Source: an uncultured Pelagibacteraceae bacterium (GTDB lineage Bacteria; Pseudomonadota; Alphaproteobacteria; Pelagibacterales; Pelagibacteraceae). From it: a stretch of 64,000 nucleotides of DNA. Under the pieces are notes generated by a model. The model did no database searches and was not told the origin of the DNA. It saw only the letters and a program-made list of their open reading frames with translations. A program made the translations under genes and the position numbers. Position 1 is the stretch's first letter, and every line of letters begins with the position of its first letter. Positions 1 through 64,000 of the stretch are shown one piece after another. Location: NCBI GenBank assembly GCA_902524955.1, contig CABZEY010000001.1, positions 1 through 64,000 of the forward strand, written 5' to 3'.

Positions 1-312
1 AAAGAAATCGGTTATACCAAAAAAATTGAGCAATTAATTATACACCAGGCTAAACTTGCTAAAAAAGCTGGTTGTTATGCAGTTATATGTGGTGGTAAGG
101 AGTCATTGAAAATTAATAAATTATTGAAAATTAAAACAATAACACCTGGCATAAGATTGCCTGGTGATAATACAAATGACCAGAAAAGAATAACAAGTCC
201 TAAAGATGCATTGATAAATCATAAAGCTTATGGAATAGTTATTGGCCGTAGTATAAATTCAGGAAATATAAAAAATAACTTTAAAAAACTTTTTCAAAAT
301 TTAGAGTCATGA
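1..312 (+). CDS. pyrF: Orotidine 5'-phosphate decarboxylase, C-terminal part (5' truncated by window edge)
   Basis: Frame open from window start; ...TPGIRLPGDNTNDQKRITSPKDAL...GIVIGRSI matches the PyrF C-terminal phosphate-binding region. Confidence 0.85.
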   Translation, partial: KEIGYTKKIEQLIIHQAKLAKKAGCYAVICGGKESLKINKLLKIKTITPGIRLPGDNTNDQKRITSPKDALINHKAYGIVIGRSINSGNIKNNFKKLFQNLES

Positions 313-926
313 AATTTCCAACAGTCAAAGTCTGTGGAAATACTGATCCAGAAATTATTAAATTATGTATTGAACTTGGCGCGAGTCTTATTGGTTTTAT
401 TATAAATTATCCAAAAAGTCCGAGGTCAATCTCCGTTGATAAATTAAAAAAATTAACAAGCAATATACCTAAAAATGTTAAAAAAGTTGCTGTAATGGTC
501 AACCCAACTATAAACGATGTAAAAGAAGTTTCTAGTTACTGTGACATCATTCAATTACACGGTGACGAAGATAATAAATTTATTGATATAATAAAAAAAT
601 TAACAAACCTCGAGGTGATAAAGGTAATTAAGATAATTAAAAAAAATGATCTAGAAACTATGCAAAACTATCCGTCTGCTAATGAAATTTTACTCGATAC
701 ACCTGCTATGGGTCAATCCGGTGAAGCTTTTAATTTTGATCTTCTAAAAGATATCGAACACAATAAATATTTTCTTGCAGGAAAAATTGATATTAATAAT
801 GTCAAAACCGCTTTAGAATATACTGATAAAATTGATGTAAATTCTGGTCTCGAAACTGAAAAGGGTATAAAAGATCCAAAAAAAATTAAAGATTTTTTCA
901 CTAAGGTAAGAAGTAATGAAAATTAA
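309..926 (+). CDS. trpF: Phosphoribosylanthranilate isomerase
   Basis: KVCG N-terminus, QLHGDE, LLDT...GEAFNF, DVNSGLETEKGIKDPKKI; followed by trpB/trpA. Confidence 0.9.
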   Translation: MKFPTVKVCGNTDPEIIKLCIELGASLIGFIINYPKSPRSISVDKLKKLTSNIPKNVKKVAVMVNPTINDVKEVSSYCDIIQLHGDEDNKFIDIIKKLTNLEVIKVIKIIKKNDLETMQNYPSANEILLDTPAMGQSGEAFNFDLLKDIEHNKYFLAGKIDINNVKTALEYTDKIDVNSGLETEKGIKDPKKIKDFFTKVRSNEN

Positions 927-2127
927 AAAGGGTATTCCAATTTATGACCAGCATGACAAAAATGGTTTTTACGGTGGAAAATTTGGCGGGAATTTTGTTG
1001 CTGAAGGCACATTAAAGCCAATTCAAGACCTAACCAAACTATTTGCTAAATTACGTAAAGATAAAAAATTTTTAGCGAAAAAAGAACAATTATTTAAGAG
1101 TTATCTTGGTGGCGAAACACCCTTCTTTAAATTGAAAAATTTAACCAAATATTTAGGCGGTGCTCAAATTTGGTGCAAGGACGTCTCATCACTTAAGGGG
1201 TCAGCTCATAAGGGATACCATGCAACAATTAATGCATTAATCTGTAAAATGTCCGGTCGAAAGTATTTGTGTGGCGATACTGGAGCCGGGATGTTTGGAA
1301 AAAATCTTGCTATGGCTGGTAAACACCTTGGTTTAAAAGTTAAAATTTTTATGGGTACAAAAGACATTGCGCGTCAGTCTGTAAATGTAAAATTTATGCG
1401 TGATGCCGGGGCTGAAATTGTTCCTGTAGACTCTGGTTCAAAAACATTAGTTGATGCCGTATCTGAATGTATGAGATATTATGTTTCAAATTGTGAGACT
1501 ACACATTTAGCAGTAGGTAGTGCAATTGGTGCGAATATTTTTTCAAAAATATGTGTTTATAGTACTTCGCAAATTTCCATAGAATTAAAGAAGCAACTGA
1601 TCCAACAGTTTGGAAAAATTCCAAAACTAAAATTAATTAACGTTATCGGTGGTGGATCTTCAGCACTTGGTTTCTGGAATGAATTTATTGATTACGACAA
1701 AAAACATGTTGAACTTATCGGTGTTGAAGCAAAATATGCTGCTCCATTAGCCACTAATGCTAAATTATCGATCCTACATGGAGCTGCTCAATACTGTCTG
1801 ACTAACAAGGATGGTCAAATTTCACCTACTCATAGTTTGTCAGCGGGTCTCGATTACCCAGGCTCGAGTCCCATGCATGGATTTTTAAAAGACGCCAAGC
1901 GTGCAAGATTTACCTTTGCCTCTGATAAAGAAGCACTACAAGCGTTTAAGCTAGTCACTAAACTAGAAGCTATTAGACCTAGCTTAGAACCATGTCATGC
2001 ATTTGCAGAATGTATAAAAATAGCGCCCAAATTAAAAAAGGATCAAATTATTATTGTGAATAATTGTGGTGAAGCATCAAAAGATAAAAAAATTTTTTTG
2101 AAAGAACTAGGATATTACCCATCATGA
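916..2127 (+). CDS. trpB: Tryptophan synthase beta chain-like protein (divergent active-site motifs)
   Basis: Position between trpF and trpA; DIARQSVNVKFMRDAGAEIVPVDSGSKTLVDAV, GGGSSALG and THSLSAGLDYPG are TrpB-like; KREDLNHTGAHK, AETGAGQ, GPHPYP and SGRGDKD are not conserved. Confidence 0.8.
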   Translation: MKIKKGIPIYDQHDKNGFYGGKFGGNFVAEGTLKPIQDLTKLFAKLRKDKKFLAKKEQLFKSYLGGETPFFKLKNLTKYLGGAQIWCKDVSSLKGSAHKGYHATINALICKMSGRKYLCGDTGAGMFGKNLAMAGKHLGLKVKIFMGTKDIARQSVNVKFMRDAGAEIVPVDSGSKTLVDAVSECMRYYVSNCETTHLAVGSAIGANIFSKICVYSTSQISIELKKQLIQQFGKIPKLKLINVIGGGSSALGFWNEFIDYDKKHVELIGVEAKYAAPLATNAKLSILHGAAQYCLTNKDGQISPTHSLSAGLDYPGSSPMHGFLKDAKRARFTFASDKEALQAFKLVTKLEAIRPSLEPCHAFAECIKIAPKLKKDQIIIVNNCGEASKDKKIFLKELGYYPS

Positions 2128-2924
2128 ATAATTTAATTAATAAAACTTTTTTAAAACTCAAACGAGAAAATAGACCCGCTTTAGTTACATATACCGTTGC
2201 TGGCGATCCAAATAAAAATCAGTCATTAACTTTGTTAAAAAAAATTTCAAAACATGTAGATATCGTTGAATGGGGCTTTCCACATAATTGCCCAACCGCA
2301 GATGGGAAAGAAATTCAAAATAGCTCTTATAGAGCACTTGAAAATGGAATAAAACTAAATGATATTTTTAATTTAGTAAAAAAATATAAAAAAGATAAAA
2401 ATGCAAAACCTTTAATTCTCATGGGCTATTATCAAATGGTTTTTAATTATGGTGAAGAAAAATTTGTTAATAAATGCAAACAGGTCGGAGTTGATGGATT
2501 AATTATAGTTGATTTAATTTGGCCCTATAATAAAAAATTTGCAAGTTTATGTAAAAAAAAATCAGTTTGTTTTGTTCAATTAATAGCCCCAACAACAACC
2601 AATCAGAGAATGATGAGAATAATTAAAGATTCTCATGATATGATTTACTATATCAGCATGTTAAGTACCACTGGTGGTAAATTAAAAGTAACACCAAAAA
2701 CTATATTAAAAAATTTTAATAAAATTAAAAAAATTAATAAAAACAAAAATATTGTTGTTGGATTTGGTATCACCGATAAAACAATTTCATCATTAAAAAA
2801 AGCTGATGGATTGGTGGTTGGTAGTGCCTTGGTCAAAACGATCACAGATTCGCTTAATCAAAGAAGAGACCCATTAATAGCAGCTGAGAAAATAGTTAAA
2901 AAATTAAAATCTAAAATAATCTAA
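2124..2924 (+). CDS. trpA: Tryptophan synthase alpha chain (atypical)
   Basis: TrpA TIM-barrel pattern VEWGFP...ADGKEIQ, LMGYYQMVFNYG, GFGI; overlaps end of trpB. Confidence 0.82.
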   Translation: MNNLINKTFLKLKRENRPALVTYTVAGDPNKNQSLTLLKKISKHVDIVEWGFPHNCPTADGKEIQNSSYRALENGIKLNDIFNLVKKYKKDKNAKPLILMGYYQMVFNYGEEKFVNKCKQVGVDGLIIVDLIWPYNKKFASLCKKKSVCFVQLIAPTTTNQRMMRIIKDSHDMIYYISMLSTTGGKLKVTPKTILKNFNKIKKINKNKNIVVGFGITDKTISSLKKADGLVVGSALVKTITDSLNQRRDPLIAAEKIVKKLKSKII

Positions 2925-2993
2925 GGAAATCAACGTAATTTGCTGTTCACATTATAGCCAAATTTGTGCAGTTTATGTTAATAAAATACTCAT

Positions 2994-3935
2994 ATGCCAA
3001 ATTGGTTAGAAAAAATTTTATCAAAAGCTAAGCAAGCTAAAGCCAAAATTAGTGATGCTTTCAAAAAAATACCTCTGCAAAATGCTGAGCTTTGGAAATC
3101 TTGTCCAGAGTGTAAGAAAATGTTTTTGGGTAAACAGTTAAAAGAAAATCTTTATGTTTGTACTCAATGTGATTATCATTTTAGAATTGGAGCCAATGAA
3201 AGGTTTAACATTTTTTTTGATAATGATCAGTTTGAGATAATTCAAACAAAAAGACTTGCCGAAGATCCTAATCGCTTTGAAACAGAGTTAAAAAAATATA
3301 AAGACCAACTTAAGTCTGCCAAAAGAAAAACCGGTCAAACAGCTTCCCTAGTGTCCGCATACGGAAAAGTTAATAATCTAGATATAGTTTGCTCTTCATT
3401 TGATTTTAATTTTAATGGTGGAACACTCAGTTTACAATCTGGCCAAAATTTTTATGAAGCTTGTGAATTTGCAATTAAAAATCAAGCTTCTGCATTAGCT
3501 GTTTTTATAACAACCGGAGGTGCTGCGCTTCAAGAAAATCTATTTGCATTGTACCAAATGCCTAAAACTATTCTTGGTGTTCAAATGTTAAAAGAAAAAA
3601 AAATTCCTTACTTTGTGATTGCGAATGTTAATATTGGTGGCGTGAGTGCAAGCTTTGGCTCTCTTGGTGATTTTCATCTTATGGAACCAGGTAAAAAAAC
3701 AATCTGGGGCTTTGCTGGAAAACGTGTAGTTCAGGGTACTATTTCTGAACCGCTGCCAGAAGATTTTCAATCAGCTTCTCATGTTATTAAAACTGGTACT
3801 ATTGATATGATCTCACATAGAAAAGATCAAAAAAATGTAATTACGAATTTAGTTTCTATTCTTCTCAAAAAACGTCAGTCACAAGAGCATAATATTGAAA
3901 ATAGCGAAGAGAAAGTTCAAGCAGTAAATCAATAA
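2994..3935 (+). CDS. accD: Acetyl-CoA carboxylase carboxyltransferase beta subunit
   Basis: N-terminal zinc ribbon CPECKKMF...CTQCDYHFRI; typical trpA-accD-folC order. Confidence 0.92.
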   Translation: MPNWLEKILSKAKQAKAKISDAFKKIPLQNAELWKSCPECKKMFLGKQLKENLYVCTQCDYHFRIGANERFNIFFDNDQFEIIQTKRLAEDPNRFETELKKYKDQLKSAKRKTGQTASLVSAYGKVNNLDIVCSSFDFNFNGGTLSLQSGQNFYEACEFAIKNQASALAVFITTGGAALQENLFALYQMPKTILGVQMLKEKKIPYFVIANVNIGGVSASFGSLGDFHLMEPGKKTIWGFAGKRVVQGTISEPLPEDFQSASHVIKTGTIDMISHRKDQKNVITNLVSILLKKRQSQEHNIENSEEKVQAVNQ

Positions 3936-3939
3936 TTAG

Positions 3940-5229
3940 GTGGCGCACTCTAAAAAACTTCAGTTTATTTTAAATAAACTTTACGAACTAAATCCTGATA
4001 AAATTCATCTTAAACTTGATAGAGTTCAAAGACTTATAAATGATCTCGGCAATCCTCATAAAAAATTAAAAAATGTTATTACAGTAACAGGAACAAATGG
4101 AAAAGGTGGAATAGCTTTTTATTTAAAAGAAATTTTACAAAGTCATGGGTATACAGTTAGTTTATTTCAATCTCCTTATCTTTATAATTTTTTAACCAGA
4201 TTTTTAATTAATGGAAAACCGCTAGATGAAGAAAAATTTATCAATCTTGTTATTGAAGTTGATAAGGTAAATAATAATCAAGATATTACTTTTTTTGAAT
4301 ATATTACCTGTATTGCTTTTAAAATATTTGCAGAGGCAAACTGTGATTTTAATATTATGGAGACTGGTCTTGGTGGTAAATATGATAGTACCAATGTTGA
4401 TTATCAAGATTTACAGGCGCAAGTTTTAACTCCAATTAGTTTAGATCATAAAGATTTTTTAGGAGATACACTGAAAGAAATTACACACAACAAATGTGGA
4501 ATTATTAAAGATAATACCCATGTGATCATCGCTAAACAAACTAATGAGGTTTTAGGTTACATTGATGAAGAATTAAGAAGAAAAAAAATTAAAAAATATA
4601 TTTTCTCGGAAGATTTTAATGTAAATGAGGAAAATAATAGAATGATTTTTCAAGACGATGAAGGCTTGCTTGATCTTGATATGCCAACAATGAAAGGGTC
4701 GTTTCAAATTCAAAATGCTGCAGTTGCAGTAAAAACCTTAAAATCTTTTGGTTTAAAGCTCAATAATCAAAAAATATCAGAAGGAATTAAAAACACTCAA
4801 ATTGAAGGAAGAATACAACATATTACCAAAGGTAAATTGCTTTCGTTTATTCATGAAGATACAAATACGTTAATTATTGATGGAGGGCATAATGAGCAAG
4901 CAGGAAGATCACTAGCTGAATATTTAGAAAAAATAAAGGGTAAGCGATCTATATACTTAGTATTTTCAATGTTAACCTCAAAAGACCTAAAGGCTTATCT
5001 GTCAAATTTTAGTTCACTCGTCACTGAAATAAAATGTTTTAAACTTAAAGATAATTTTTATGAAACTAGAGATATTATTGATCAAGCAAAAAAATTAGGT
5101 ATTCATGCTAATCCAAATAATTCTGCAACCGAAGCAATAGCACAATTAGCAATTCAAGATCCAAACGCAATTATTGTTGTTTGTGGTTCACTTTATTCTG
5201 CAGGAAAGGTATTAGAGCAAAATATATGA
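3940..5229 (+). CDS. folC: Folylpolyglutamate synthase/dihydrofolate synthase (GTG start)
   Basis: TVTGTNGKGGIAFYL P-loop, SPYLYNFLTRFLING; follows accD. Confidence 0.9.
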   Translation: MAHSKKLQFILNKLYELNPDKIHLKLDRVQRLINDLGNPHKKLKNVITVTGTNGKGGIAFYLKEILQSHGYTVSLFQSPYLYNFLTRFLINGKPLDEEKFINLVIEVDKVNNNQDITFFEYITCIAFKIFAEANCDFNIMETGLGGKYDSTNVDYQDLQAQVLTPISLDHKDFLGDTLKEITHNKCGIIKDNTHVIIAKQTNEVLGYIDEELRRKKIKKYIFSEDFNVNEENNRMIFQDDEGLLDLDMPTMKGSFQIQNAAVAVKTLKSFGLKLNNQKISEGIKNTQIEGRIQHITKGKLLSFIHEDTNTLIIDGGHNEQAGRSLAEYLEKIKGKRSIYLVFSMLTSKDLKAYLSNFSSLVTEIKCFKLKDNFYETRDIIDQAKKLGIHANPNNSATEAIAQLAIQDPNAIIVVCGSLYSAGKVLEQNI

Positions 5230-5774
5230 GAAGATTGTTGTTTGTTATTTTGTTGCTTTTTCCAACTAATTCATTTGCAAATGATAAAGCCTGGGATCTT
5301 TTAAAAAAAGGAAATAAAATTGTATTTATTAGGCATAGCCTTGCACCAGGTGGTGGTGATCCATCTAATTTTGATTTAACGAAATGTTCTTCTCAACGAA
5401 ATCTAAATCAAACCGGAATTAATCAATCCAAAAAAATTGGTGAATTATTTAAAAAACACAAAGTCCCAATAGATAAAGTATTTTCTAGTCAGTGGTGTAG
5501 GTGTAAAGACACTGCATTTCATGCATTTGGAAAATATGAAGAGTTCTTTGCATTAAATTCAACTTTCCAATCAGAGTTTTCAGGAAATGCATCCAAACAA
5601 CGTAAAGCTTTAAAAAAATTCATTAAAAATTGGAATGGAAATGGAAAAAATTTAATATTAGTTACACATTATGTGATTACCCTTGAGCACACTGATTATG
5701 CTCCAAGTTCAGGTGAGCTTGTGATTGTAGACAAAAACTATAAAGTTCTTGCTACAATCCCAACTTTAAATTGA
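5227..5774 (+). CDS. Exported histidine phosphatase family protein
   Basis: IVFIRHSLAPG (RH motif), VTHYV; signal peptide when started at ATG 5227 rather than at ORF-track position 5181. Confidence 0.75.
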
Positions 5775-6101
5775 TTATCCTAGATTAGACTTAACCCAAC
5801 TAGCCAGATCTTCTGGCGTTTTAGCTCCTGTCGTTGTTGCTACCGCCTCTCCAGATTTGAATAAAAAAATTGACGGTACAGATCTGCATGAGTAACGTGT
5901 TGGTGTATTGGGTGACGAATCTATATCTAATTCCCCAATTTTAATTAAATCACCAATTTTCTGCTCAAACTCTGGTAGAGACTTGTGCAACATTTTACAA
6001 GGATTACACCATTCTGTTGCAGAAAAAATTGCTAGGTAAGGTTTATCGCTCTTTAATACTTCATTCTCAAAATTTTCATCTGTTAATTTATCTATAGCCA
6101 T
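5775..6101 (-). CDS. Thioredoxin-like protein
   Basis: ATEWCNPCKMLHKSLPEFE active site, cis-Pro region RSVPSIFLFKSGE. Confidence 0.9.
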   Translation of the reverse strand: MAIDKLTDENFENEVLKSDKPYLAIFSATEWCNPCKMLHKSLPEFEQKIGDLIKIGELDIDSSPNTPTRYSCRSVPSIFLFKSGEAVATTTGAKTPEDLASWVKSNLG

Positions 6102-6155
6102 TAGAATCTCCTTTTGTTGATAATTTTAACTTAAGCATTGATTTAAATTAGTCAA

Positions 6156-7577
6156 CTAAGCGTCTTGGTATTTTTTCTCTATTTCTTCAAGATAGTTGTT
6201 GATATCATTTGTAATACTTAATCGCTCTTCATCACCTGCTTCTTCATATTTGGCTCTTAAAGTATCAAGTTCATTATAAGCTTTTGGTATCGTGTTCCAT
6301 TTTTCGTCGTTAGTACTCAAAATTCTTTTTGCTATTCCACGATGAATCTCATTGTAAAGATCTTTTGGCATTAAATCCGGTGCCTCTTCATACATCAGTC
6401 TTTTAGCAAAATAATTATATCGTTCATCTCTCATCTTATCTGCAATAACTAGGCGGTCTTTCCACTCGGATTTTTGAAATTCTTTTAAAGCCATTTTAGT
6501 TTTATCATCAGGAAAACCACCTGAATAAATTGACTCCTCCGCTTGAATATCAAGTTGTGAATCTAAGTCTTGTTTTTCTTGAGCTTCTTCTTGAAGGATA
6601 GCTGATACTTTTTTACCAAATTCATCATTATTTTTGATTTTATCGGCTCTTTCATTTAACTTTTTTACACCTAATTGCTTGTAGATATCAAAATTAGTCG
6701 CATAATTTGGATTCATGATAATTGGATGTTTGTTATCTTTTACACTTCTCATAATTTTAGGACTTTTTTTCATAGCTTCTTTTAGTGACGACATATCCAT
6801 CATAAAATAATCTTCAGGATCATTTTTTAAATCAAAACATTGAGGCCAATTATAAACTGGATGATTACAAACAAATGAAACAACAAACGGTCTTGCTTTT
6901 CCATAAAAGTATTCATTTATACAAAATAATTTTTCTTTTTGAACAATATTACCTACATCTTGTTTACTCATGGTCATCAAACTTGCCTTCCAAACACTTG
7001 GTGCTTTGTCAGCAATAATTTTTGCCATCCCTAATGTTGCTAAAACATCACCCATTGCATCATGGGCATTATCATGTGAAATTCCATTCATCGTTGCAAT
7101 CTGATCTAATTTAAAAACAGCATTTCCTTTTTCTGAAATAGGTGTCTTTAAACATTCTGGATAATAAAGATGAGCTGACCTTACTAAACCTAAAATATCT
7201 CCTCTTTTATTTCCATTTGTATTTGTTAAATAAATATCAGTTAAAGACTTAAAAAAAGTTTTTCTTAAGAATTCCTCATCAAAAGAAAGTGAATTATATC
7301 CAATAAACATTGCAGGAGACCATTTTTCAAAAGTCTCTTTCATCATCTGCACCATACCAAAATGAGAAAGGTTTGTTTTTTTTAACATATCAGGCGTAGT
7401 TTTATTTACTAGCAATGCACCTGGTTCTGGTACAGTTCCTGGTTTTAAAGAGCACCTTGTCTCGAAACGATCTAATATATCAAAGGTGTCATTTACGAGT
7501 ACGGCACCCACTTGAATGATCTGATCCCAAGTAGAAGACCTTCCAGTGGTCTCAAAATCATAAAATACATAATTCAT
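6156..7577 (-). CDS. sbcB: Exodeoxyribonuclease I
   Basis: DEDD exonuclease: FYDFETTGRSSTWDQIIQ...GYNSLSFDEEFLRKTFF...HDAMGDV; SbcB-like extended C-terminus. Confidence 0.9.
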   Translation of the reverse strand: MNYVFYDFETTGRSSTWDQIIQVGAVLVNDTFDILDRFETRCSLKPGTVPEPGALLVNKTTPDMLKKTNLSHFGMVQMMKETFEKWSPAMFIGYNSLSFDEEFLRKTFFKSLTDIYLTNTNGNKRGDILGLVRSAHLYYPECLKTPISEKGNAVFKLDQIATMNGISHDNAHDAMGDVLATLGMAKIIADKAPSVWKASLMTMSKQDVGNIVQKEKLFCINEYFYGKARPFVVSFVCNHPVYNWPQCFDLKNDPEDYFMMDMSSLKEAMKKSPKIMRSVKDNKHPIIMNPNYATNFDIYKQLGVKKLNERADKIKNNDEFGKKVSAILQEEAQEKQDLDSQLDIQAEESIYSGGFPDDKTKMALKEFQKSEWKDRLVIADKMRDERYNYFAKRLMYEEAPDLMPKDLYNEIHRGIAKRILSTNDEKWNTIPKAYNELDTLRAKYEEAGDEERLSITNDINNYLEEIEKKYQDA

Positions 7578-8482
7578 TATTTTTTAATCTCCTCAACTTT
7601 TGTTCCCTCTATATCCTGAATTTTTTCTGCTCTACTTTGAATTTTATCCGTTGAAACTTTGATATTTCTAAATTGTTCAGTAACTAAATTAAATTTTTTT
7701 TCAATGTCTGCCGTTCTTTCTGATAATCTTCCAATATCTTTACCAATTAACCCTATCTCTTTGATTATTATTTGAGCTTTTTTGTTCATTTCAGAGTCTT
7801 TTAAAAATACACGCAGAGTATTTAATAATCCCCACAAATAAGATGGTGATACAATTAAAACATTTTTCTCCCGAGCTTTACCCATCAAATCATTTTCACT
7901 GTTTTGTACAGATCGATACACATTTTCAGACCTCACAAACATAATGGCGTGGGGTGCCGTTTCTCCAGCAATAATATAATCTGATGATATTTTTTTAACA
8001 TTTTTCATTACATCATCCTCAAAGAGTTTTTTATATTTTTTTATATCTTCCTCAGACTCTGATAATTGAAGGGATTTAAAGTTATCAAGAACAAACTTAC
8101 TATCGACTCCAATTCTTGAATTTATATCTCCAAAATCTATTAGGCAGTCTACTCTTTTTCCATTACTTAATGTTTCTTGAAATTTTAAATAATTGGAGGG
8201 CAATCGATCTCTTAACAGCTTCTCAAGTTCTACCTCAGAAAATGCTCCTCTTTCTTGTTTATCATCAAGCATATTTTGAAAGCTCTTAAAAGTTGTATCA
8301 ATAGATGATTGCATGTTTCCCATGTTCTTTGCAGCTTCCTCTAAAACTGTAAAACGTCGAGATAGTTCGCTTAATTGAGTACTTAATACAGAAGGATCTC
8401 CACTATCTTTTTTTTTTGACAACAAATAAAATGCGAAACCAAAAATAAATCCACACGTAATATAAATAACAATTTCCATCAT
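7577..8482 (-). CDS. rmuC: DNA recombination protein RmuC-like
   Basis: N-terminal TM plus coiled coil, RVDCLIDFG...IGVDSKF...SPSYLWGLLNTLR. Confidence 0.85.
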   Translation of the reverse strand: MMEIVIYITCGFIFGFAFYLLSKKKDSGDPSVLSTQLSELSRRFTVLEEAAKNMGNMQSSIDTTFKSFQNMLDDKQERGAFSEVELEKLLRDRLPSNYLKFQETLSNGKRVDCLIDFGDINSRIGVDSKFVLDNFKSLQLSESEEDIKKYKKLFEDDVMKNVKKISSDYIIAGETAPHAIMFVRSENVYRSVQNSENDLMGKAREKNVLIVSPSYLWGLLNTLRVFLKDSEMNKKAQIIIKEIGLIGKDIGRLSERTADIEKKFNLVTEQFRNIKVSTDKIQSRAEKIQDIEGTKVEEIKK

Positions 8483-8614
8483 AAATTATTCAACACATGT
8501 AAGGAGATTTCTATAATAATTTATTAATTAGCTTCCCAATACAATGTTAACTAACAATTATCTAATTAATTTGATTCTATCGAGGATCCAATATTTAAAA
8601 TAAAAATTTAGCAA

Positions 8615-9154
8615 CTAAATACTAAGAGCGATTCTTACTATAGTTGTAATGATATCGTCTTTATCTCTTTTAGGTAATGATCTCCAAATTCTTGAAATAA
8701 AATTTGATCTTTTTTTTGAATTAGTTGACAGCTCTTCATCTGGAAAAGTAATATTTTCTGGTACATTTATTGCAATAACTTTTTTCTTTTCAATAACATC
8801 TGAACAATTGATTACCTGAACGTTTGTCACAAGTTTTTCAAAGTTATTTCTTAAATAAGTTTGTACTGCAGTTTTTCTAGCTTGAAAACATGCTTCATCT
8901 TCAGAAATATTTGTCCCATAAATATACTCGCCAGTTAAGGTTTTCCATGCATCTGTTTTTATCTTGAATTTGGATATGCATTTTCGTTGTCTATTTTTTA
9001 AATCTTCAGAATATTCTTTTATAATCTTAGTTTTTTTAATTTTCACATTAGTAGAAAGAGTAATTTCATCCTTTAAAATACAAGCTTGCTTTGCATTTAA
9101 TTGGCTGACTAGCAAAATCGAAATTATTGAGAATAAAACAAATATTTTTTTCAT
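8615..9154 (-). CDS. Exported hypothetical protein
   Basis: ORF with N-terminal signal peptide (MKKIFVLFSIISILLVSQLNA). Confidence 0.6.
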   Translation of the reverse strand: MKKIFVLFSIISILLVSQLNAKQACILKDEITLSTNVKIKKTKIIKEYSEDLKNRQRKCISKFKIKTDAWKTLTGEYIYGTNISEDEACFQARKTAVQTYLRNNFEKLVTNVQVINCSDVIEKKKVIAINVPENITFPDEELSTNSKKRSNFISRIWRSLPKRDKDDIITTIVRIALSI

Positions 9155-9167
9155 TTAATTATAAAGT

Positions 9168-10373
9168 TTAAAAATCCTTTTTCATCCCAGAAGGTCCACC
9201 TTTAACAACTTTATTATAAGTACTATTTAAGGACATTATTAATAACTTGACTATACCTGTTGCTCTTTGATTGTAAGTGCCTGATGACTTGTATAATTCT
9301 ATTGTTGAAAACCATTTTTGCTTATACCACTGTGATGTCTTATTCCAAATTTTATCACTATCGAGCCGATGTTTTCTCACCAATTTCTTTTCTATTGCTT
9401 TAATTTGACTTCTTGCAGTACTAAATTGACTTCTGTTGACATATTGCAACACATAACCTTTTCTAGCTTCGTAAAATCCTTTAATCACCATGTAATTTTG
9501 ATAACTTGATTCTAATATTCCCTCCGGTGATGATAAATAAGCTGCTCTTTTTTTTGCTGCTTCTTGTCTTTTTCTTTCTTGCTCTTCATACTTCTCCCGT
9601 CGAACTCTCTCCGCATCTTCTCTAGCTTTAATTTCAGCTTCTCTTTTTTTTTGTGCTGCTAATCTTTCTTGCTCTTTTTTCTTTTTTAACTCTGCAACCT
9701 TAACGAAATAAGCATCTTTTAATTGAGCGTATGATTTATTTTCTTTGAGATCTCTAAATCCAACTAAAAGCGTTTCAGCTATAAGTTGGTTACACTGGGG
9801 ATTCATATAATTATAACAATTAGAATATTGGCCTATAGAGTGAAATAGAATTTTATATTTATAACGACTTGATTGACTAAAATATATTGTCATTTGTATA
9901 TCTTTACGGTTTGCTCGACTCAAATAAATTCTAGAGCTACGCTCTTTAAAAACCCAATTATAAGTCATTGACTTACAAGTTGTCATATTTGTTGCGGTAA
10001 CGGTTCCATTGGGTTTAAACACATACTCTACAAAATAATTCTTATCAGGTCTTTGTGAGAGAAAACTAAAATGTGAAAACATTATTTTTTGTGGAACTTG
10101 AAATTTTTCTGGTCCAACAGCACTTACATACTTATCTGTCTTTCCAAAAAATATAAAATTTTTACCCTGTCTACACGTTGTGTCGGTTTTGCTGGTTGTT
10201 TTGTTCTTAACATTTACATCTTTAGATTTAGATGAATTTTTGTTTAATTTATTTATTTTATCCTTAGTGTTTTTTAATTGTTTTTTAAATTTTTCGTGTG
10301 TTACAGCATTTGCATCAAATAATAATAGATTGGAAAAAAGACTAAATAATGCGAAGATTTTTAAAACTTTCAT
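9168..10373 (-). CDS. Exported hypothetical protein with central charged coiled-coil segment
   Basis: Signal peptide; KKKEQERLAAQKKREAEIKAREDAERVRREKYEEQERKRQEAAKKR. Confidence 0.6.
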   Translation of the reverse strand: MKVLKIFALFSLFSNLLLFDANAVTHEKFKKQLKNTKDKINKLNKNSSKSKDVNVKNKTTSKTDTTCRQGKNFIFFGKTDKYVSAVGPEKFQVPQKIMFSHFSFLSQRPDKNYFVEYVFKPNGTVTATNMTTCKSMTYNWVFKERSSRIYLSRANRKDIQMTIYFSQSSRYKYKILFHSIGQYSNCYNYMNPQCNQLIAETLLVGFRDLKENKSYAQLKDAYFVKVAELKKKKEQERLAAQKKREAEIKAREDAERVRREKYEEQERKRQEAAKKRAAYLSSPEGILESSYQNYMVIKGFYEARKGYVLQYVNRSQFSTARSQIKAIEKKLVRKHRLDSDKIWNKTSQWYKQKWFSTIELYKSSGTYNQRATGIVKLLIMSLNSTYNKVVKGGPSGMKKDF

Positions 10374-10417
10374 ATCCTATTTAAGCATATGAATTATTCA
10401 AATGAAACAGGATTTAG

Positions 10418-10741
10418 CTATCTTTTTTTCTCATAAATAAAAGCTTTCACTGATGGTCCATTATTAGGATGTATTTTTGTAATTACTCTTTCGTATTCTT
10501 CTCCTTCATATTCGTCGATTTCTTTGATTATATTTTGCAGTTGCTTTGAGTAAAATAGTTTACCCTCAATTTTCTCTCCATTTGTATCAAGTGATATTAT
10601 GGGATAACCAATATCAATATCACTTATCCAATTTCCAAAACAATGAGCATCACTCCATGAACCTTGAATTTGATCAAAAAAATGATGAGCTTCACCTCCA
10701 GGTTTAAGTGTGCCATAAACAAATAAATAATTAATCGTCAT
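10418..10741 (-). CDS. Gamma-glutamylcyclotransferase-like (YtfP/GGACT) family protein
   Basis: LFVYGTLKPGGEAHH motif, EIDEYEGEEYERV. Confidence 0.85.
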   Translation of the reverse strand: MTINYLFVYGTLKPGGEAHHFFDQIQGSWSDAHCFGNWISDIDIGYPIISLDTNGEKIEGKLFYSKQLQNIIKEIDEYEGEEYERVITKIHPNNGPSVKAFIYEKKR

Positions 10742-10911
10742 CTAGAATTTACAAATAAAAATGCAAAAAAAATACTCATGGTAAAAATGACTGTCTGGCC
10801 TTGACTAGAATACCATATAAATGGACTTGGCAGATTTCCAAAAAAAAACATAACTTGGAGAGCGATGTTAGTTGCTCCAAAGATATACAAAAATCTCTCT
10901 AACTTGCTCAT
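10738..10911 (-). CDS. Small membrane protein (57 aa)
   Basis: MSKLERFLYIFGATNIALQVMFFFGNLPSPFIWYSSQGQTVIFTMSIFFAFLFVNSR; ATGA overlap with the downstream CDS. Confidence 0.6.
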   Translation of the reverse strand: MSKLERFLYIFGATNIALQVMFFFGNLPSPFIWYSSQGQTVIFTMSIFFAFLFVNSR

Positions 10912-10927
10912 TTAAATTTTTGAAAAA

Positions 10928-11437
10928 TTAATTAATATTTATTTTCGATATCATCCCAGCTTCTAAATGTCCGGGTACATTGCAACCGCCAAATAATTCT
11001 GCATCAGAAGTAAACTTCCAAATCAGTTCTGCTTTTTGTTTGGGCTCCAGTAAAACAGAGTTTGCATGTGAATGGGCCATTTTACGATTCGTCTTTGCCA
11101 TGTGTTTCATCTTTTTTTTATTAATTTTATTTGGCAACAATATCCCCATTCTCATCATATCGAGCATTTCAGGTCCATGTTTTTTATGCATCATCATGGT
11201 TGCAATATTAAACTCATGCACTAGCACACCTTTATTCTCAACAACAAACCTTACTGTCTCACCCTTTTTAACATTAATAGTTTTAGGCTCATAATAATTA
11301 TCATACATGTCCACTTTGATTGTCTTAGACACATCAGATGCTTTTCCTTTCATACCAATCATTTTCATTGGGGCTGAGAAAAGCTGGTGTTGAAAACTTA
11401 GAATAAAAGTTATTAAATATATAAAAAATAATTTCAT
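10928..11437 (-). CDS. Cupredoxin-domain copper-binding protein
   Basis: Signal peptide; INVKKGETVRFVVENKGVLVHEFNI and GGCNVPGHLEAGM (His...Cys...His...Met copper ligands). Confidence 0.85.
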   Translation of the reverse strand: MKLFFIYLITFILSFQHQLFSAPMKMIGMKGKASDVSKTIKVDMYDNYYEPKTINVKKGETVRFVVENKGVLVHEFNIATMMMHKKHGPEMLDMMRMGILLPNKINKKKMKHMAKTNRKMAHSHANSVLLEPKQKAELIWKFTSDAELFGGCNVPGHLEAGMISKININ

Positions 11438-11438
11438 A

Positions 11439-11939
11439 TTAATTTAATCTCATTTGATACTGATAATTCTGATTAGACCAGAAAGATTTAAAATATGCAA
11501 TTACTGATTTAATCTCTGCGTCATTAAGTTTATCTGAAAACCCCATCATTTTTCCCTCATAATTAGGAACCATTTTAGCTAAGCCACGTTTAATAATATA
11601 AAATAGGATTTTATCACTATGATGCCAAGTGTGGCCAGTACCGTTTAGTGGGGGAGCTAGTCGGTGACCATCAGCATCTACTCTATCTTTCCACCCCACT
11701 TGGCCTGATAGGTTGCTTTGATGACAACTTGCACAATTGGCTTGGTAAAGCTCTTTTCCAAGTTTAAATGTTTGTGAACCTTTAAAAGTTTTTTCAATTA
11801 CAATTTTTTGATCATGGTGATTAGCAAAAGATAAAGATTGTAATAATATTAGTGACACTAGTACTAATATAAAATTATTAATTATTCTAAATGATATCAT
11901 TGATATTAAGAATATAATGAAAAATTTAAATGACTTCAA
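11439..11939 (-). CDS. c-type cytochrome, monohaem
   Basis: CASCHQSNLSG haem motif, MMGFSDKLNDAEIKSVIAYFKS. Confidence 0.85.
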   Translation of the reverse strand: MKSFKFFIIFLISMISFRIINNFILVLVSLILLQSLSFANHHDQKIVIEKTFKGSQTFKLGKELYQANCASCHQSNLSGQVGWKDRVDADGHRLAPPLNGTGHTWHHSDKILFYIIKRGLAKMVPNYEGKMMGFSDKLNDAEIKSVIAYFKSFWSNQNYQYQMRLN

Positions 11940-12035
11940 TATGACGTTATGTCTATTTTAGATATGTCAAAATAAGATAGTAGATATTCTGATTTGCCGC
12001 TGGTTGAATGCAACGATTATCTGTAACAGTTTATT

Positions 12036-12107
12036 ATGAATAAAGTAATTTTATTAGCTTCTTTACTGGTAATGAACGGTATAGTTCTATCAGCAAGTGC
12101 CATCTAG
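12036..12107 (+). CDS. Possible very short peptide (23 aa), signal-peptide-like
   Basis: MNKVILLASLLVMNGIVLSASAI followed by stop; upstream of a GCAA-loop hairpin. Confidence 0.25.
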   Translation: MNKVILLASLLVMNGIVLSASAI

Positions 12108-12151
12108 TTACTTTGAAGTAATACGTTTTTCTCTATATTCTCATAAACCCA

Positions 12152-12169
12152 GTGGCTCGCAAGAGCCAC
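12152..12169. terminator. Stem-loop with GCAA tetraloop (possible terminator or RNA element)
   Basis: GTGGCTC-GCAA-GAGCCAC perfect 7-bp stem, followed by ACCCCCTTT. Confidence 0.4.
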
Positions 12170-12305
12170 ACCCCCTTTATAATAGCTTAAAAAAAGAAAA
12201 TTTTCTTAAAATTTCGTTATTTTTAGCTTAATTGAATAACGAAAAGATTGTCATGCCTTATTAGATAGTTCATATTTATTTTGTGATTTTATTGAATAAA
12301 TATTT

Positions 12306-12503
12306 ATGAGTTACGAAGATTTTATAGAAGCTTTAGATGAACTGTACATGAGTATAGAAGAAGTGGCTGAAAAGCTTGGTTTGGAAGTTGACGAAGTCAA
12401 GGCTTGGGAAGAATCTGATGATGAAATACCAGATGCAGCAGTAGAATTAATAAAATCTGAACGAGAAAGTAGATCTGCAGATCAAATAGAAGCAGAAGAA
12501 TAG
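12306..12503 (+). CDS. Small acidic HTH-like protein
   Basis: SIEEVAEKLGLEVDEVKAWEESDDEIPDAAVELI resembles an XRE-type helix-turn-helix; 65 aa. Confidence 0.55.
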   Translation: MSYEDFIEALDELYMSIEEVAEKLGLEVDEVKAWEESDDEIPDAAVELIKSERESRSADQIEAEE

Positions 12504-12524
12504 ATAAATTGAATACCCAATTTA

Positions 12525-13190
12525 TTAAATGCTAATATTTTTAAGTAGTGATTTATAATTTAGAAATTTTTTGCATTTAAAATATGATTTTGGCTTACGA
12601 GTAAAACCATTAAGTTTAAGCAAAAAATCAACTTTTGAATTAAGTGAAGCCTCATAATCATGCTCACTGTCTCCGATAAACAAACAATCACTTTTCCTCA
12701 TTTTCATTTTTTTGATAAGTGCATTTAACATGCCTGGATGAGGCTTTTTATGTTTAAATGTATTTCCACCACAAATTACTTTAAAATATTTACCAAGCTT
12801 TGACTCTTTGATTACAATTTTAGTCAAATTTTCAAGTTTATTTGATGCAACAGCAACTTTAATTTTATTTTTGTTTAAATTTTTTAAAAACTTATCGATA
12901 TCTTTATAAACTGATGATTTTACAAAAAGATTTTTTTTATAATAATTATAAAAATACCTAAACATAGTTTTCTTGAGTTTCTCACTTGCATGTTCTTTAT
13001 TTATTTGAAGTGAAAAATTAATATTACCTATAATTCCTTGGCCAACGATACCTTTAATCTGAGAACGAGAGATAGGTTTAAATCCAAAATACCTCAAAGT
13101 TTTATTATTAGCATTTAAAATATCTAGTTTTGAGTCTACTAACGTACCATCTAGATCAAATATTATTAATTTGTAATCGTATAATTTCAC
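12525..13190 (-). CDS. HAD family hydrolase (phosphoglycolate phosphatase-like)
   Basis: IFDLDGTLVDSK, VASNK, KPHPGML, FIGDSEHDYEAS. Confidence 0.88.
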   Translation of the reverse strand: MKLYDYKLIIFDLDGTLVDSKLDILNANNKTLRYFGFKPISRSQIKGIVGQGIIGNINFSLQINKEHASEKLKKTMFRYFYNYYKKNLFVKSSVYKDIDKFLKNLNKNKIKVAVASNKLENLTKIVIKESKLGKYFKVICGGNTFKHKKPHPGMLNALIKKMKMRKSDCLFIGDSEHDYEASLNSKVDFLLKLNGFTRKPKSYFKCKKFLNYKSLLKNISI

Positions 13191-13239
13191 TAAATTATTT
13201 GAGAAATTTCAGGGTTAATAAAAAATTCTATAAAGATAA

Positions 13240-14391
13240 TCATAATTCGTCTAATTTACTTAATATTTTAGGAATGAATTTTTTAAAATTAAAAAATCCT
13301 TTATTACAATACTGGTTAGTCATTTGATCAAACTTTCTATAAAGATATTCTAGATTAATATTATTCTCATTTAAAAAATCTAAATTTTCTCCTATGCCTG
13401 GATATAAGGCTATTACGTTAGATAAATCAAAATTTTTAAGATATGAAATATCCTTAATTTCTACCTCGTATTTATCTTGTAATCTAGTTTGCTGATCACC
13501 AATTAAATCAGATTTGAATTTGACAAGGCATTCATCTAATTCGATTGATCTAGTTAAATTAGTATTTTGTATAAGCATGATTTTTTTAAACTTATAATTT
13601 TTAAAGTCAGATTCCTCAAAACATAATTGATTATCAAAAATAAATAGGGTTTGGTCATCTTTGGTTTCACCATTATTAAACTCTGGGTTAATTTGGACAT
13701 ACTCTTTCTCTGATACTAATGGGATGGCATTTTCGTTAAGTTTAATTTTTTCATACCTTTGGTTGGTAAATTTTTTAATATTCCACTCCTGCGCAACATA
13801 GTTTTTTCCTTTGGTTTGTAAGCCAGCTGTCCAACGCCAAGAAAGTGTATTTGAAGCAGGGTCACCGTCTCTAAGATATTTCATAAAAAATTCGGCTCCT
13901 AATTGCCATGGTAAATCCAGTGTAAAAATCCAGATAGATGAAAACCACATTCTAGCGTGATTATGAAGGTATCCTGTTTTTTTTAACTCACTCACCCAAT
14001 CATTAAAACATTCAATATCAGTATTTCCATTTATTGCATTTTTAAAAATTTTATTATTATGAAATTCTTTTCTTAACTTTTCTAGATCATTTACAAAATC
14101 TGTCCATAAACTAGGTCTTCTCTCCAACCAGCCTTTCCAATAAGTTCTCCAAAGGACTTCCTGGGTAAATTTTTCTATCTTAGAAAAAGGAAATTTTTTT
14201 ATAGCTTTTTGTATAACCTCTTTTTCACTTAAAACTCCATGTGTCACATATGGTGATAAACATGATGTATTTGTTCTTTTATCAGGTCCAAAATCAAAAT
14301 TGCGATCTCTTGCATACAAAGCCAGGTTATTTTCTACAAAAGCATTTAGTTGCTCTAAGGCTTTTGCTCTTGAAGGATGAATTTGAGTCAT
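13240..14391 (-). CDS. Cryptochrome/photolyase FAD-binding domain protein with C-terminal extra domain
   Basis: TSCLSPYVTHGVLS, EVLWRTYWKGWLERRP, LHNHARMWFSSIWIF, YLRDGDPASNTLSWRWTAGLQTKGKNYVA. Confidence 0.82.
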   Translation of the reverse strand: MTQIHPSRAKALEQLNAFVENNLALYARDRNFDFGPDKRTNTSCLSPYVTHGVLSEKEVIQKAIKKFPFSKIEKFTQEVLWRTYWKGWLERRPSLWTDFVNDLEKLRKEFHNNKIFKNAINGNTDIECFNDWVSELKKTGYLHNHARMWFSSIWIFTLDLPWQLGAEFFMKYLRDGDPASNTLSWRWTAGLQTKGKNYVAQEWNIKKFTNQRYEKIKLNENAIPLVSEKEYVQINPEFNNGETKDDQTLFIFDNQLCFEESDFKNYKFKKIMLIQNTNLTRSIELDECLVKFKSDLIGDQQTRLQDKYEVEIKDISYLKNFDLSNVIALYPGIGENLDFLNENNINLEYLYRKFDQMTNQYCNKGFFNFKKFIPKILSKLDEL

Positions 14392-14423
14392 AATTTAATT
14401 ATAAAGGTTTAATTGAGATATAA

Positions 14424-16916
14424 CTACTCGTTTCTTACCATTGGGTAAACGCTTGGTTTTAGGAAACGGTAAGTATTAATTAGTATTAAAATTAAAGTTA
14501 AAGCCCCAATGATGATAAGGACATTTAATACTGGTACAAACTCGAATTGCCAACCTAACCTAAAAATAGTCTCAATCACAAACTCTGATGTAAAAATTCC
14601 AAAAATGCCTGCAATCATAAATATTGAAATGTAAGTAATTAAAAACTCAATTAAATTTGCTTTAATTAATTTACCTGATCTTAAGCCTAAAATTTTAAAA
14701 ATTAAATTTTGATAAATTCCAATTCTTGCTTGAACGATCACAGCTGAAGCAATAACCATCAAACCCACAATCACCACTACGGAAGAAATGATTACTACAG
14801 CCATAAAAATTTTGTTCACCAGATTTGTTATTTTTCCAAGATAAGTTGAAACTTTGATCCCTGAAATATTTGGAAAATTTTGAACCAGTTTTGCTTCATT
14901 AATATATTTTTTATCTGAAAACTTTGCTGTAGCGATATATTCATGAGGTAATTTATTTGCAAAGTTAGGATTGATGATCATTGCAAAGTTAATTGATAAA
15001 TCTCTGTAATCCACTTTTCTTAAACTGGTCACCACACCAGTCATTTCTCTACCATAAATCTTTAATGTTAGTTGATCATTTAAATTTACTCCAAAGTTCC
15101 TTGCAACTTTAGCATCAAGCGAAATTTGTAACTTATCACTCTCTAAATTAAACCACTCTCCCGCAACGATTGGATTGTCTTCAGGTGGTAGGTTGCTCCA
15201 TGATATTCTTCTATCACGTTCTAAAACCCAAAAAGAGTCGTTAGTTGGTTTAATATAAGTTAGAGGATCAATACCATTAATTTTAGCAACTGAGGCAGGT
15301 GCAATAGGAACTGTTTCATATTTTAGATCAGGGTCTTGTTTGTTTAAATAATTAATAAAATTATCTTTTACATCTTTTTGAATACTGACATAAAAGTAAT
15401 CCGGTGCAATTTCAGGGATAGATTTTTCTAATTCTCTTTTAAAATTAGTTCCAACTAAAGTTAAAGTTAGTAATAAAGTTGCCCCAATTCCAAGTGATAA
15501 AACTGTGATTGGAAAAACTGACCTGTCTTGGATAATATTTCTAACTGCGAATCTTAATGGCAAAAAATGAAATTTCTTAAAATGTTTTAAAACATATATG
15601 ATAGTTTTTGATAAAAGATAAAAAATCCCACAAAAAACAAAGAAAAATACAAAGTAAGTAACTGTATAATACAACTTATCTGAACGAAGTAGAAATATAA
15701 CTAGCAGTATAATGAGACTCATTAAAATTAACAAAATATTTTTTGTTCCGAGTTGAAAACGAGTGAGTTGAAAAATATTTCTAAACAAACTTGTAGCTTT
15801 AATTTGTTCAATTGATGATACTGTTGGAATACAAAAAATTATTACAATCAAAAAACCTGTCATTAATATCAGGCCATAGTTGTAGAAACTAAATTCACTT
15901 TCTAAAGATAAACCAAGATTAGTGATAAAGTGATTAGCTTGGGGAATAATTAACAATGACATCACATAAGCGAGTGAAGTTATAAAAAATAAAAGTAATA
16001 AAATTTCAATATAAAAAATTTGTTTAATATCTTTGGATTTGAAACCAATCGATTTCATAATAGCGATACTTACGTTTTTTTGATTTATAAAAGAAATTAA
16101 AGTATTCGAAATCCCAACACCTGCAATTAACATAGCACTGATTGAGACTAAAGACAAAAATTCAGAAAAGTTTGATATTAAACGCTTTAAATTATTAGCC
16201 GCATCTTCTGGTAACCTAATTTTATAAGTTGGAAATTCTTTTAACTTTTCGTAAACAAATTTTAAAGCATCTTCATTTGGTGCTTTAACTTTGTACTCAT
16301 AATTTACAAAACTTCCAATTGAAGTCACATTTAACTTTTCAAATGCACGATTACTCACAATTGCAAAATCTCCAAATAACAAGGCACGACCTAAATCAGG
16401 CACAGTCTCAACATAACCCACAACCTTGAAAGGGGCTTGTTTAACATAAACCGTATCATTTACTTTCAAGTTTAACGTTTCAAAAATCTTTCGATTTACA
16501 ACAATAGTATTAACTTCTGATTGCAATCTTTGCATCGCGTTTTGCGGTTCTGAAAATACTCTCCCATATAAAGGATATTGATCGTCTACGGCTTTAAGTC
16601 TAATGAAAAAAGCATTTGTCTCATCTGTTAATGATCCAGTTAGCATAGTTGAAAATTCAATAGTTGAAGAAACAATGCTCTTTTTTTTTAATTCATTTAA
16701 AAAATTTGGATTAATTTGCTTAGTTCTAGTGTCAACTTCAAAATCTCCACCTAGCAGAACCTTTGCGTTATTTTTAAGTTCCTTTTTTAAACCAGTTTCT
16801 AAATTTATAATTAAGCTTAAAATAAATAAACTTATAAACAAGGTAATAATTATAGAAAAAAGTTTTATATAACTTCTAGATAAATCTCTTATCGCATAAG
16901 AAAATTGTTTCATCAT
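14424..16916 (-). CDS. FtsX/MacB-like ABC transporter permease (YbbP-like)
   Basis: Large permease with two FtsX-like domains; overlaps ATPase gene start; next to TesA-like gene. Confidence 0.85.
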   Translation of the reverse strand: MMKQFSYAIRDLSRSYIKLFSIIITLFISLFILSLIINLETGLKKELKNNAKVLLGGDFEVDTRTKQINPNFLNELKKKSIVSSTIEFSTMLTGSLTDETNAFFIRLKAVDDQYPLYGRVFSEPQNAMQRLQSEVNTIVVNRKIFETLNLKVNDTVYVKQAPFKVVGYVETVPDLGRALLFGDFAIVSNRAFEKLNVTSIGSFVNYEYKVKAPNEDALKFVYEKLKEFPTYKIRLPEDAANNLKRLISNFSEFLSLVSISAMLIAGVGISNTLISFINQKNVSIAIMKSIGFKSKDIKQIFYIEILLLLFFITSLAYVMSLLIIPQANHFITNLGLSLESEFSFYNYGLILMTGFLIVIIFCIPTVSSIEQIKATSLFRNIFQLTRFQLGTKNILLILMSLIILLVIFLLRSDKLYYTVTYFVFFFVFCGIFYLLSKTIIYVLKHFKKFHFLPLRFAVRNIIQDRSVFPITVLSLGIGATLLLTLTLVGTNFKRELEKSIPEIAPDYFYVSIQKDVKDNFINYLNKQDPDLKYETVPIAPASVAKINGIDPLTYIKPTNDSFWVLERDRRISWSNLPPEDNPIVAGEWFNLESDKLQISLDAKVARNFGVNLNDQLTLKIYGREMTGVVTSLRKVDYRDLSINFAMIINPNFANKLPHEYIATAKFSDKKYINEAKLVQNFPNISGIKVSTYLGKITNLVNKIFMAVVIISSVVVIVGLMVIASAVIVQARIGIYQNLIFKILGLRSGKLIKANLIEFLITYISIFMIAGIFGIFTSEFVIETIFRLGWQFEFVPVLNVLIIIGALTLILILINTYRFLKPSVYPMVRNE

Positions 16917-17584
16917 AAACTTACAATGGTGCCATCTTCAATCTTAATAATACGATCACACTTTTCTGCAAATTTAAGATCATGGGTGACTAATACAAAA
17001 CTTGATTGATTTTTATTTGCATATTCGAATAACAAATTTGAAATCATTTGAGAATTTTCGCTATCTAAATTTCCAGTTGGTTCATCTGCAAGTATCAGTT
17101 TTGGATTGACTGCCATTGATCTTGCAATTGCTACGCGCTGCTGCTCACCCCCTGAAAGTTGAGTTGGAAAGTGATGCAGACGGTCTTTAAGGCCAAATTG
17201 AATTAAAAGATCTTCTGCTTTTTGCTTTGAATTATCAATACTATTAATTTCTAAAATTAAAGATACGTTTTCAAGTGCAGTATAATTTGGAATTAAATAA
17301 AAAGATTGAAAAACTATCCCAATTTTTTTCTTTCGAATATCAGCTAATTGATCCTCATTAAGAGTTGAAATTAATTGCTGATCAAAAATAATCTCTCCTG
17401 ATGTTGGTTGTTCAAGTCCAGCCATCAACATAATCAAGCTAGTTTTTCCAGAACCACTTTTTCCAACAACTGCAACTTTTTCGCTAGAATTTATTTTTAA
17501 ATCTATGCCTTTAATTACTTCAACTGAAGTATTATAATTCTTATAATTTAAAGTAAGTTGTTTTAATTCTAAAAGTGTGCTCAT
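16913..17584 (-). CDS. ABC transporter ATP-binding protein (YbbA/LolD-like)
   Basis: VVGKSGSGKTSL Walker A, LSGGEQQRVAIARS signature, LILADEPTGNLD Walker B. Confidence 0.92.
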   Translation of the reverse strand: MSTLLELKQLTLNYKNYNTSVEVIKGIDLKINSSEKVAVVGKSGSGKTSLIMLMAGLEQPTSGEIIFDQQLISTLNEDQLADIRKKKIGIVFQSFYLIPNYTALENVSLILEINSIDNSKQKAEDLLIQFGLKDRLHHFPTQLSGGEQQRVAIARSMAVNPKLILADEPTGNLDSENSQMISNLLFEYANKNQSSFVLVTHDLKFAEKCDRIIKIEDGTIVSL

Positions 17585-18191
17585 GAGAAAATTAATATTT
17601 TATATATGGTGTTTGGTTAGCATAATACAAGTTTCAGCAGAAGCAAAAATCAAAGTTATGCTTTTTGGGGATAGTTTAATGGCAGGTTATGGTTTAACCC
17701 AAAATCATCATCTTGATAAAGTTTTACAAAAAAAATTTAAGGAACAAAATATCATTTTTGTTAACGCTAGTGTAAGTGGCGATACCTCTAAAGGAGGGTT
17801 AGATCGATTAGATTGGTCTCTTGATGAAAAACCATATCTTATTTTTTTATGCCTTGGGGCTAATGATATGTTAAGGGGAATTCGTCCTAGTGTGACAAAG
17901 GATAATTTAGAAATGATAATACAAAAAATAAAACAAAAAAAAATTAAAATTATTCTCGCTGGAATGAAGGCTCAAGAAAGTTATGGCGTAAGTTACACAA
18001 AACAATTCAATTCAATTTATCCAGAACTATCAAAGAAATATAAGATTACCCTATACCCTTTTTTACTAGAAGGTGTTGCATTAAAACCTAAAATGAATCT
18101 ACCTGATGGTAAACATCCAAATTTAATAGGAGTTAAAGAAATTGCTAATCGTATATATCCTATAATTAAAAAAGAAATTTTTGAAAAATAG
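17577..18191 (+). CDS. tesA: SGNH-family arylesterase / lysophospholipase (TesA-like)
   Basis: MLFGDSLMAGYGL, NASVSGDTSKGG, LGANDMLRG, LPDGKHPN; divergent from ybbA-like gene. Confidence 0.88.
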   Translation: MLMRKLIFYIWCLVSIIQVSAEAKIKVMLFGDSLMAGYGLTQNHHLDKVLQKKFKEQNIIFVNASVSGDTSKGGLDRLDWSLDEKPYLIFLCLGANDMLRGIRPSVTKDNLEMIIQKIKQKKIKIILAGMKAQESYGVSYTKQFNSIYPELSKKYKITLYPFLLEGVALKPKMNLPDGKHPNLIGVKEIANRIYPIIKKEIFEK

Positions 18192-18761
18192 TTACATGTT
18201 TCGAGCAGTTATACGAACATCTTCTAAATATTCTTGACGCTTTTTATCACTTACAAACGGAACCGCAAAATAACGTCTATAATTAATTTTTCTTATACCA
18301 CACATATGCAACACCCCTCTTTTTAATCTTCGTATTGGTAAATTTAAAAAGAAAGTTGTAATAGCGAGTCTTGGGGCACCATAAGTACAAAAGATTTTTG
18401 CTTTTTTACTATTTAATTTACCTTCAGGATAGCCATAATTCCCAACTAATCTTTTAAATGTGAATGCCCATGGTGGTGCTAGAACTTTGTCAATCCATCC
18501 TTCCATTATTGCTGGCATCCTAAAATTCCAAATAGGGGCAATCAATACAATGACATCTGCTTCTTCAATTCGCTTTCTATGGTCTAAAACCACGTTATCA
18601 GGAGATTCTCCTCGAAAAATTGGATTAAAATTTTCTTTATACAAGTCAACAATATCAACCTCGTGACCATACTTTTCAGCCTCTTCTTTAAATGTATCTT
18701 TTATTGCACAATTAAAAGATTTATCATCATAATGACTGTAAACTACAAAGGCTTTGGACAT
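18192..18761 (-). CDS. NAD(P)H dehydrogenase (quinone)-like flavodoxin-fold protein
   Basis: ADVIVLIAPIWNFRMPAIMEGWIDKVLAPPWAFTF. Confidence 0.85.
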   Translation of the reverse strand: MSKAFVVYSHYDDKSFNCAIKDTFKEEAEKYGHEVDIVDLYKENFNPIFRGESPDNVVLDHRKRIEEADVIVLIAPIWNFRMPAIMEGWIDKVLAPPWAFTFKRLVGNYGYPEGKLNSKKAKIFCTYGAPRLAITTFFLNLPIRRLKRGVLHMCGIRKINYRRYFAVPFVSDKKRQEYLEDVRITARNM

Positions 18762-18851
18762 ATTTAATAATTATCCTTTTTTTGTTAATTTTAAACTAAG
18801 ATTTGCAAAAAATCGCATTTTAATTTTGTGAATAAATGGTAATGGTTTGTT

Positions 18852-19214
18852 ATGCGTGAATTTTTGTATCAAGCTGGATTGTTATTATTTGACGATAAAA
18901 AGAATGATCTTAGAGCTTTGCCGAAAACTGTAAGACTTCAAATTTTGGTTGTATTGAGCTTAATGTGGTCTGTAATTTTTACAGTTATGTTTTGGTCGTA
19001 TAACAAATGGGGATTAGTTCTGACTACGTCCGTTATTGGTCATGTTCTTGTGATTCTCGGAGTTTACTTCACAATGAAATCTTTCCAAAATGCAAGGCAA
19101 TTTAATTTAAGAAACGATGGTTATCATAATACAACTCGCTCAAGGCAAAACTTATGGGTTGATGGTAAAAAGGTTGAGCTTGATAAAAAAGATCCTGGTG
19201 GAGAGCACGAATGA
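18852..19214 (+). CDS. Membrane protein of unknown function
   Basis: Two predicted TM helices. Confidence 0.6.
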   Translation: MREFLYQAGLLLFDDKKNDLRALPKTVRLQILVVLSLMWSVIFTVMFWSYNKWGLVLTTSVIGHVLVILGVYFTMKSFQNARQFNLRNDGYHNTTRSRQNLWVDGKKVELDKKDPGGEHE

Positions 19215-19381
19215 AATTAACGATATTGATGTTATTAATAGCCTTTGGTATTTTTATGCTAGGTTTAAAAGTTACAGGAGACTCACCGGTATCTAGAAAG
19301 GCTCCTATTGAAAAATCTAAAGAGACTACAGAAGAAAAATGGCTAAAAGCTAAAGAGTGGTCAAAAAATAGGAATAAATAA
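19211..19381 (+). CDS. Small single-TM protein (56 aa)
   Basis: MKLTILMLLIAFGIFMLGLKVTGDSPVSRKAPIEKSKETTEEKWLKAKEWSKNRNK; ATGA overlap with the preceding CDS. Confidence 0.6.
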   Translation: MKLTILMLLIAFGIFMLGLKVTGDSPVSRKAPIEKSKETTEEKWLKAKEWSKNRNK

Positions 19382-19386
19382 AATTT

Positions 19387-19470
19387 CTATCCTTGCAAGC
19401 TTAGTACTAACCACACGATTGGTACCAGAAACAAAACAATTAATCCAAGATAAACAAAAAAATCTTTCAT
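19387..19470 (-). CDS. Very small TM peptide (27 aa)
   Basis: MKDFFVYLGLIVLFLVPIVWLVLSLQG. Confidence 0.4.
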   Translation of the reverse strand: MKDFFVYLGLIVLFLVPIVWLVLSLQG

Positions 19471-19472
19471 AG

Positions 19473-20372
19473 TTATTTATTAACAGATTCTTGCTTTAAA
19501 ATTAATATTAAACCTAAAAGCGCAATTGGTAGTCCTGATAAAAAATAAATATCTGGTTTTACATCTTCAAATATCATCGAAATAATTAACGCTAATATTG
19601 GCATAGCAACTCCTATATATCCTCCGGTGGTTGCAGAAGTATTTTCAATAAAACGGATATAGCATAAAAACGAAATAATTGAGCCAAAAATAATTAAATA
19701 CGTAAGACCAAACATATAACTTAAGTTGGTCACTGGAATATAAAATTCTGATCCTTTTATTATGGCTACAAACAAAGCAACTATGGCTCCATAAATCATA
19801 GCAAATGCAACATTCTGTAATAAAGGAATATTAAAATTTCTTTTATTATATATCGCTATTAGATTTCCAATCGACGCAGACAAAGTTGCAAGTAAAGCAA
19901 ACATTAGACCTAGTGTCGTTCCAGAATTTAAATTGAAGATTAATAAATCATTGTAAAATATAATTGCTATACCTATTATTCCAAATATCGTACCTAAATA
20001 TGTTAAAAACGTAATTTTTTTTTTAAATATAAACTTTTCACCTAAAATATTAAATATAGTTAATAAACAAAATACTGTTGCAGGAATATTTGATGGTAAG
20101 TAAACATTTGAATTATAAAAAAAAATATAATTACCGCTGTACAAAAAAACACCCAAAACAAAAAAGTATACATGATCTTTAAGAGAAAAAATTAATTTTC
20201 TTTTTGTCGATGCTACAAAAATTAAAATAATTAAACCTGCTATAATAAAACGAATAAATACTGATATTGTTGGATCAAGATCAATGTTTACTTGCGTTAA
20301 ACCAATAATACTCCAAGTAGCAGACCAAAAAATTAAAGCGCTAAGGAATAGCAGTAAATTTGATTTTATCAT
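19473..20372 (-). CDS. EamA/DMT-superfamily transporter
   Basis: About 10 TM helices in a duplicated DMT pattern. Confidence 0.85.
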   Translation of the reverse strand: MIKSNLLLFLSALIFWSATWSIIGLTQVNIDLDPTISVFIRFIIAGLIILIFVASTKRKLIFSLKDHVYFFVLGVFLYSGNYIFFYNSNVYLPSNIPATVFCLLTIFNILGEKFIFKKKITFLTYLGTIFGIIGIAIIFYNDLLIFNLNSGTTLGLMFALLATLSASIGNLIAIYNKRNFNIPLLQNVAFAMIYGAIVALFVAIIKGSEFYIPVTNLSYMFGLTYLIIFGSIISFLCYIRFIENTSATTGGYIGVAMPILALIISMIFEDVKPDIYFLSGLPIALLGLILILKQESVNK

Positions 20373-20381
20373 TTTAAGATT

Positions 20382-21113
20382 TTAGATTAGAGGTGTTAAA
20401 CCTTTTTTCTTAATAATACTAGAAACTTTTTTTGTTTTCAAAAAATTTAAAAATTTATCTATTTTTTCGATTTTTTCATTTTGCTTTTGATAAGCTAGAG
20501 AAAACACAAATCTTTTTTTCATTTGAGTTGGTAATGTGCCAACAAGATTTACTTTATCCTCATAAGGTAATAATTCACTGTATTGCTGAAAACCTAAATC
20601 AAAAGTTTTATCTTCTGCAATAATTGAACCAATTCTTTTTCCTTTCACTACATGATAATTTTTTACCTTTAGTTTAGGAAAAATTTTTTGTTTTAAATAA
20701 ATTCCACTCGCACTCGCTGCGATAGCAATTTTTTTACTTTGTTTTACCAGTTGTACAAATAGAAATGGATTATAATTATATTCAACTTTATTATTTTTTT
20801 TCACTGCAAAAGCAATTTCAGAATCAACAATATCAACCTTGGTATAATTTTTAATTAATCTTTTTTTATTAAATTCATTGTAAGCATCAGAAGATAAGCA
20901 AATAATATCAAAAACTTGTTTTTGCTTTAAACGCGTAGGTACAGAATTTTTTGCATCCCCAAATGAAGAGCCAAAATAAAGTTTGATACTTTTGTTATTC
21001 TTATAACTTTTTAAAATTTCAAATAATGGAGATGCAAATGCTCCAGAAGTAAGAATATTTAAATCATTATTTTTTTTTGGTTTTATATTTGATGTAATAT
21101 CAATTTTTTTCAT
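20382..21113 (-). CDS. Molybdate-binding (ModA)-like periplasmic-binding-fold protein without obvious signal peptide
   Basis: NDLNILTSGAFASPLFEILKSY...YFGSSFGDAKN...KIAIAASASGIYLKQ...DLGFQQYSELLP. Confidence 0.65.
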   Translation of the reverse strand: MKKIDITSNIKPKKNNDLNILTSGAFASPLFEILKSYKNNKSIKLYFGSSFGDAKNSVPTRLKQKQVFDIICLSSDAYNEFNKKRLIKNYTKVDIVDSEIAFAVKKNNKVEYNYNPFLFVQLVKQSKKIAIAASASGIYLKQKIFPKLKVKNYHVVKGKRIGSIIAEDKTFDLGFQQYSELLPYEDKVNLVGTLPTQMKKRFVFSLAYQKQNEKIEKIDKFLNFLKTKKVSSIIKKKGLTPLI

Positions 21114-21204
21114 AAGCTATTTATAGCCTAATTGAAAATGTTAAAAAAGAGTTTGATCTTTTTGAAAGAGATCTTGTATTAAATTAAAAAAATTAATTAA
21201 GTGA

Positions 21205-21567
21205 TTATTTTTTTTCTAACCACTTTTTGTATCCACCGGACATATTTTTTACGTTTTTTACACCCATTTCTTTCATCGTTTTTGTTGAAAGAGTACTTTG
21301 TCCACCAGCACCGCAAAATAAAACATATTCTTTATCAGGGTTTTTTTTGAAAAAATCATTCTCCAAAGGACTGCCTTCGGCTAAGTAAAACTCCAATAAA
21401 CCACGATCAAGGTGTATGGCATTTCCAATAGTTCCTTTTTCAAAAGACTCCTTATCTCTTACATCAATAAATTGAACATTTGGGTCGTTTAATTTCTTTT
21501 TCGCAACATCAACGCTAATATTTTCTATTTCGCTTGATACCTTCATTACATCTTCAAATTTTTTCAT
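21205..21567 (-). CDS. Rhodanese-domain protein
   Basis: VQFIDVRDKESFEKGTIGNAIHLDRG, active-site loop LFCGAGGQST, NMSGGYKKW. Confidence 0.88.
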   Translation of the reverse strand: MKKFEDVMKVSSEIENISVDVAKKKLNDPNVQFIDVRDKESFEKGTIGNAIHLDRGLLEFYLAEGSPLENDFFKKNPDKEYVLFCGAGGQSTLSTKTMKEMGVKNVKNMSGGYKKWLEKK

Positions 21568-21577
21568 AGTTTCTCCG

Positions 21578-22243
21578 TTAGTTTACTTTTGATTGTTTGA
21601 CAAATCTTATATAAGGTTTTGGAGATTTCCAACCATCTGGAAATAAATTTTTCGCCTCTTCATCTTTAACTGCTGGAACAATAATCACATCATCTCCCTG
21701 CTTCCAGTTCGCTGGTGTTGCAACTTTATGCTCTACAGTTAGTTTTAGTGAGTCTATTACTCTTAGTATTTCATCAAAATTTCTTCCTGTAGCCATTGGA
21801 TAAGTCAATATAAGTTTTATTTTTCTATCCGGTCCAACAATATATACATTTCTTACAGTTTGATTATCAACTGCTGTTCGTCCAGTAGAATCACTTCCAC
21901 TTTCTGTTGGTAACATCCCATATAGTTTTGATACTCCTAGATCCTTATCACCAATTAAAGGGTAGCTTGGCTTATGACCAGTGACTTCTTGAATATCATT
22001 TGACCAGCTTTCGTGATCTTCAACTGGATCAACGCTTAAACCTAAAATCTTTACACCTCTTTTATCAAATTCACTTTTAATACTCTCAAGTGCGCCTAAT
22101 TCAGTTGTGCAAACTGGAGTAAAGTTTTTAGGATGAGAGAATAGAACTACCCAACTTTTACCTGCCCAGTCATGAAAATCTATTTTTCCCTGTGTTGTTT
22201 CTGCACTAAAATTTGGCGCTTCATCATTAATTTTTAAAGTCAT
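21578..22243 (-). CDS. Peroxiredoxin (1-Cys Prx6-like)
   Basis: LFSHPKNFTPVCTTELGAL active-site motif; Prx6-type C-terminal domain. Confidence 0.9.
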   Translation of the reverse strand: MTLKINDEAPNFSAETTQGKIDFHDWAGKSWVVLFSHPKNFTPVCTTELGALESIKSEFDKRGVKILGLSVDPVEDHESWSNDIQEVTGHKPSYPLIGDKDLGVSKLYGMLPTESGSDSTGRTAVDNQTVRNVYIVGPDRKIKLILTYPMATGRNFDEILRVIDSLKLTVEHKVATPANWKQGDDVIIVPAVKDEEAKNLFPDGWKSPKPYIRFVKQSKVN

Positions 22244-22338
22244 ATTTTTTTTCCACCTATAAATATTTGAGTTTTTTTTTCAACTACCTGACAACGAAAA
22301 AGGAGACCTTATAAGCACTGCCAGGTAGCTTACCGAAT
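22244..22338 (-). promoter_or_regulatory. Candidate structured 5' leader of the peroxiredoxin gene
   Basis: Minus-strand TATAAT-like -10 (plus 22337-22342 ATTATA); stem 22284-22293 with 22319-22328 (10 bp, one G-U) and inner AAGG/CCTT hairpin. Confidence 0.45.
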
Positions 22339-22471
22339 TATAATTAATTTAGAATAAAGTCCTAATAATTCAATAGATAGTAATAAAATAAGTCAATTAC
22401 ATCAAAAAATATCAAAATTTTAATAGTAAAATTCTAATTTAATAGTATAAATTAGTAACTTTTTCTATTTT

Positions 22472-22930
22472 ATGAAAGATATAGACAAAAAAATTCTACA
22501 AATTCTCCAAGAGAATGGAGAAATATCTATGGAAGATTTAGGATCAAAAGTTAACCTTTCTCCATCGCCTTGCTACAGAAGAGTGAAAAATCTTAAAGAT
22601 GCAGGATTTATTGAAAGAAATGTTGCAGTTCTGAATAAGCACAAACTTAACCTTGAACGCCCTTATTTTGTTCATGTAAAAACGACCAGTCATAACAAAG
22701 AGTGGACAGATCAATTTAAAAAAATTGTCCGGGATACACCTCAAATAGTGGAATGCCACCGTCTTATGGGCGAAGTTGATTATCTTTTAAAAGTAAGATT
22801 AAAAAATTCTGAGAATTATAACGAATTTTATTTTGACCTTATTAATAAAATAGATTTTGCTAGTATCAGTGGTTTCCCATCACTAGAAGAATTGAAGGAA
22901 ACGACAATGCTTCCTCTGGATTACGTATAA
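22472..22930 (+). CDS. Lrp/AsnC-family transcriptional regulator
   Basis: LDKKIL-like N-terminal HTH (MKDIDKKILQILQENGEISMEDLGSKVNLSPSPCYRRVKNL), RAM-like C-terminus. Confidence 0.92.
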   Translation: MKDIDKKILQILQENGEISMEDLGSKVNLSPSPCYRRVKNLKDAGFIERNVAVLNKHKLNLERPYFVHVKTTSHNKEWTDQFKKIVRDTPQIVECHRLMGEVDYLLKVRLKNSENYNEFYFDLINKIDFASISGFPSLEELKETTMLPLDYV

Positions 22931-22937
22931 TTTAGAA

Positions 22938-23381
22938 TTAATGACAAGCAATACCAAATTTTTTTAACCTCCAGTAATTATAAGGCCAAGGTGTCAAAAA
23001 GCCTGCTGTAAGCATAAAAGGAATTACCCACCATGTTAATATAGCTCCACCGGTTAAATAATAGTCAGTTAAATTCATAGCAACCTCCATAGAAATCATT
23101 GATATAAAACTCATACCAATAGCAACTTTAAACGCTTCTTTAAAATTAAAATTTTGCCTCATAAGAATAATTGTTTCAAGTATGATGCTTGTAATTAGTC
23201 CATTGATAATTGCCAATGTCATAATAGCTAAAACTGGCCATGGAATTTGAGTAATTTGAAAAAATAATATTGTTCCAAAATCACCAATTGAACACCCCAG
23301 AAGACACCATAAAGTATTTTTTGCGCTTCTTTGCCATGTGTGTTTGCATGTCCAATTAAATTTATTTTGAGTAGCTTCCAT
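22938..23381 (-). CDS. DUF4396-like membrane protein
   Basis: About 4 TM helices; family from recall only. Confidence 0.55.
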   Translation of the reverse strand: MEATQNKFNWTCKHTWQRSAKNTLWCLLGCSIGDFGTILFFQITQIPWPVLAIMTLAIINGLITSIILETIILMRQNFNFKEAFKVAIGMSFISMISMEVAMNLTDYYLTGGAILTWWVIPFMLTAGFLTPWPYNYWRLKKFGIACH

Positions 23382-24136
23382 TATTTTAAAGGTCTTGAAA
23401 TCAATTTTATCAAAGATTGCTCGCTATCACCTTCTACACCTATCGGCATTCCTTTGTATCTTTTAAAATTAGACTTGGTTCGAAATATTAAATCCCAAAA
23501 ACTAAAGATTACACAGTAGTTTGCATCAGTTTCCTTTTGTCTTTTGTGATGATGGACCCAGTGAATTGAAGGTGTAACTATAATAAATGATAATATTTTT
23601 TCAAACTTAGATGGTAGTTTTATATTTGAATGGTGAAAAGCAGATGAAGTTAATACGATGGTCTCGATTAAAATTAAATTTAATAAAGAAATGTTGAACA
23701 TAATTATAACTATACATCTCACAATTGTACTTAGTATTACTTCTCCAAAATGAAATCTTATTCCAGAAGATACATCTAATGTTTCATCAAGGTGATGGAC
23801 ATGATGAAATCTCCATAAAAAAGGTATCTCATGGTTTGCGCGATGCCAAAAATATAAAAAAACGTCATAGATAATTAAATGAAATAAAAATTGAGTAATT
23901 ATATTTTCGATAATAAAAAAATTATGAAGATTTAAAGACGTAGCCGTAATGGTTATTGGCAATATCAGTATTGGTGTAAGCCCAATATTAAGTAACCAAA
24001 AAAATATATTTTTAATTGTTCTTTTTATTTTTATTTTAAATTTTATAATCTCTTTAGGAAAAATGTTTTCAAATAAAACAAAAATTAAAAGCGCTGTACC
24101 AACTAAAATTATTTTAAAATTTAAAAATTCTGTCAT
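23381..24136 (-). CDS. Sterol desaturase / fatty acid hydroxylase superfamily protein
   Basis: Histidine boxes HRANH, HHVHH, HWVHHHK. Confidence 0.88.
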   Translation of the reverse strand: MTEFLNFKIILVGTALLIFVLFENIFPKEIIKFKIKIKRTIKNIFFWLLNIGLTPILILPITITATSLNLHNFFIIENIITQFLFHLIIYDVFLYFWHRANHEIPFLWRFHHVHHLDETLDVSSGIRFHFGEVILSTIVRCIVIIMFNISLLNLILIETIVLTSSAFHHSNIKLPSKFEKILSFIIVTPSIHWVHHHKRQKETDANYCVIFSFWDLIFRTKSNFKRYKGMPIGVEGDSEQSLIKLISRPLK

Positions 24137-25209
24137 TTTTTACTCATTTCCCACAAAGCTGAGTTACCGTTGGATAATAAATAAATCTTACCTTTTGGAC
24201 CAATTTTAATATCTCGTATCCTACCAATTTTACTTTTAAATAATATTTTTTCATCTCCAATACTATCAGCATTTAAAAATTTAAGTTTTCTTAACGTTTG
24301 ATCTTTTAAAGACGTAACTAAGATGTGGTTATTCCATTCAGGAAATTCAAGACCTTTATAAATTTGAACAGCACTTACAGCAATTGAAGGTGTCCACGTA
24401 TAAAGAGTTTTTGTAAATCGTTTATCCCATTTCTGAGTCTCCCCACACTTTGTAAGATTGTAATTTTGTCCTCCCCAACACCAAATCTCCCAACCATAAT
24501 TCTCACCAAATTTTACCTCTCCAAAAAAATCACCTCCTCTTGCACCATGATTTGAAATGTAAACCTTGTTATTTGATGGTGACAATGTCATGCCTTGCGG
24601 GTTTCTAACACCAATTTGATAAATCTCTGATAACCACTCATCTTCCCCTTTATATTTTGGGTTATCTTTAGGACTTGATCCATCTAAATTAATTCTAATA
24701 ATACTACCTGGATGTTTCGTAACATCTTGAGCAATGTTTCCTCCTCCTCTCTCGCCAGCACTTGCAAATAAATATTTATTATCTTGAATTACCATTCTAC
24801 AACCAAAATGATATCCTGAATTAATTGGGGGATTTGCTTGAAAAATATTTTTAAAATTTAAATTCTTTCTTGAATACTTTGCTTTAGCAATCGATGTGCT
24901 AGTTTTTCCTGAATTCCTATCCTCTGTGTAACAAATATAAATATCTTCTTTATTTTTTAAAATTTCTAGCAATCCTCCTTGTCCATCAACCTTATAATTT
25001 AAATTATGTTGAACTATTTGTTTTAACCCGCTTTGAATATTAATAAGCTGAATTTGTCCCTCTTTGTCACTTACTAAAACTTCTTTTTCACTAATAAATG
25101 TTAAACTCCATGGATTATTTAAATCTGTAATTTTTTTTAACTTGAATACTTCATTTGATGATACAGGTGATATGAAGAATAAAAATATTATTATTTTAAA
25201 AAATTTCAT
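24133..25209 (-). CDS. PQQ-dependent sugar dehydrogenase-like (glucose/sorbosone dehydrogenase fold) protein
   Basis: Signal peptide; FASAGERGGG, GVRNPQGM, ISNHGARGGDFFGEVKFGENYGW. Confidence 0.87.
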   Translation of the reverse strand: MKFFKIIIFLFFISPVSSNEVFKLKKITDLNNPWSLTFISEKEVLVSDKEGQIQLINIQSGLKQIVQHNLNYKVDGQGGLLEILKNKEDIYICYTEDRNSGKTSTSIAKAKYSRKNLNFKNIFQANPPINSGYHFGCRMVIQDNKYLFASAGERGGGNIAQDVTKHPGSIIRINLDGSSPKDNPKYKGEDEWLSEIYQIGVRNPQGMTLSPSNNKVYISNHGARGGDFFGEVKFGENYGWEIWCWGGQNYNLTKCGETQKWDKRFTKTLYTWTPSIAVSAVQIYKGLEFPEWNNHILVTSLKDQTLRKLKFLNADSIGDEKILFKSKIGRIRDIKIGPKGKIYLLSNGNSALWEMSKK

Positions 25210-25308
25210 GAATTACTATTACCAAAGAATACATTTTTTTGGAATTCAACTAATTCTTTTTATGATATGTGACTTTTAATTTAATATAAACACATTTATA
25301 AAGCTTTT

Positions 25309-25995
25309 ATGACACCATATTTCTCAAAAATAAAAGATAATAGAATTTTTCAATTTTGTGTTGTCAACATTATAATATTAAATGCGGTTCTGATTGGTGC
25401 CACAACTTATAACTTAGACCCACTATTTTTAGAAATAATTAATTATTTAGACTATGGGATAACTGTATTTTTTGTTGTTGAGATTTTGATTAGATTTATT
25501 GGTGAGCAAAAAAAGTCCGATTTTTTTAAAAGTGGTTGGAATATATTTGATACTATAATTGTTGCAATCTCATTAGTACCTATTCCAAATAACTCAAGTT
25601 TCTTAGTTTTGAGATTACTTAGAGTATTTAGAGTATTAAGACTAATATCGGTAATACCAGAATTAAAGCAAATTATTGAGGCTATATTGCAATCAATTAG
25701 AAGAGTTTTTTTTGTAAGTCTGCTTTTATTTATTATCTTATATATTTATGCAACAATGGGAGCGATTTTATTTTCCGAAGATGATTCATCTCGATGGGGT
25801 GACCTAGGAATTTCTTTAATTACACTTTTCCAAGTTTTAACTTTATCATCTTGGGAAACCGTAATGCTTCCATTGCAAGAAATTTACTGGTGGTCGTGGA
25901 TATATTTTTTTAGTTTTATTATTATTTGTGCAATCACTATTCTAAATTTGGTAATTGCAATTTTGGTAGATGTTGTAATTCAAAAGAAATTGTAG
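25309..25995 (+). CDS. Voltage-gated ion channel, single 6-TM domain
   Basis: S4 LRLLRVFRVLRLISVIPEL, pore TLFQVLTLSSWETVMLP. Confidence 0.85.
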   Translation: MTPYFSKIKDNRIFQFCVVNIIILNAVLIGATTYNLDPLFLEIINYLDYGITVFFVVEILIRFIGEQKKSDFFKSGWNIFDTIIVAISLVPIPNNSSFLVLRLLRVFRVLRLISVIPELKQIIEAILQSIRRVFFVSLLLFIILYIYATMGAILFSEDDSSRWGDLGISLITLFQVLTLSSWETVMLPLQEIYWWSWIYFFSFIIICAITILNLVIAILVDVVIQKKL

Positions 25996-25999
25996 TTTT

Positions 26000-26305
26000 T
26001 TAAATAAATATTATTAATAAATAAATTGAAATACCCGTAATAACCGTAAAAAAAATGTTTTTAAAGATTATACTTACAATTACAGCAGCCACAAAAGCAA
26101 GAACTTCATTCGAGTAAAATATTAACGAATTATCCTCATAAAAAACAGCAGGAAAAATTAAAGATGGAAATACTGCTGATGGAACATATGATAAAACTTT
26201 TTTTGTTGTTTCGCTGTATGTTTTTGTATTAGCATATGCAGTCACCAAATATCTTGATAGGAAAGTTAAAACCCCAATTATAATTGTGTAAGTCCAAATG
26301 TTCAT
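26000..26305 (-). CDS. AzlD-family branched-chain amino acid transport protein
   Basis: LTFLSRYLV...VLSYVPSAVFPSLIFPAVF; paired with AzlC-like gene. Confidence 0.85.
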   Translation of the reverse strand: MNIWTYTIIIGVLTFLSRYLVTAYANTKTYSETTKKVLSYVPSAVFPSLIFPAVFYEDNSLIFYSNEVLAFVAAVIVSIIFKNIFFTVITGISIYLLIIFI

Positions 26306-27021
26306 TTTAAAATTTTCTTAAATTTTTTATTTATAACATAAGCTAATATTATACCTGCAATAGCCGAAACAATTACATATGCCTTGAGCGGTAGGTTATA
26401 AAAAATCAATGAACATATCGCTGACATTAAAATAACTAAAAAGTGATCAAGTTTTCCAAGATCTTTTGCAATTAATGCCAAAAAAGTAATTGCTACAAAA
26501 AAATTAAGACTTAATTGATCGCTTACAATACCGCCAAGCCATATTCCAATTAGGTTTGATAACTGCCATATTGTCCATACAGTGAGCCCAGATCCTAACA
26601 TATGATAATGAGAAAATTTATTTTTGTAATTTTTTTTTAAATATTCATTTGAGACAGCAAAACATTGGTCAGTCAAAAAAAAACTTAAGATAAGTTTCCA
26701 TGGGCTATTTTTTTTTTCAATATATCTTGAAAAGACTGCACCATACAAAATATTTCTTGAATTATTCATTATTACAGAACCAAAGATAACCCAAGGAACT
26801 GCTCCTGCAGTCAATAAAGTAATGAAGATTAGTTGTGATCCACCAGCAAAAATTATAAGTGATGTTCCTATTGCAAAGGATGATGAAAACCCTAACTCTA
26901 TACATAAAACAGCATAAAAAATTCCAAATAATACAACTGGAATATTAAGAGGTAATACGTCTTTAATCCCTTGAAAAAAAATTTTTTTTCTATTCATACT
27001 CGTAGAAATAGATTGATACAT
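26302..27021 (-). CDS. AzlC-family branched-chain amino acid permease
   Basis: IKDVLPLNIPVVLFGIFYAVL...IFAGGSQLIFITLL...NNSRNILYGA. Confidence 0.88.
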   Translation of the reverse strand: MYQSISTSMNRKKIFFQGIKDVLPLNIPVVLFGIFYAVLCIELGFSSSFAIGTSLIIFAGGSQLIFITLLTAGAVPWVIFGSVIMNNSRNILYGAVFSRYIEKKNSPWKLILSFFLTDQCFAVSNEYLKKNYKNKFSHYHMLGSGLTVWTIWQLSNLIGIWLGGIVSDQLSLNFFVAITFLALIAKDLGKLDHFLVILMSAICSLIFYNLPLKAYVIVSAIAGIILAYVINKKFKKILK

Positions 27022-27046
27022 CTAATAGATTAAATATTAAAGAGGG

Positions 27047-27679
27047 ATGTGCGGTCGCTATTCAATTACAAAAGTAGTAAAAAAAACAAAAAATATTGTT
27101 CAAAATAATGAAGGTGTCGAGAACTCAGATAATTATAATGCATATCCAACCCAGCAGCTTCCAATAGTAAAAAAAGATGAAGATAGTTTGACTTTGACAA
27201 ATTATCATTGGGGATTGGTTCCAAAATGGTCTGAAAAAATGACAGATTTTAGACCTCTTAATAATGCTAGGTTAGAAACATTAATGGAAAAAAGAACTTT
27301 TAGTGGTTTAATCAAAAGTCAAAGGTGTTTGGTCCCTGCAGATGGATATTACGAGTGGAGAAAAAATGAAGAAGGTAAAAAATTTCCTTACTTTTTTAAG
27401 CGTGAACATAATGAAACACTCTTTCTCGCTGGTCTTTATCAAAAAAATAATAATTTAGAATTTTCTATTATAACGACAACAGCTAAAGGCGAAATTTCAG
27501 ATATTCATCATCGTATGCCAGTCATTTTAAAAGAAGAAGAAATAAAAAATTATTTGGACTCAAAAGACCCAATGACATTTTTAAAAAGTCATCAAAACCC
27601 AGAAATAGTGTTTTATGAGGTAGGAAGAGATGTCAATAATCCATCAAACAATCATATTGGACTTTTAGATCCTGCATAA
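27047..27679 (+). CDS. SOS response-associated peptidase (YedK/HMCES, SRAP)
   Basis: MCGRYS N-terminal catalytic Cys, NNARLET, YEWRK, HHRMPVIL. Confidence 0.93.
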   Translation: MCGRYSITKVVKKTKNIVQNNEGVENSDNYNAYPTQQLPIVKKDEDSLTLTNYHWGLVPKWSEKMTDFRPLNNARLETLMEKRTFSGLIKSQRCLVPADGYYEWRKNEEGKKFPYFFKREHNETLFLAGLYQKNNNLEFSIITTTAKGEISDIHHRMPVILKEEEIKNYLDSKDPMTFLKSHQNPEIVFYEVGRDVNNPSNNHIGLLDPA

Positions 27680-27723
27680 AAAAACTCCGCTAATAACCGT
27701 TCTGAAGAACAGCTAATGCGGAG
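27678..27723 (-). terminator. Rho-independent terminator, minus-strand direction
   Basis: 27718-27723 pairs with 27685-27690, then U7 on minus strand (27684-27678). Confidence 0.65.
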
Positions 27724-27935
27724 CTTTAGTTGCCGTGTGATTTAAGCACTACTCCCACAGCGTACTTAGAGGCGTCGAAGTGCTACCTTCCCTCTACTTT
27801 CACCACCAAGCAATTAGCCTAAGCCTCCTTCTTGATGAGTGCTGAGAACTTACGCCCTCAGTTAATTTCAACATATCCTTAACGTAATCAAAAGGGTATC
27901 TCCGTGTGGTTGATTCTGCGCATGGTCTGTGAAAA
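27680..27935 (-). ncRNA. Candidate structured non-coding RNA with terminator
   Basis: Several hairpins, interleaved 6-bp helices (27745-27750/27779-27784 and 27767-27772/27791-27796), terminator CTCCGC...GCGGAG followed by U7 on minus strand; 5' boundary approximate. Confidence 0.55.
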
Positions 27936-27942
27936 GTGTGGA

Positions 27943-28386
27943 TTATTTTTTTCTCCTAAAATCCCAGGGATATTGAAAATCCATTGACCACAAACCTAAC
28001 TTATTTTTTTTTGCAAAATTTTCGTCTTCTACAAATTTCTTAGAATATCTACGGTAAGCAAAAGCATAGCCGTTTTTAACCAGAAACTTTGATAAGCTCT
28101 CATCATTAACGTAACATTCTGCCACTACTCTTTTGTAACGATCAATTGCTACTTTTTTACAATTAACCTTTTTATCTCCAATTTTTTCAATTAACTTTTG
28201 CTTTGATAGCTCTCCACATTTAACGTTTTTATTATTTTCTTTGCAAATTTGTGAAATTTCTGGAGCATCGATGCCATGAAAACGGTATTTTACTTTCGCA
28301 ATGTGAATTGTATCTCCATCTAATATTTTAATATTTTGGGCATGAAGTGTTGAGCATATAAAAAAAAGTAACAAAAAATGCTTCAT
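27943..28386 (-). CDS. Thermonuclease (SNase) family protein
   Basis: ILDGDTIHIAKVKYRFHGIDAPEISQ, RYKRVVAECYV, NGYAFAYRRYSKKF. Confidence 0.88.
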   Translation of the reverse strand: MKHFLLLFFICSTLHAQNIKILDGDTIHIAKVKYRFHGIDAPEISQICKENNKNVKCGELSKQKLIEKIGDKKVNCKKVAIDRYKRVVAECYVNDESLSKFLVKNGYAFAYRRYSKKFVEDENFAKKNKLGLWSMDFQYPWDFRRKK

Positions 28387-28974
28387 TTAAAAAACTATAT
28401 ATTTTTTTTTATTTAACTTTGACTGACATCTCATTATTTGTTTCTTGTATTTCTTGGCAGTTCTTGCAACTGTTTTTGCATAAGGAATTGACTCTGGCCT
28501 AAGCTGCTTAGTCCAACCATTATAATAATATAGATATTGTTTAAAATAATTTGTTTTTGATACTTTCATTTTTCTATAAGTTTGGTCAACATACCAGCCA
28601 ACAAAATCAGACGCATCTTTGAATAACACTCTTGTAACATACTTTTTGCCAGTACTTTTTTTATAGGTTTCCCAAGTATCCTCAATAGCTTGCGAATAAC
28701 CTAGTGAGCTAGATTTTCTTTTCCAAGGAATAACTTTAAATAATTTTGTTCTTTCTGGTCTCGCAAGCCAATCATATCCACTTTCCTTTCTAATAATTGC
28801 CATTTGTAATTCAATAGGAGCGCCCCACTTTCTTTCAGTAGCTTTTGCAAATTTGTACCAAAGATATTTTTCATTAAAAATTGCGCATGCATTTACTGTA
28901 TTTTTTGGTACCGAACTACAACTTAGAACAAAAAAAAGGAAAAAAAGTAAAAAAAATTTTTTTAAGTGATTCAT
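28387..28974 (-). CDS. Lipoprotein with transglycosylase SLT-like domain
   Basis: Lipobox FVLSCSS; MAIIRKESGYDW, SLGYSQAIEDTW. Confidence 0.75.
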   Translation of the reverse strand: MNHLKKFFLLFFLFFVLSCSSVPKNTVNACAIFNEKYLWYKFAKATERKWGAPIELQMAIIRKESGYDWLARPERTKLFKVIPWKRKSSSLGYSQAIEDTWETYKKSTGKKYVTRVLFKDASDFVGWYVDQTYRKMKVSKTNYFKQYLYYYNGWTKQLRPESIPYAKTVARTAKKYKKQIMRCQSKLNKKKYIVF

Positions 28975-29014
28975 TAAATGTTATAATAAAATACAATTAT
29001 AATCAGTAAAGAAA

Positions 29015-30469
29015 ATGATTAAAAATTTTGGATTTAAATTTGATAATACATATGTTGATTTGCCTGAAATTATGGCAACAAAACTGCCTCCAGTTGCAGT
29101 AAAAAAACCAAAATTAGTTGTTCTTAATCAAACACTAGCTGACTCTTTAGGATTAGACTTTTCTGAAAATACAGATGAATTAAATGCGGAAATATTATCA
29201 GGTAACAAATTAATTGAAGGATCTTGCCCACTTGCACAAGCTTATTGTGGCCATCAGTTTGGTCACTTTGTTATGTTGGGAGATGGACGTGCAATTTTAT
29301 TAGGAGAGCATCTAGATCCAAAACAACAGCGTTGGGATATTCAATTAAAGGGTTCTGGCAGAACGCCTTATTCTAGAGGAGGTGATGGTCGTGCTGCATT
29401 AGGTCCAATGCTAAGAGAGTACATTATTAGTGAGGCCATACATTTTTTAAATATTCCAACCACAAGAAGTTTAGCTGTTGTTACAACGGGTGAGGATGTT
29501 TTAAGAGAAACAAATTTAAAAGGGGCGGTGTTGACTCGTGTAGCCTCTTCTCATTTAAGAGTAGGAACTTTCCAATACATTGCAGCAAAGCAAGATATTT
29601 CTGCTCTAAAAACTTTGGTAGATTATGCAATTCAAAGACATTACCCAGAATTAATTAATGCAGAAAATAAAGCTATTGCACTTTTTAGTGCTGTAATGAC
29701 AAGGCAAATTAATCTTATTGTAAATTGGATGAGAGTTTCTTTTATTCATGGCGTGATGAATACGGATAATATGTCAATTTCTGGCGAGAGTATTGATTAT
29801 GGCCCATGTGCATTTATGGATCACTATGATACTAAAACTGTTTTTAGTTCCATTGATCATTATGGTCGTTACGCTTATGGAAGCCAGCCTGTAATTGGCC
29901 AGTGGAATTTAGCAAGATTTATCGAAAGCTTGTTTCCACTTATAGATCGAGATGGAAAAAAAGCTGAGAAAATTGCAAACGATTTAATAGCAAATTACGA
30001 AGATTTATTTGCCAATGCATTTCATAAGATGATGAAAAATAAACTCGGCATGATTTCAGATGAAGATCAAGATAAACGTATGATGACCGACCTATTTAAA
30101 TTAATGCACAAAAACCAAGCTGACTACACTAATACCTTTAGATATTTAATTAATGGAAAATTTCCTCAAGAAAAATTACTAAATGATCCTGATTTTATTA
30201 TCTGGGAAGCTGAATGGAAAAAAAGATTATCAAAAAATCAAAATAGTGAGGATGCTTATAAGTTAATGATTAAATATAACCCAGTGTTTATTCCAAGAAA
30301 TCATAAAGTTGAAGAAGCTTTATTTGAAGCAGAAAAGGGAAATTTTTCTAAGTTTTTGTTACTATGTAAAATTATAAAAAAACCATATGATGAGGATCTT
30401 AATCAAGAAGATTATACAAAGCCAGCACCAGCCTCTAATCGTGTGTATAAAACTTATTGTGGAACCTAA
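29015..30469 (+). CDS. selO: SelO/YdiU (UPF0061) protein adenylyltransferase
   Basis: CGHQFGHFVMLGDGRAILLGE, QLKGSGRTPYSRGGDGRAALGPMLREYIISEA, HGVMNTDNMSISGESIDYGPCAFMD, C-terminal KTYCGT. Confidence 0.95.
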   Translation: MIKNFGFKFDNTYVDLPEIMATKLPPVAVKKPKLVVLNQTLADSLGLDFSENTDELNAEILSGNKLIEGSCPLAQAYCGHQFGHFVMLGDGRAILLGEHLDPKQQRWDIQLKGSGRTPYSRGGDGRAALGPMLREYIISEAIHFLNIPTTRSLAVVTTGEDVLRETNLKGAVLTRVASSHLRVGTFQYIAAKQDISALKTLVDYAIQRHYPELINAENKAIALFSAVMTRQINLIVNWMRVSFIHGVMNTDNMSISGESIDYGPCAFMDHYDTKTVFSSIDHYGRYAYGSQPVIGQWNLARFIESLFPLIDRDGKKAEKIANDLIANYEDLFANAFHKMMKNKLGMISDEDQDKRMMTDLFKLMHKNQADYTNTFRYLINGKFPQEKLLNDPDFIIWEAEWKKRLSKNQNSEDAYKLMIKYNPVFIPRNHKVEEALFEAEKGNFSKFLLLCKIIKKPYDEDLNQEDYTKPAPASNRVYKTYCGT

Positions 30470-30490
30470 TTTATATTTATAAACTAACTT

Positions 30491-30589
30491 ATGAGCATTA
30501 AAAAAATTAATCAAACACGTAGAAAGCTGACCAAGTTTATTAATAAAATTAATCAAGCTAATAAGAAAAAAAAGGTTAATAAAAAATGA
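30491..30589 (+). CDS. Tiny Lys-rich ORF (32 aa)
   Basis: MSIKKINQTRRKLTKFINKINQANKKKKVNKK; ATGA overlap with 30586 CDS. Confidence 0.4.
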   Translation: MSIKKINQTRRKLTKFINKINQANKKKKVNKK

Positions 30590-30975
30590 GTGAACAAATT
30601 ATCATGAATTTAGTTTCTTTGGTTTTGGGTGTAATGTTGTTTTTTTCTTTTGTTTTAGCACCAATGATATTCAAAGTTTTGCCGCCAGATAATGCGAGTG
30701 TTTTCGTTCGGGCAATTTTTCCTTATTATTATTTAGTAAACCTTTTAATACTAAGTATCATTTCTTTTTTTTACATTTATTATCAAACTTTTGTTTTAGA
30801 TTTTTATTTAATTCTAATTTCCGCATTACTTTTCTTTTTTAATCTAATTTATCTCATGCCTAAAATTAACAAATATAAAGATCAACAAAACGAAAAAGCA
30901 TTTAAAATTTCTCATTTACTCTCAGTAATTATTAACTTCATACAGCTGATTGCGCTAGGTATTGTATTATTATAA
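30586..30975 (+). CDS. DUF4149-like membrane protein
   Basis: 4 TM helices; family from recall. Confidence 0.6.
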   Translation: MSEQIIMNLVSLVLGVMLFFSFVLAPMIFKVLPPDNASVFVRAIFPYYYLVNLLILSIISFFYIYYQTFVLDFYLILISALLFFFNLIYLMPKINKYKDQQNEKAFKISHLLSVIINFIQLIALGIVLL

Positions 30976-30994
30976 TAAGTAAACCTTTAGAAAA

Positions 30995-31297
30995 TTAAGC
31001 AATTCGGTTTTTAAAATTATTTAATATATTTTCAACTTTTTTATAATTTCCAGATATTGAATTCTGGGTATCAATATAATATTGATCAAGCTTGTTCATA
31101 TCGTAATTTATTTCCTCAAAAATTTTTATTGCCTCATCATGATTACGCTTTAGCTCAAAGGCCAAACCTTTTAATTTTGCGTCATTGCTTTCATCGGCTA
31201 TTTGTTTTGAAATTAAGCTTGCCTTTTTAAGTAATGCAAAAGCTTCTTCTTCTTTCTTTACATTTTTCTTTTTGAAAATATTTAGAAATGAAAACAT
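30995..31297 (-). CDS. Hypothetical helical protein
   Basis: 100 aa predicted helical. Confidence 0.5.
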   Translation of the reverse strand: MFSFLNIFKKKNVKKEEEAFALLKKASLISKQIADESNDAKLKGLAFELKRNHDEAIKIFEEINYDMNKLDQYYIDTQNSISGNYKKVENILNNFKNRIA

Positions 31298-31327
31298 TAA
31301 TTTACACTATATTGATTTGTCAAAATT

Positions 31328-31561
31328 TTAAACCGATTTAGATTTAAAATTATTAGTCCATAATTTATCTAATATGTAATACCAAAAACCGTTGATAGTA
31401 GGCTCTACCAAGGCCACTAAACCAGCCTCAAATAAACTTGCACCTGTTAAAATAGATACAACTGTCATCGCAATGATTACATGACCAATGGTATAGACTA
31501 ACGCTCTTCCAACGCTAGTACCTGCAATAACGTTAAAAATTCCTTTTTTAAATTCTGTCAT
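31328..31561 (-). CDS. DUF2061-like small membrane protein
   Basis: GRALVYTIGHVIIAM...EPTINGFWYYILDKLW. Confidence 0.65.
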   Translation of the reverse strand: MTEFKKGIFNVIAGTSVGRALVYTIGHVIIAMTVVSILTGASLFEAGLVALVEPTINGFWYYILDKLWTNNFKSKSV

Positions 31562-31562
31562 A

Positions 31563-31584
31563 AAGTTTAGCCTTGGCTAAACTT
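31563..31584. promoter_or_regulatory. 22-bp palindromic operator (candidate MntR/DtxR-type box)
   Basis: AAGTTTAGCC-TT-GGCTAAACTT, perfect 10-bp arms in the divergent intergenic region next to an MntR-like gene. Confidence 0.65.
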
Positions 31585-31638
31585 ATTACTTGCGTCCAAC
31601 AATTGCAAGTGCTAATCAGAATTTGTTTAGTAAAAATT

Positions 31639-32055
31639 ATGAAAACAACTAGATCTAGTAGCCCTCAAAACTTTATAACTACAAAAAATAGGAAAAGCAT
31701 CGAGCTTTTTGAAGACTACGTTGAAGCAATCAATGAAATTCTCTTAAAAAAAGGTTCAGTTAAAAATGTAGATCTTTGTAAATACTTTGGTGTTTCTAAC
31801 GCAACCGTGAGTAAAAATATCCGAAGGTTAATAAAAGAAGAATTGGTCAAAAGTGAAAAATATAAAAATATTTTTTTAACAAAAAATGGAAAAACGTTAG
31901 CAGAAAAATCAAACACTAGGCATGAAATTCTCTACAAGTTTTTAACAAAACTCGGTGTGCCAAATAAAATAGCTGAAGTTGACTCTGAAGGTATGGAACA
32001 TCATATAAGCAAAGAAACTCTCAATATTATGAAAAAGTTTAATAATTCTAATTAA
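31639..32055 (+). CDS. mntR: MntR/DtxR-family metal-dependent transcriptional regulator
   Basis: EDYVEAINEILLKKGSVKNVDLCKYFGVSNATVSKNIRRL, LTKLGVPNKIAEVDSEGMEHHIS; start moved from TTG 31573 to ATG 31639. Confidence 0.85.
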   Translation: MKTTRSSSPQNFITTKNRKSIELFEDYVEAINEILLKKGSVKNVDLCKYFGVSNATVSKNIRRLIKEELVKSEKYKNIFLTKNGKTLAEKSNTRHEILYKFLTKLGVPNKIAEVDSEGMEHHISKETLNIMKKFNNSN

Positions 32056-33061
32056 TTACACTATATTGATAACCAAACCACTTAATTAAACCGCTAGCTG
32101 CAGGTAGTGTGCAATTTACTCTTCCGCGTCTCTTTTTAAATGGCAGATCAAATATTAATTCAATTTCACTTGAACTCACAAAATTTATCTTTGTATTTCT
32201 CCAACTGCCTCCGGAGTTATCAAAACAATTAATACCTTTCACATTTTCATTAAATGTTAATTTTAAATTTGATGGATTATTAGATGAGTTTAAGAGTATA
32301 GTTTTGGGCTCGTAGGATTTTAAATTAAATGCTCTTGATCTTAAAATATTTTTAAAACGTTTAGGTTTCCCATAGTTTTCATTTAAACTAAATCTTGGAA
32401 GATAATAAATGTTTTCATTTTGACTTATTACACCCGAGTGCTGACCGAAGATAATTTTATAATTAAATTTTTTAATTAGATTAATTAAATCTTCGCTCGT
32501 TTCTCCAAAGGTATGCGCATATAAATCTGGAATAAACTTTAATTCTTTTAAATAGTCTTGATGTGATTTTTCTATATCTTTTTTTACTTCGTCAAGCTTC
32601 ATATCAACAAAATACTCATGGCTCCAAGAGTGTCCTCCAATGGTCACTAAACCAGAGTCTCTTAGTTCTCTGATTTGGTCCCATGTCATATAGTTTGGAT
32701 GATTACTGTTGATCTCCCTTGTGTTAACAAAAATAATAAAAGGAATTTTTTTTTCTTTTAGTAAAGGCCAGGCATTTTGATAAAAGCTTTTAAAAGAATC
32801 ATCAACCGTCAACAAGATATGCCTTTGTTCAAATTTTTTTCCTTCTAATATATGTTTTTTAAATTTTGATGGTTCTATAAATTTTAATCCACTTTCCTCA
32901 ATTGCTTTTAAGTGTTGTTTAAACATTTCAATCGAGACATTTGTACTTGGATATTTTCCTTCACCTACACGATGGTACATTAGAGATATAACTCCAAGTT
33001 CCTCTGAGATAGATTGAAATGGGTATGAAATTATTATTAAAAAAATAATTAATTTTTTCAT
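32048..33061 (-). CDS. Polysaccharide deacetylase family protein
   Basis: LMYHRVGEGKYPSTNVSIEMF, LLTVDDSFKSFYQNAWPLLKEKKIPFIIFV, IGGHSWSHEYF. Confidence 0.88.
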   Translation of the reverse strand: MKKLIIFLIIISYPFQSISEELGVISLMYHRVGEGKYPSTNVSIEMFKQHLKAIEESGLKFIEPSKFKKHILEGKKFEQRHILLTVDDSFKSFYQNAWPLLKEKKIPFIIFVNTREINSNHPNYMTWDQIRELRDSGLVTIGGHSWSHEYFVDMKLDEVKKDIEKSHQDYLKELKFIPDLYAHTFGETSEDLINLIKKFNYKIIFGQHSGVISQNENIYYLPRFSLNENYGKPKRFKNILRSRAFNLKSYEPKTILLNSSNNPSNLKLTFNENVKGINCFDNSGGSWRNTKINFVSSSEIELIFDLPFKKRRGRVNCTLPAASGLIKWFGYQYSVIN

Positions 33062-33723
33062 TTTATTAATTCGTAATTCTTAAGTTTATAGTCCCATTTT
33101 CCCTTTTTATGAAGAACTTGATGAACAATCATTTTTGTCTTCTCATCAAACCAGACTTGAGTATTTAATTTTTTTCCCTTTATATCATATAATGATGTAT
33201 TGAAATCTTTATTCATAAATTTAAAGTTGTCTCTTTTAATGAATTTAACTTTTTGATCTAGCACTCTACAAGTAATACCTGAAACCTGTTTTGATACAGT
33301 CAAAATTTCATGATTCCAATAGGAGGATATTCGAAATGGTACATCAATGATGCCTTCATAATTTGTTCCAGAAACTTTATATATTGAATTTTTCAAACTA
33401 ATTTTGCAAAATTTAGCTTTTCCATTATCGTTAGTTTTTGACTCAAATGTTACTAATTTACCTTGAGAATTATATCTCTCTATACCTTGTGAATTATATT
33501 TGTAAAAATTTATGCCAAACTTCTTAAGCTTAAAATTAATAACATTTGTTACCTTCAAATCTCCATTCTCAGACCAATCAAAATCAATATGGTGATAACC
33601 AACATAATTTCCGTTTCTATTAATATCAAATTGAAGATTGCTTAAATTTGAGTAATGCGAGATATGAGCAAAACAATTAGATGTTTTTAAAAGTACAATA
33701 AATAAAAGAATATGTTTTTTCAT
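33058..33723 (-). CDS. Exported protein, DUF6134-like
   Basis: Signal peptide; beta-rich, DFDWSENGDLKV...VWFDEKTKMIV. Confidence 0.6.
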   Translation of the reverse strand: MKKHILLFIVLLKTSNCFAHISHYSNLSNLQFDINRNGNYVGYHHIDFDWSENGDLKVTNVINFKLKKFGINFYKYNSQGIERYNSQGKLVTFESKTNDNGKAKFCKISLKNSIYKVSGTNYEGIIDVPFRISSYWNHEILTVSKQVSGITCRVLDQKVKFIKRDNFKFMNKDFNTSLYDIKGKKLNTQVWFDEKTKMIVHQVLHKKGKWDYKLKNYELIK

Positions 33724-33778
33724 TATATATTGTTTATCTTGTATTGGTAATGCATCAAAGTAAAAAGGTTTTATACAA

Positions 33779-34687
33779 ATGCAATTAGGTATTTATTTTA
33801 AATTATTTGAGGTTATCTTTCCTGTGTTTCTGGTGATTGGAATAGGTTACTGGTTTGGAAAAAAAAATCCAAATTTCAAAAGCGATATTATAACCAACTT
33901 TGCAGGAAAAATAGGTGTACCAGCACTTTTATTTTATTCATTAGCTGCATCTAATACACTTGATTTTTCTACTTTTATTCAATTTGGACTGCTTACTTTC
34001 ATTTTTGTTGGTTGCTTTTCGATTATAGGAATTATCGTTTTAAAATTACTTAAAAGAGACCAGGTGACAGAACTTGGTCCACTGATACTTCCTAATACCG
34101 GTAATTTAGGACTTCCTATTTGTTTGTTTGCATATGGTGACAAAGGTTTTTCAATTGCAAGCTCAATAGCAGCAGTTATTATGCTTCTCCATTTTACGTT
34201 AGGTATTTTTATTGCAAGTAAAAAATTTAGTTTAAGACCTCTTATTGAATCAATTCCAATGCACTCACTGCTTATTTCAGGTGTCATGCTCTATTTTAAT
34301 ATAAAACCACCTGTATTTTTGGTTAATACAACTATGTTATTGAGTTACTCTACAATTTTTTTAATCCTTGCATCTCTTGGTATTGCATTAAGTAACTTAG
34401 AAACGAAAAATTTCAAATCTAATTCAGTTATTTCAATTGTAAGATTAATAAGTGGACCAGTAATAGCATTATTAATTATATATAGCTTTGGTTTAAAAAG
34501 TTATGAAGCTGGTGTTTTATTCATTTGTGCTTCTATGCCATCTGCGATACTTAATTTTTTATTGGCAAAAATGTACTCAAAGAAAATTCATTCAGATAAT
34601 ATCGCGTCAGTCATAGTAATTTCAACAACACTTTCTTTCGTGACAATTCCGCTTGTTGTATTTTATGCTCTGAGGTATTTTAATTAA
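33779..34687 (+). CDS. AEC-family transporter
   Basis: FPVFLVIGIGYWFGKK...GKIGVPALLFYSLA...LPNTGNLGLPICLFAYG. Confidence 0.87.
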   Translation: MQLGIYFKLFEVIFPVFLVIGIGYWFGKKNPNFKSDIITNFAGKIGVPALLFYSLAASNTLDFSTFIQFGLLTFIFVGCFSIIGIIVLKLLKRDQVTELGPLILPNTGNLGLPICLFAYGDKGFSIASSIAAVIMLLHFTLGIFIASKKFSLRPLIESIPMHSLLISGVMLYFNIKPPVFLVNTTMLLSYSTIFLILASLGIALSNLETKNFKSNSVISIVRLISGPVIALLIIYSFGLKSYEAGVLFICASMPSAILNFLLAKMYSKKIHSDNIASVIVISTTLSFVTIPLVVFYALRYFN

Positions 34688-35014
34688 TTATTTTTTAGGT
34701 TCTGATTTGGGCACAGTTTTTTTAGGTGCTTCACTCGTTCTTTCTCTGAGATATTTGCCAACATTTCCCCTGTTGTAAGTAAATAAATATGGGTCCTGTC
34801 TAACTAATCCAGCACAATAAGCTGTAACATCGTTTGTTTGAATTCCATTAGCTTTGATGTCTTTTTTGCAATTATTTAGGTACCTTACGTCTCTATATTG
34901 CTCTTCAATTTGTAAACCTAAAAATAACGATAAGACAAGAGCTATAATAAATAATAAAATATTTGTGCCTCTCATAATTGTTTTCTTGGTAAATGGTATT
35001 TTGATGTAAGTCAA
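34688..35014 (-). CDS. Hypothetical single-TM protein
   Basis: 108 aa, one TM helix, YLNNCKKDIKANG...YCAGLVRQDPYLFTYNRGNVGKYLRE. Confidence 0.55.
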   Translation of the reverse strand: MTYIKIPFTKKTIMRGTNILLFIIALVLSLFLGLQIEEQYRDVRYLNNCKKDIKANGIQTNDVTAYCAGLVRQDPYLFTYNRGNVGKYLRERTSEAPKKTVPKSEPKK

Positions 35015-35017
35015 TTT

Positions 35018-35044
35018 AATTGGGGTGATAGAATCACCCCAATT
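35018..35044. terminator. Perfect 12-bp stem-loop, likely terminator
   Basis: AATTGGGGTGAT-AGA-ATCACCCCAATT. Confidence 0.65.
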
Positions 35045-35056
35045 TAAATATGATAA

Positions 35057-35203
35057 TCAAATACCTTTTTGATTAGGATTAATTACGTTATCTTTCGCTC
35101 GTGGACGACTATTTCGCTCACGAAATGTTTTTCGAATTTGACGTAAGGCATTTGCGCCAGTGTTGCTGACTTTACGCAACAATTGGAAATCCCTATAAAA
35201 CAT
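35057..35203 (-). CDS. Small basic protein (48 aa)
   Basis: MFYRDFQLLRKVSNTGANALRQIRKTFRERNSRPRAKDNVINPNQKGI; preceded by GGAGGG Shine-Dalgarno. Confidence 0.55.
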   Translation of the reverse strand: MFYRDFQLLRKVSNTGANALRQIRKTFRERNSRPRAKDNVINPNQKGI

Positions 35204-35240
35204 AGACCCTCCTTATTATAAAAAATTGTTACGCCTTTTA

Positions 35241-35309
35241 ACTCATGGCTATGAGTCACTTTTTAACCATGTGATATGGTTTAATTTTATGCATAACAGC
35301 TATGCATAA
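35241..35309. repeat. Three regularly spaced inverted repeats
   Basis: ACTCAT-GGCT-ATGAGT (35241-35256), AACCAT-GTGAT-ATGGTT (35265-35281), TTATGCATA-ACAGC-TATGCATAA (35287-35309); centres about 25 bp apart. Confidence 0.7.
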
Positions 35310-35378
35310 TACACATAGTATATTTTTGTGTCTTCTTTTCAAGCTTAAAAAAGGGTATCTTAAATAGAAATTTTAATT

Positions 35379-35930
35379 ATGAGTCACTGCGAAAAAGTTG
35401 ATGGAATTCAACAACCTGACAAAGAAACAGAGGGTTACGTTTTTAATCACATGATGCTTAGGATCAAAGATCCAAAACGTTCTTTGGATTTTTACTCAAA
35501 AGTCATGGGTATGAGAATGGTAAAAAAATTAGATTTTCCTTCGATGAAATTTTCTTTATATTTTTTAGGCAACCTCTCTGATGAAGAAGTTAAAAATGCT
35601 CCAACTGATAGCTACGAAAGAACGATATGGGCATTTCGACAAAAGGGTCTTTTAGAACTAACGCATAATTGGGGCGCAGAAAACGATGATAATGTAAAAT
35701 TTCATGATGGTAACGCTGAACCAAAAGGATTTGGGCACATTTGTTTTTCTGTACCTGATGTTTATGCAGCATGTAAAAGGTTTGAAAAATATAAAATGGA
35801 ATTTGTTAAAAAAGCCGATGACGGTTCGATGAAGCCTTTAGCTTTTGTAAAAGATCCTGATGGTTACTGGATTGAAATCATTGAAGCTAGAGCAACTGCA
35901 AACATTGCTAAAGAACTAGGTAAAATCTAA
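35379..35930 (+). CDS. gloA: Lactoylglutathione lyase (glyoxalase I)
   Basis: FNHMMLRIKDPKRSLDFYSKVMGMRMVKKLDFPSMKFSLYFL, GFGHICFSVPDV, FVKDPDGYWIEII. Confidence 0.93.
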   Translation: MSHCEKVDGIQQPDKETEGYVFNHMMLRIKDPKRSLDFYSKVMGMRMVKKLDFPSMKFSLYFLGNLSDEEVKNAPTDSYERTIWAFRQKGLLELTHNWGAENDDNVKFHDGNAEPKGFGHICFSVPDVYAACKRFEKYKMEFVKKADDGSMKPLAFVKDPDGYWIEIIEARATANIAKELGKI

Positions 35931-35986
35931 TTTATTAAAAGTTACAATTTATACTAGAAAAAGCAAATATTTTATAAAACTTAATT

Positions 35987-36026
35987 TTGCTATGCATCAC
36001 ATAATCTTGCTATGCATCACATAATC
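35987..36026. repeat. Perfect 20-bp tandem duplication
   Basis: TTGCTATGCATCACATAATC twice in direct succession. Confidence 0.95.
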
Positions 36027-36101
36027 AATTATTTGATGGGATCAATGGTTGAGATCGATAGCTCATTTTGCTAATATTTCATTAACAAATTTGGGGGAGG
36101 C

Positions 36102-36458
36102 TTGAAGTTATTTTTAGTCACATTGATAATCTTATTATCAACTCAGATCACTAAAGCTGAGATTAATCAATTGTTCATTAAAAATTGTGCAACTTGTCAT
36201 TCAGTTCAAAAAGGAGATAAAACTTTAAGAGCTGGACCAAATTTATGGGGAGTGTTCGGTCGAAAGGCTGCAGCACAAAAAGATTACACCATGTATTCAG
36301 AGGCAATCAAAAAATCAGGGTTAATATGGAATGACCAAAATCTTGATAAGTGGCTAACAAATTCGGGAGGATTTATGCCAGGTACGAATATGTATTATAT
36401 GCAAGCTGATGCAAGTGTAAGAAAAACAATAATCGATTACTTAAAAACACTTAAGTAG
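36102..36458 (+). CDS. Class I c-type cytochrome (TTG start)
   Basis: Signal peptide, CATCHSVQKGDKTLRAGPNLWGVFGRKAA, FMPGTNMYYM; GGGGGAGG Shine-Dalgarno. Confidence 0.9.
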   Translation: MKLFLVTLIILLSTQITKAEINQLFIKNCATCHSVQKGDKTLRAGPNLWGVFGRKAAAQKDYTMYSEAIKKSGLIWNDQNLDKWLTNSGGFMPGTNMYYMQADASVRKTIIDYLKTLK

Positions 36459-36480
36459 TCAAAATCTGGGGGAGAAAATA

Positions 36481-37026
36481 ATGCGTGTATTGAAAAAACA
36501 AGCAATATCACGACGTTCCTTTCTTAAAGGAAGTACAGTTACTGCTCTTGGTTTAACAGTTATGGGTCCAACAATATTTGGAAAAAATAATGCTTGGTCT
36601 GCAACTTTTAAAAATATAAGCGCAGATGACGGTGCTACTCTAGTTCAGATGGCAAGAGACATCTATCCTCATGATCATTTAGCAGATAAATATTATGCTG
36701 CTGTGATTTCAGGTTATGATAAAGCCGCTGGAAAAGATAAATCTTTGAAAGGGATGATAGGAAAAGAATTAAAAAAAATTAATTCTGCTTCTATGAAAAA
36801 ATATAAAAATAACTACCGTATGATCAATCGTGAAGTTGAAAGGGTAGATATCTTAAAAGCTAACACCAAGTCACCTCTATTTGCGAAAGTGAGAGGAGAT
36901 CTTGTCGTTGGTCTTTATAATAATAAAGAAGTTTGGCCTAAATTCGGTTACGAAGGTGAGTCTGCTTCTAAAGGTGGATATCTAAACAGAGGCTACAACG
37001 ATATCGACTGGTTAGATAAAGTTTAG
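36481..37026 (+). CDS. Tat-exported small subunit of GMC-type dehydrogenase (gluconate 2-dehydrogenase subunit 3-like)
   Basis: Twin-arginine SRRSFLKGS; immediately upstream of GMC oxidoreductase. Confidence 0.75.
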   Translation: MRVLKKQAISRRSFLKGSTVTALGLTVMGPTIFGKNNAWSATFKNISADDGATLVQMARDIYPHDHLADKYYAAVISGYDKAAGKDKSLKGMIGKELKKINSASMKKYKNNYRMINREVERVDILKANTKSPLFAKVRGDLVVGLYNNKEVWPKFGYEGESASKGGYLNRGYNDIDWLDKV

Positions 37027-37035
37027 GAGGACATC

Positions 37036-38604
37036 ATGGCAAAATTTTCTAAAAGCGATAATAGCGTTGCTGTTATAATTGGGTCTGGTGCTGGTGGCGG
37101 AGTTCTTGGAATGGAACTTGCTTTAAAAGGAATTAAAACAGTAATCCTTGAAGCAGGTGGACGTCACAATCCCCAAGACTTTGTTAATGACGAGTGGGCA
37201 TCATTTGGTCAGATTAGTTGGTTAGATAAAAGGACAACATCAGGTGACTGGAGAGTTGCAAGAGACTTTTCAGGATTACCTTCATGGATCGTCAAAGCCG
37301 TTGGAGGTTCTACTCTACACTGGGCTGGAGCAAGCTTAAGATTCCAACCACATGAGTGGAAAGTAAAAACTGAATACGGAAATATTAAAGGCGCGTCACT
37401 TGAAGATTGGCCTATTGACCATAAAGAAATGGACAAATGGTATACCAAAGCCGAAAATCACATGGGTACGTTAGGTACCGGTGGAAGAGAACGACTACCA
37501 GGAAATAATAACTACAAGGTATTCGAAGCTGGTGCGAAAAGAATGGGCTATAAAGATTTTCACACTGGTAATATGTCTATTAACTCTAAGCCTTATGACG
37601 GTAGAATAGCGTGTCAACAAATTGGTTTCTGTTTCCAAGGATGTAAATCTGGTGCAAAATGGTCATCAGGTTATGTTTCAATTCCTAAAGGAGAAGCAAC
37701 CGGTAAACTTGAAGTAAGAACTCATGCTCAGGTATTAAAAATAGAGCATGGTAAAGACGGAAAAGTTAACGGTGTTGTTTACGCTGATAAGAAAGGAACT
37801 ATCCATAAACAAAGAGCTAGAATTGTATGTGTAGCTGGTAACTCGATTGAGTCTCCAAGACTACTTTTAAATTCTGAGTCTAATATGTTTAAAAATGGAT
37901 TAGCTAACTCTTCTGGTCAGGTAGGCAGAAACTATATGCGTCATATGACAGCTAGTACGTATGCAATCTTTGAAAGACCTGTATACTTCTATAGAGGAAC
38001 TACAATGGCCGGTATCGTCACTGATGAGTCACGTAACGATCCTAGCAGAGGATTTGTAGGTGGTTACGAGTTAGAAACATTGGCATTAGGTTTGCCTTTC
38101 ATGGCTGCATTCTTAGATCCAGGACAATGGGGAAGAGAATTTACTGCTTCAATGGATCAATATGATCACATGGCAGGGCTTTGGATTGTAGGTGAAGATA
38201 TGCCTCAAGCATCTAACAGGGTAACGCTTCACAAAAAATTTAAAGATAAGTTTGGTATGCCGACTCCTAATGTGCATTTCTCAGACCATGAAAATGATAT
38301 TAAAATGAGAAATCATGCTTGGAAGCAATCAACAGCTCTTTATGAGTCAGTTGGTGCAACAAAGGTAATCCAAACCCCTCCTTATCCATCTACTCATAAC
38401 TTGGGTACTAATAGAATGAGTGCAAAAGCAAGAGATGGAGTAGTAAACAAACATGGTCAAAGTTGGGATGTAAAAAATCTGTTCATCTCAGATGGAAGCC
38501 AATTTACTACTGGAGCTGCAGAAAATCCTACTTTAACAATTGTAGCATTAGCAATGAGACAAGCAGAGTATATTGCTAAACAAATGTCTTCTAAGGCAAT
38601 CTAA
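37036..38604 (+). CDS. GMC-family FAD-dependent oxidoreductase
   Basis: VIIGSGAGGGVLGMELALKGIKTVILEAG, GGSTLHWAGASLRF, C-terminal NPTLTIVALAMRQAEYIA. Confidence 0.9.
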   Translation: MAKFSKSDNSVAVIIGSGAGGGVLGMELALKGIKTVILEAGGRHNPQDFVNDEWASFGQISWLDKRTTSGDWRVARDFSGLPSWIVKAVGGSTLHWAGASLRFQPHEWKVKTEYGNIKGASLEDWPIDHKEMDKWYTKAENHMGTLGTGGRERLPGNNNYKVFEAGAKRMGYKDFHTGNMSINSKPYDGRIACQQIGFCFQGCKSGAKWSSGYVSIPKGEATGKLEVRTHAQVLKIEHGKDGKVNGVVYADKKGTIHKQRARIVCVAGNSIESPRLLLNSESNMFKNGLANSSGQVGRNYMRHMTASTYAIFERPVYFYRGTTMAGIVTDESRNDPSRGFVGGYELETLALGLPFMAAFLDPGQWGREFTASMDQYDHMAGLWIVGEDMPQASNRVTLHKKFKDKFGMPTPNVHFSDHENDIKMRNHAWKQSTALYESVGATKVIQTPPYPSTHNLGTNRMSAKARDGVVNKHGQSWDVKNLFISDGSQFTTGAAENPTLTIVALAMRQAEYIAKQMSSKAI

Positions 38605-39003
38605 TTGTTAGGTTATTTTATTAAAAAAGGCCCCTTAGCTGGGGCCTTTTTTTTATGCTCAATATTATTATCGAACTGTTCTTCAATTCCTAAAGATAAT
38701 TCAAATAATTTCAGCAAAAGTCAAAAAGCAAATGTTGAAATTTTTACTGTAAGAGATTTTTTTACCCAAGGAATTCATCAACTCTATATAGATGTTTTTA
38801 ATAAAAATGAAGATGTGACTATAGGTGGTATGACTTTATATATCTTCGATAAAAACTGCGACGAAGTAAAAGACAATGATACCTCAAAAAATACTATAAA
38901 ATCTAAACCAGTCTTTATAGGTCCATTTAAAAATGGTGTAATCACTTTTCATCCTGGAAAAAGGTTAAAGTGTTATCTTGTGAAAAACTTTCATAAATAT
39001 TAA
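38605..39003 (+). CDS. Putative lipoprotein; ORF spans the upstream terminator
   Basis: MLGYFIKKGPLAGAFFLCSILLSNCSS: signal peptide with lipobox LLSNC; TTG start directly after GMC stop codon. Confidence 0.5.
   Translation: MLGYFIKKGPLAGAFFLCSILLSNCSSIPKDNSNNFSKSQKANVEIFTVRDFFTQGIHQLYIDVFNKNEDVTIGGMTLYIFDKNCDEVKDNDTSKNTIKSKPVFIGPFKNGVITFHPGKRLKCYLVKNFHKY
38623..38654 (+). terminator. Rho-independent terminator after the GMC operon
   Basis: AAAAAAGGCCCC-TTAGCT-GGGGCCTTTTTTTT. Confidence 0.85.
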
Positions 39004-39012
39004 AAAGATTAT

Positions 39013-39363
39013 GTGGTAAAAAAAAAAATGTTTTTTATTTTTAAGATTCTATTGTCAGCGATCGTTATCGCTGGTGCCAGTTGGCTGTCAGGTAAATATC
39101 CAAAGCTTGCGGGTTTTATAATCGCACTCCCGCTTGCAACTTTAATTGCATTAGTTTTATCTTACACAGAGCACAAAAATGCTGAAACCACTGTTACCTT
39201 TGCAAAGAGTATATTGATTGGCGTTCCAGCCTCTTATTTTTTCTTTATACCTTTCTTTTTTGCAAAAAGTTTAAATATGAACTTTTGGTTAATATATTCC
39301 TCTGGTTTAGCATTATTAGTAGTTGCTTTTTTCGTACATAAATACATTGTATCTTTTTTTTAG
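39013..39363 (+). CDS. Membrane protein (DUF3147-like)
   Basis: 4 TM helices, GASWLSGKYPKLAGFIIALPLATLIAL. Confidence 0.65.
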   Translation: MVKKKMFFIFKILLSAIVIAGASWLSGKYPKLAGFIIALPLATLIALVLSYTEHKNAETTVTFAKSILIGVPASYFFFIPFFFAKSLNMNFWLIYSSGLALLVVAFFVHKYIVSFF

Positions 39364-39365
39364 TT

Positions 39366-40592
39366 TTAAGCCGTAGCAACTCTTTTTATAGGACTCTCAT
39401 TAATAGGTAGATGCATTAATGTTGCAAAAAATGACAACAAGATTGAAAGATACCAGGCATAATCATAACTACCATAATTATCATAAAAATAACCACCAAG
39501 ATAAGCTCCTGAAAAAGATCCAAGTTGATGACTTAAAAATACAATACCCGATAACATAGCTAAATATTTAGTACCAAAAACTTGTGCAACAATTCCAAAT
39601 GTTGCAGGGATAGTCGCTAACCATAAAAAACCAAAGCAAATACCAAAAGAAATTGCTAATATATTGGAGGCTGGTAGCATTAAAAATAAAATAATAATTA
39701 TTCCTCTTAAAAAATATAAACCGCTCAAAAGGATTTTTTTTGAATATTTGTCCGCCAAATATCCCATCGTTAAAGTACCAAAGATATTAAATAGTCCTAT
39801 TAAAGATAAAATTGCTGCACCAGTCCATCCATCTAGACCTCTTTCAACCACATACTTTGGAACATGAGTTGCAATTAATGTAATTTGAAAACCACAAACA
39901 AAAAAACCTGCCATTAAAAATAAGTAACTTTTATAACCAAAAGCTTCTCTAAATGCCTCTGTTAATGACTGGTTTACTTCTTCTGATCCCTGACTAACTT
40001 TGTTTGAGTCCGGTTCTTTTAAAAATATCGACAGAGCTCCAGCAATTAATAATATAAAAACAAAAATATTAAGTATATTCCCCCAATTATATGTGCCAAA
40101 TAATGTATTAGATATTATTGGGTATATGAACATGCCAACACTAGCGGAGGCAGTAACGAAGCCTGCTGCTTTAGCTCGATTATGGTTTGGAAAATGCTTT
40201 GCTACTGTTGGTACAATTATTGGAGCTGCAGCACCACCTAAACCTATGCCCACTAAAATACCAAGGTTTATTTGAAATAATAGTCCCTGACTGTTTAAAT
40301 TACCTAATGAATAAATACCAAAAGCATAAGTAATGAGTGCGAGTAGTACAACTTTATTTGACCCATATTTGTCAGCAATAATACCAAAAATTGTTGCAAA
40401 AATCCCCCAAACTATTGCTTGAACTCCAATTGCAAGCCCGAAGTACGTGCTCGTAATATTTAAATCCGTTTCGAAAAACTGAAAAAATAAACCATAAGTT
40501 TGACGTATTCCCATTGATACAGAAACAACGAAACAACCTATTATTAAAGTATACAATGCTACTTTACTATTAAAAAACTTATTATCAGTCAT
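39366..40592 (-). CDS. MFS transporter
   Basis: 12 TM pattern, SVSMGIRQTYGLFFQFF...GIIADKYGSNKV...GYLADKYSKKILL. Confidence 0.88.
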   Translation of the reverse strand: MTDNKFFNSKVALYTLIIGCFVVSVSMGIRQTYGLFFQFFETDLNITSTYFGLAIGVQAIVWGIFATIFGIIADKYGSNKVVLLALITYAFGIYSLGNLNSQGLLFQINLGILVGIGLGGAAAPIIVPTVAKHFPNHNRAKAAGFVTASASVGMFIYPIISNTLFGTYNWGNILNIFVFILLIAGALSIFLKEPDSNKVSQGSEEVNQSLTEAFREAFGYKSYLFLMAGFFVCGFQITLIATHVPKYVVERGLDGWTGAAILSLIGLFNIFGTLTMGYLADKYSKKILLSGLYFLRGIIIILFLMLPASNILAISFGICFGFLWLATIPATFGIVAQVFGTKYLAMLSGIVFLSHQLGSFSGAYLGGYFYDNYGSYDYAWYLSILLSFFATLMHLPINESPIKRVATA

Positions 40593-41364
40593 CTAGGATG
40601 GACACTGTATCATTTAAGAAAATTTGTCCAGAAGTTATTGGTTTTAAATAAATTCCAAAATCAATATGACTATAAGTTTCGTTCAATTTCTGCGGTAGAT
40701 TGATATCTGTAATTCTTGAACGATATGGAAAATTAGTTGCTTTACATCTTGGTGTATTACAAAACACATTTAATACAACATTGCCAATTTTAATTTTCTT
40801 TTTTACAAGTTCCAACTCTTGCATAGCGGGTAGCCCATCAATTACAATATTTGCTCTAAAACGTTCGTGATCAACTTTGAGTCCTGATTTAGCCTCAAAA
40901 TCTCTAAGACTTTCTAGATTTATTAAAGATATAACATTATCATTAATCATATCAAAGAAAGGTGAGCTTGGATTATATAAAAAAAAAATATTTTTGTCCT
41001 TTAATCCATCTTCTTCTTTTTTAATTTCAAATGGAACCTTTTGTAGGTTTAAAAAGTTAAAATCTTTAATGGCAATTAACTCCTTACATTCTTTATAAAT
41101 TATCAGTTGATCATCTTTGAATGTAACTTGGTAGCTGTTTAATAAAGGAGTGTTTTTAACACTCAAATAACTTTGGTTATTTCTTAAATATTGTTTATTT
41201 TGAAACTTAATTGCCTCTTGCTCAGTTTTATTTCTTACAAAAGCAAAAATTCTGTCGTTTTTAATACCTTTGTCCTTTAGTATATTGAGCTTATTATCCT
41301 CAATAAAATTGAATGATTTTACTGGTGAGTAATAAAATTTTTTTATTTGAATATTTTGAAACAT
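40585..41364 (-). CDS. MOSC-domain protein
   Basis: FRANIVIDGLPAMQE, CNTPRCKATNF, DFGIYLKPITSGQIFLND. Confidence 0.85.
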   Translation of the reverse strand: MFQNIQIKKFYYSPVKSFNFIEDNKLNILKDKGIKNDRIFAFVRNKTEQEAIKFQNKQYLRNNQSYLSVKNTPLLNSYQVTFKDDQLIIYKECKELIAIKDFNFLNLQKVPFEIKKEEDGLKDKNIFFLYNPSSPFFDMINDNVISLINLESLRDFEAKSGLKVDHERFRANIVIDGLPAMQELELVKKKIKIGNVVLNVFCNTPRCKATNFPYRSRITDINLPQKLNETYSHIDFGIYLKPITSGQIFLNDTVSILDD

Positions 41365-41375
41365 TCTGATCTATT

Positions 41376-41510
41376 ATGATCATGCCAGAACATATGCAAA
41401 GTTACAACCAATCTATATTTTCAAATCTCTCGCAAGGAGAAATGATACAAATAGTAACCATAACTTTGATCTTAATATATCTCATATTTATCTTGCTAAG
41501 AAAAAAATGA
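41376..41510 (+). CDS. Small single-TM protein (44 aa)
   Basis: MIMPEHMQSYNQSIFSNLSQGEMIQIVTITLILIYLIFILLRKK. Confidence 0.5.
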   Translation: MIMPEHMQSYNQSIFSNLSQGEMIQIVTITLILIYLIFILLRKK

Positions 41511-41659
41511 TAAACTTTCGATCTATTAAAGAGCAGATTATTAAATATAAAAAAGAAATTCTTTTTACAGTTGCAATGGCCATGATTTGTTTTTCAATTG
41601 CCTTATGGGCTATAGGCGTAAATATAATTAAATATCATAATATACTCGGTTCATTTTAA
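41507..41659 (+). CDS. Small single-TM protein (50 aa)
   Basis: MINFRSIKEQIIKYKKEILFTVAMAMICFSIALWAIGVNIIKYHNILGSF; ATGA overlap with previous small ORF. Confidence 0.5.
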   Translation: MINFRSIKEQIIKYKKEILFTVAMAMICFSIALWAIGVNIIKYHNILGSF

Positions 41660-41769
41660 TATTCTTAAAACGCATACTAGATATGTTGATAATAGAATTA
41701 TGTATAAGATGCATAAGTGATAATTATCTTTGTGGGTTTAAAAAAAATTTAACGAAAGGGAGAAAATTC

Positions 41770-43059
41770 ATGAAAATTTTAAAAACCTTTATAGCTTTTG
41801 TCACCTTGTTTATCTTAGGTAGCTCGTTGGCAACTGCTGACACAACAATAAGTAAAGAAGGTCAGTATATATTTAATACCTTGGCATTTTATTTAGGTGG
41901 TGTTTTGGTAGCTTTCATGGCTGCAGGATTTTGTATGCTTGAAAGTGGTTTGGTAACAAACAAAAGTGTTTCTACTATAGCAGCAAAAAATATTGGTAAG
42001 TTTGCAATTTGTTCAATTATTTTTTTCTTATTTGGTTACAACATGGCATATGGTGTGCCAGAGGGTGGTTATATTGGAACATTTTCAATATGGACTGAAG
42101 GCTCAAAAATAGAAACAGGATATTCGGATAGCTCTGACTGGTTTTTTCAGACTATGTTTGTATGTGCAACTGTTTCAATTGTTTCAGGTGCTGTTGCAGA
42201 AAGAATTAAGGTTTGGCCTTTTTTCCTATTTGCGATACTAATGTCAGGTTTTATTTACCCAATATCCATGGGCTGGCAATGGGGAGGAGGCTGGTTAGCT
42301 AAAGCTGGTTTCTCTGATTTTGCTGGATCAACACTAGTTCATGCTTGTGGTGGAGCCGCTGCCCTAGCTGGTGTAATGGTTTTAGGGGCTAGAAGTGGAA
42401 GATTTACTGGATCTGGATCTAAAAGAGTCATGGTGCCTTTTGCAGCCTCAAGTATTCCATTAACCACACTTGGTACATTCTTATTATGGTTTGGCTGGTT
42501 TGGTTTTAATGGTTTCAGTCAGTTAGCAATGGGAACTTTTGACGATGCAACAGCAATTACTAAAATAGCAGTCAATACACATCTAGCAGGTGCTGCTGGA
42601 ACATTTGCTGGGGCTGTAGTTTCAAGAGTATATGGCGGAAAAACAGATGTAATTATGATGTTAAATGGTGCGTTGGCGGGTCTAGTAGCGATTACTGCTG
42701 AACCTCTTACACCAAACCCATCAACAGCAATGGTGATAGGTGCTATTGGAGCGGTTATTATGTACTTTGGTACTAAGATGCTAGAAAATTTTGGTTTAGA
42801 TGATGTTGTCGGTGCAATCCCGGTACACATGTTTGCTGGAATATTTGGGACATTAGTTGTGCCACTAACAAATGGAGATACCTCATTTGCAACTCAATTT
42901 ATTGGCGTAATATCGGTATGTATTTTTAGTTTTATTTTATCCTATGGGGTATTTAAAACTTTAAGTATGACAATTGGTTTACGAATAAGCAAAGAAGCAG
43001 AGAAGCTTGGAACCGATAAAGCTGAAATTGGAGTAGTCGCTTATTCAATAAGAGACTAG
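41770..43059 (+). CDS. amtB: Ammonium transporter
   Basis: GFCMLESGLV, FQTMFVCATVSIVSGAVAERI, GGGWLAKAGFSDFAGSTLVHACGGAAALAG; start moved to ATG 41770 (signal peptide). Confidence 0.92.
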   Translation: MKILKTFIAFVTLFILGSSLATADTTISKEGQYIFNTLAFYLGGVLVAFMAAGFCMLESGLVTNKSVSTIAAKNIGKFAICSIIFFLFGYNMAYGVPEGGYIGTFSIWTEGSKIETGYSDSSDWFFQTMFVCATVSIVSGAVAERIKVWPFFLFAILMSGFIYPISMGWQWGGGWLAKAGFSDFAGSTLVHACGGAAALAGVMVLGARSGRFTGSGSKRVMVPFAASSIPLTTLGTFLLWFGWFGFNGFSQLAMGTFDDATAITKIAVNTHLAGAAGTFAGAVVSRVYGGKTDVIMMLNGALAGLVAITAEPLTPNPSTAMVIGAIGAVIMYFGTKMLENFGLDDVVGAIPVHMFAGIFGTLVVPLTNGDTSFATQFIGVISVCIFSFILSYGVFKTLSMTIGLRISKEAEKLGTDKAEIGVVAYSIRD

Positions 43060-43069
43060 AATAATATAA

Positions 43070-43098
43070 TTTAGGGCCTGATACCTCGGGCCCTAAAT
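43070..43098. terminator. Stem-loop terminator after amtB
   Basis: TTTAGGGCC...GGGCCCTAAA. Confidence 0.65.
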
Positions 43099-43137
43099 AT
43101 TTCACAATAATATAATTACATGTAATATGAGCTACAT

Positions 43138-43383
43138 ATGATAAAAAAAATTATCCTTTTAGCGGCTATCTTATTACCTTTTATACTGTACTATTTATCT
43201 GTTTACCTGATCAAAAAAGACACTAGTAAAAAATTTCCAATGATTCCATTGTCACTTGCAAGCTTGATATTATTGGCCTTAGTTTTAATCTTTTTTAGAT
43301 TCTCTGACAACGATCCTTCAGATGGCAAATATACCCCTCCTCAATTTAAGGATGGAAAAATTATATCTCCAAAAACACGTTAG
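43138..43383 (+). CDS. Small membrane protein of unknown function
   Basis: Two TM helices, 81 aa. Confidence 0.55.
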   Translation: MIKKIILLAAILLPFILYYLSVYLIKKDTSKKFPMIPLSLASLILLALVLIFFRFSDNDPSDGKYTPPQFKDGKIISPKTR

Positions 43384-43502
43384 ACCATAAATATACACAT
43401 ACCAACACTGTTTATAACTACCATATCGTAATGGTTTTATTTTTGATTCAAAGATGATTCAAAGCGAGAACATTGATGTTAATGATAACAGGATATTAAC
43501 AG

Positions 43503-45326
43503 TTATGCTGGCAAAGTTTCTCTAGAGTATTTTTTTCGTTCATGGGCCAAGAGTAGCTTTTTTCTTAACCTTAAATTCTTAGGTGTTACTTCTAATAATT
43601 CATCTTCATTTACATATGCCATCATTTCTTCCAAGGACATCTTCACTGGTGGTGTTAGAGAAGTTAGGCCATCACTACCTGCAGCTCTTACATTTGTTAG
43701 CTTTTTTCCCTTTAAAACATTAATTTCTAGATCATTGTCTCTATTGTGCTCTCCCACAATCATGCCTCCATATACTTTGGTTTGGGGTTCAATGAACATA
43801 AGTCCTCGATCTTGCAAATTAAAAATTGCATATGCAACTGCTTCTCCACTATCAGTAGAAATCAACGCACCATTTCTTCGACCTTTAATATCTCCTTTAA
43901 ACTCTCCATATGAATCAAAAACCCTATTCATTACACCCGTTCCTCTAGTCTCTGTTAGAAACTTACTTTGATAACCTATCAAACCTCTAGTTGGCGCTTT
44001 AAAAATAATTCTTTTTTTATTTTGCCCAGTATCACGCATATCGGTCATTTCGCCTTTTCTTTGATTAATTGAGTCAATAACTGTGCTCGAATATTCCTCA
44101 TCAACATCAATTGTAACCTCCTCGAAAGGTTCTAATTTTTTATTACTTTCTTGTTTAAACAATACTTTTGGTCTCGATACAGATAATTCAAATCCTTCAC
44201 GTCTCATAGTCTCGATTAAAACTCCAATTTGAAGTTCACCTCTGCCTCCGATCTCAAACGAGTCCTTCTGATCATTTTCTTTAAATGAAATTGCAACATT
44301 GGTTTCAGCCTCTGCTAGTAATCTTTCTCGTATCATTGTAGATGTTACTTTTTTACCTTCCAGTCCTGAAATTGGAGAGTCATTGACCGTTATTGTTACT
44401 GACATTGTCGGAGGGTCTATCGGCGTAGATTTCAAAGCATCGTTCACCTCTAAGTGACATATTGTATCTGAAACTGAAGTTGTTTTTAATCCCGCTACAC
44501 ACACAATGTCCCCTGCCATTACCGTATCTGTTGCAACTTTAGTAGTTCCTGAAAATGTAAATAACTTTGTAAGTCTTCCTTCCTCTACTTTATTATTATT
44601 TAAATCTAATGATTTAACTGTATCATTTACTTTGGCAATACCGTGCACTACACGTCCAATTAGACAACGACCAAGAAAAGTATCTGAGTGTAGTAATGTC
44701 GATAACATTGCAAAGGGCTTACTAAGATCTACCTCTGGTTCCTTCACATGATTTAATATTAAATCTAAAAGAGGATACAAATTCTCTCTTTTTTGATCTA
44801 GTTCATAATTACACCAACCATCTCTTCCAGATGCATATAAAACAGGAAAATCTAATTGATGATCATTCGCATCTAAGGCAACAAATAGATCGAATATTTC
44901 ATTAATTACTTCTTTAGCTCTAGCATCCGATCTATCAACTTTATTAATAACAACTATTGGTCTCAAACCTTGAGCTAACGCTTTTGACAAAACAAACTTT
45001 GTTTGCGGCATTGGCCCTTCTGCTGCGTCAACTAAAAGTATAACACCGTCGGTCATGCCTAAAATTCTTTCAACTTCACCTCCAAAGTCTGCGTGACCAG
45101 GAGTATCAATAATGTTTATTCTTGTATCTTTCCAAATTACTGAGGTTGGCTTGGCTAATATTGTTATTCCTCTTTCTTTCTCAAGGTCACCACTATCCAT
45201 GATCCTTTCGTCAACTGTTTGATTTTCTCTAAAAAGACCGCTTTGTTTGAGTAAATTATCTATTAAAGTTGTTTTGCCATGATCAACATGTGCAATAATT
45301 GCAATATTTCTTAAACTGTTTGTCAT
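43503..45326 (-). CDS. typA: Ribosome-associated GTPase TypA/BipA
   Basis: [46 protein letters not shown]-terminal [27 protein letters not shown]. Confidence 0.95.
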
Positions 45327-45405
45327 AAAGTCTGCGCTTAATACACTTTATTTTTTGATTTGCTAGTAAAAAAACGAAAAACAATTCTGCTAGATTTTGT
45401 TGATT

Positions 45406-45516
45406 TTACTTAACCTTTTGCTCAATTAAATTAATAGACTGTGAATTATTGCTGCTCACTATGCTTGAAGCTGTAGCCAAAAAAACAAAGAATAACATAA
45501 TTATAATTTTTCTCAT
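45406..45516 (-). CDS. Possible small secreted peptide (36 aa)
   Basis: MRKIIIMLFFVFLATASSIVSSNNSQSINLIEQKVK. Confidence 0.3.
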   Translation of the reverse strand: MRKIIIMLFFVFLATASSIVSSNNSQSINLIEQKVK

Positions 45517-45579
45517 GATTCTTTTTTGAATTATAAATGAGACAATGAATTAACTGAAATGTGTTATTAAATGGACAAC

Positions 45580-45921
45580 TTAATTTTTTTTAAACTTATT
45601 TTTTAAATATAATACTATAGCAGCAATTTCATATAAAAATGCAAATATATGAAATAAGATTGGTTGCTTTAAGATTTTATATAACCAATTTAGTTTTGGA
45701 ATATTTAACCAAACTACTAGAAAAGCTTTGGCTCCTTTAACAAGTTTTCCTTGATCCATTACGTGTAAACGTCTAGACAATTGATCTGTACTTAATTTTG
45801 TTATCTGAGACTCTTTTTCATTAATATCATACCACTCAAGTTTGTTTTCCATATTTTTATAAAGATCTATTTCTTTTTTACAGATACTGCACGATTCATT
45901 AAAAAAAACTTTTACACTCAT
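45580..45921 (-). CDS. DUF393 / DCC thiol-disulfide oxidoreductase-like protein
   Basis: VFFNESCSICKKEIDLYK, LSRRLHVMDQGKLVKGAKAF. Confidence 0.82.
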   Translation of the reverse strand: MSVKVFFNESCSICKKEIDLYKNMENKLEWYDINEKESQITKLSTDQLSRRLHVMDQGKLVKGAKAFLVVWLNIPKLNWLYKILKQPILFHIFAFLYEIAAIVLYLKNKFKKN

Positions 45922-46067
45922 CTATTTTTTTTTCTTTTCTTTTTTATTTTTCTTTGGCTCTTCTCAATATAATCTTTAAATAAACTTAATAATCCAAATA
46001 TAATTAAAGCACCTCCAGCTAAAAGACCGTATGATAATAGTAATTCAATTGAAGGTAACTCAGTCAT
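45918..46067 (-). CDS. Small single-TM, Lys-rich tail protein (49 aa)
   Basis: MTELPSIELLLSYGLLAGGALIIFGLLSLFKDYIEKSQRKIKKKRKKNR; ATGA overlap with DUF393 gene. Confidence 0.5.
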   Translation of the reverse strand: MTELPSIELLLSYGLLAGGALIIFGLLSLFKDYIEKSQRKIKKKRKKNR

Positions 46068-46344
46068 CTTCGTCTTCTAGCCACTGTTCCATAAATACTT
46101 TATAGCATGCATAACATATTACTGGTATGGAACCGAAAAAACCAATTGTGACACCAATTTTTATGCCATATTCAACACATGAAAAATGTGTCAATGTGAT
46201 TGTAGGTATTGTACACACTCCAAGCAAATATGGTAATCTCCATTTAAATGGAGGCTTAAAATATCTAATAAAATATACTATTTTCAAAATCATTATTGCA
46301 AAGTTCCAATTTTTTTTTTTTAATCTGCTATAGTTTATTTTCAA
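46060..46344 (-). CDS. Membrane protein of unknown function
   Basis: Three TM helices; overlaps start of the following small ORF. Confidence 0.5.
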   Translation of the reverse strand: MKINYSRLKKKNWNFAIMILKIVYFIRYFKPPFKWRLPYLLGVCTIPTITLTHFSCVEYGIKIGVTIGFFGSIPVICYACYKVFMEQWLEDEDD

Positions 46345-46353
46345 CTAAAATTT

Positions 46354-47034
46354 ATGCATAATTTAAATAAAAAATTCATATCTTTTTCAAAAAAACTTTA
46401 CCAATGTAACAAATGTAAAAGATTAGTAGATTTTAGAGATAATATTGCTTCTAAAAAACGAAAATCTTACATGGATCAAATTTATTGGGGCAAACCTGTC
46501 TCTGGATTTGGTGATTTGAATGGCAAAATAGTTATTGTTGGACTAGCCCCTGCAGCGCATGGTGCTACGCGAACTGGACGTGTTTTTACTGGTGATAAAT
46601 CAGCAGACTTTTTATTTAATTGTTTATTTAAATCAGGCCTAAGTAATCAGTCAAATTCAGACCATCTTAAAGATGGTTTGAAACTTAAAAATACGTTTAT
46701 TACTTTAGCTTTAAGATGTGTGCCACCCAATGATAAACCAACGAAGGATGAATTAAGAAATTGTTCAACTTTTTTTAAGGAAGAATTAAATATGATTAAA
46801 AATAAAAAAGTTATTGTTGCACTTGGTAAAATTGCATTTGATACTTGTATTAAATTTTATAAAAAAAATAATGGACTTAAAGGATCATTTAAATTCGGTC
46901 ATGGTGTAAAATATCGTATTAACGGCTTAACCATATTTGGTTGTTATCATCCATCGCCTCGTAATGTTAATACTAAACGGATTAACGAAACAAAAATGAC
47001 TTATCTGTTCAAAAGAGCTAAGAAATTAATCTAA
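46354..47034 (+). CDS. Family 5 uracil-DNA glycosylase (UDGb-like)
   Basis: CNKCKRL, IVGLAPAAHGATRTGRVFTGDKSADFL, RCVPPNDKPTKDELRNC (Fe-S cysteines), GCYHPSPRNVNT. Confidence 0.92.
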   Translation: MHNLNKKFISFSKKLYQCNKCKRLVDFRDNIASKKRKSYMDQIYWGKPVSGFGDLNGKIVIVGLAPAAHGATRTGRVFTGDKSADFLFNCLFKSGLSNQSNSDHLKDGLKLKNTFITLALRCVPPNDKPTKDELRNCSTFFKEELNMIKNKKVIVALGKIAFDTCIKFYKKNNGLKGSFKFGHGVKYRINGLTIFGCYHPSPRNVNTKRINETKMTYLFKRAKKLI

Positions 47035-47619
47035 AAGGGATGCAACGTATTCCCAGTTTACAAGATCATTAATAAATGCGTTTAAATAATCTGGTCTACG
47101 GTTTCTATAATCAACGTAATATGAGTGCTCCCAAACGTCACAACCTAGGATAGGTTTCATGTTTTGAACTAAAGGGTTAGATGCATTGGCTGACTTTGTA
47201 ACAATTAGTTTACCATTATCTATTGCAAGCCATGCCCAGCCTGAACCGAATTGAGTAACGCCTGCTTGTATAAAAACCTCTTTAAATTTATCAACGCTAC
47301 CAAAATCAGCTACAATCCTTTTCTCTAATTCAGGTGGCATTGCTCCTCCACCCTTTGGTTTCATACACTTCCAAAATAAAATGTGATTCCAGTGTTGGCC
47401 AGCATTATTGAAAATTCCTGCTTTTGAACTATCTTTTGCTGTTTTCTTTACAATTTCTTCTAATGATGCGCCTGCTAAGTCAGTATCTTTAACTAAATTA
47501 TTTAAATTAGTCACATATGTCTGATGATGTTTACCATGATGTAAATCTAATGTCTCTTGTGACATAACTGGTGCTAATGCATCGTTGTTATAATCTAATT
47601 TAGGTAATTCAAATGTCAT
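47026..47619 (-). CDS. sodB: Superoxide dismutase (Fe/Mn type)
   Basis: LDLHHGKHHQTYVTNLN, HWNHILFWKCM, GSGWAWL, DVWEHSYYVDYRNRRPDYL. Confidence 0.95.
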   Translation of the reverse strand: MTFELPKLDYNNDALAPVMSQETLDLHHGKHHQTYVTNLNNLVKDTDLAGASLEEIVKKTAKDSSKAGIFNNAGQHWNHILFWKCMKPKGGGAMPPELEKRIVADFGSVDKFKEVFIQAGVTQFGSGWAWLAIDNGKLIVTKSANASNPLVQNMKPILGCDVWEHSYYVDYRNRRPDYLNAFINDLVNWEYVASLLD

Positions 47620-47634
47620 GAAGTATTTATACGT

Positions 47635-48522
47635 TTAAATGACATCGTTTTCAAGTATTCCAATTGGATCGATTGATATTTTTACTTTATCGCCAGATTT
47701 CAAAAATTTAGGTGGATCAAATCCAATGCCAACACCTGAGGGAGTTCCGGTTGCTATAATATCACCCTCAACAAGTGTCATCGATTTCGCTAAAGTTTCA
47801 ATTATAGTTGGAATATTAAAAATCATATCTTTAACAATTCCTGTTTGTCTATTTTCACCGTTTATAAATGTTTGTATCTTAATATCCTCAATAATTTTAA
47901 TTTCATCCTTTGTAACAATGCAAGGTCCCATTGGGCAGTATGTATCTGGACTCTTACCAATAAACCATTGCTTGTGATTATTTTGTAATTTTCTAGCAGT
48001 GACATCGTTTATTATTGTGTATCCAAAAATTACATCAGTAGCATTTGAATACTTTATATTTTTGGTTCTCTTTCCAATTATAACGCCAAGCTCTCCCTCA
48101 TAATCTGTTGTATTTGTTCGGTCATTAACCAATTCAATTTTATCATTTGGCCCGATTACAGAGGTGGTCGCTTTATTAAAAATAATTGGTTCCTCTGGAA
48201 CTTGCACTTTTCCTTTTAACGTGCTGAAAGATGATTTTTGAACTTCTTTTGCATGTTCAGCATAATTTTTTCCTACACAAATAATATCACGAACTGGAAC
48301 GGGTATTGGAGACAATAAATCTATCTCATTCATAGAGTAGTGAATATTATGATCTTTGTTAATTTTTTTAATTTCATCTTTGATCAAATGATAATTTCTA
48401 ATTATATTGTTTAATTCAGTAGGAAGATTTTCATCTACTTTATTTATATCAATAATACCTTTATTAAGAATTTCTAATCCTGCTCTTATCTCATTATTTT
48501 TTTTAAAGGTAATAAATCTCAT
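47635..48522 (-). CDS. Fumarylacetoacetate hydrolase family protein
   Basis: ICVGKNYAEHAKE, TTDYEGELGVIIGKRTKNI, GTPSGVGIGFDPPKFLKSGD. Confidence 0.9.
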   Translation of the reverse strand: MRFITFKKNNEIRAGLEILNKGIIDINKVDENLPTELNNIIRNYHLIKDEIKKINKDHNIHYSMNEIDLLSPIPVPVRDIICVGKNYAEHAKEVQKSSFSTLKGKVQVPEEPIIFNKATTSVIGPNDKIELVNDRTNTTDYEGELGVIIGKRTKNIKYSNATDVIFGYTIINDVTARKLQNNHKQWFIGKSPDTYCPMGPCIVTKDEIKIIEDIKIQTFINGENRQTGIVKDMIFNIPTIIETLAKSMTLVEGDIIATGTPSGVGIGFDPPKFLKSGDKVKISIDPIGILENDVI

Positions 48523-48527
48523 TTTTT

Positions 48528-49250
48528 TTAATTAAAGTATTTTTTTTTTATATGATTTGCTGCTAATGACATGATTGCTAAAGCTAATAAAGGAAAAAAA
48601 ATTTCAGGATTAAATAGCAAATTTAGATTAAAATCTTTATCACTTTGAAAAGCGCTACTAATGCCACTAAATATGCTTATGGAAATTATTATTGGTGCTG
48701 CCTCACCAAATAATGTAGCAAGAAAGAAATTTTTTACTCTCATATTAAATAAAACTGGTAACAAGTTTTTTATTGGAAATGGAATTCCTGGAACTACTCT
48801 GAGACTAAAAAAATAACTTAACTCATTTTCATTAATATTGTTTTTTAATTTAGAATATTTATTACCTAAATACTTTTCAACTAAATCCTTAAAATAATGA
48901 TTAGCAAAACAATAAAGAAATGTTGCACCAATTGTAAAAGAAAAAATTGAGAGCAATGATCCAAGCACTGTGCCAAATGCAAAACCAGCAAATATGACGA
49001 GTGGTGTTCCAAAGCCCATAAGAAAAACCCAAATAATAGAAAAAATAAAATAAATGCTACTAATTAATAGAAGGTTTTGATCTCTTAGTTCAAAAATATA
49101 TCTTTTATTTTCTATTAAATACGATGGACTTAGGAATGTATTTGCTCCAAAATAAAAAAAAGCAATTACTACACTCGTTACAACAGCTAAATATACTAAA
49201 CCTAAAAAAATTTTTATTTTGGATAGTCTATTCATAAGTAATATTGCCAA
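48528..49250 (-). CDS. TVP38/TMEM64 (DedA-like) membrane protein
   Basis: [22 protein letters not shown]...[21 protein letters not shown]. Confidence 0.82.
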
Positions 49251-49310
49251 AAATTTTTACTGTACATACAAATAAGAATTTCTTATAAGTGCAAAAAAAT
49301 TATTATAGTA

Positions 49311-49445
49311 ATGAAAAGAACTTATCAACCTAGTAAAAAAGTAAGAGCCAGAAGACACGGTTTTAAATCTAGAATGTCTACAAAAAATGGTAGAAAAGTA
49401 TTAGCAAGAAGAAGAGCTAAGGGTAGAAAAAGAATATCAGCTTAA
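49311..49445 (+). CDS. rpmH: 50S ribosomal protein L34
   Basis: [44 protein letters not shown]. Confidence 0.97.
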
Positions 49446-49448
49446 TCA

Positions 49449-49802
49449 ATGCAGAAAAAGTTCTCCTTTGAAAGTCTTAGTGGGAGTAAAGAATTTAAAG
49501 AGGTTTTATCCGGTAAAAAATTAAATTCTCATTTATTTACAATTTTTTATAAATCAAAAAATTTTAATGATAAAAAGAATTCAATACAATTAAGTTGTGT
49601 TGCAGCAAAAAAACTTGGTAATGCCGTTAAGAGAAATAAAATGAGAAGAAGGTTAAAAATGGCAACAAGGAAAGCTATTTTAGAAATACAAAAAAAATTT
49701 AAAAAAAAATTTAAATATGCAATCTTTGCGAAACCTAAAATTTATGAAGAGAATTATCAAAATATTGTAAATGAACTAATAACTAAACTAAAATTAATTT
49801 AA
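49449..49802 (+). CDS. rnpA: Ribonuclease P protein component
   Basis: AAKKLGNAVKRNKMRRRLKMATR; follows rpmH. Confidence 0.93.
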   Translation: MQKKFSFESLSGSKEFKEVLSGKKLNSHLFTIFYKSKNFNDKKNSIQLSCVAAKKLGNAVKRNKMRRRLKMATRKAILEIQKKFKKKFKYAIFAKPKIYEENYQNIVNELITKLKLI

Positions 49803-50059
49803 TGAAGATCCTTGGAAAAACTTTATCAAATATTGCAATTGGAATTATAAAAACCTATAAATATTTAATTTCACCACTACTGGGGCCAAATTGTAGATTT
49901 TTGCCAACATGTTCTAATTATTTTATAGAATCTATCCAAAAAAAAGGTTTTTTAATTGGTAGTTATTCAGGTATGAAAAGGATCTTAAAATGTCATCCAA
50001 TTAAATTTTTAGGTGGCGGTTCTGGATTTGATCCTGTGGAGAATAAAGATGGAAAATAA
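49802..50059 (+). CDS. yidD: Membrane protein insertion efficiency factor YidD
   Basis: YKYLISPLLGPNCRFLPTCSNYFIESI...HPIKFLGGGSGFDPV. Confidence 0.93.
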   Translation: MKILGKTLSNIAIGIIKTYKYLISPLLGPNCRFLPTCSNYFIESIQKKGFLIGSYSGMKRILKCHPIKFLGGGSGFDPVENKDGK

Positions 50060-51731
50060 AAATGTTCTTATGGCTGTTGTCCTCTCGACAATGGTAATTA
50101 TTTTTTGGCAGTTTATGTACGGTGATGAGTATGTTGAGTTGGAAAATAAACAGATTAAAACAGAGCAAACCGCTAAAAGTGAGAAACCAACTGCTCCTTC
50201 TATTGTAAAAAAAAAAGCTAAGATTAAAGTTTCTAGATCTGATGCTATTACAGAAACAGGTAGAATAAAAATTGAAAATAACAATCTAATAGGATCCATT
50301 GCATTAAAAGGTGGTCTAATAGATGATATTACATTAAAGAATTATAACTCAAACCAAACTGCTAATAGCAGTAAAGTTGTGTTACTTAACCCAAAAAAAA
50401 TTGATCAGTCCTATTATTTAGAAACCGGTTGGGCAACATCTGGAAATGAGATTGTGCCTGATAATCAAACTGTATGGAAGGTTATAGGAAATAAAACATT
50501 AAGCCCAAACAGACCAGTTAGGTTAGAATGGAATAATAAGGAAGGGCTAACTTTTATAAAAGAGTTTTCTATAGACAATAAATATTTAATAACAGTAAAT
50601 GAACAAATCAAAAATCAATCAAATCAAACAATTAACTTGTTTCATTATGCTCAAATTACAAGAAAGCAAAAACCAAAAATACAAGATTTTTATATTCTCC
50701 ATGAAGGGTTACTTGGTGTTGTAGATGAAAATTTAACAGAAGAAGATTATGATGACATCATAGAAAAAAAGAAAAGTTATAAAGGATCTCAAGGTTGGGT
50801 AGGTATCACAGATAAATATTGGCTTACAGCTGTAATTCCTGAGAAAGGTAAAAATTTTAATGCAGAATTTTCTTATGATAAAGCATACAAAGTAAATTAT
50901 ATTATTACGGATCCAACAACCGTAAATGTAAATCAGTCAGGATCAAATATATCCAATATTTTTATAGGCGCAAAGGAAGTGGCTGTTGTTGATGGTTATG
51001 CAGAAAATAAAGGATTTCATAAATTTGATCTAGCAATTGATTGGGGCTGGTTTCACTTTTTTACTAAACCTTTATTTTTTATAATTGATTATCTTTACAA
51101 AATAAGTGGTAATTTTGGAATTGCTATTGTTCTTCTTACTGCAGCTGTAAGATTATTATTTTTTCCTTTAGCAAACTATTCTTTTGCATCCATGGCAAAA
51201 ATGAAGGCACTGCAACCAGAAATGCAAAGATTAAAGGATTTATACAAAGACGATAAACAAAAAATTCAAATGGAAATGATGAATTTATATAAAAGAGAAA
51301 AGGTAAATCCGATTTCAGGTTGCCTTCCAGTTTTAATACAAATCCCTTTTTTCTTTGCAATATACAAAATGCTTTTTGTTACGATAGAAATGAGACATGC
51401 TCCATTTTATGGTTGGATTAAAGATTTATCAGCTGCAGACCCAACAACAATATTTAACCTTTTTGGATTAATACCATGGGATCCACCAAGCTTTTTAATT
51501 ATTGGTGCATGGCCGATAATTATGGGTGTAACAATGTACATTCAACAAAAGCTAAATCCTGCGCCACCAGATCCAGTACAAGCTAAAATATTTATGTTCT
51601 TTCCTTTTATTTTAACTATTTTATTGGCTTCTTTCCCTTCTGGTCTGGTTATTTATTGGAGTATAAATAATATTTTAACTATGGCTCAGCAATATGTGAT
51701 TATAAGAAAAACTAAAGTAAAAACTGTTTGA
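50049..51731 (+). CDS. yidC: Membrane protein insertase YidC
   Basis: YidC architecture, FPLANYSFASMAKMKALQPEMQRLKDLYKDDKQKIQMEMMNLYKREKVNPISGCLPVLIQIPFFFAIYKML. Confidence 0.96.
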   Translation: MENKNVLMAVVLSTMVIIFWQFMYGDEYVELENKQIKTEQTAKSEKPTAPSIVKKKAKIKVSRSDAITETGRIKIENNNLIGSIALKGGLIDDITLKNYNSNQTANSSKVVLLNPKKIDQSYYLETGWATSGNEIVPDNQTVWKVIGNKTLSPNRPVRLEWNNKEGLTFIKEFSIDNKYLITVNEQIKNQSNQTINLFHYAQITRKQKPKIQDFYILHEGLLGVVDENLTEEDYDDIIEKKKSYKGSQGWVGITDKYWLTAVIPEKGKNFNAEFSYDKAYKVNYIITDPTTVNVNQSGSNISNIFIGAKEVAVVDGYAENKGFHKFDLAIDWGWFHFFTKPLFFIIDYLYKISGNFGIAIVLLTAAVRLLFFPLANYSFASMAKMKALQPEMQRLKDLYKDDKQKIQMEMMNLYKREKVNPISGCLPVLIQIPFFFAIYKMLFVTIEMRHAPFYGWIKDLSAADPTTIFNLFGLIPWDPPSFLIIGAWPIIMGVTMYIQQKLNPAPPDPVQAKIFMFFPFILTILLASFPSGLVIYWSINNILTMAQQYVIIRKTKVKTV

Positions 51732-52591
51732 TGGATCTTAAAAATCTTTGGCCAAAAAAAGATGCACCTCCAATAGAAAAAGCTCTTAAATTTATTGAAA
51801 AATATAAATCAAAAAAAATTGTATTAAAATATGGTGGACAAGTAATGGCAAGTGATCAGCTATCTAAAGCTTTTGCTCAAGACGCTGCAATATGTAATCT
51901 TATTGGTTTAAAGAATTTGGTTATCCATGGTGGTGGGCCGCAAATAAAAAAAAAGTTAGAAGCACAAAATATTCAGAGTAAATTTATATTAGGCTTAAGG
52001 GTAACAGATGAGAAAGTTATAAAAATTGTAGAGGATGTATTACTAAATGATATTAATCCAGATTTGGTAAACACAATAAGTTCATTTAATGCTGTTGCAG
52101 AACCGGTAACTGCAAGAAATAAAAATGGAATTTTGAAAGTTACAAAAGCAAAAAATCCTGAGTTGGGTTTCGTGGCTGACCCAGAAGAAATAGACGATGA
52201 AAAACTAAACAGTATAATAAATTCAAATAAGGTGCCTGTAATTGCCCCTATGGGTCTTGGTGATAATAATCAAGTTTATAATATAAATGCAGACACTGCG
52301 GCTGGTACAATAGCAATAAAAATAAAAGCTGAAAGACTGCTACTAATGACAGACGTTCCCGGTGTTAAAGATGAAAAAGGTTCATACATATCAAAATTAA
52401 CAATATTAGAAGCTCAAAAGCTAATTGATAACCAAACAATTACTGGCGGTATGATACCAAAAATACAAACTTGTATTTCAGCTATAAAAAATGGAGTTGG
52501 CGGAGTAGTCATCATTGATGGGACTAGACCTCATGCTGTGCTACATGAGTTATTTACAGACGAAGGAGCCGGTACATTAATTACAAAATGA
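51728..52591 (+). CDS. argB: Acetylglutamate kinase
   Basis: VLKYGGQVMASDQL, LVIHGGGPQIKKKLE, ITGGMIPKIQTCISAI. Confidence 0.94.
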   Translation: MMDLKNLWPKKDAPPIEKALKFIEKYKSKKIVLKYGGQVMASDQLSKAFAQDAAICNLIGLKNLVIHGGGPQIKKKLEAQNIQSKFILGLRVTDEKVIKIVEDVLLNDINPDLVNTISSFNAVAEPVTARNKNGILKVTKAKNPELGFVADPEEIDDEKLNSIINSNKVPVIAPMGLGDNNQVYNINADTAAGTIAIKIKAERLLLMTDVPGVKDEKGSYISKLTILEAQKLIDNQTITGGMIPKIQTCISAIKNGVGGVVIIDGTRPHAVLHELFTDEGAGTLITK

Positions 52592-53256
52592 AAGAATTAA
52601 ATAAAATTAAATATTGGATTTTTGATTTAGATAATACGCTTTATTCGGCAAATACAAATGTATTTGGGAAAATAGACAAAAAAATGTGTGAATTTATTAT
52701 GGAAAATTTGAAAGTGCCAAGAGACGAAGCTTTAAAAATTAAAAATGAATACTTTCATAATCACGGAACAACTTTGAACGGATTGATGAAAAAACACGAT
52801 ATTGATGCCCATCACTTTTTAGAGTTTGTCCATGATATTGATTACGATTTTTTAAAAGAAAATCCTAAACTTAATCAGCAGATTAAAAAATTGCCTGGAG
52901 AAAAAATTATATTCACAAATGGTTCTAAAAAGCACGCAAAAAGAGTTATTGAGCGTCTAGGAATAGAGAATAATTTTGAAAAAATATTTGACATCGTAGA
53001 TTGTGATTTTATTCCAAAACCCGAGGTTGAGCCTTATCAAAAACTTGTAAAAAAATTTAACATAGAATGCGAAAAGAGTATTTTTTTTGAGGATATTGCA
53101 CGAAATTTAGAACCAGCTTATAACATGAGAATGAAAACAGCATGGATTGAAAGTAACGACCCATATTGTAAAAAAGGATTTGATGGAAATCATATTAATT
53201 ATACTGTAAAAAATCTTACAGACTTTTTAAAACAAACAAATGAATCAATAGGCTAA
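52588..53256 (+). CDS. HAD-family pyrimidine 5'-nucleotidase-like protein
   Basis: [30 protein letters not shown]-like [31 protein letters not shown]. Confidence 0.88.
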
Positions 53257-53258
53257 TA

Positions 53259-54068
53259 ATGGAAAAAATTATTAATGATGCTTGGGAAAATAGAGCTAAT
53301 ATTAGTGTTGCCTCAGATAAATCAATTTTAGATGCAATCAGTAATACAATAGATAAAGTCGACAAAGGTGAAATCAGAATTGCCGAAAAAAAAGAATCCA
53401 GTTGGATAGTCCACCAATGGATTAAAAAAGCAATCTTATTAAGTTTTAAAACAAACGAGATGGATACTCTTACTGGTCCTTATGCAACTTGGTGGGATAA
53501 AGTTAAAGGTAAAACTGCTGGATGGGGTAAAGAGGAATTCAAGAAAGCAAATTTTAGAATGGTACCCAACGGAGTTGTGAGGCATGGATCTTATATAGCA
53601 AAAAATGTTGTACTTATGCCCTCATTCGTCAATATCGGTGCCTATGTAGATGAAGGTTCTATGATTGACACCTGGGCATCAGTCGGATCGTGCGCCCAAG
53701 TTGGGAGAAACTGTCATATATCCGGAGGTGCTGGAATCGGAGGCGTATTAGAACCAATGCAAGCTAATCCTACTATTATAGAAGATAATTGTTTTATTGG
53801 TGCAAGATCTGAAATTGTTGAAGGTGTAATTGTTGGTGAAGGTTCAGTCATTTCAATGGGTGTTTTTATTGGACAATCAACAAAAATAATAAATAGAGAA
53901 ACCGGCGAAACCTTATATGGAAAAATTCCTCCATATTCAGTAGTCGTCCCTGGTTCATTGCCAAGTAAAAATGGCAAAGGTCCAAGCTTATATTGCGCTG
54001 TAATTGTTAAAACAGTTGATGAAAAAACAAGAAGTAAAACTTCTATAAACGATTTATTAAGAGATTAA
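53259..54068 (+). CDS. dapD: 2,3,4,5-tetrahydropyridine-2,6-dicarboxylate N-succinyltransferase
   Basis: [52 protein letters not shown]. Confidence 0.96.
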
Positions 54069-54071
54069 TGA

Positions 54072-55232
54072 ATGAGTAAGCTAATTGACGAAATTAGGTT
54101 TACACAAGAACTAATAAGCAAACCAAGCGTTACTCCTAAAGATCTCGGAGCAATGAGTGTAGTAACCAAACATCTAAAAAAGCTTGGATTCAACTGCAAG
54201 TTAATTTCTTTCCAGAAAAAAGGTACAGAAAAAATAATAAATTTGTACGCAAAATATGGGACTAAATCACCAAACTTATGTTTTGCTGGCCATACTGATG
54301 TAGTGCCAGCCGGTGATTTAACGTCATGGTCTTCAAATCCTTTTAAAGCAAAAATAAAAAAAGGCTATTTATTTGGAAGAGGTGTGAGTGATATGAAAGG
54401 AGGAATTGGCTGTTTTATCTCTGCTGTAAGTCAATTTTTAAATGAGAATAAAAAATTTAATGGATCAATCAGCTTTTTAATTACAGGTGATGAAGAAGGA
54501 ATTGCGGTTAATGGGACGAAGAAAGTTGTTGAATACTTAAAAAAGAAAAAAGAAAAAATCGATTTTTGCCTTGTAGGTGAACCTTCAAATCGAAGTAAAT
54601 TGGGTCAAATGATTAAACATGGTAGAAGAGGTAGTATCACAACTTATTTAACGGTTAAAGGTAAACAAGGCCATATTGCATATCCACATGAAGCGCTAAA
54701 TCCTGCAACACCAATTATTAAAATTTTAAATGAATTAAAATCAAAGCCTTTAGATTATGGAAATAAAGATTTTCAGCCTTCTAATTTAGAGATAACAAAA
54801 ATTTACATAGATAATACAGCAGACAATGTAATCCCTGCGAAAGCAAGTGCGACTTTTAATGTAAGATATAATAATCTACATACTTTTACTTCATTAAAAA
54901 AACAAATATCAAAGACAATTAAAAAAATTGAAAAGAAGTTCAAATGCAAAACTGAAGTGAAATTTATTGGTACCGGAACATCCTTTCTTACAAAGCCCAA
55001 TCAAACCGTAAAAAAGATTCAAAAAATAATTCAAAAAGAAACTGGGCAAAAAGCAAAATTGTCAACATCAGGAGGAACTTCTGATGCTAGGTTTATAAAA
55101 GATATTGCCCCGTGTATTGAATTTGGTTTGGTAGGAAATACGATGCACCAGGTAGATGAACGATCTTCAATAAAAGATATGAAAAAACTAAAGTTAATAT
55201 ATCTAAAAATTATAAAAAGTTTTTTTAATTGA
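54072..55232 (+). CDS. dapE: Succinyl-diaminopimelate desuccinylase
   Basis: CFAGHTDVVPAGDLTSWSSNPF, GRGVSDMKGGI, STSGGTSDARFI, GNTMHQVDERSS. Confidence 0.94.
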   Translation: MSKLIDEIRFTQELISKPSVTPKDLGAMSVVTKHLKKLGFNCKLISFQKKGTEKIINLYAKYGTKSPNLCFAGHTDVVPAGDLTSWSSNPFKAKIKKGYLFGRGVSDMKGGIGCFISAVSQFLNENKKFNGSISFLITGDEEGIAVNGTKKVVEYLKKKKEKIDFCLVGEPSNRSKLGQMIKHGRRGSITTYLTVKGKQGHIAYPHEALNPATPIIKILNELKSKPLDYGNKDFQPSNLEITKIYIDNTADNVIPAKASATFNVRYNNLHTFTSLKKQISKTIKKIEKKFKCKTEVKFIGTGTSFLTKPNQTVKKIQKIIQKETGQKAKLSTSGGTSDARFIKDIAPCIEFGLVGNTMHQVDERSSIKDMKKLKLIYLKIIKSFFN

Positions 55233-56152
55233 AAACTTCAATAATCACATCTTTAACATATCAAAATCACGTTACAGGTCCTGGTCATCCAGAAAGAATT
55301 GATCGCGTAAAAGTGATTAATGAAAAACTTAAACAGTTAGACAATAAAATAGAATGGTTCCAACCAAAACCGTTTGATCAAACTATTATTGAAAAAGTAC
55401 ATAATAAGAAATATTTAGATAATATTTCTTTATCATTTCCTAAAAATGGAATTAAATTTTTAGATAGCGATACCATAATATCTCCGGGATCTAAGCAAGC
55501 TACATTGGATGCAGTAGGATCTATAATAATGGGAATAGACCAAGTAAATAGCGGAAAATTTAAAAACACTTTTTGTTCAGTAAGGCCGCCAGGTCACCAT
55601 GCTGAAAGTGATAAAGCTATGGGATTTTGTATATATAATAATGTTGCTGTAGGCGCTTCATATTTGTTGCATCGTTACAAATATAATAAAGTTGCAATAG
55701 TTGATTATGATGTTCACCATGGTAATGGAACTCAAGAAATTTTCTATAATAATCCTAATGTTTTATATATCTCCACACATCAATATCCATTTTATCCAGG
55801 TACAGGGTCTTCTAATGAAAAAGGTTCCTCGGATAATATATTAAATATTCCTTTAGACTCAGGAACTAAAAGTGATGTTTATTTTAATTGCTTCGAACAT
55901 GTTCTTAAAAAATTGAAAAATTTTAAGCCTGAGTTTATTTTACTCTCTTCAGGATTTGATGCACATCGCGATGATCCTTTGGCACAAGTTAATTTAAATT
56001 CTAAAGATTTTTATGAAATTACAAAAAGAATTCTAAACGTTGCAAACGATATTTGCGATGGAAAGGTAGTTTCAATTTTAGAGGGCGGTTATAATCTTAA
56101 TGCGCTGGCAAAAAGTGCTTATGAGCATGTAAGAGCTTTGATTGAAAATTAA
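55229..56152 (+). CDS. Histone deacetylase/acetoin utilisation-like family protein
   Basis: TGPGHPERIDRV, RPPGHHAESDKAMGFCIYNNVAVGA, VDYDVHHGNGTQEIF, LSSGFDAHRDDPL. Confidence 0.92.
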   Translation: MKTSIITSLTYQNHVTGPGHPERIDRVKVINEKLKQLDNKIEWFQPKPFDQTIIEKVHNKKYLDNISLSFPKNGIKFLDSDTIISPGSKQATLDAVGSIIMGIDQVNSGKFKNTFCSVRPPGHHAESDKAMGFCIYNNVAVGASYLLHRYKYNKVAIVDYDVHHGNGTQEIFYNNPNVLYISTHQYPFYPGTGSSNEKGSSDNILNIPLDSGTKSDVYFNCFEHVLKKLKNFKPEFILLSSGFDAHRDDPLAQVNLNSKDFYEITKRILNVANDICDGKVVSILEGGYNLNALAKSAYEHVRALIEN

Positions 56153-58083
56153 ATTTTAAGATTTTTAAAAAATTCTAAAATCTCAGGATTTGCCAAAGCA
56201 TCAACGTTATTAATATTCTCTTTATTTAGAATTTTTTTAACTGCAATCTCTACAATTTTTCCACTTTTGGTTCTTGGAATATCAGGACAATTTTTAATTA
56301 CTGATGGAACATGTCTTGGTGAACAATTTTTTCTAATTTTATATTTTATATTTTGAATTAAATTATCACTTAAAGTGAATTTATTTTTTAACTTAACAAA
56401 AAGTATAATTCTTACATCATTTTTGAAATTTTGACCGACAACTAAAGCTTCAGCAACTTCATCAAAACATTCAACCTGCCTATAAATTTCTGATGTTCCA
56501 ATTCTTACACCTCCGGGATTTAATGTAGAGTCAGATCTTCCATAAATTATATATCCATTGTTTTTGGTTCTTTGAATATAATCGGCATGATGCCAAATAT
56601 TTTTATATTTTTCAAAATATGCAGATTTAATTTTTGATTCATCAGGATCATTCCAAAACATTATGGGCATTGATGGAAAAGGTCTTTTTACTACCAATTC
56701 CCCTTTTTCATCATTGAGAATAGAATTCCCTTGCTGGTCATAAATATCAATTTCGATTCCCAGACTTGGACCTTGAATTTCTCCTGCATAAACCGGTTGA
56801 AAGATATTGCCAATAACCAAACATCCCACAACGTCTGTTCCACCACTTATAGATGATAAATGTACATCTTCTTTAATATTTTTGTAAACGTATTCAAAGC
56901 TTTCTGCGACTAAAGGAGATCCAGTGGATGTAATTATTTTTAGATTGCTTAGGTCAAATTCAGAAGCATCATAATTTTCATTTTTTAAATGATCTATATA
57001 TTTTGCACCTACTCCAAACAAATTAAATTTTTCTTCAGAACAATACTTGATTAAAACATCTAATGTTGGATAAAAAGGTGATCCATCATATAAGTATATT
57101 GATGCACCACATGACAATGCTGCGACTTGCCAATTCCACATCATCCATCCAGTAGTCGTGAAATAAAATACCCTATCGTTATCTTTAATATCACAATGAA
57201 TTGAAAGTTCTTTTTTTTGCTCAATTAATGCATTTCCAGCACCATGCACAATACACTTTGGTACTCCAGTAGTACCGCTTGAATATAAAATATAAATAGG
57301 TTGATTGAAGTCAAATTTCTCAAACTTATCGTCTTGATCTGATGACTCTAAAATTTCTTTGAAATTAACATAATCATGGCCTGTTACCTTTGTTTCAATG
57401 TAGTTAAAAACTATGACTTTTTTTATGGTTGGTATTTCTTTTAAAATTTCTGGTATTCGACTTAAAATATCAATTTTTTTTCCATTATAATAATAATAAT
57501 CACAAGTAAAAAGAACCTTTGGCTCAATCTGTCTAAAGCGATCAACCAATCCTTGAACACCAAAATCAGGAGAGCAACTTGACCATATATATCCATTTTT
57601 AGCAGAAGCTAAAAAACCTGTAACCGTTTCAATTGTATTTGGAACGTATCCAGCAACTCGGTCATTCTTCCTAAGACCAATTTTCTTAAGAAAAGATGAT
57701 ATTTTAAAAACATTTTCACGTAGTTGTTTCCATGTAATATTTTCTTTAAAACCACACTCTTTCAATGAGTGAATTGCTAAGTCATCAGTATTTTTAAATA
57801 ATAAATTTTCAGCGAAATTTAATTTTGAATCTTTAAAAAATTTATTTTTATGAAAAACCTTATTTTTTGTGATTACTTCTTTACCTTTAGTACCGATAAT
57901 TTGTGTATAATCCCAGCAATCACTCCAAAAATTTTCAGGATTTTTAATCGACCATTTATATAGTTCTAAAAAACTATCTTTGAAATCAATTCTATATTTT
58001 TTTGATATCTTATCTGTAAATTTTCTTAAATTAGAATTTTTAGTTCTATGCTCATCTGCTTTCCATAAAAATTTATTTTCCAT
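56149..58083 (-). CDS. Acetoacetyl-CoA synthetase-like acyl-CoA ligase
   Basis: YILYSSGTTGVPKCIVHGAG, GWMMWNWQVAAL, IYGRSDSTLNPGGVRIGTSEIY; start moved to ATG 58083. Confidence 0.9.
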   Translation of the reverse strand: MENKFLWKADEHRTKNSNLRKFTDKISKKYRIDFKDSFLELYKWSIKNPENFWSDCWDYTQIIGTKGKEVITKNKVFHKNKFFKDSKLNFAENLLFKNTDDLAIHSLKECGFKENITWKQLRENVFKISSFLKKIGLRKNDRVAGYVPNTIETVTGFLASAKNGYIWSSCSPDFGVQGLVDRFRQIEPKVLFTCDYYYYNGKKIDILSRIPEILKEIPTIKKVIVFNYIETKVTGHDYVNFKEILESSDQDDKFEKFDFNQPIYILYSSGTTGVPKCIVHGAGNALIEQKKELSIHCDIKDNDRVFYFTTTGWMMWNWQVAALSCGASIYLYDGSPFYPTLDVLIKYCSEEKFNLFGVGAKYIDHLKNENYDASEFDLSNLKIITSTGSPLVAESFEYVYKNIKEDVHLSSISGGTDVVGCLVIGNIFQPVYAGEIQGPSLGIEIDIYDQQGNSILNDEKGELVVKRPFPSMPIMFWNDPDESKIKSAYFEKYKNIWHHADYIQRTKNNGYIIYGRSDSTLNPGGVRIGTSEIYRQVECFDEVAEALVVGQNFKNDVRIILFVKLKNKFTLSDNLIQNIKYKIRKNCSPRHVPSVIKNCPDIPRTKSGKIVEIAVKKILNKENINNVDALANPEILEFFKNLKI

Positions 58084-58085
58084 AT

Positions 58086-58823
58086 CTAGTATTCGATAGA
58101 CTCCAAATATAAACCGCATGCAGGAGCAGGTGGAGCGCATTTATTTCTATCTTTTGACCTAAAAGCTTCATCAAGATGTTCTAGGGTCCATTTATTTTCT
58201 CCAACCGCCTTTATAGCACCAACCATAGACCTTACTTGATGTTGTAAAAAAGATCTTGATTTTACCGTATAAATAATCTCGTCATTTAATTTTTTTAAAT
58301 CTGATAATTTAATCTCACGATGAGGTGAAGTAGCAGTACAAGAAGAAGCTCTAAATGTTGTAAAATCATGTGTACCAAGAAATAATTTAGACGCTTTATA
58401 CATTTTTTCAAAGTTTAAAATTTTTGATATGTGCCAAATCTGATTTTCTAAAATTGCTGGAGAAGCTATACGATTTAAAATTTTATATTTGTAAGTTCTC
58501 ATTTTCGCATCTCTGCGTGAGTCAAAATTTTCGTTCACCGAAACTATAGATAATATACTTATATTTTTTTTTTTTAAGAAATGATTAATACCAACAAGAA
58601 CTTTTTTACAGTCCAGTTTTTCATCATAGTCAAAATGAAATACTTGACCTAGTGCATGTACTCCTGAATCTGTTCTTCCAGCACCAAATATTTTTATATT
58701 TTTCATCTGAATACCTAAGAATGATTTTTCTATAAACTGTTGGATTGTGTTTCCGCTGGGTTGTGACTGCCAACCCTCAAAACAAGTACCATTATACTCA
58801 ACAACAGCTTTATAACGAGGCAT
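58086..58823 (-). CDS. truA: tRNA pseudouridine(38-40) synthase
   Basis: VEYNGTCFEGWQSQPSGNTIQQFIE, GAGRTDSGVHALGQVFHFDY. Confidence 0.95.
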   Translation of the reverse strand: MPRYKAVVEYNGTCFEGWQSQPSGNTIQQFIEKSFLGIQMKNIKIFGAGRTDSGVHALGQVFHFDYDEKLDCKKVLVGINHFLKKKNISILSIVSVNENFDSRRDAKMRTYKYKILNRIASPAILENQIWHISKILNFEKMYKASKLFLGTHDFTTFRASSCTATSPHREIKLSDLKKLNDEIIYTVKSRSFLQHQVRSMVGAIKAVGENKWTLEHLDEAFRSKDRNKCAPPAPACGLYLESIEY

Positions 58824-59716
58824 TAATCAAATTTATAACCTTTTATAAATTCTTTTATTTTTTGTCTATTTTTTCCAGGCTTTTGAATTTCTAAGATTTC
58901 AATATATTTATCTTTACAGGCAATAAATAAGCTTTCGTTTTCGATAACAACGTGGCCGGGTTTTTTAGATTTTTTATCAGATAGTTTGCACTCAAAGATT
59001 TTTAATTTATCACTATTATTATAAAAATAACAACCTGGAGAAGGTGTTAAAGCGTGTATTTTTGCAACCACAGTCTCAGCATCAATATTCCATTTGATTT
59101 CTTCGTCTTCTTTAGTAATTTTTTTAGCATATGATTTTAAATTGTGATCTTGTTCCTTAAATTCACAATCAGGATCATTATTTATTTTTTGAATTGCCTC
59201 TATAATTAAATTTGATCCAATTTCTGAAAGTTTTTTTTCTACATCACCATGTTTTGAATAAATATTGATTGGCAAACTTTTAGTTAACAAAACTGGGCCA
59301 CTATCAAGCTCTTTTTCAATTTTCATTATTGAAATACCTGTGAACTTATCTTTGTTCATTAATGATCTTTGAATGGGTGCTGCCCCTCTCCATTTTGGCA
59401 ATAATGAAGCATGTATATTAATAAATTGACACTCTTTTAAGAAAGTATCTGGAATGATCTGTCCATACGCTGTTACAACAGCCAAATTAAACTTCTTTGA
59501 TTTAAAAAATTCTAAATCATAACTTAAATCTTTTGGTGTCCTAACATCTAAGTTGAGTTCATTTGATATTTCGTGAACTGGACTAATTAGTTCTTTCATT
59601 CCTCTTTTTGATTTTTTTGGCGGCTGAGTATACACTGTATCAATTCTAAAATTTTCATTAATTATTTTCAATGCAGGAACAGCAAATTTTGGCGTTCCCA
59701 TAAATGTAATTTTCAT
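58823..59716 (-). CDS. fmt: Methionyl-tRNA formyltransferase
   Basis: ITFMGTPKFAVPAL, NIHASLLPKWRGAAPIQRSL, TPSPGCYF. Confidence 0.95.
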   Translation of the reverse strand: MKITFMGTPKFAVPALKIINENFRIDTVYTQPPKKSKRGMKELISPVHEISNELNLDVRTPKDLSYDLEFFKSKKFNLAVVTAYGQIIPDTFLKECQFINIHASLLPKWRGAAPIQRSLMNKDKFTGISIMKIEKELDSGPVLLTKSLPINIYSKHGDVEKKLSEIGSNLIIEAIQKINNDPDCEFKEQDHNLKSYAKKITKEDEEIKWNIDAETVVAKIHALTPSPGCYFYNNSDKLKIFECKLSDKKSKKPGHVVIENESLFIACKDKYIEILEIQKPGKNRQKIKEFIKGYKFD

Positions 59717-59727
59717 AAATTATTTAA

Positions 59728-60258
59728 TTATAAAATTTGTTTTTCTTTTTTTGTTTTAATTAATTTTTTTAAAATCATGTCTTTCTTTAATTTTGATAAA
59801 TAATCTATGAATAATATACCATCACAATGGTCAACTTCGTGTTGAATACAAGTTGATAATAAATCATCAGCATTTATTATTTGAGTTTTACCATTGTAAT
59901 CAAGATATTGAACTTTACATTTGGATGGTCTAGCAACTTCAGCAAAGTGTCCAGGAATAGACAGGCATCCTTCTTCCCTTGAAATTAAATCCTCTGACTT
60001 CCAAAGTATTTTTGGATTTATAATATACAATGGTTTTTTTGGCTCATCTTCTTTTGCAAGATCAATTACAATTACTCTTTTTAAAATTCCGACCTGTGGT
60101 GCAGCTAATCCAATTCCTGGTGCCCGGTACATTGTTTCAAGCATATTATCCATTAAGCGTTGAAGACTCTCATCAACGTTTTTTACATCATTAGATTTTT
60201 TTCTCAAAATAGGATCAGGCTCTTTAACAATCTCTAAAATCGACATTTCATTTTTCAC
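59728..60258 (-). CDS. def: Peptide deformylase
   Basis: GIGLAAPQVG, EEGCLSIPG, QHEVDHCDGILFIDYLS. Confidence 0.96.
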   Translation of the reverse strand: MKNEMSILEIVKEPDPILRKKSNDVKNVDESLQRLMDNMLETMYRAPGIGLAAPQVGILKRVIVIDLAKEDEPKKPLYIINPKILWKSEDLISREEGCLSIPGHFAEVARPSKCKVQYLDYNGKTQIINADDLLSTCIQHEVDHCDGILFIDYLSKLKKDMILKKLIKTKKEKQIL

Positions 60259-60865
60259 TTATAGAGTTTCTATATTTAAAAGCAGAAAATAAAGTGCCAT
60301 CATCTAAATATTCAATTTCACTACCAACCGGCAATCCGTGGGCTAATTTAGTTATTTTTACATTATGACCTTTTAAACTGTCGTTAATGTAATGTGCTGT
60401 AGTTTGTCCCTCAATGGTTGCAGATGTTGCAATAATCACTTCTTTGACATTGTTTTTTTTAACTCTCTCTATTAAAGAATTTATTAAGAGCGTCTCTGGA
60501 TCAGAACCATTAAGTGCAGATAATGTACCACCTAGAATATGATAATGTCCTTTATATATGTTTGTGGCCTCCATTGCCCACATGTCTGCAATATTTTCAA
60601 CAATACATAATTGTTCATAAGAATTACTAATATAATGACACTTTTTGATAGTACAATTTGCACTTGATGATTTAATTGCTCCACATATTTCACATCTCAA
60701 AATTTCAGAGTGCGCTTTTGAAAGTGTCTCAGCTAAAGGCTTGATTAAGTTATCTTTATTTTTTAACAAGTATAATGCTATTCTTCTTGCAGATTTTGGT
60801 CCCAGACCAGGTAATCTGGAAATTAAACTAATTAAATTTTCAAGTATGGGTTCAATTAATTTCAT
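60248..60865 (-). CDS. recR: Recombination protein RecR
   Basis: LPGLGPKSARRIALYLL, zinc-finger-type Cys cluster, Toprim HILGGTLSAL; C-terminal LAHGLPVGSEIEYLDDGTL. Confidence 0.95.
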   Translation of the reverse strand: MKLIEPILENLISLISRLPGLGPKSARRIALYLLKNKDNLIKPLAETLSKAHSEILRCEICGAIKSSSANCTIKKCHYISNSYEQLCIVENIADMWAMEATNIYKGHYHILGGTLSALNGSDPETLLINSLIERVKKNNVKEVIIATSATIEGQTTAHYINDSLKGHNVKITKLAHGLPVGSEIEYLDDGTLFSAFKYRNSISEK

Positions 60866-60868
60866 TTA

Positions 60869-61186
60869 TTACATTGGAAATTTAAATCCAGGAGGCATTT
60901 GTATGCCGCCAGTTATTTTGGACATTTCTTCTTGTGTTTTAGCCTCAGCTGCTTTTTTTGCGCTATTAGCTGCTGCTACTAATAAATCTTCAATCACAGC
61001 TTTCTGCTCTTTTAAGATTTCGTCACTAATATCAATTTTTACAACTTCAAAGTTTCCATTCATTTGTATTTTTACAGCTCCGCCACCAGAAACTCCCTCT
61101 GCAATCACATTTTTTAGACCATCTTTTGCTTCCATCATTTTCTGCTGCATTTCTTGTGCCTGTTTAAGCATTTTACTAAAATCCAT
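60869..61186 (-). CDS. ybaB: YbaB/EbfC nucleoid-associated protein
   Basis: 105 aa, MLKQAQEMQQKMMEAKD...LEDLLVAAANSAKKAAE; between dnaX and recR. Confidence 0.93.
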   Translation of the reverse strand: MDFSKMLKQAQEMQQKMMEAKDGLKNVIAEGVSGGGAVKIQMNGNFEVVKIDISDEILKEQKAVIEDLLVAAANSAKKAAEAKTQEEMSKITGGIQMPPGFKFPM

Positions 61187-62848
61187 TTATAAATCCTCCT
61201 CTTTTGATTTATTTACCTTTTCTACATTACTGAGTTCAGCATCAGGAAAAAACTCCTTGATCCTTTGATAAACTTCAGTCTTCTTTGCATGCTCAAACAA
61301 TTTTTTTTTTACTTCATCTTTTTTTTCATAAATTGTTTGATCGCCAATATCTTTCGATAAAGTAATAATCCATCTATGACCAGTCCATTCAAGTAATTTT
61401 GATGTAAGTTTTTTTATAAAATCTTTTGATAATCTCTCATTAAATGCAATATCGATTTTACCATTTGAAAACTTTACTAATCTTACATTTCTCTCTAGAT
61501 CGAATTTTAATTCTATTTCCTTTTCCCTTTCAGCAATATTGATTAAATCATCTAGACTATTAATTTTAGATGTAATTTTGCTATCATTTAAATTTGGTTT
61601 AGGTTTTTCAAGTTCTTGTGAAATATTTTTTATTTGAGTTTTTTTTGGCTCTGTAATTAAATTATCACTATTTCCTAAATTTAAATCATCTGTTTTGAGC
61701 TCTTTCATACTATTTATAACTTCTTGAGGATCTGGCATGTTTTTCAAATGGCATAATCTTGTTAATAACATTTGAAAAGCTACAGATAAATTTGGATATA
61801 AATTTAGATCTTCTAGGCCCTTTATTAAAAAATGCCATAACATTGTTAAATACGTCAAATCTAAATCTTTGACAATTTCTTCTAAACGTTTCGACTCTGT
61901 TTCTGAAACATTTAAATCTTTCGATATTTTCCCTAATGTTTTTGTCCTTGTCATTAAATAACACACCTCCAGTAAACTATGTAAGACAAGTTTTGGGTCG
62001 GCTCCAATATCGAAAATTTTCTCTGAACTTTCAATTGCTTTAAGACTATTACCACTCACTATAAAATGCATTAAATCTATAATCTTAGACTCATCAGCTA
62101 AACCCAATATCTTTCTAACCTTTTCTTCTGTAACTTTTTCCCCAAGCAAATTGTGAGTAACAATTACCTGATCTAAAATAGATAGTGCATCTCTAACAGA
62201 TCCTTCAGAAGATTTGGATATTAATCTTAGAGAATTATTATCTATGTCTGCTTCCTCTTTTTTTGATATTTGAGTTAAAAAGCTAGTCATTTCATCAACT
62301 TTAATTCTTCTTAAATCAAATCTTTGACATCTTGATAGTATTGTAACTGGAATTTTTTTAACTTCGGTAGTCGCTAATATAAACTTTAAATGTTGCGGTG
62401 GTTCCTCTAAAGTTTTTAATAAAGCATTAAATGCCTGTTTGGATAGCATGTGAACTTCATCGATAATAAAAACTTTAAATTTAGCTATTGATGGGTGATA
62501 TTTTGCAGCTTCTAAAATTTCTCTAATATCATCAATTCCAGTTTTAGACGCAGCATCCATCTCTAAAATATCAATATGATTTGAATTTGTAATAGATTTA
62601 CAATGACAAAATTCTTTTTCAGAACATTTTTGTTCAGAGGTAAACTCAACATTACAATTAATAGCTTTGGCTATAATCCTTGCAGTTGTTGTTTTACCTG
62701 TGCCTCTAATGCCGGTTAATAAATATGCATTCGGAGTTCTCTGAAGCTTTATCGCATTTTGGATAGACAAAACCATAGAATTTTGCCCAATTAGTTCGTT
62801 AAACTTTTGAGGTCGATACTTTAGTGCTAATGGTTTTCTATTATTCAT
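61187..62848 (-). CDS. dnaX: DNA polymerase III subunit gamma/tau
   Basis: LALKYRPQKFNELIGQ, GIRGTGKTTTARIIAKAINC, IIDEVHMLSKQAFNALLKTLEEPP; true start ATG 62848, upstream extension is SRP RNA. Confidence 0.95.
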   Translation of the reverse strand: MNNRKPLALKYRPQKFNELIGQNSMVLSIQNAIKLQRTPNAYLLTGIRGTGKTTTARIIAKAINCNVEFTSEQKCSEKEFCHCKSITNSNHIDILEMDAASKTGIDDIREILEAAKYHPSIAKFKVFIIDEVHMLSKQAFNALLKTLEEPPQHLKFILATTEVKKIPVTILSRCQRFDLRRIKVDEMTSFLTQISKKEEADIDNNSLRLISKSSEGSVRDALSILDQVIVTHNLLGEKVTEEKVRKILGLADESKIIDLMHFIVSGNSLKAIESSEKIFDIGADPKLVLHSLLEVCYLMTRTKTLGKISKDLNVSETESKRLEEIVKDLDLTYLTMLWHFLIKGLEDLNLYPNLSVAFQMLLTRLCHLKNMPDPQEVINSMKELKTDDLNLGNSDNLITEPKKTQIKNISQELEKPKPNLNDSKITSKINSLDDLINIAEREKEIELKFDLERNVRLVKFSNGKIDIAFNERLSKDFIKKLTSKLLEWTGHRWIITLSKDIGDQTIYEKKDEVKKKLFEHAKKTEVYQRIKEFFPDAELSNVEKVNKSKEEDL

Positions 62849-62856
62849 AATTTTAA

Positions 62857-62953
62857 GCGGGGAACTGAATAATAACCTGAAAAATTTACGGTACGGCTGC
62901 TTTCTTTCGAACCTGACCGGATTAACGTAACATCCACCTATTATCAATTCCCC
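62857..62953 (-). ncRNA. ffs: Bacterial small SRP RNA (4.5S)
   Basis: Minus strand CCGGTCAGGTTCGAAAGAAAGCAGCCGTACCGT is the conserved SRP domain; GGGGAA.../...TTCCCC closing stem; upstream of dnaX. Confidence 0.92.
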
Positions 62954-63002
62954 ATACTAATATAACAAGTTAGTCTAAAATCTACATAGTAGAATCTGTG
63001 GA

Positions 63003-63848
63003 CTAGTCTTTATTTCTATAATTTGATGCTTGATAAACTCCCAGAATATCTAGGCTTTCAGTATTTTTTTTTAAAACCTCTAGGGCTGCATTTATCTTAG
63101 GATGATTAAAATGACCCTCAATATCCAGATAAAATAGTGCCTGATCAAAAGTATTGTTGACAGTAAAGCTTTCTAATTTTGTTAAATTAACATTATGTTT
63201 AGCAAATCCACCTAGGGAATTATAAAGCGCCGCGGGTATACTTTTTAGTTTGAATATACATGTTGTTATATATTTTTTTTCCTTATCAATAGTTGTAAAA
63301 TCTTTGTTATCAGATGACATAATTAAAAATCTTGTTGTATTACCAGAAATATCCTCAAAATTTTTTTCTATTACTTCTAAACCATAAATTTTTGCAGCTA
63401 GTTCTGAAGCTATAACTGCGCTTTGCATATTTTTTTCTTCGCTTAGTTTTTTAGCTGCACCAGCTGTATCAGTTTCAATTATCGGCATAAATTTATATTT
63501 ATTAATTTTATCATGACATTGTCCAATTGCGTGTGAATGACTTTTGATATATTTAATGTTTTCTAATTTATTTCCTTTTAAGATGATTAAGCAATGATTG
63601 ACTTTATGAAAAGACTCTCCAATAATTTTAAGTTTATATTTTGGCAATAAATAGTGCACATCTGCAACTCTTCCTGCTATAGAGTTTTCTATAGGTATAA
63701 CAGCTTTTACCTCTTTATTTTTTTTGGTTAAGCTTAATGCTTGATCAAAAGTTTTACACGGTATAACTTCTGCATTATCATAGATTTCTTTTGCAGCAAG
63801 ATGTGAGTAAGAACCAAGTTCACCTTGAATAGCTATTTTATGCGTCAT
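63003..63848 (-). CDS. pheA: Prephenate dehydratase
   Basis: IAIQGELGSYSHLAAKEIY, VIPIENSIAGRV, NTTRFLIMS, ACT-domain LTKLESF...FYLDIEGH. Confidence 0.95.
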   Translation of the reverse strand: MTHKIAIQGELGSYSHLAAKEIYDNAEVIPCKTFDQALSLTKKNKEVKAVIPIENSIAGRVADVHYLLPKYKLKIIGESFHKVNHCLIILKGNKLENIKYIKSHSHAIGQCHDKINKYKFMPIIETDTAGAAKKLSEEKNMQSAVIASELAAKIYGLEVIEKNFEDISGNTTRFLIMSSDNKDFTTIDKEKKYITTCIFKLKSIPAALYNSLGGFAKHNVNLTKLESFTVNNTFDQALFYLDIEGHFNHPKINAALEVLKKNTESLDILGVYQASNYRNKD

Positions 63849-64000
63849 AAAATTTTCCTAATTCTTTCCAAATCTTCTTTTGTATCAATACTTAACGGGT
63901 TATCATCTGTATATCCAACAAATATATCAATATTATGATCAATAAATCTCATTTGTTCAAGACTTCTATTTGTTTCATTACAAGTTTTTTCTAATTTTAC
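63845..64000 (-). CDS. kdsB: 3-deoxy-manno-octulosonate cytidylyltransferase, C-terminal part (truncated by window edge)
   Basis: Minus-strand translation ...NRSLEQMRFIDHNIDIFVGYTDDNPLSIDTKEDLERIRKIL; ATGA overlap with pheA start. Confidence 0.85.
   Translation of the reverse strand, partial: VKLEKTCNETNRSLEQMRFIDHNIDIFVGYTDDNPLSIDTKEDLERIRKIL

Follow-up and report, generated by a model that had tools for sequence, protein, structure and literature searches.

The stretch of DNA analysed here (the window) comprises 64,000 nucleotides from a SAR11 (Pelagibacteraceae) genome of the same genus as HIMB114. In the gap between a staphylococcal nuclease homologue and a convergent SRAP (HMCES/YedK-type) gene lies an IMES-2 gene; IMES-2 is a small structured RNA previously catalogued from ocean samples (Rfam RF02035). 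When the whole window was searched with cmscan, the IMES-2 model matched the minus strand from 27868 to 27730 with a score of 80.4 bits (E 1.3e-18; gathering score 54.7 bits), and model positions 1-141 were aligned over this interval, making the match full-length. IMES-2 was one of two above-threshold matches in the default Rfam scan of the window, and when the surrounding region was scanned permissively a single further match appeared, a meaningless RNase P assignment of 8.6 bits on the terminator hairpin. A first-pass annotation had put the gap forward as a candidate marine structured RNA, either IMES-like or new. The former description was borne out, whereas the latter fails by that annotation's own test, according to which a significant Rfam match makes the RNA known rather than novel. 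Features of the locus are collected in Table 1. The window also encodes a SelO-family protein adenylyltransferase (PF02696) at 29015-30469 on the plus strand.

Table 1. Positions of the IMES-2 gene, its structural elements and its neighbours in the window.
Feature	Position	Strand	Basis or remark
Staphylococcal nuclease homologue, upstream neighbour	27943..28386	-	Pfam PF00565; terminates shortly before IMES-2
Upstream box A, TAATCCACActTTTCACAG (relatives TTATCCaCAnnATTCACA)	27927..27945	-	Upstream alignment and information profile
Upstream box B, AATCAACcacacggaGATACC (relatives TCAACnAnnAAGTGATAC)	27895..27915	-	About -35 and above; upstream alignment and information profile
Putative -10 element, TATGTT	27870..27875	-	Conserved TATGaT/TGaTat column block immediately 5' of the model match
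IMES-2 RNA, conserved core	27730..27868	-	cmscan RF02035 and alignment
Stem-loop P1	27842..27861	-	Helix 27842-46/27857-61; GNRA-type tetraloop, GUAA here
Stem-loop P2 with inner hairpin	27801..27841	-	Alignment, covariation, fold
Stem-loop P3	27767..27796	-	Stem 27767-72/27791-96; alignment, covariation, fold
Kissing helix, P3 loop side, AGCACU	27779..27784	-	Covariation in relatives
Stem-loop P4	27732..27761	-	Stem 27732-27740/27753-27761, including one position that is conserved but not Watson-Crick
Kissing helix, P4 loop side, AGUGCU	27745..27750	-	Covariation in relatives
Intrinsic terminator hairpin	27681..27727	-	Fold z -6.0
SRAP (HMCES/YedK-type) gene, downstream neighbour, convergent	27047..27679	+	Pfam PF02586

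The window copy has the stem order and spacing of the family model and scores above its gathering threshold, but it is a divergent member. Its 80 bits compare with about 135-166 in most Pelagibacteraceae members, the inner hairpin of P2 is short, and the kissing loops read AGCACU/AGUGCU instead of AGCGCU/AGCGC. Among named genomes, its nearest relatives are HIMB114 and other Pelagibacteraceae; these bacteria are marine, in agreement with the oceanic origin of the family. The copies in HIMB114 (L225/L049) and in the metagenome-assembled genome CC_bin40 (L224/L033) come from the same genus and share the upstream nuclease gene and the loop sequences with the window copy, and CC_bin40 shares the convergent SRAP gene as well; both differ from it in the sequences of P2 and of the terminator stem. 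The earlier judgement that this RNA is not 6S RNA, RNase P RNA, SRP RNA or tmRNA also holds. Like alpha-proteobacterial tmRNA, IMES-2 is a structured RNA gene outside protein-coding sequence, but the genome has a separate tmRNA gene (alpha_tmRNA, RF01849) on another contig (G000:C3:13495-13797), and according to ARAGORN the window itself contains neither a tRNA nor a tmRNA. A bacterial small SRP RNA (RF00169, 53.9 bits) is located at 62856-62953 of the window on the minus strand. For 6S RNA (RF00013), no match was found in the local region even at E<=10, nor anywhere in the genome, whose assembly is about 85% complete.

The predicted transcript of 192 nucleotides folds better than all 200 shuffled versions of itself (z -4.86), and its structure is supported by covariation. 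Covariation was assessed in an alignment (A1) of 39 IMES-2 members. For the 44-pair structure, in which the nested part comes from the family's own model and the kissing helix lies outside that part, 94.6% of cells are paired, 31 pairs show changes on both sides, and the covariation score is 0.483. The corresponding means for shuffles are 80.4%, 19.0 and 0.195, and sliding the partners by 1-3 columns lowers pairing to 32-42% and both-sided pairs to 10-12. Two hairpins recognized earlier from the letters proved to be P1, which is paired in 100% of cells with both-sided changes in four of seven pairs and carries a GCAA or GCGA tetraloop in relatives, and P2 (27804-27810/27831-27837, extended by 27801-27803/27839-27841), which is 94.6% paired with both-sided changes in nine of 11 pairs. 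The outer helix of P3 reaches 97.9% with such changes in all six pairs. P4 shows compensatory changes too; its pairing is held down to 88.6% by a single column pair that lacks a standard base pair in every member.

Two interleaved six-base-pair helices had been read in the first-pass annotation as an H-type pseudoknot. Both helices are real, one being the P3 stem and the other pairing the P3 loop with the P4 loop, but the topology is better described as a kissing interaction, P4 having been missed. A simple H-type pseudoknot lacking P4 accounts for the existence of both helices, yet P4 is conserved with compensatory changes, so that the second helix is a loop-loop contact, and the simpler topology is extremely improbable. 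Covariation thus indicates that the P3 and P4 loops are joined by a kissing helix of 5-6 base pairs: 98.5% of its cells are paired in the 39 relatives, with compensatory changes in three of five pairs and the other two invariant. The loop pair AGCACU/AGUGCU occurs in the genus of the window and in L047, and AGCGCU/AGCGC in most members; other combinations are AGUGCU/AGCAC (L036), AGUACU/AGUAC (L061 and L043) and UCGCU/AGCGA (L046). The clearest exception to complementarity is L040. The two loops of the window copy are not self-complementary, and loop-to-loop rather than homotypic pairing is therefore the conserved feature, although the P3 and P4 loops may instead pair in trans between two molecules.

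The 3' end of the gene is formed by the intrinsic terminator that had been noticed earlier, and this hairpin alone folds with a z of -6.0. Its U run (27678-27684) shares positions with the stop codon of the SRAP gene, which converges on it. As judged by eye, the conserved core is followed by a hairpin and a U-rich tail in all 66 distinct members listed. A consensus terminator scanner called nothing at 27681-27727, a miss that is probably due to the interrupted stem. At the 5' end, alignment of 95 distinct upstream regions revealed a conserved -10-like block, box B at about -35 and box A further upstream. A scan with the sigma-70 consensus called no promoter upstream of IMES-2, so the promoter assignment, including the probable -10 element, is drawn from conservation. 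Box A consists of two 9-bp half-boxes arranged end to end that resemble DnaA boxes. When about 0.86 Mb of SAR11 DNA was scored for it, the sample's two IMES-2 copies gave the top sites, and no site outside IMES-2 loci in that DNA matched equally well.

Two other elements of the first-pass annotation map wholly or partly to this upstream region and did not survive comparison. A proposed hairpin (27873-80/27892-99) sits 5' of the RNA, in sequence overlapping the promoter region, and is not retained in relatives; folding of the surrounding stretch does not exceed chance (z +0.47). A direct repeat, CCGTGTG, has one copy in the 3' strand of P4 and the other in an upstream box; the closest relatives (L033 and L049) lack it, and it is probably a coincidence. 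We also considered IMES-2 as a marker of the replication origin, given the likeness of box A to DnaA boxes, and rejected this idea on the basis of GC skew sampled in two complete genomes. The IMES-2 gene of one (G001) is at 303 kb, away from the negative-to-positive switch at about 150-180 kb, and that of the other (G015) is near the positive-to-negative switch, on the terminus side.

IMES-2 has different neighbours in different genera. The nuclease and convergent SRAP genes (both assigned by Pfam) flank it in the genus of the window, and the closest relatives of the window's nuclease in named genomes are those of the Pelagibacteraceae genome CC_bin40 and of HIMB114. In both of these and in two more close relatives, IMES-2 directly follows the nuclease gene. 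In other genera an mnmA-like gene is located upstream, and in the largest genus a tyrosine recombinase gene (Pfam) and an ogt-like gene flank the RNA (the mnmA and ogt names were read from sequence). An arrangement of this last kind, with the ogt-like gene next downstream on the same strand in one genus, is what a cis-acting leader, riboswitch or attenuator of the adjacent gene would present. However, the downstream SRAP gene is convergent here, the neighbours differ between genera, and a terminator intervenes in the members examined. Orientation and context thus largely refute a cis-acting role, to which we attach hardly any credence. The combination of a conserved promoter region, a terminator and variable neighbours points to an independent trans-acting RNA and not to a riboswitch.

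Among the 397 genomes of the order that were searched, 200, belonging to six of 13 genera, each carry a single copy of IMES-2. None of the 397 other genomes of a phylum sample carries it; among the 399 genomes of that sample, only that of the window and one congener do. Weak additional matches fall below the cut-off, at a laxity where control genomes also yield matches, and a partial match in one genome (G230) was set aside as a contig end. A model rebuilt from the 39 members found nothing significant in any of 20 IMES-2-negative genomes tested, and the absences are probably real within the reach of that model. About half of the order has no detectable IMES-2, and the function is therefore dispensable or replaced. 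Inspection by eye of the gap between the recombinase and ogt genes in IMES-2-negative genomes disclosed no obvious replacement RNA. Likewise, a search of such genomes for a box-type promoter driving another RNA gave few pattern matches, barely more than a reversed-pattern control, and those inspected by eye were without box A.

No functional study of IMES-2 was found among the open-access papers searched, although the wider literature may differ, and the consulted portion of a paper on structured RNAs of P. ubique HTCC1062 (PMC2704228) makes no mention of it. On balance, we favour the view that IMES-2 is an independent gene with its own promoter region and terminator whose four stem-loops and kissing helix form a trans-acting, protein-binding RNA of regulatory or scaffold type. 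The analysis establishes the family identity, the structure with its kissing helix, the terminator, the conserved upstream boxes, the taxonomic range and the independence from neighbouring genes; transcription, protein binding and regulation are what we infer. Transcription would start from the conserved promoter region, could be controlled through the two upstream boxes, and would yield a transcript of about 190 nucleotides ending at the intrinsic terminator. The original IMES-2 reports are said to have described it as an abundant expressed RNA. The product would fold into four stem-loops, P1 bearing a GNRA-type loop, and a helix of 5-6 base pairs would lock the P3 loop to the P4 loop. We prefer a trans-acting, protein-binding role because the fold is compact, the unpaired bases are few and conserved, and the neighbours are variable.

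Other trans-acting roles can be weighed against the same features. The size of IMES-2, its own promoter region and its strong intrinsic terminator would suit an sRNA that regulates mRNAs in trans by base pairing and whose terminator U tail would bind a chaperone. However, the candidate seed loops are paired to one another, and the conserved sequence is mostly in stems or GNRA-type loops. Given this pattern of conservation and the contact between loops, we rank a protein-binding RNA above a base-pairing sRNA, the latter seeming unlikely to us. IMES-2 might alternatively do the job of 6S RNA by binding RNA polymerase, since it is a free-standing, independently terminated bacterial RNA of similar size, and RF00013 was found neither in the window's genome nor in any of the 117 SAR11 genomes searched, even though the same search recovers 6S RNA in Caulobacter. 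Yet IMES-2 does not match the 6S model, covariation and folding give several hairpins and a kissing helix rather than one long hairpin with a central bubble, and in about half of SAR11 neither RNA is detectable. A polymerase-binding role of this type is therefore more doubtful still. A trans-acting, protein-binding RNA remains the reading that we prefer.

Two isolated cases, one of them an incomplete contig, suggest a relationship between IMES-2 and mobile elements. A viral contig of 17.8 kb (IMGVR_UViG_3300025082_002624; L354/L359/L360) has an IMES-2-like stretch at its end (17701-17817), where the 3' half of the RNA adjoins genes for a tyrosine integrase (phrog_1, PF00589) and a primase-like protein. 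From CCGAGAGG onwards, the first 30 bases are 97% identical to a host member (L036), and the 5' pairs of P1 and P2 are broken. This 3' half, which starts at CCGAGAGG, suggests a possible attachment site within the IMES-2 gene. In the second case, a chimeric IMES-2 in a host genome (G191; L043, 1500-1640), the 5' half of the RNA is 98.6% identical to its nearest relative (L065), the 3' half shares no more than 65% identity with any other member, and the terminator differs too; the kissing loops are still complementary. Both cases would fit integration into the RNA gene with replacement of its 3' half, as occurs in tRNA genes. We tentatively suggest, at somewhat less than even confidence, that IMES-2 is a recurrent integration target for SAR11 mobile elements, comparable to tRNA and tmRNA genes, that the integrase of an element recombines inside the RNA gene, and that the replacement 3' halves brought in by such elements reshape P3 and P4 while the kissing contact is kept.

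Other viral matches were less informative. No known phage was found to carry IMES-2, the pattern behind the matches numbered L244-L323 was only loosely specified, and those in L356 and L357 are chance occurrences in GC-rich phage DNA. The reading frames of these two contigs appear to be broken by TAG codons, and the phage possibly reads TAG as an amino acid. Another contig (L355), possibly an assembly chimera, has at its end an IMES-2 fused to a gene for a phage-like methylase. Separately, a tyrosine recombinase is encoded in 26 of 28 SAR11 genomes tested (L171, L176, L177 and L193 among others), including a copy in the window's own genome (G000:C2:27209-28120). A dif-like palindrome with the core GATAACAATTAATTATC is often present by the start of its gene. 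In G001 and G015 the gene maps close to the terminus indicated by GC skew. The recombinase and palindrome constitute a candidate single-recombinase Xer/dif system; a fuzzy search for dif-like sites was unreliable, as it missed a site visible in L183.

IMES-2 resides in Rfam without a known function, and SAR11 bacteria, including the cultured strain HIMB114, are a place for testing what it does. The kissing helix provides a concrete tertiary contact for structural work, the conserved upstream boxes offer a handle on regulation, and the absence of the RNA from half of the order supplies natural comparisons. If IMES-2 does serve as an integration site, this would link this structured RNA to the evolution of mobile elements in a bacterial group that is among the most abundant in the ocean.
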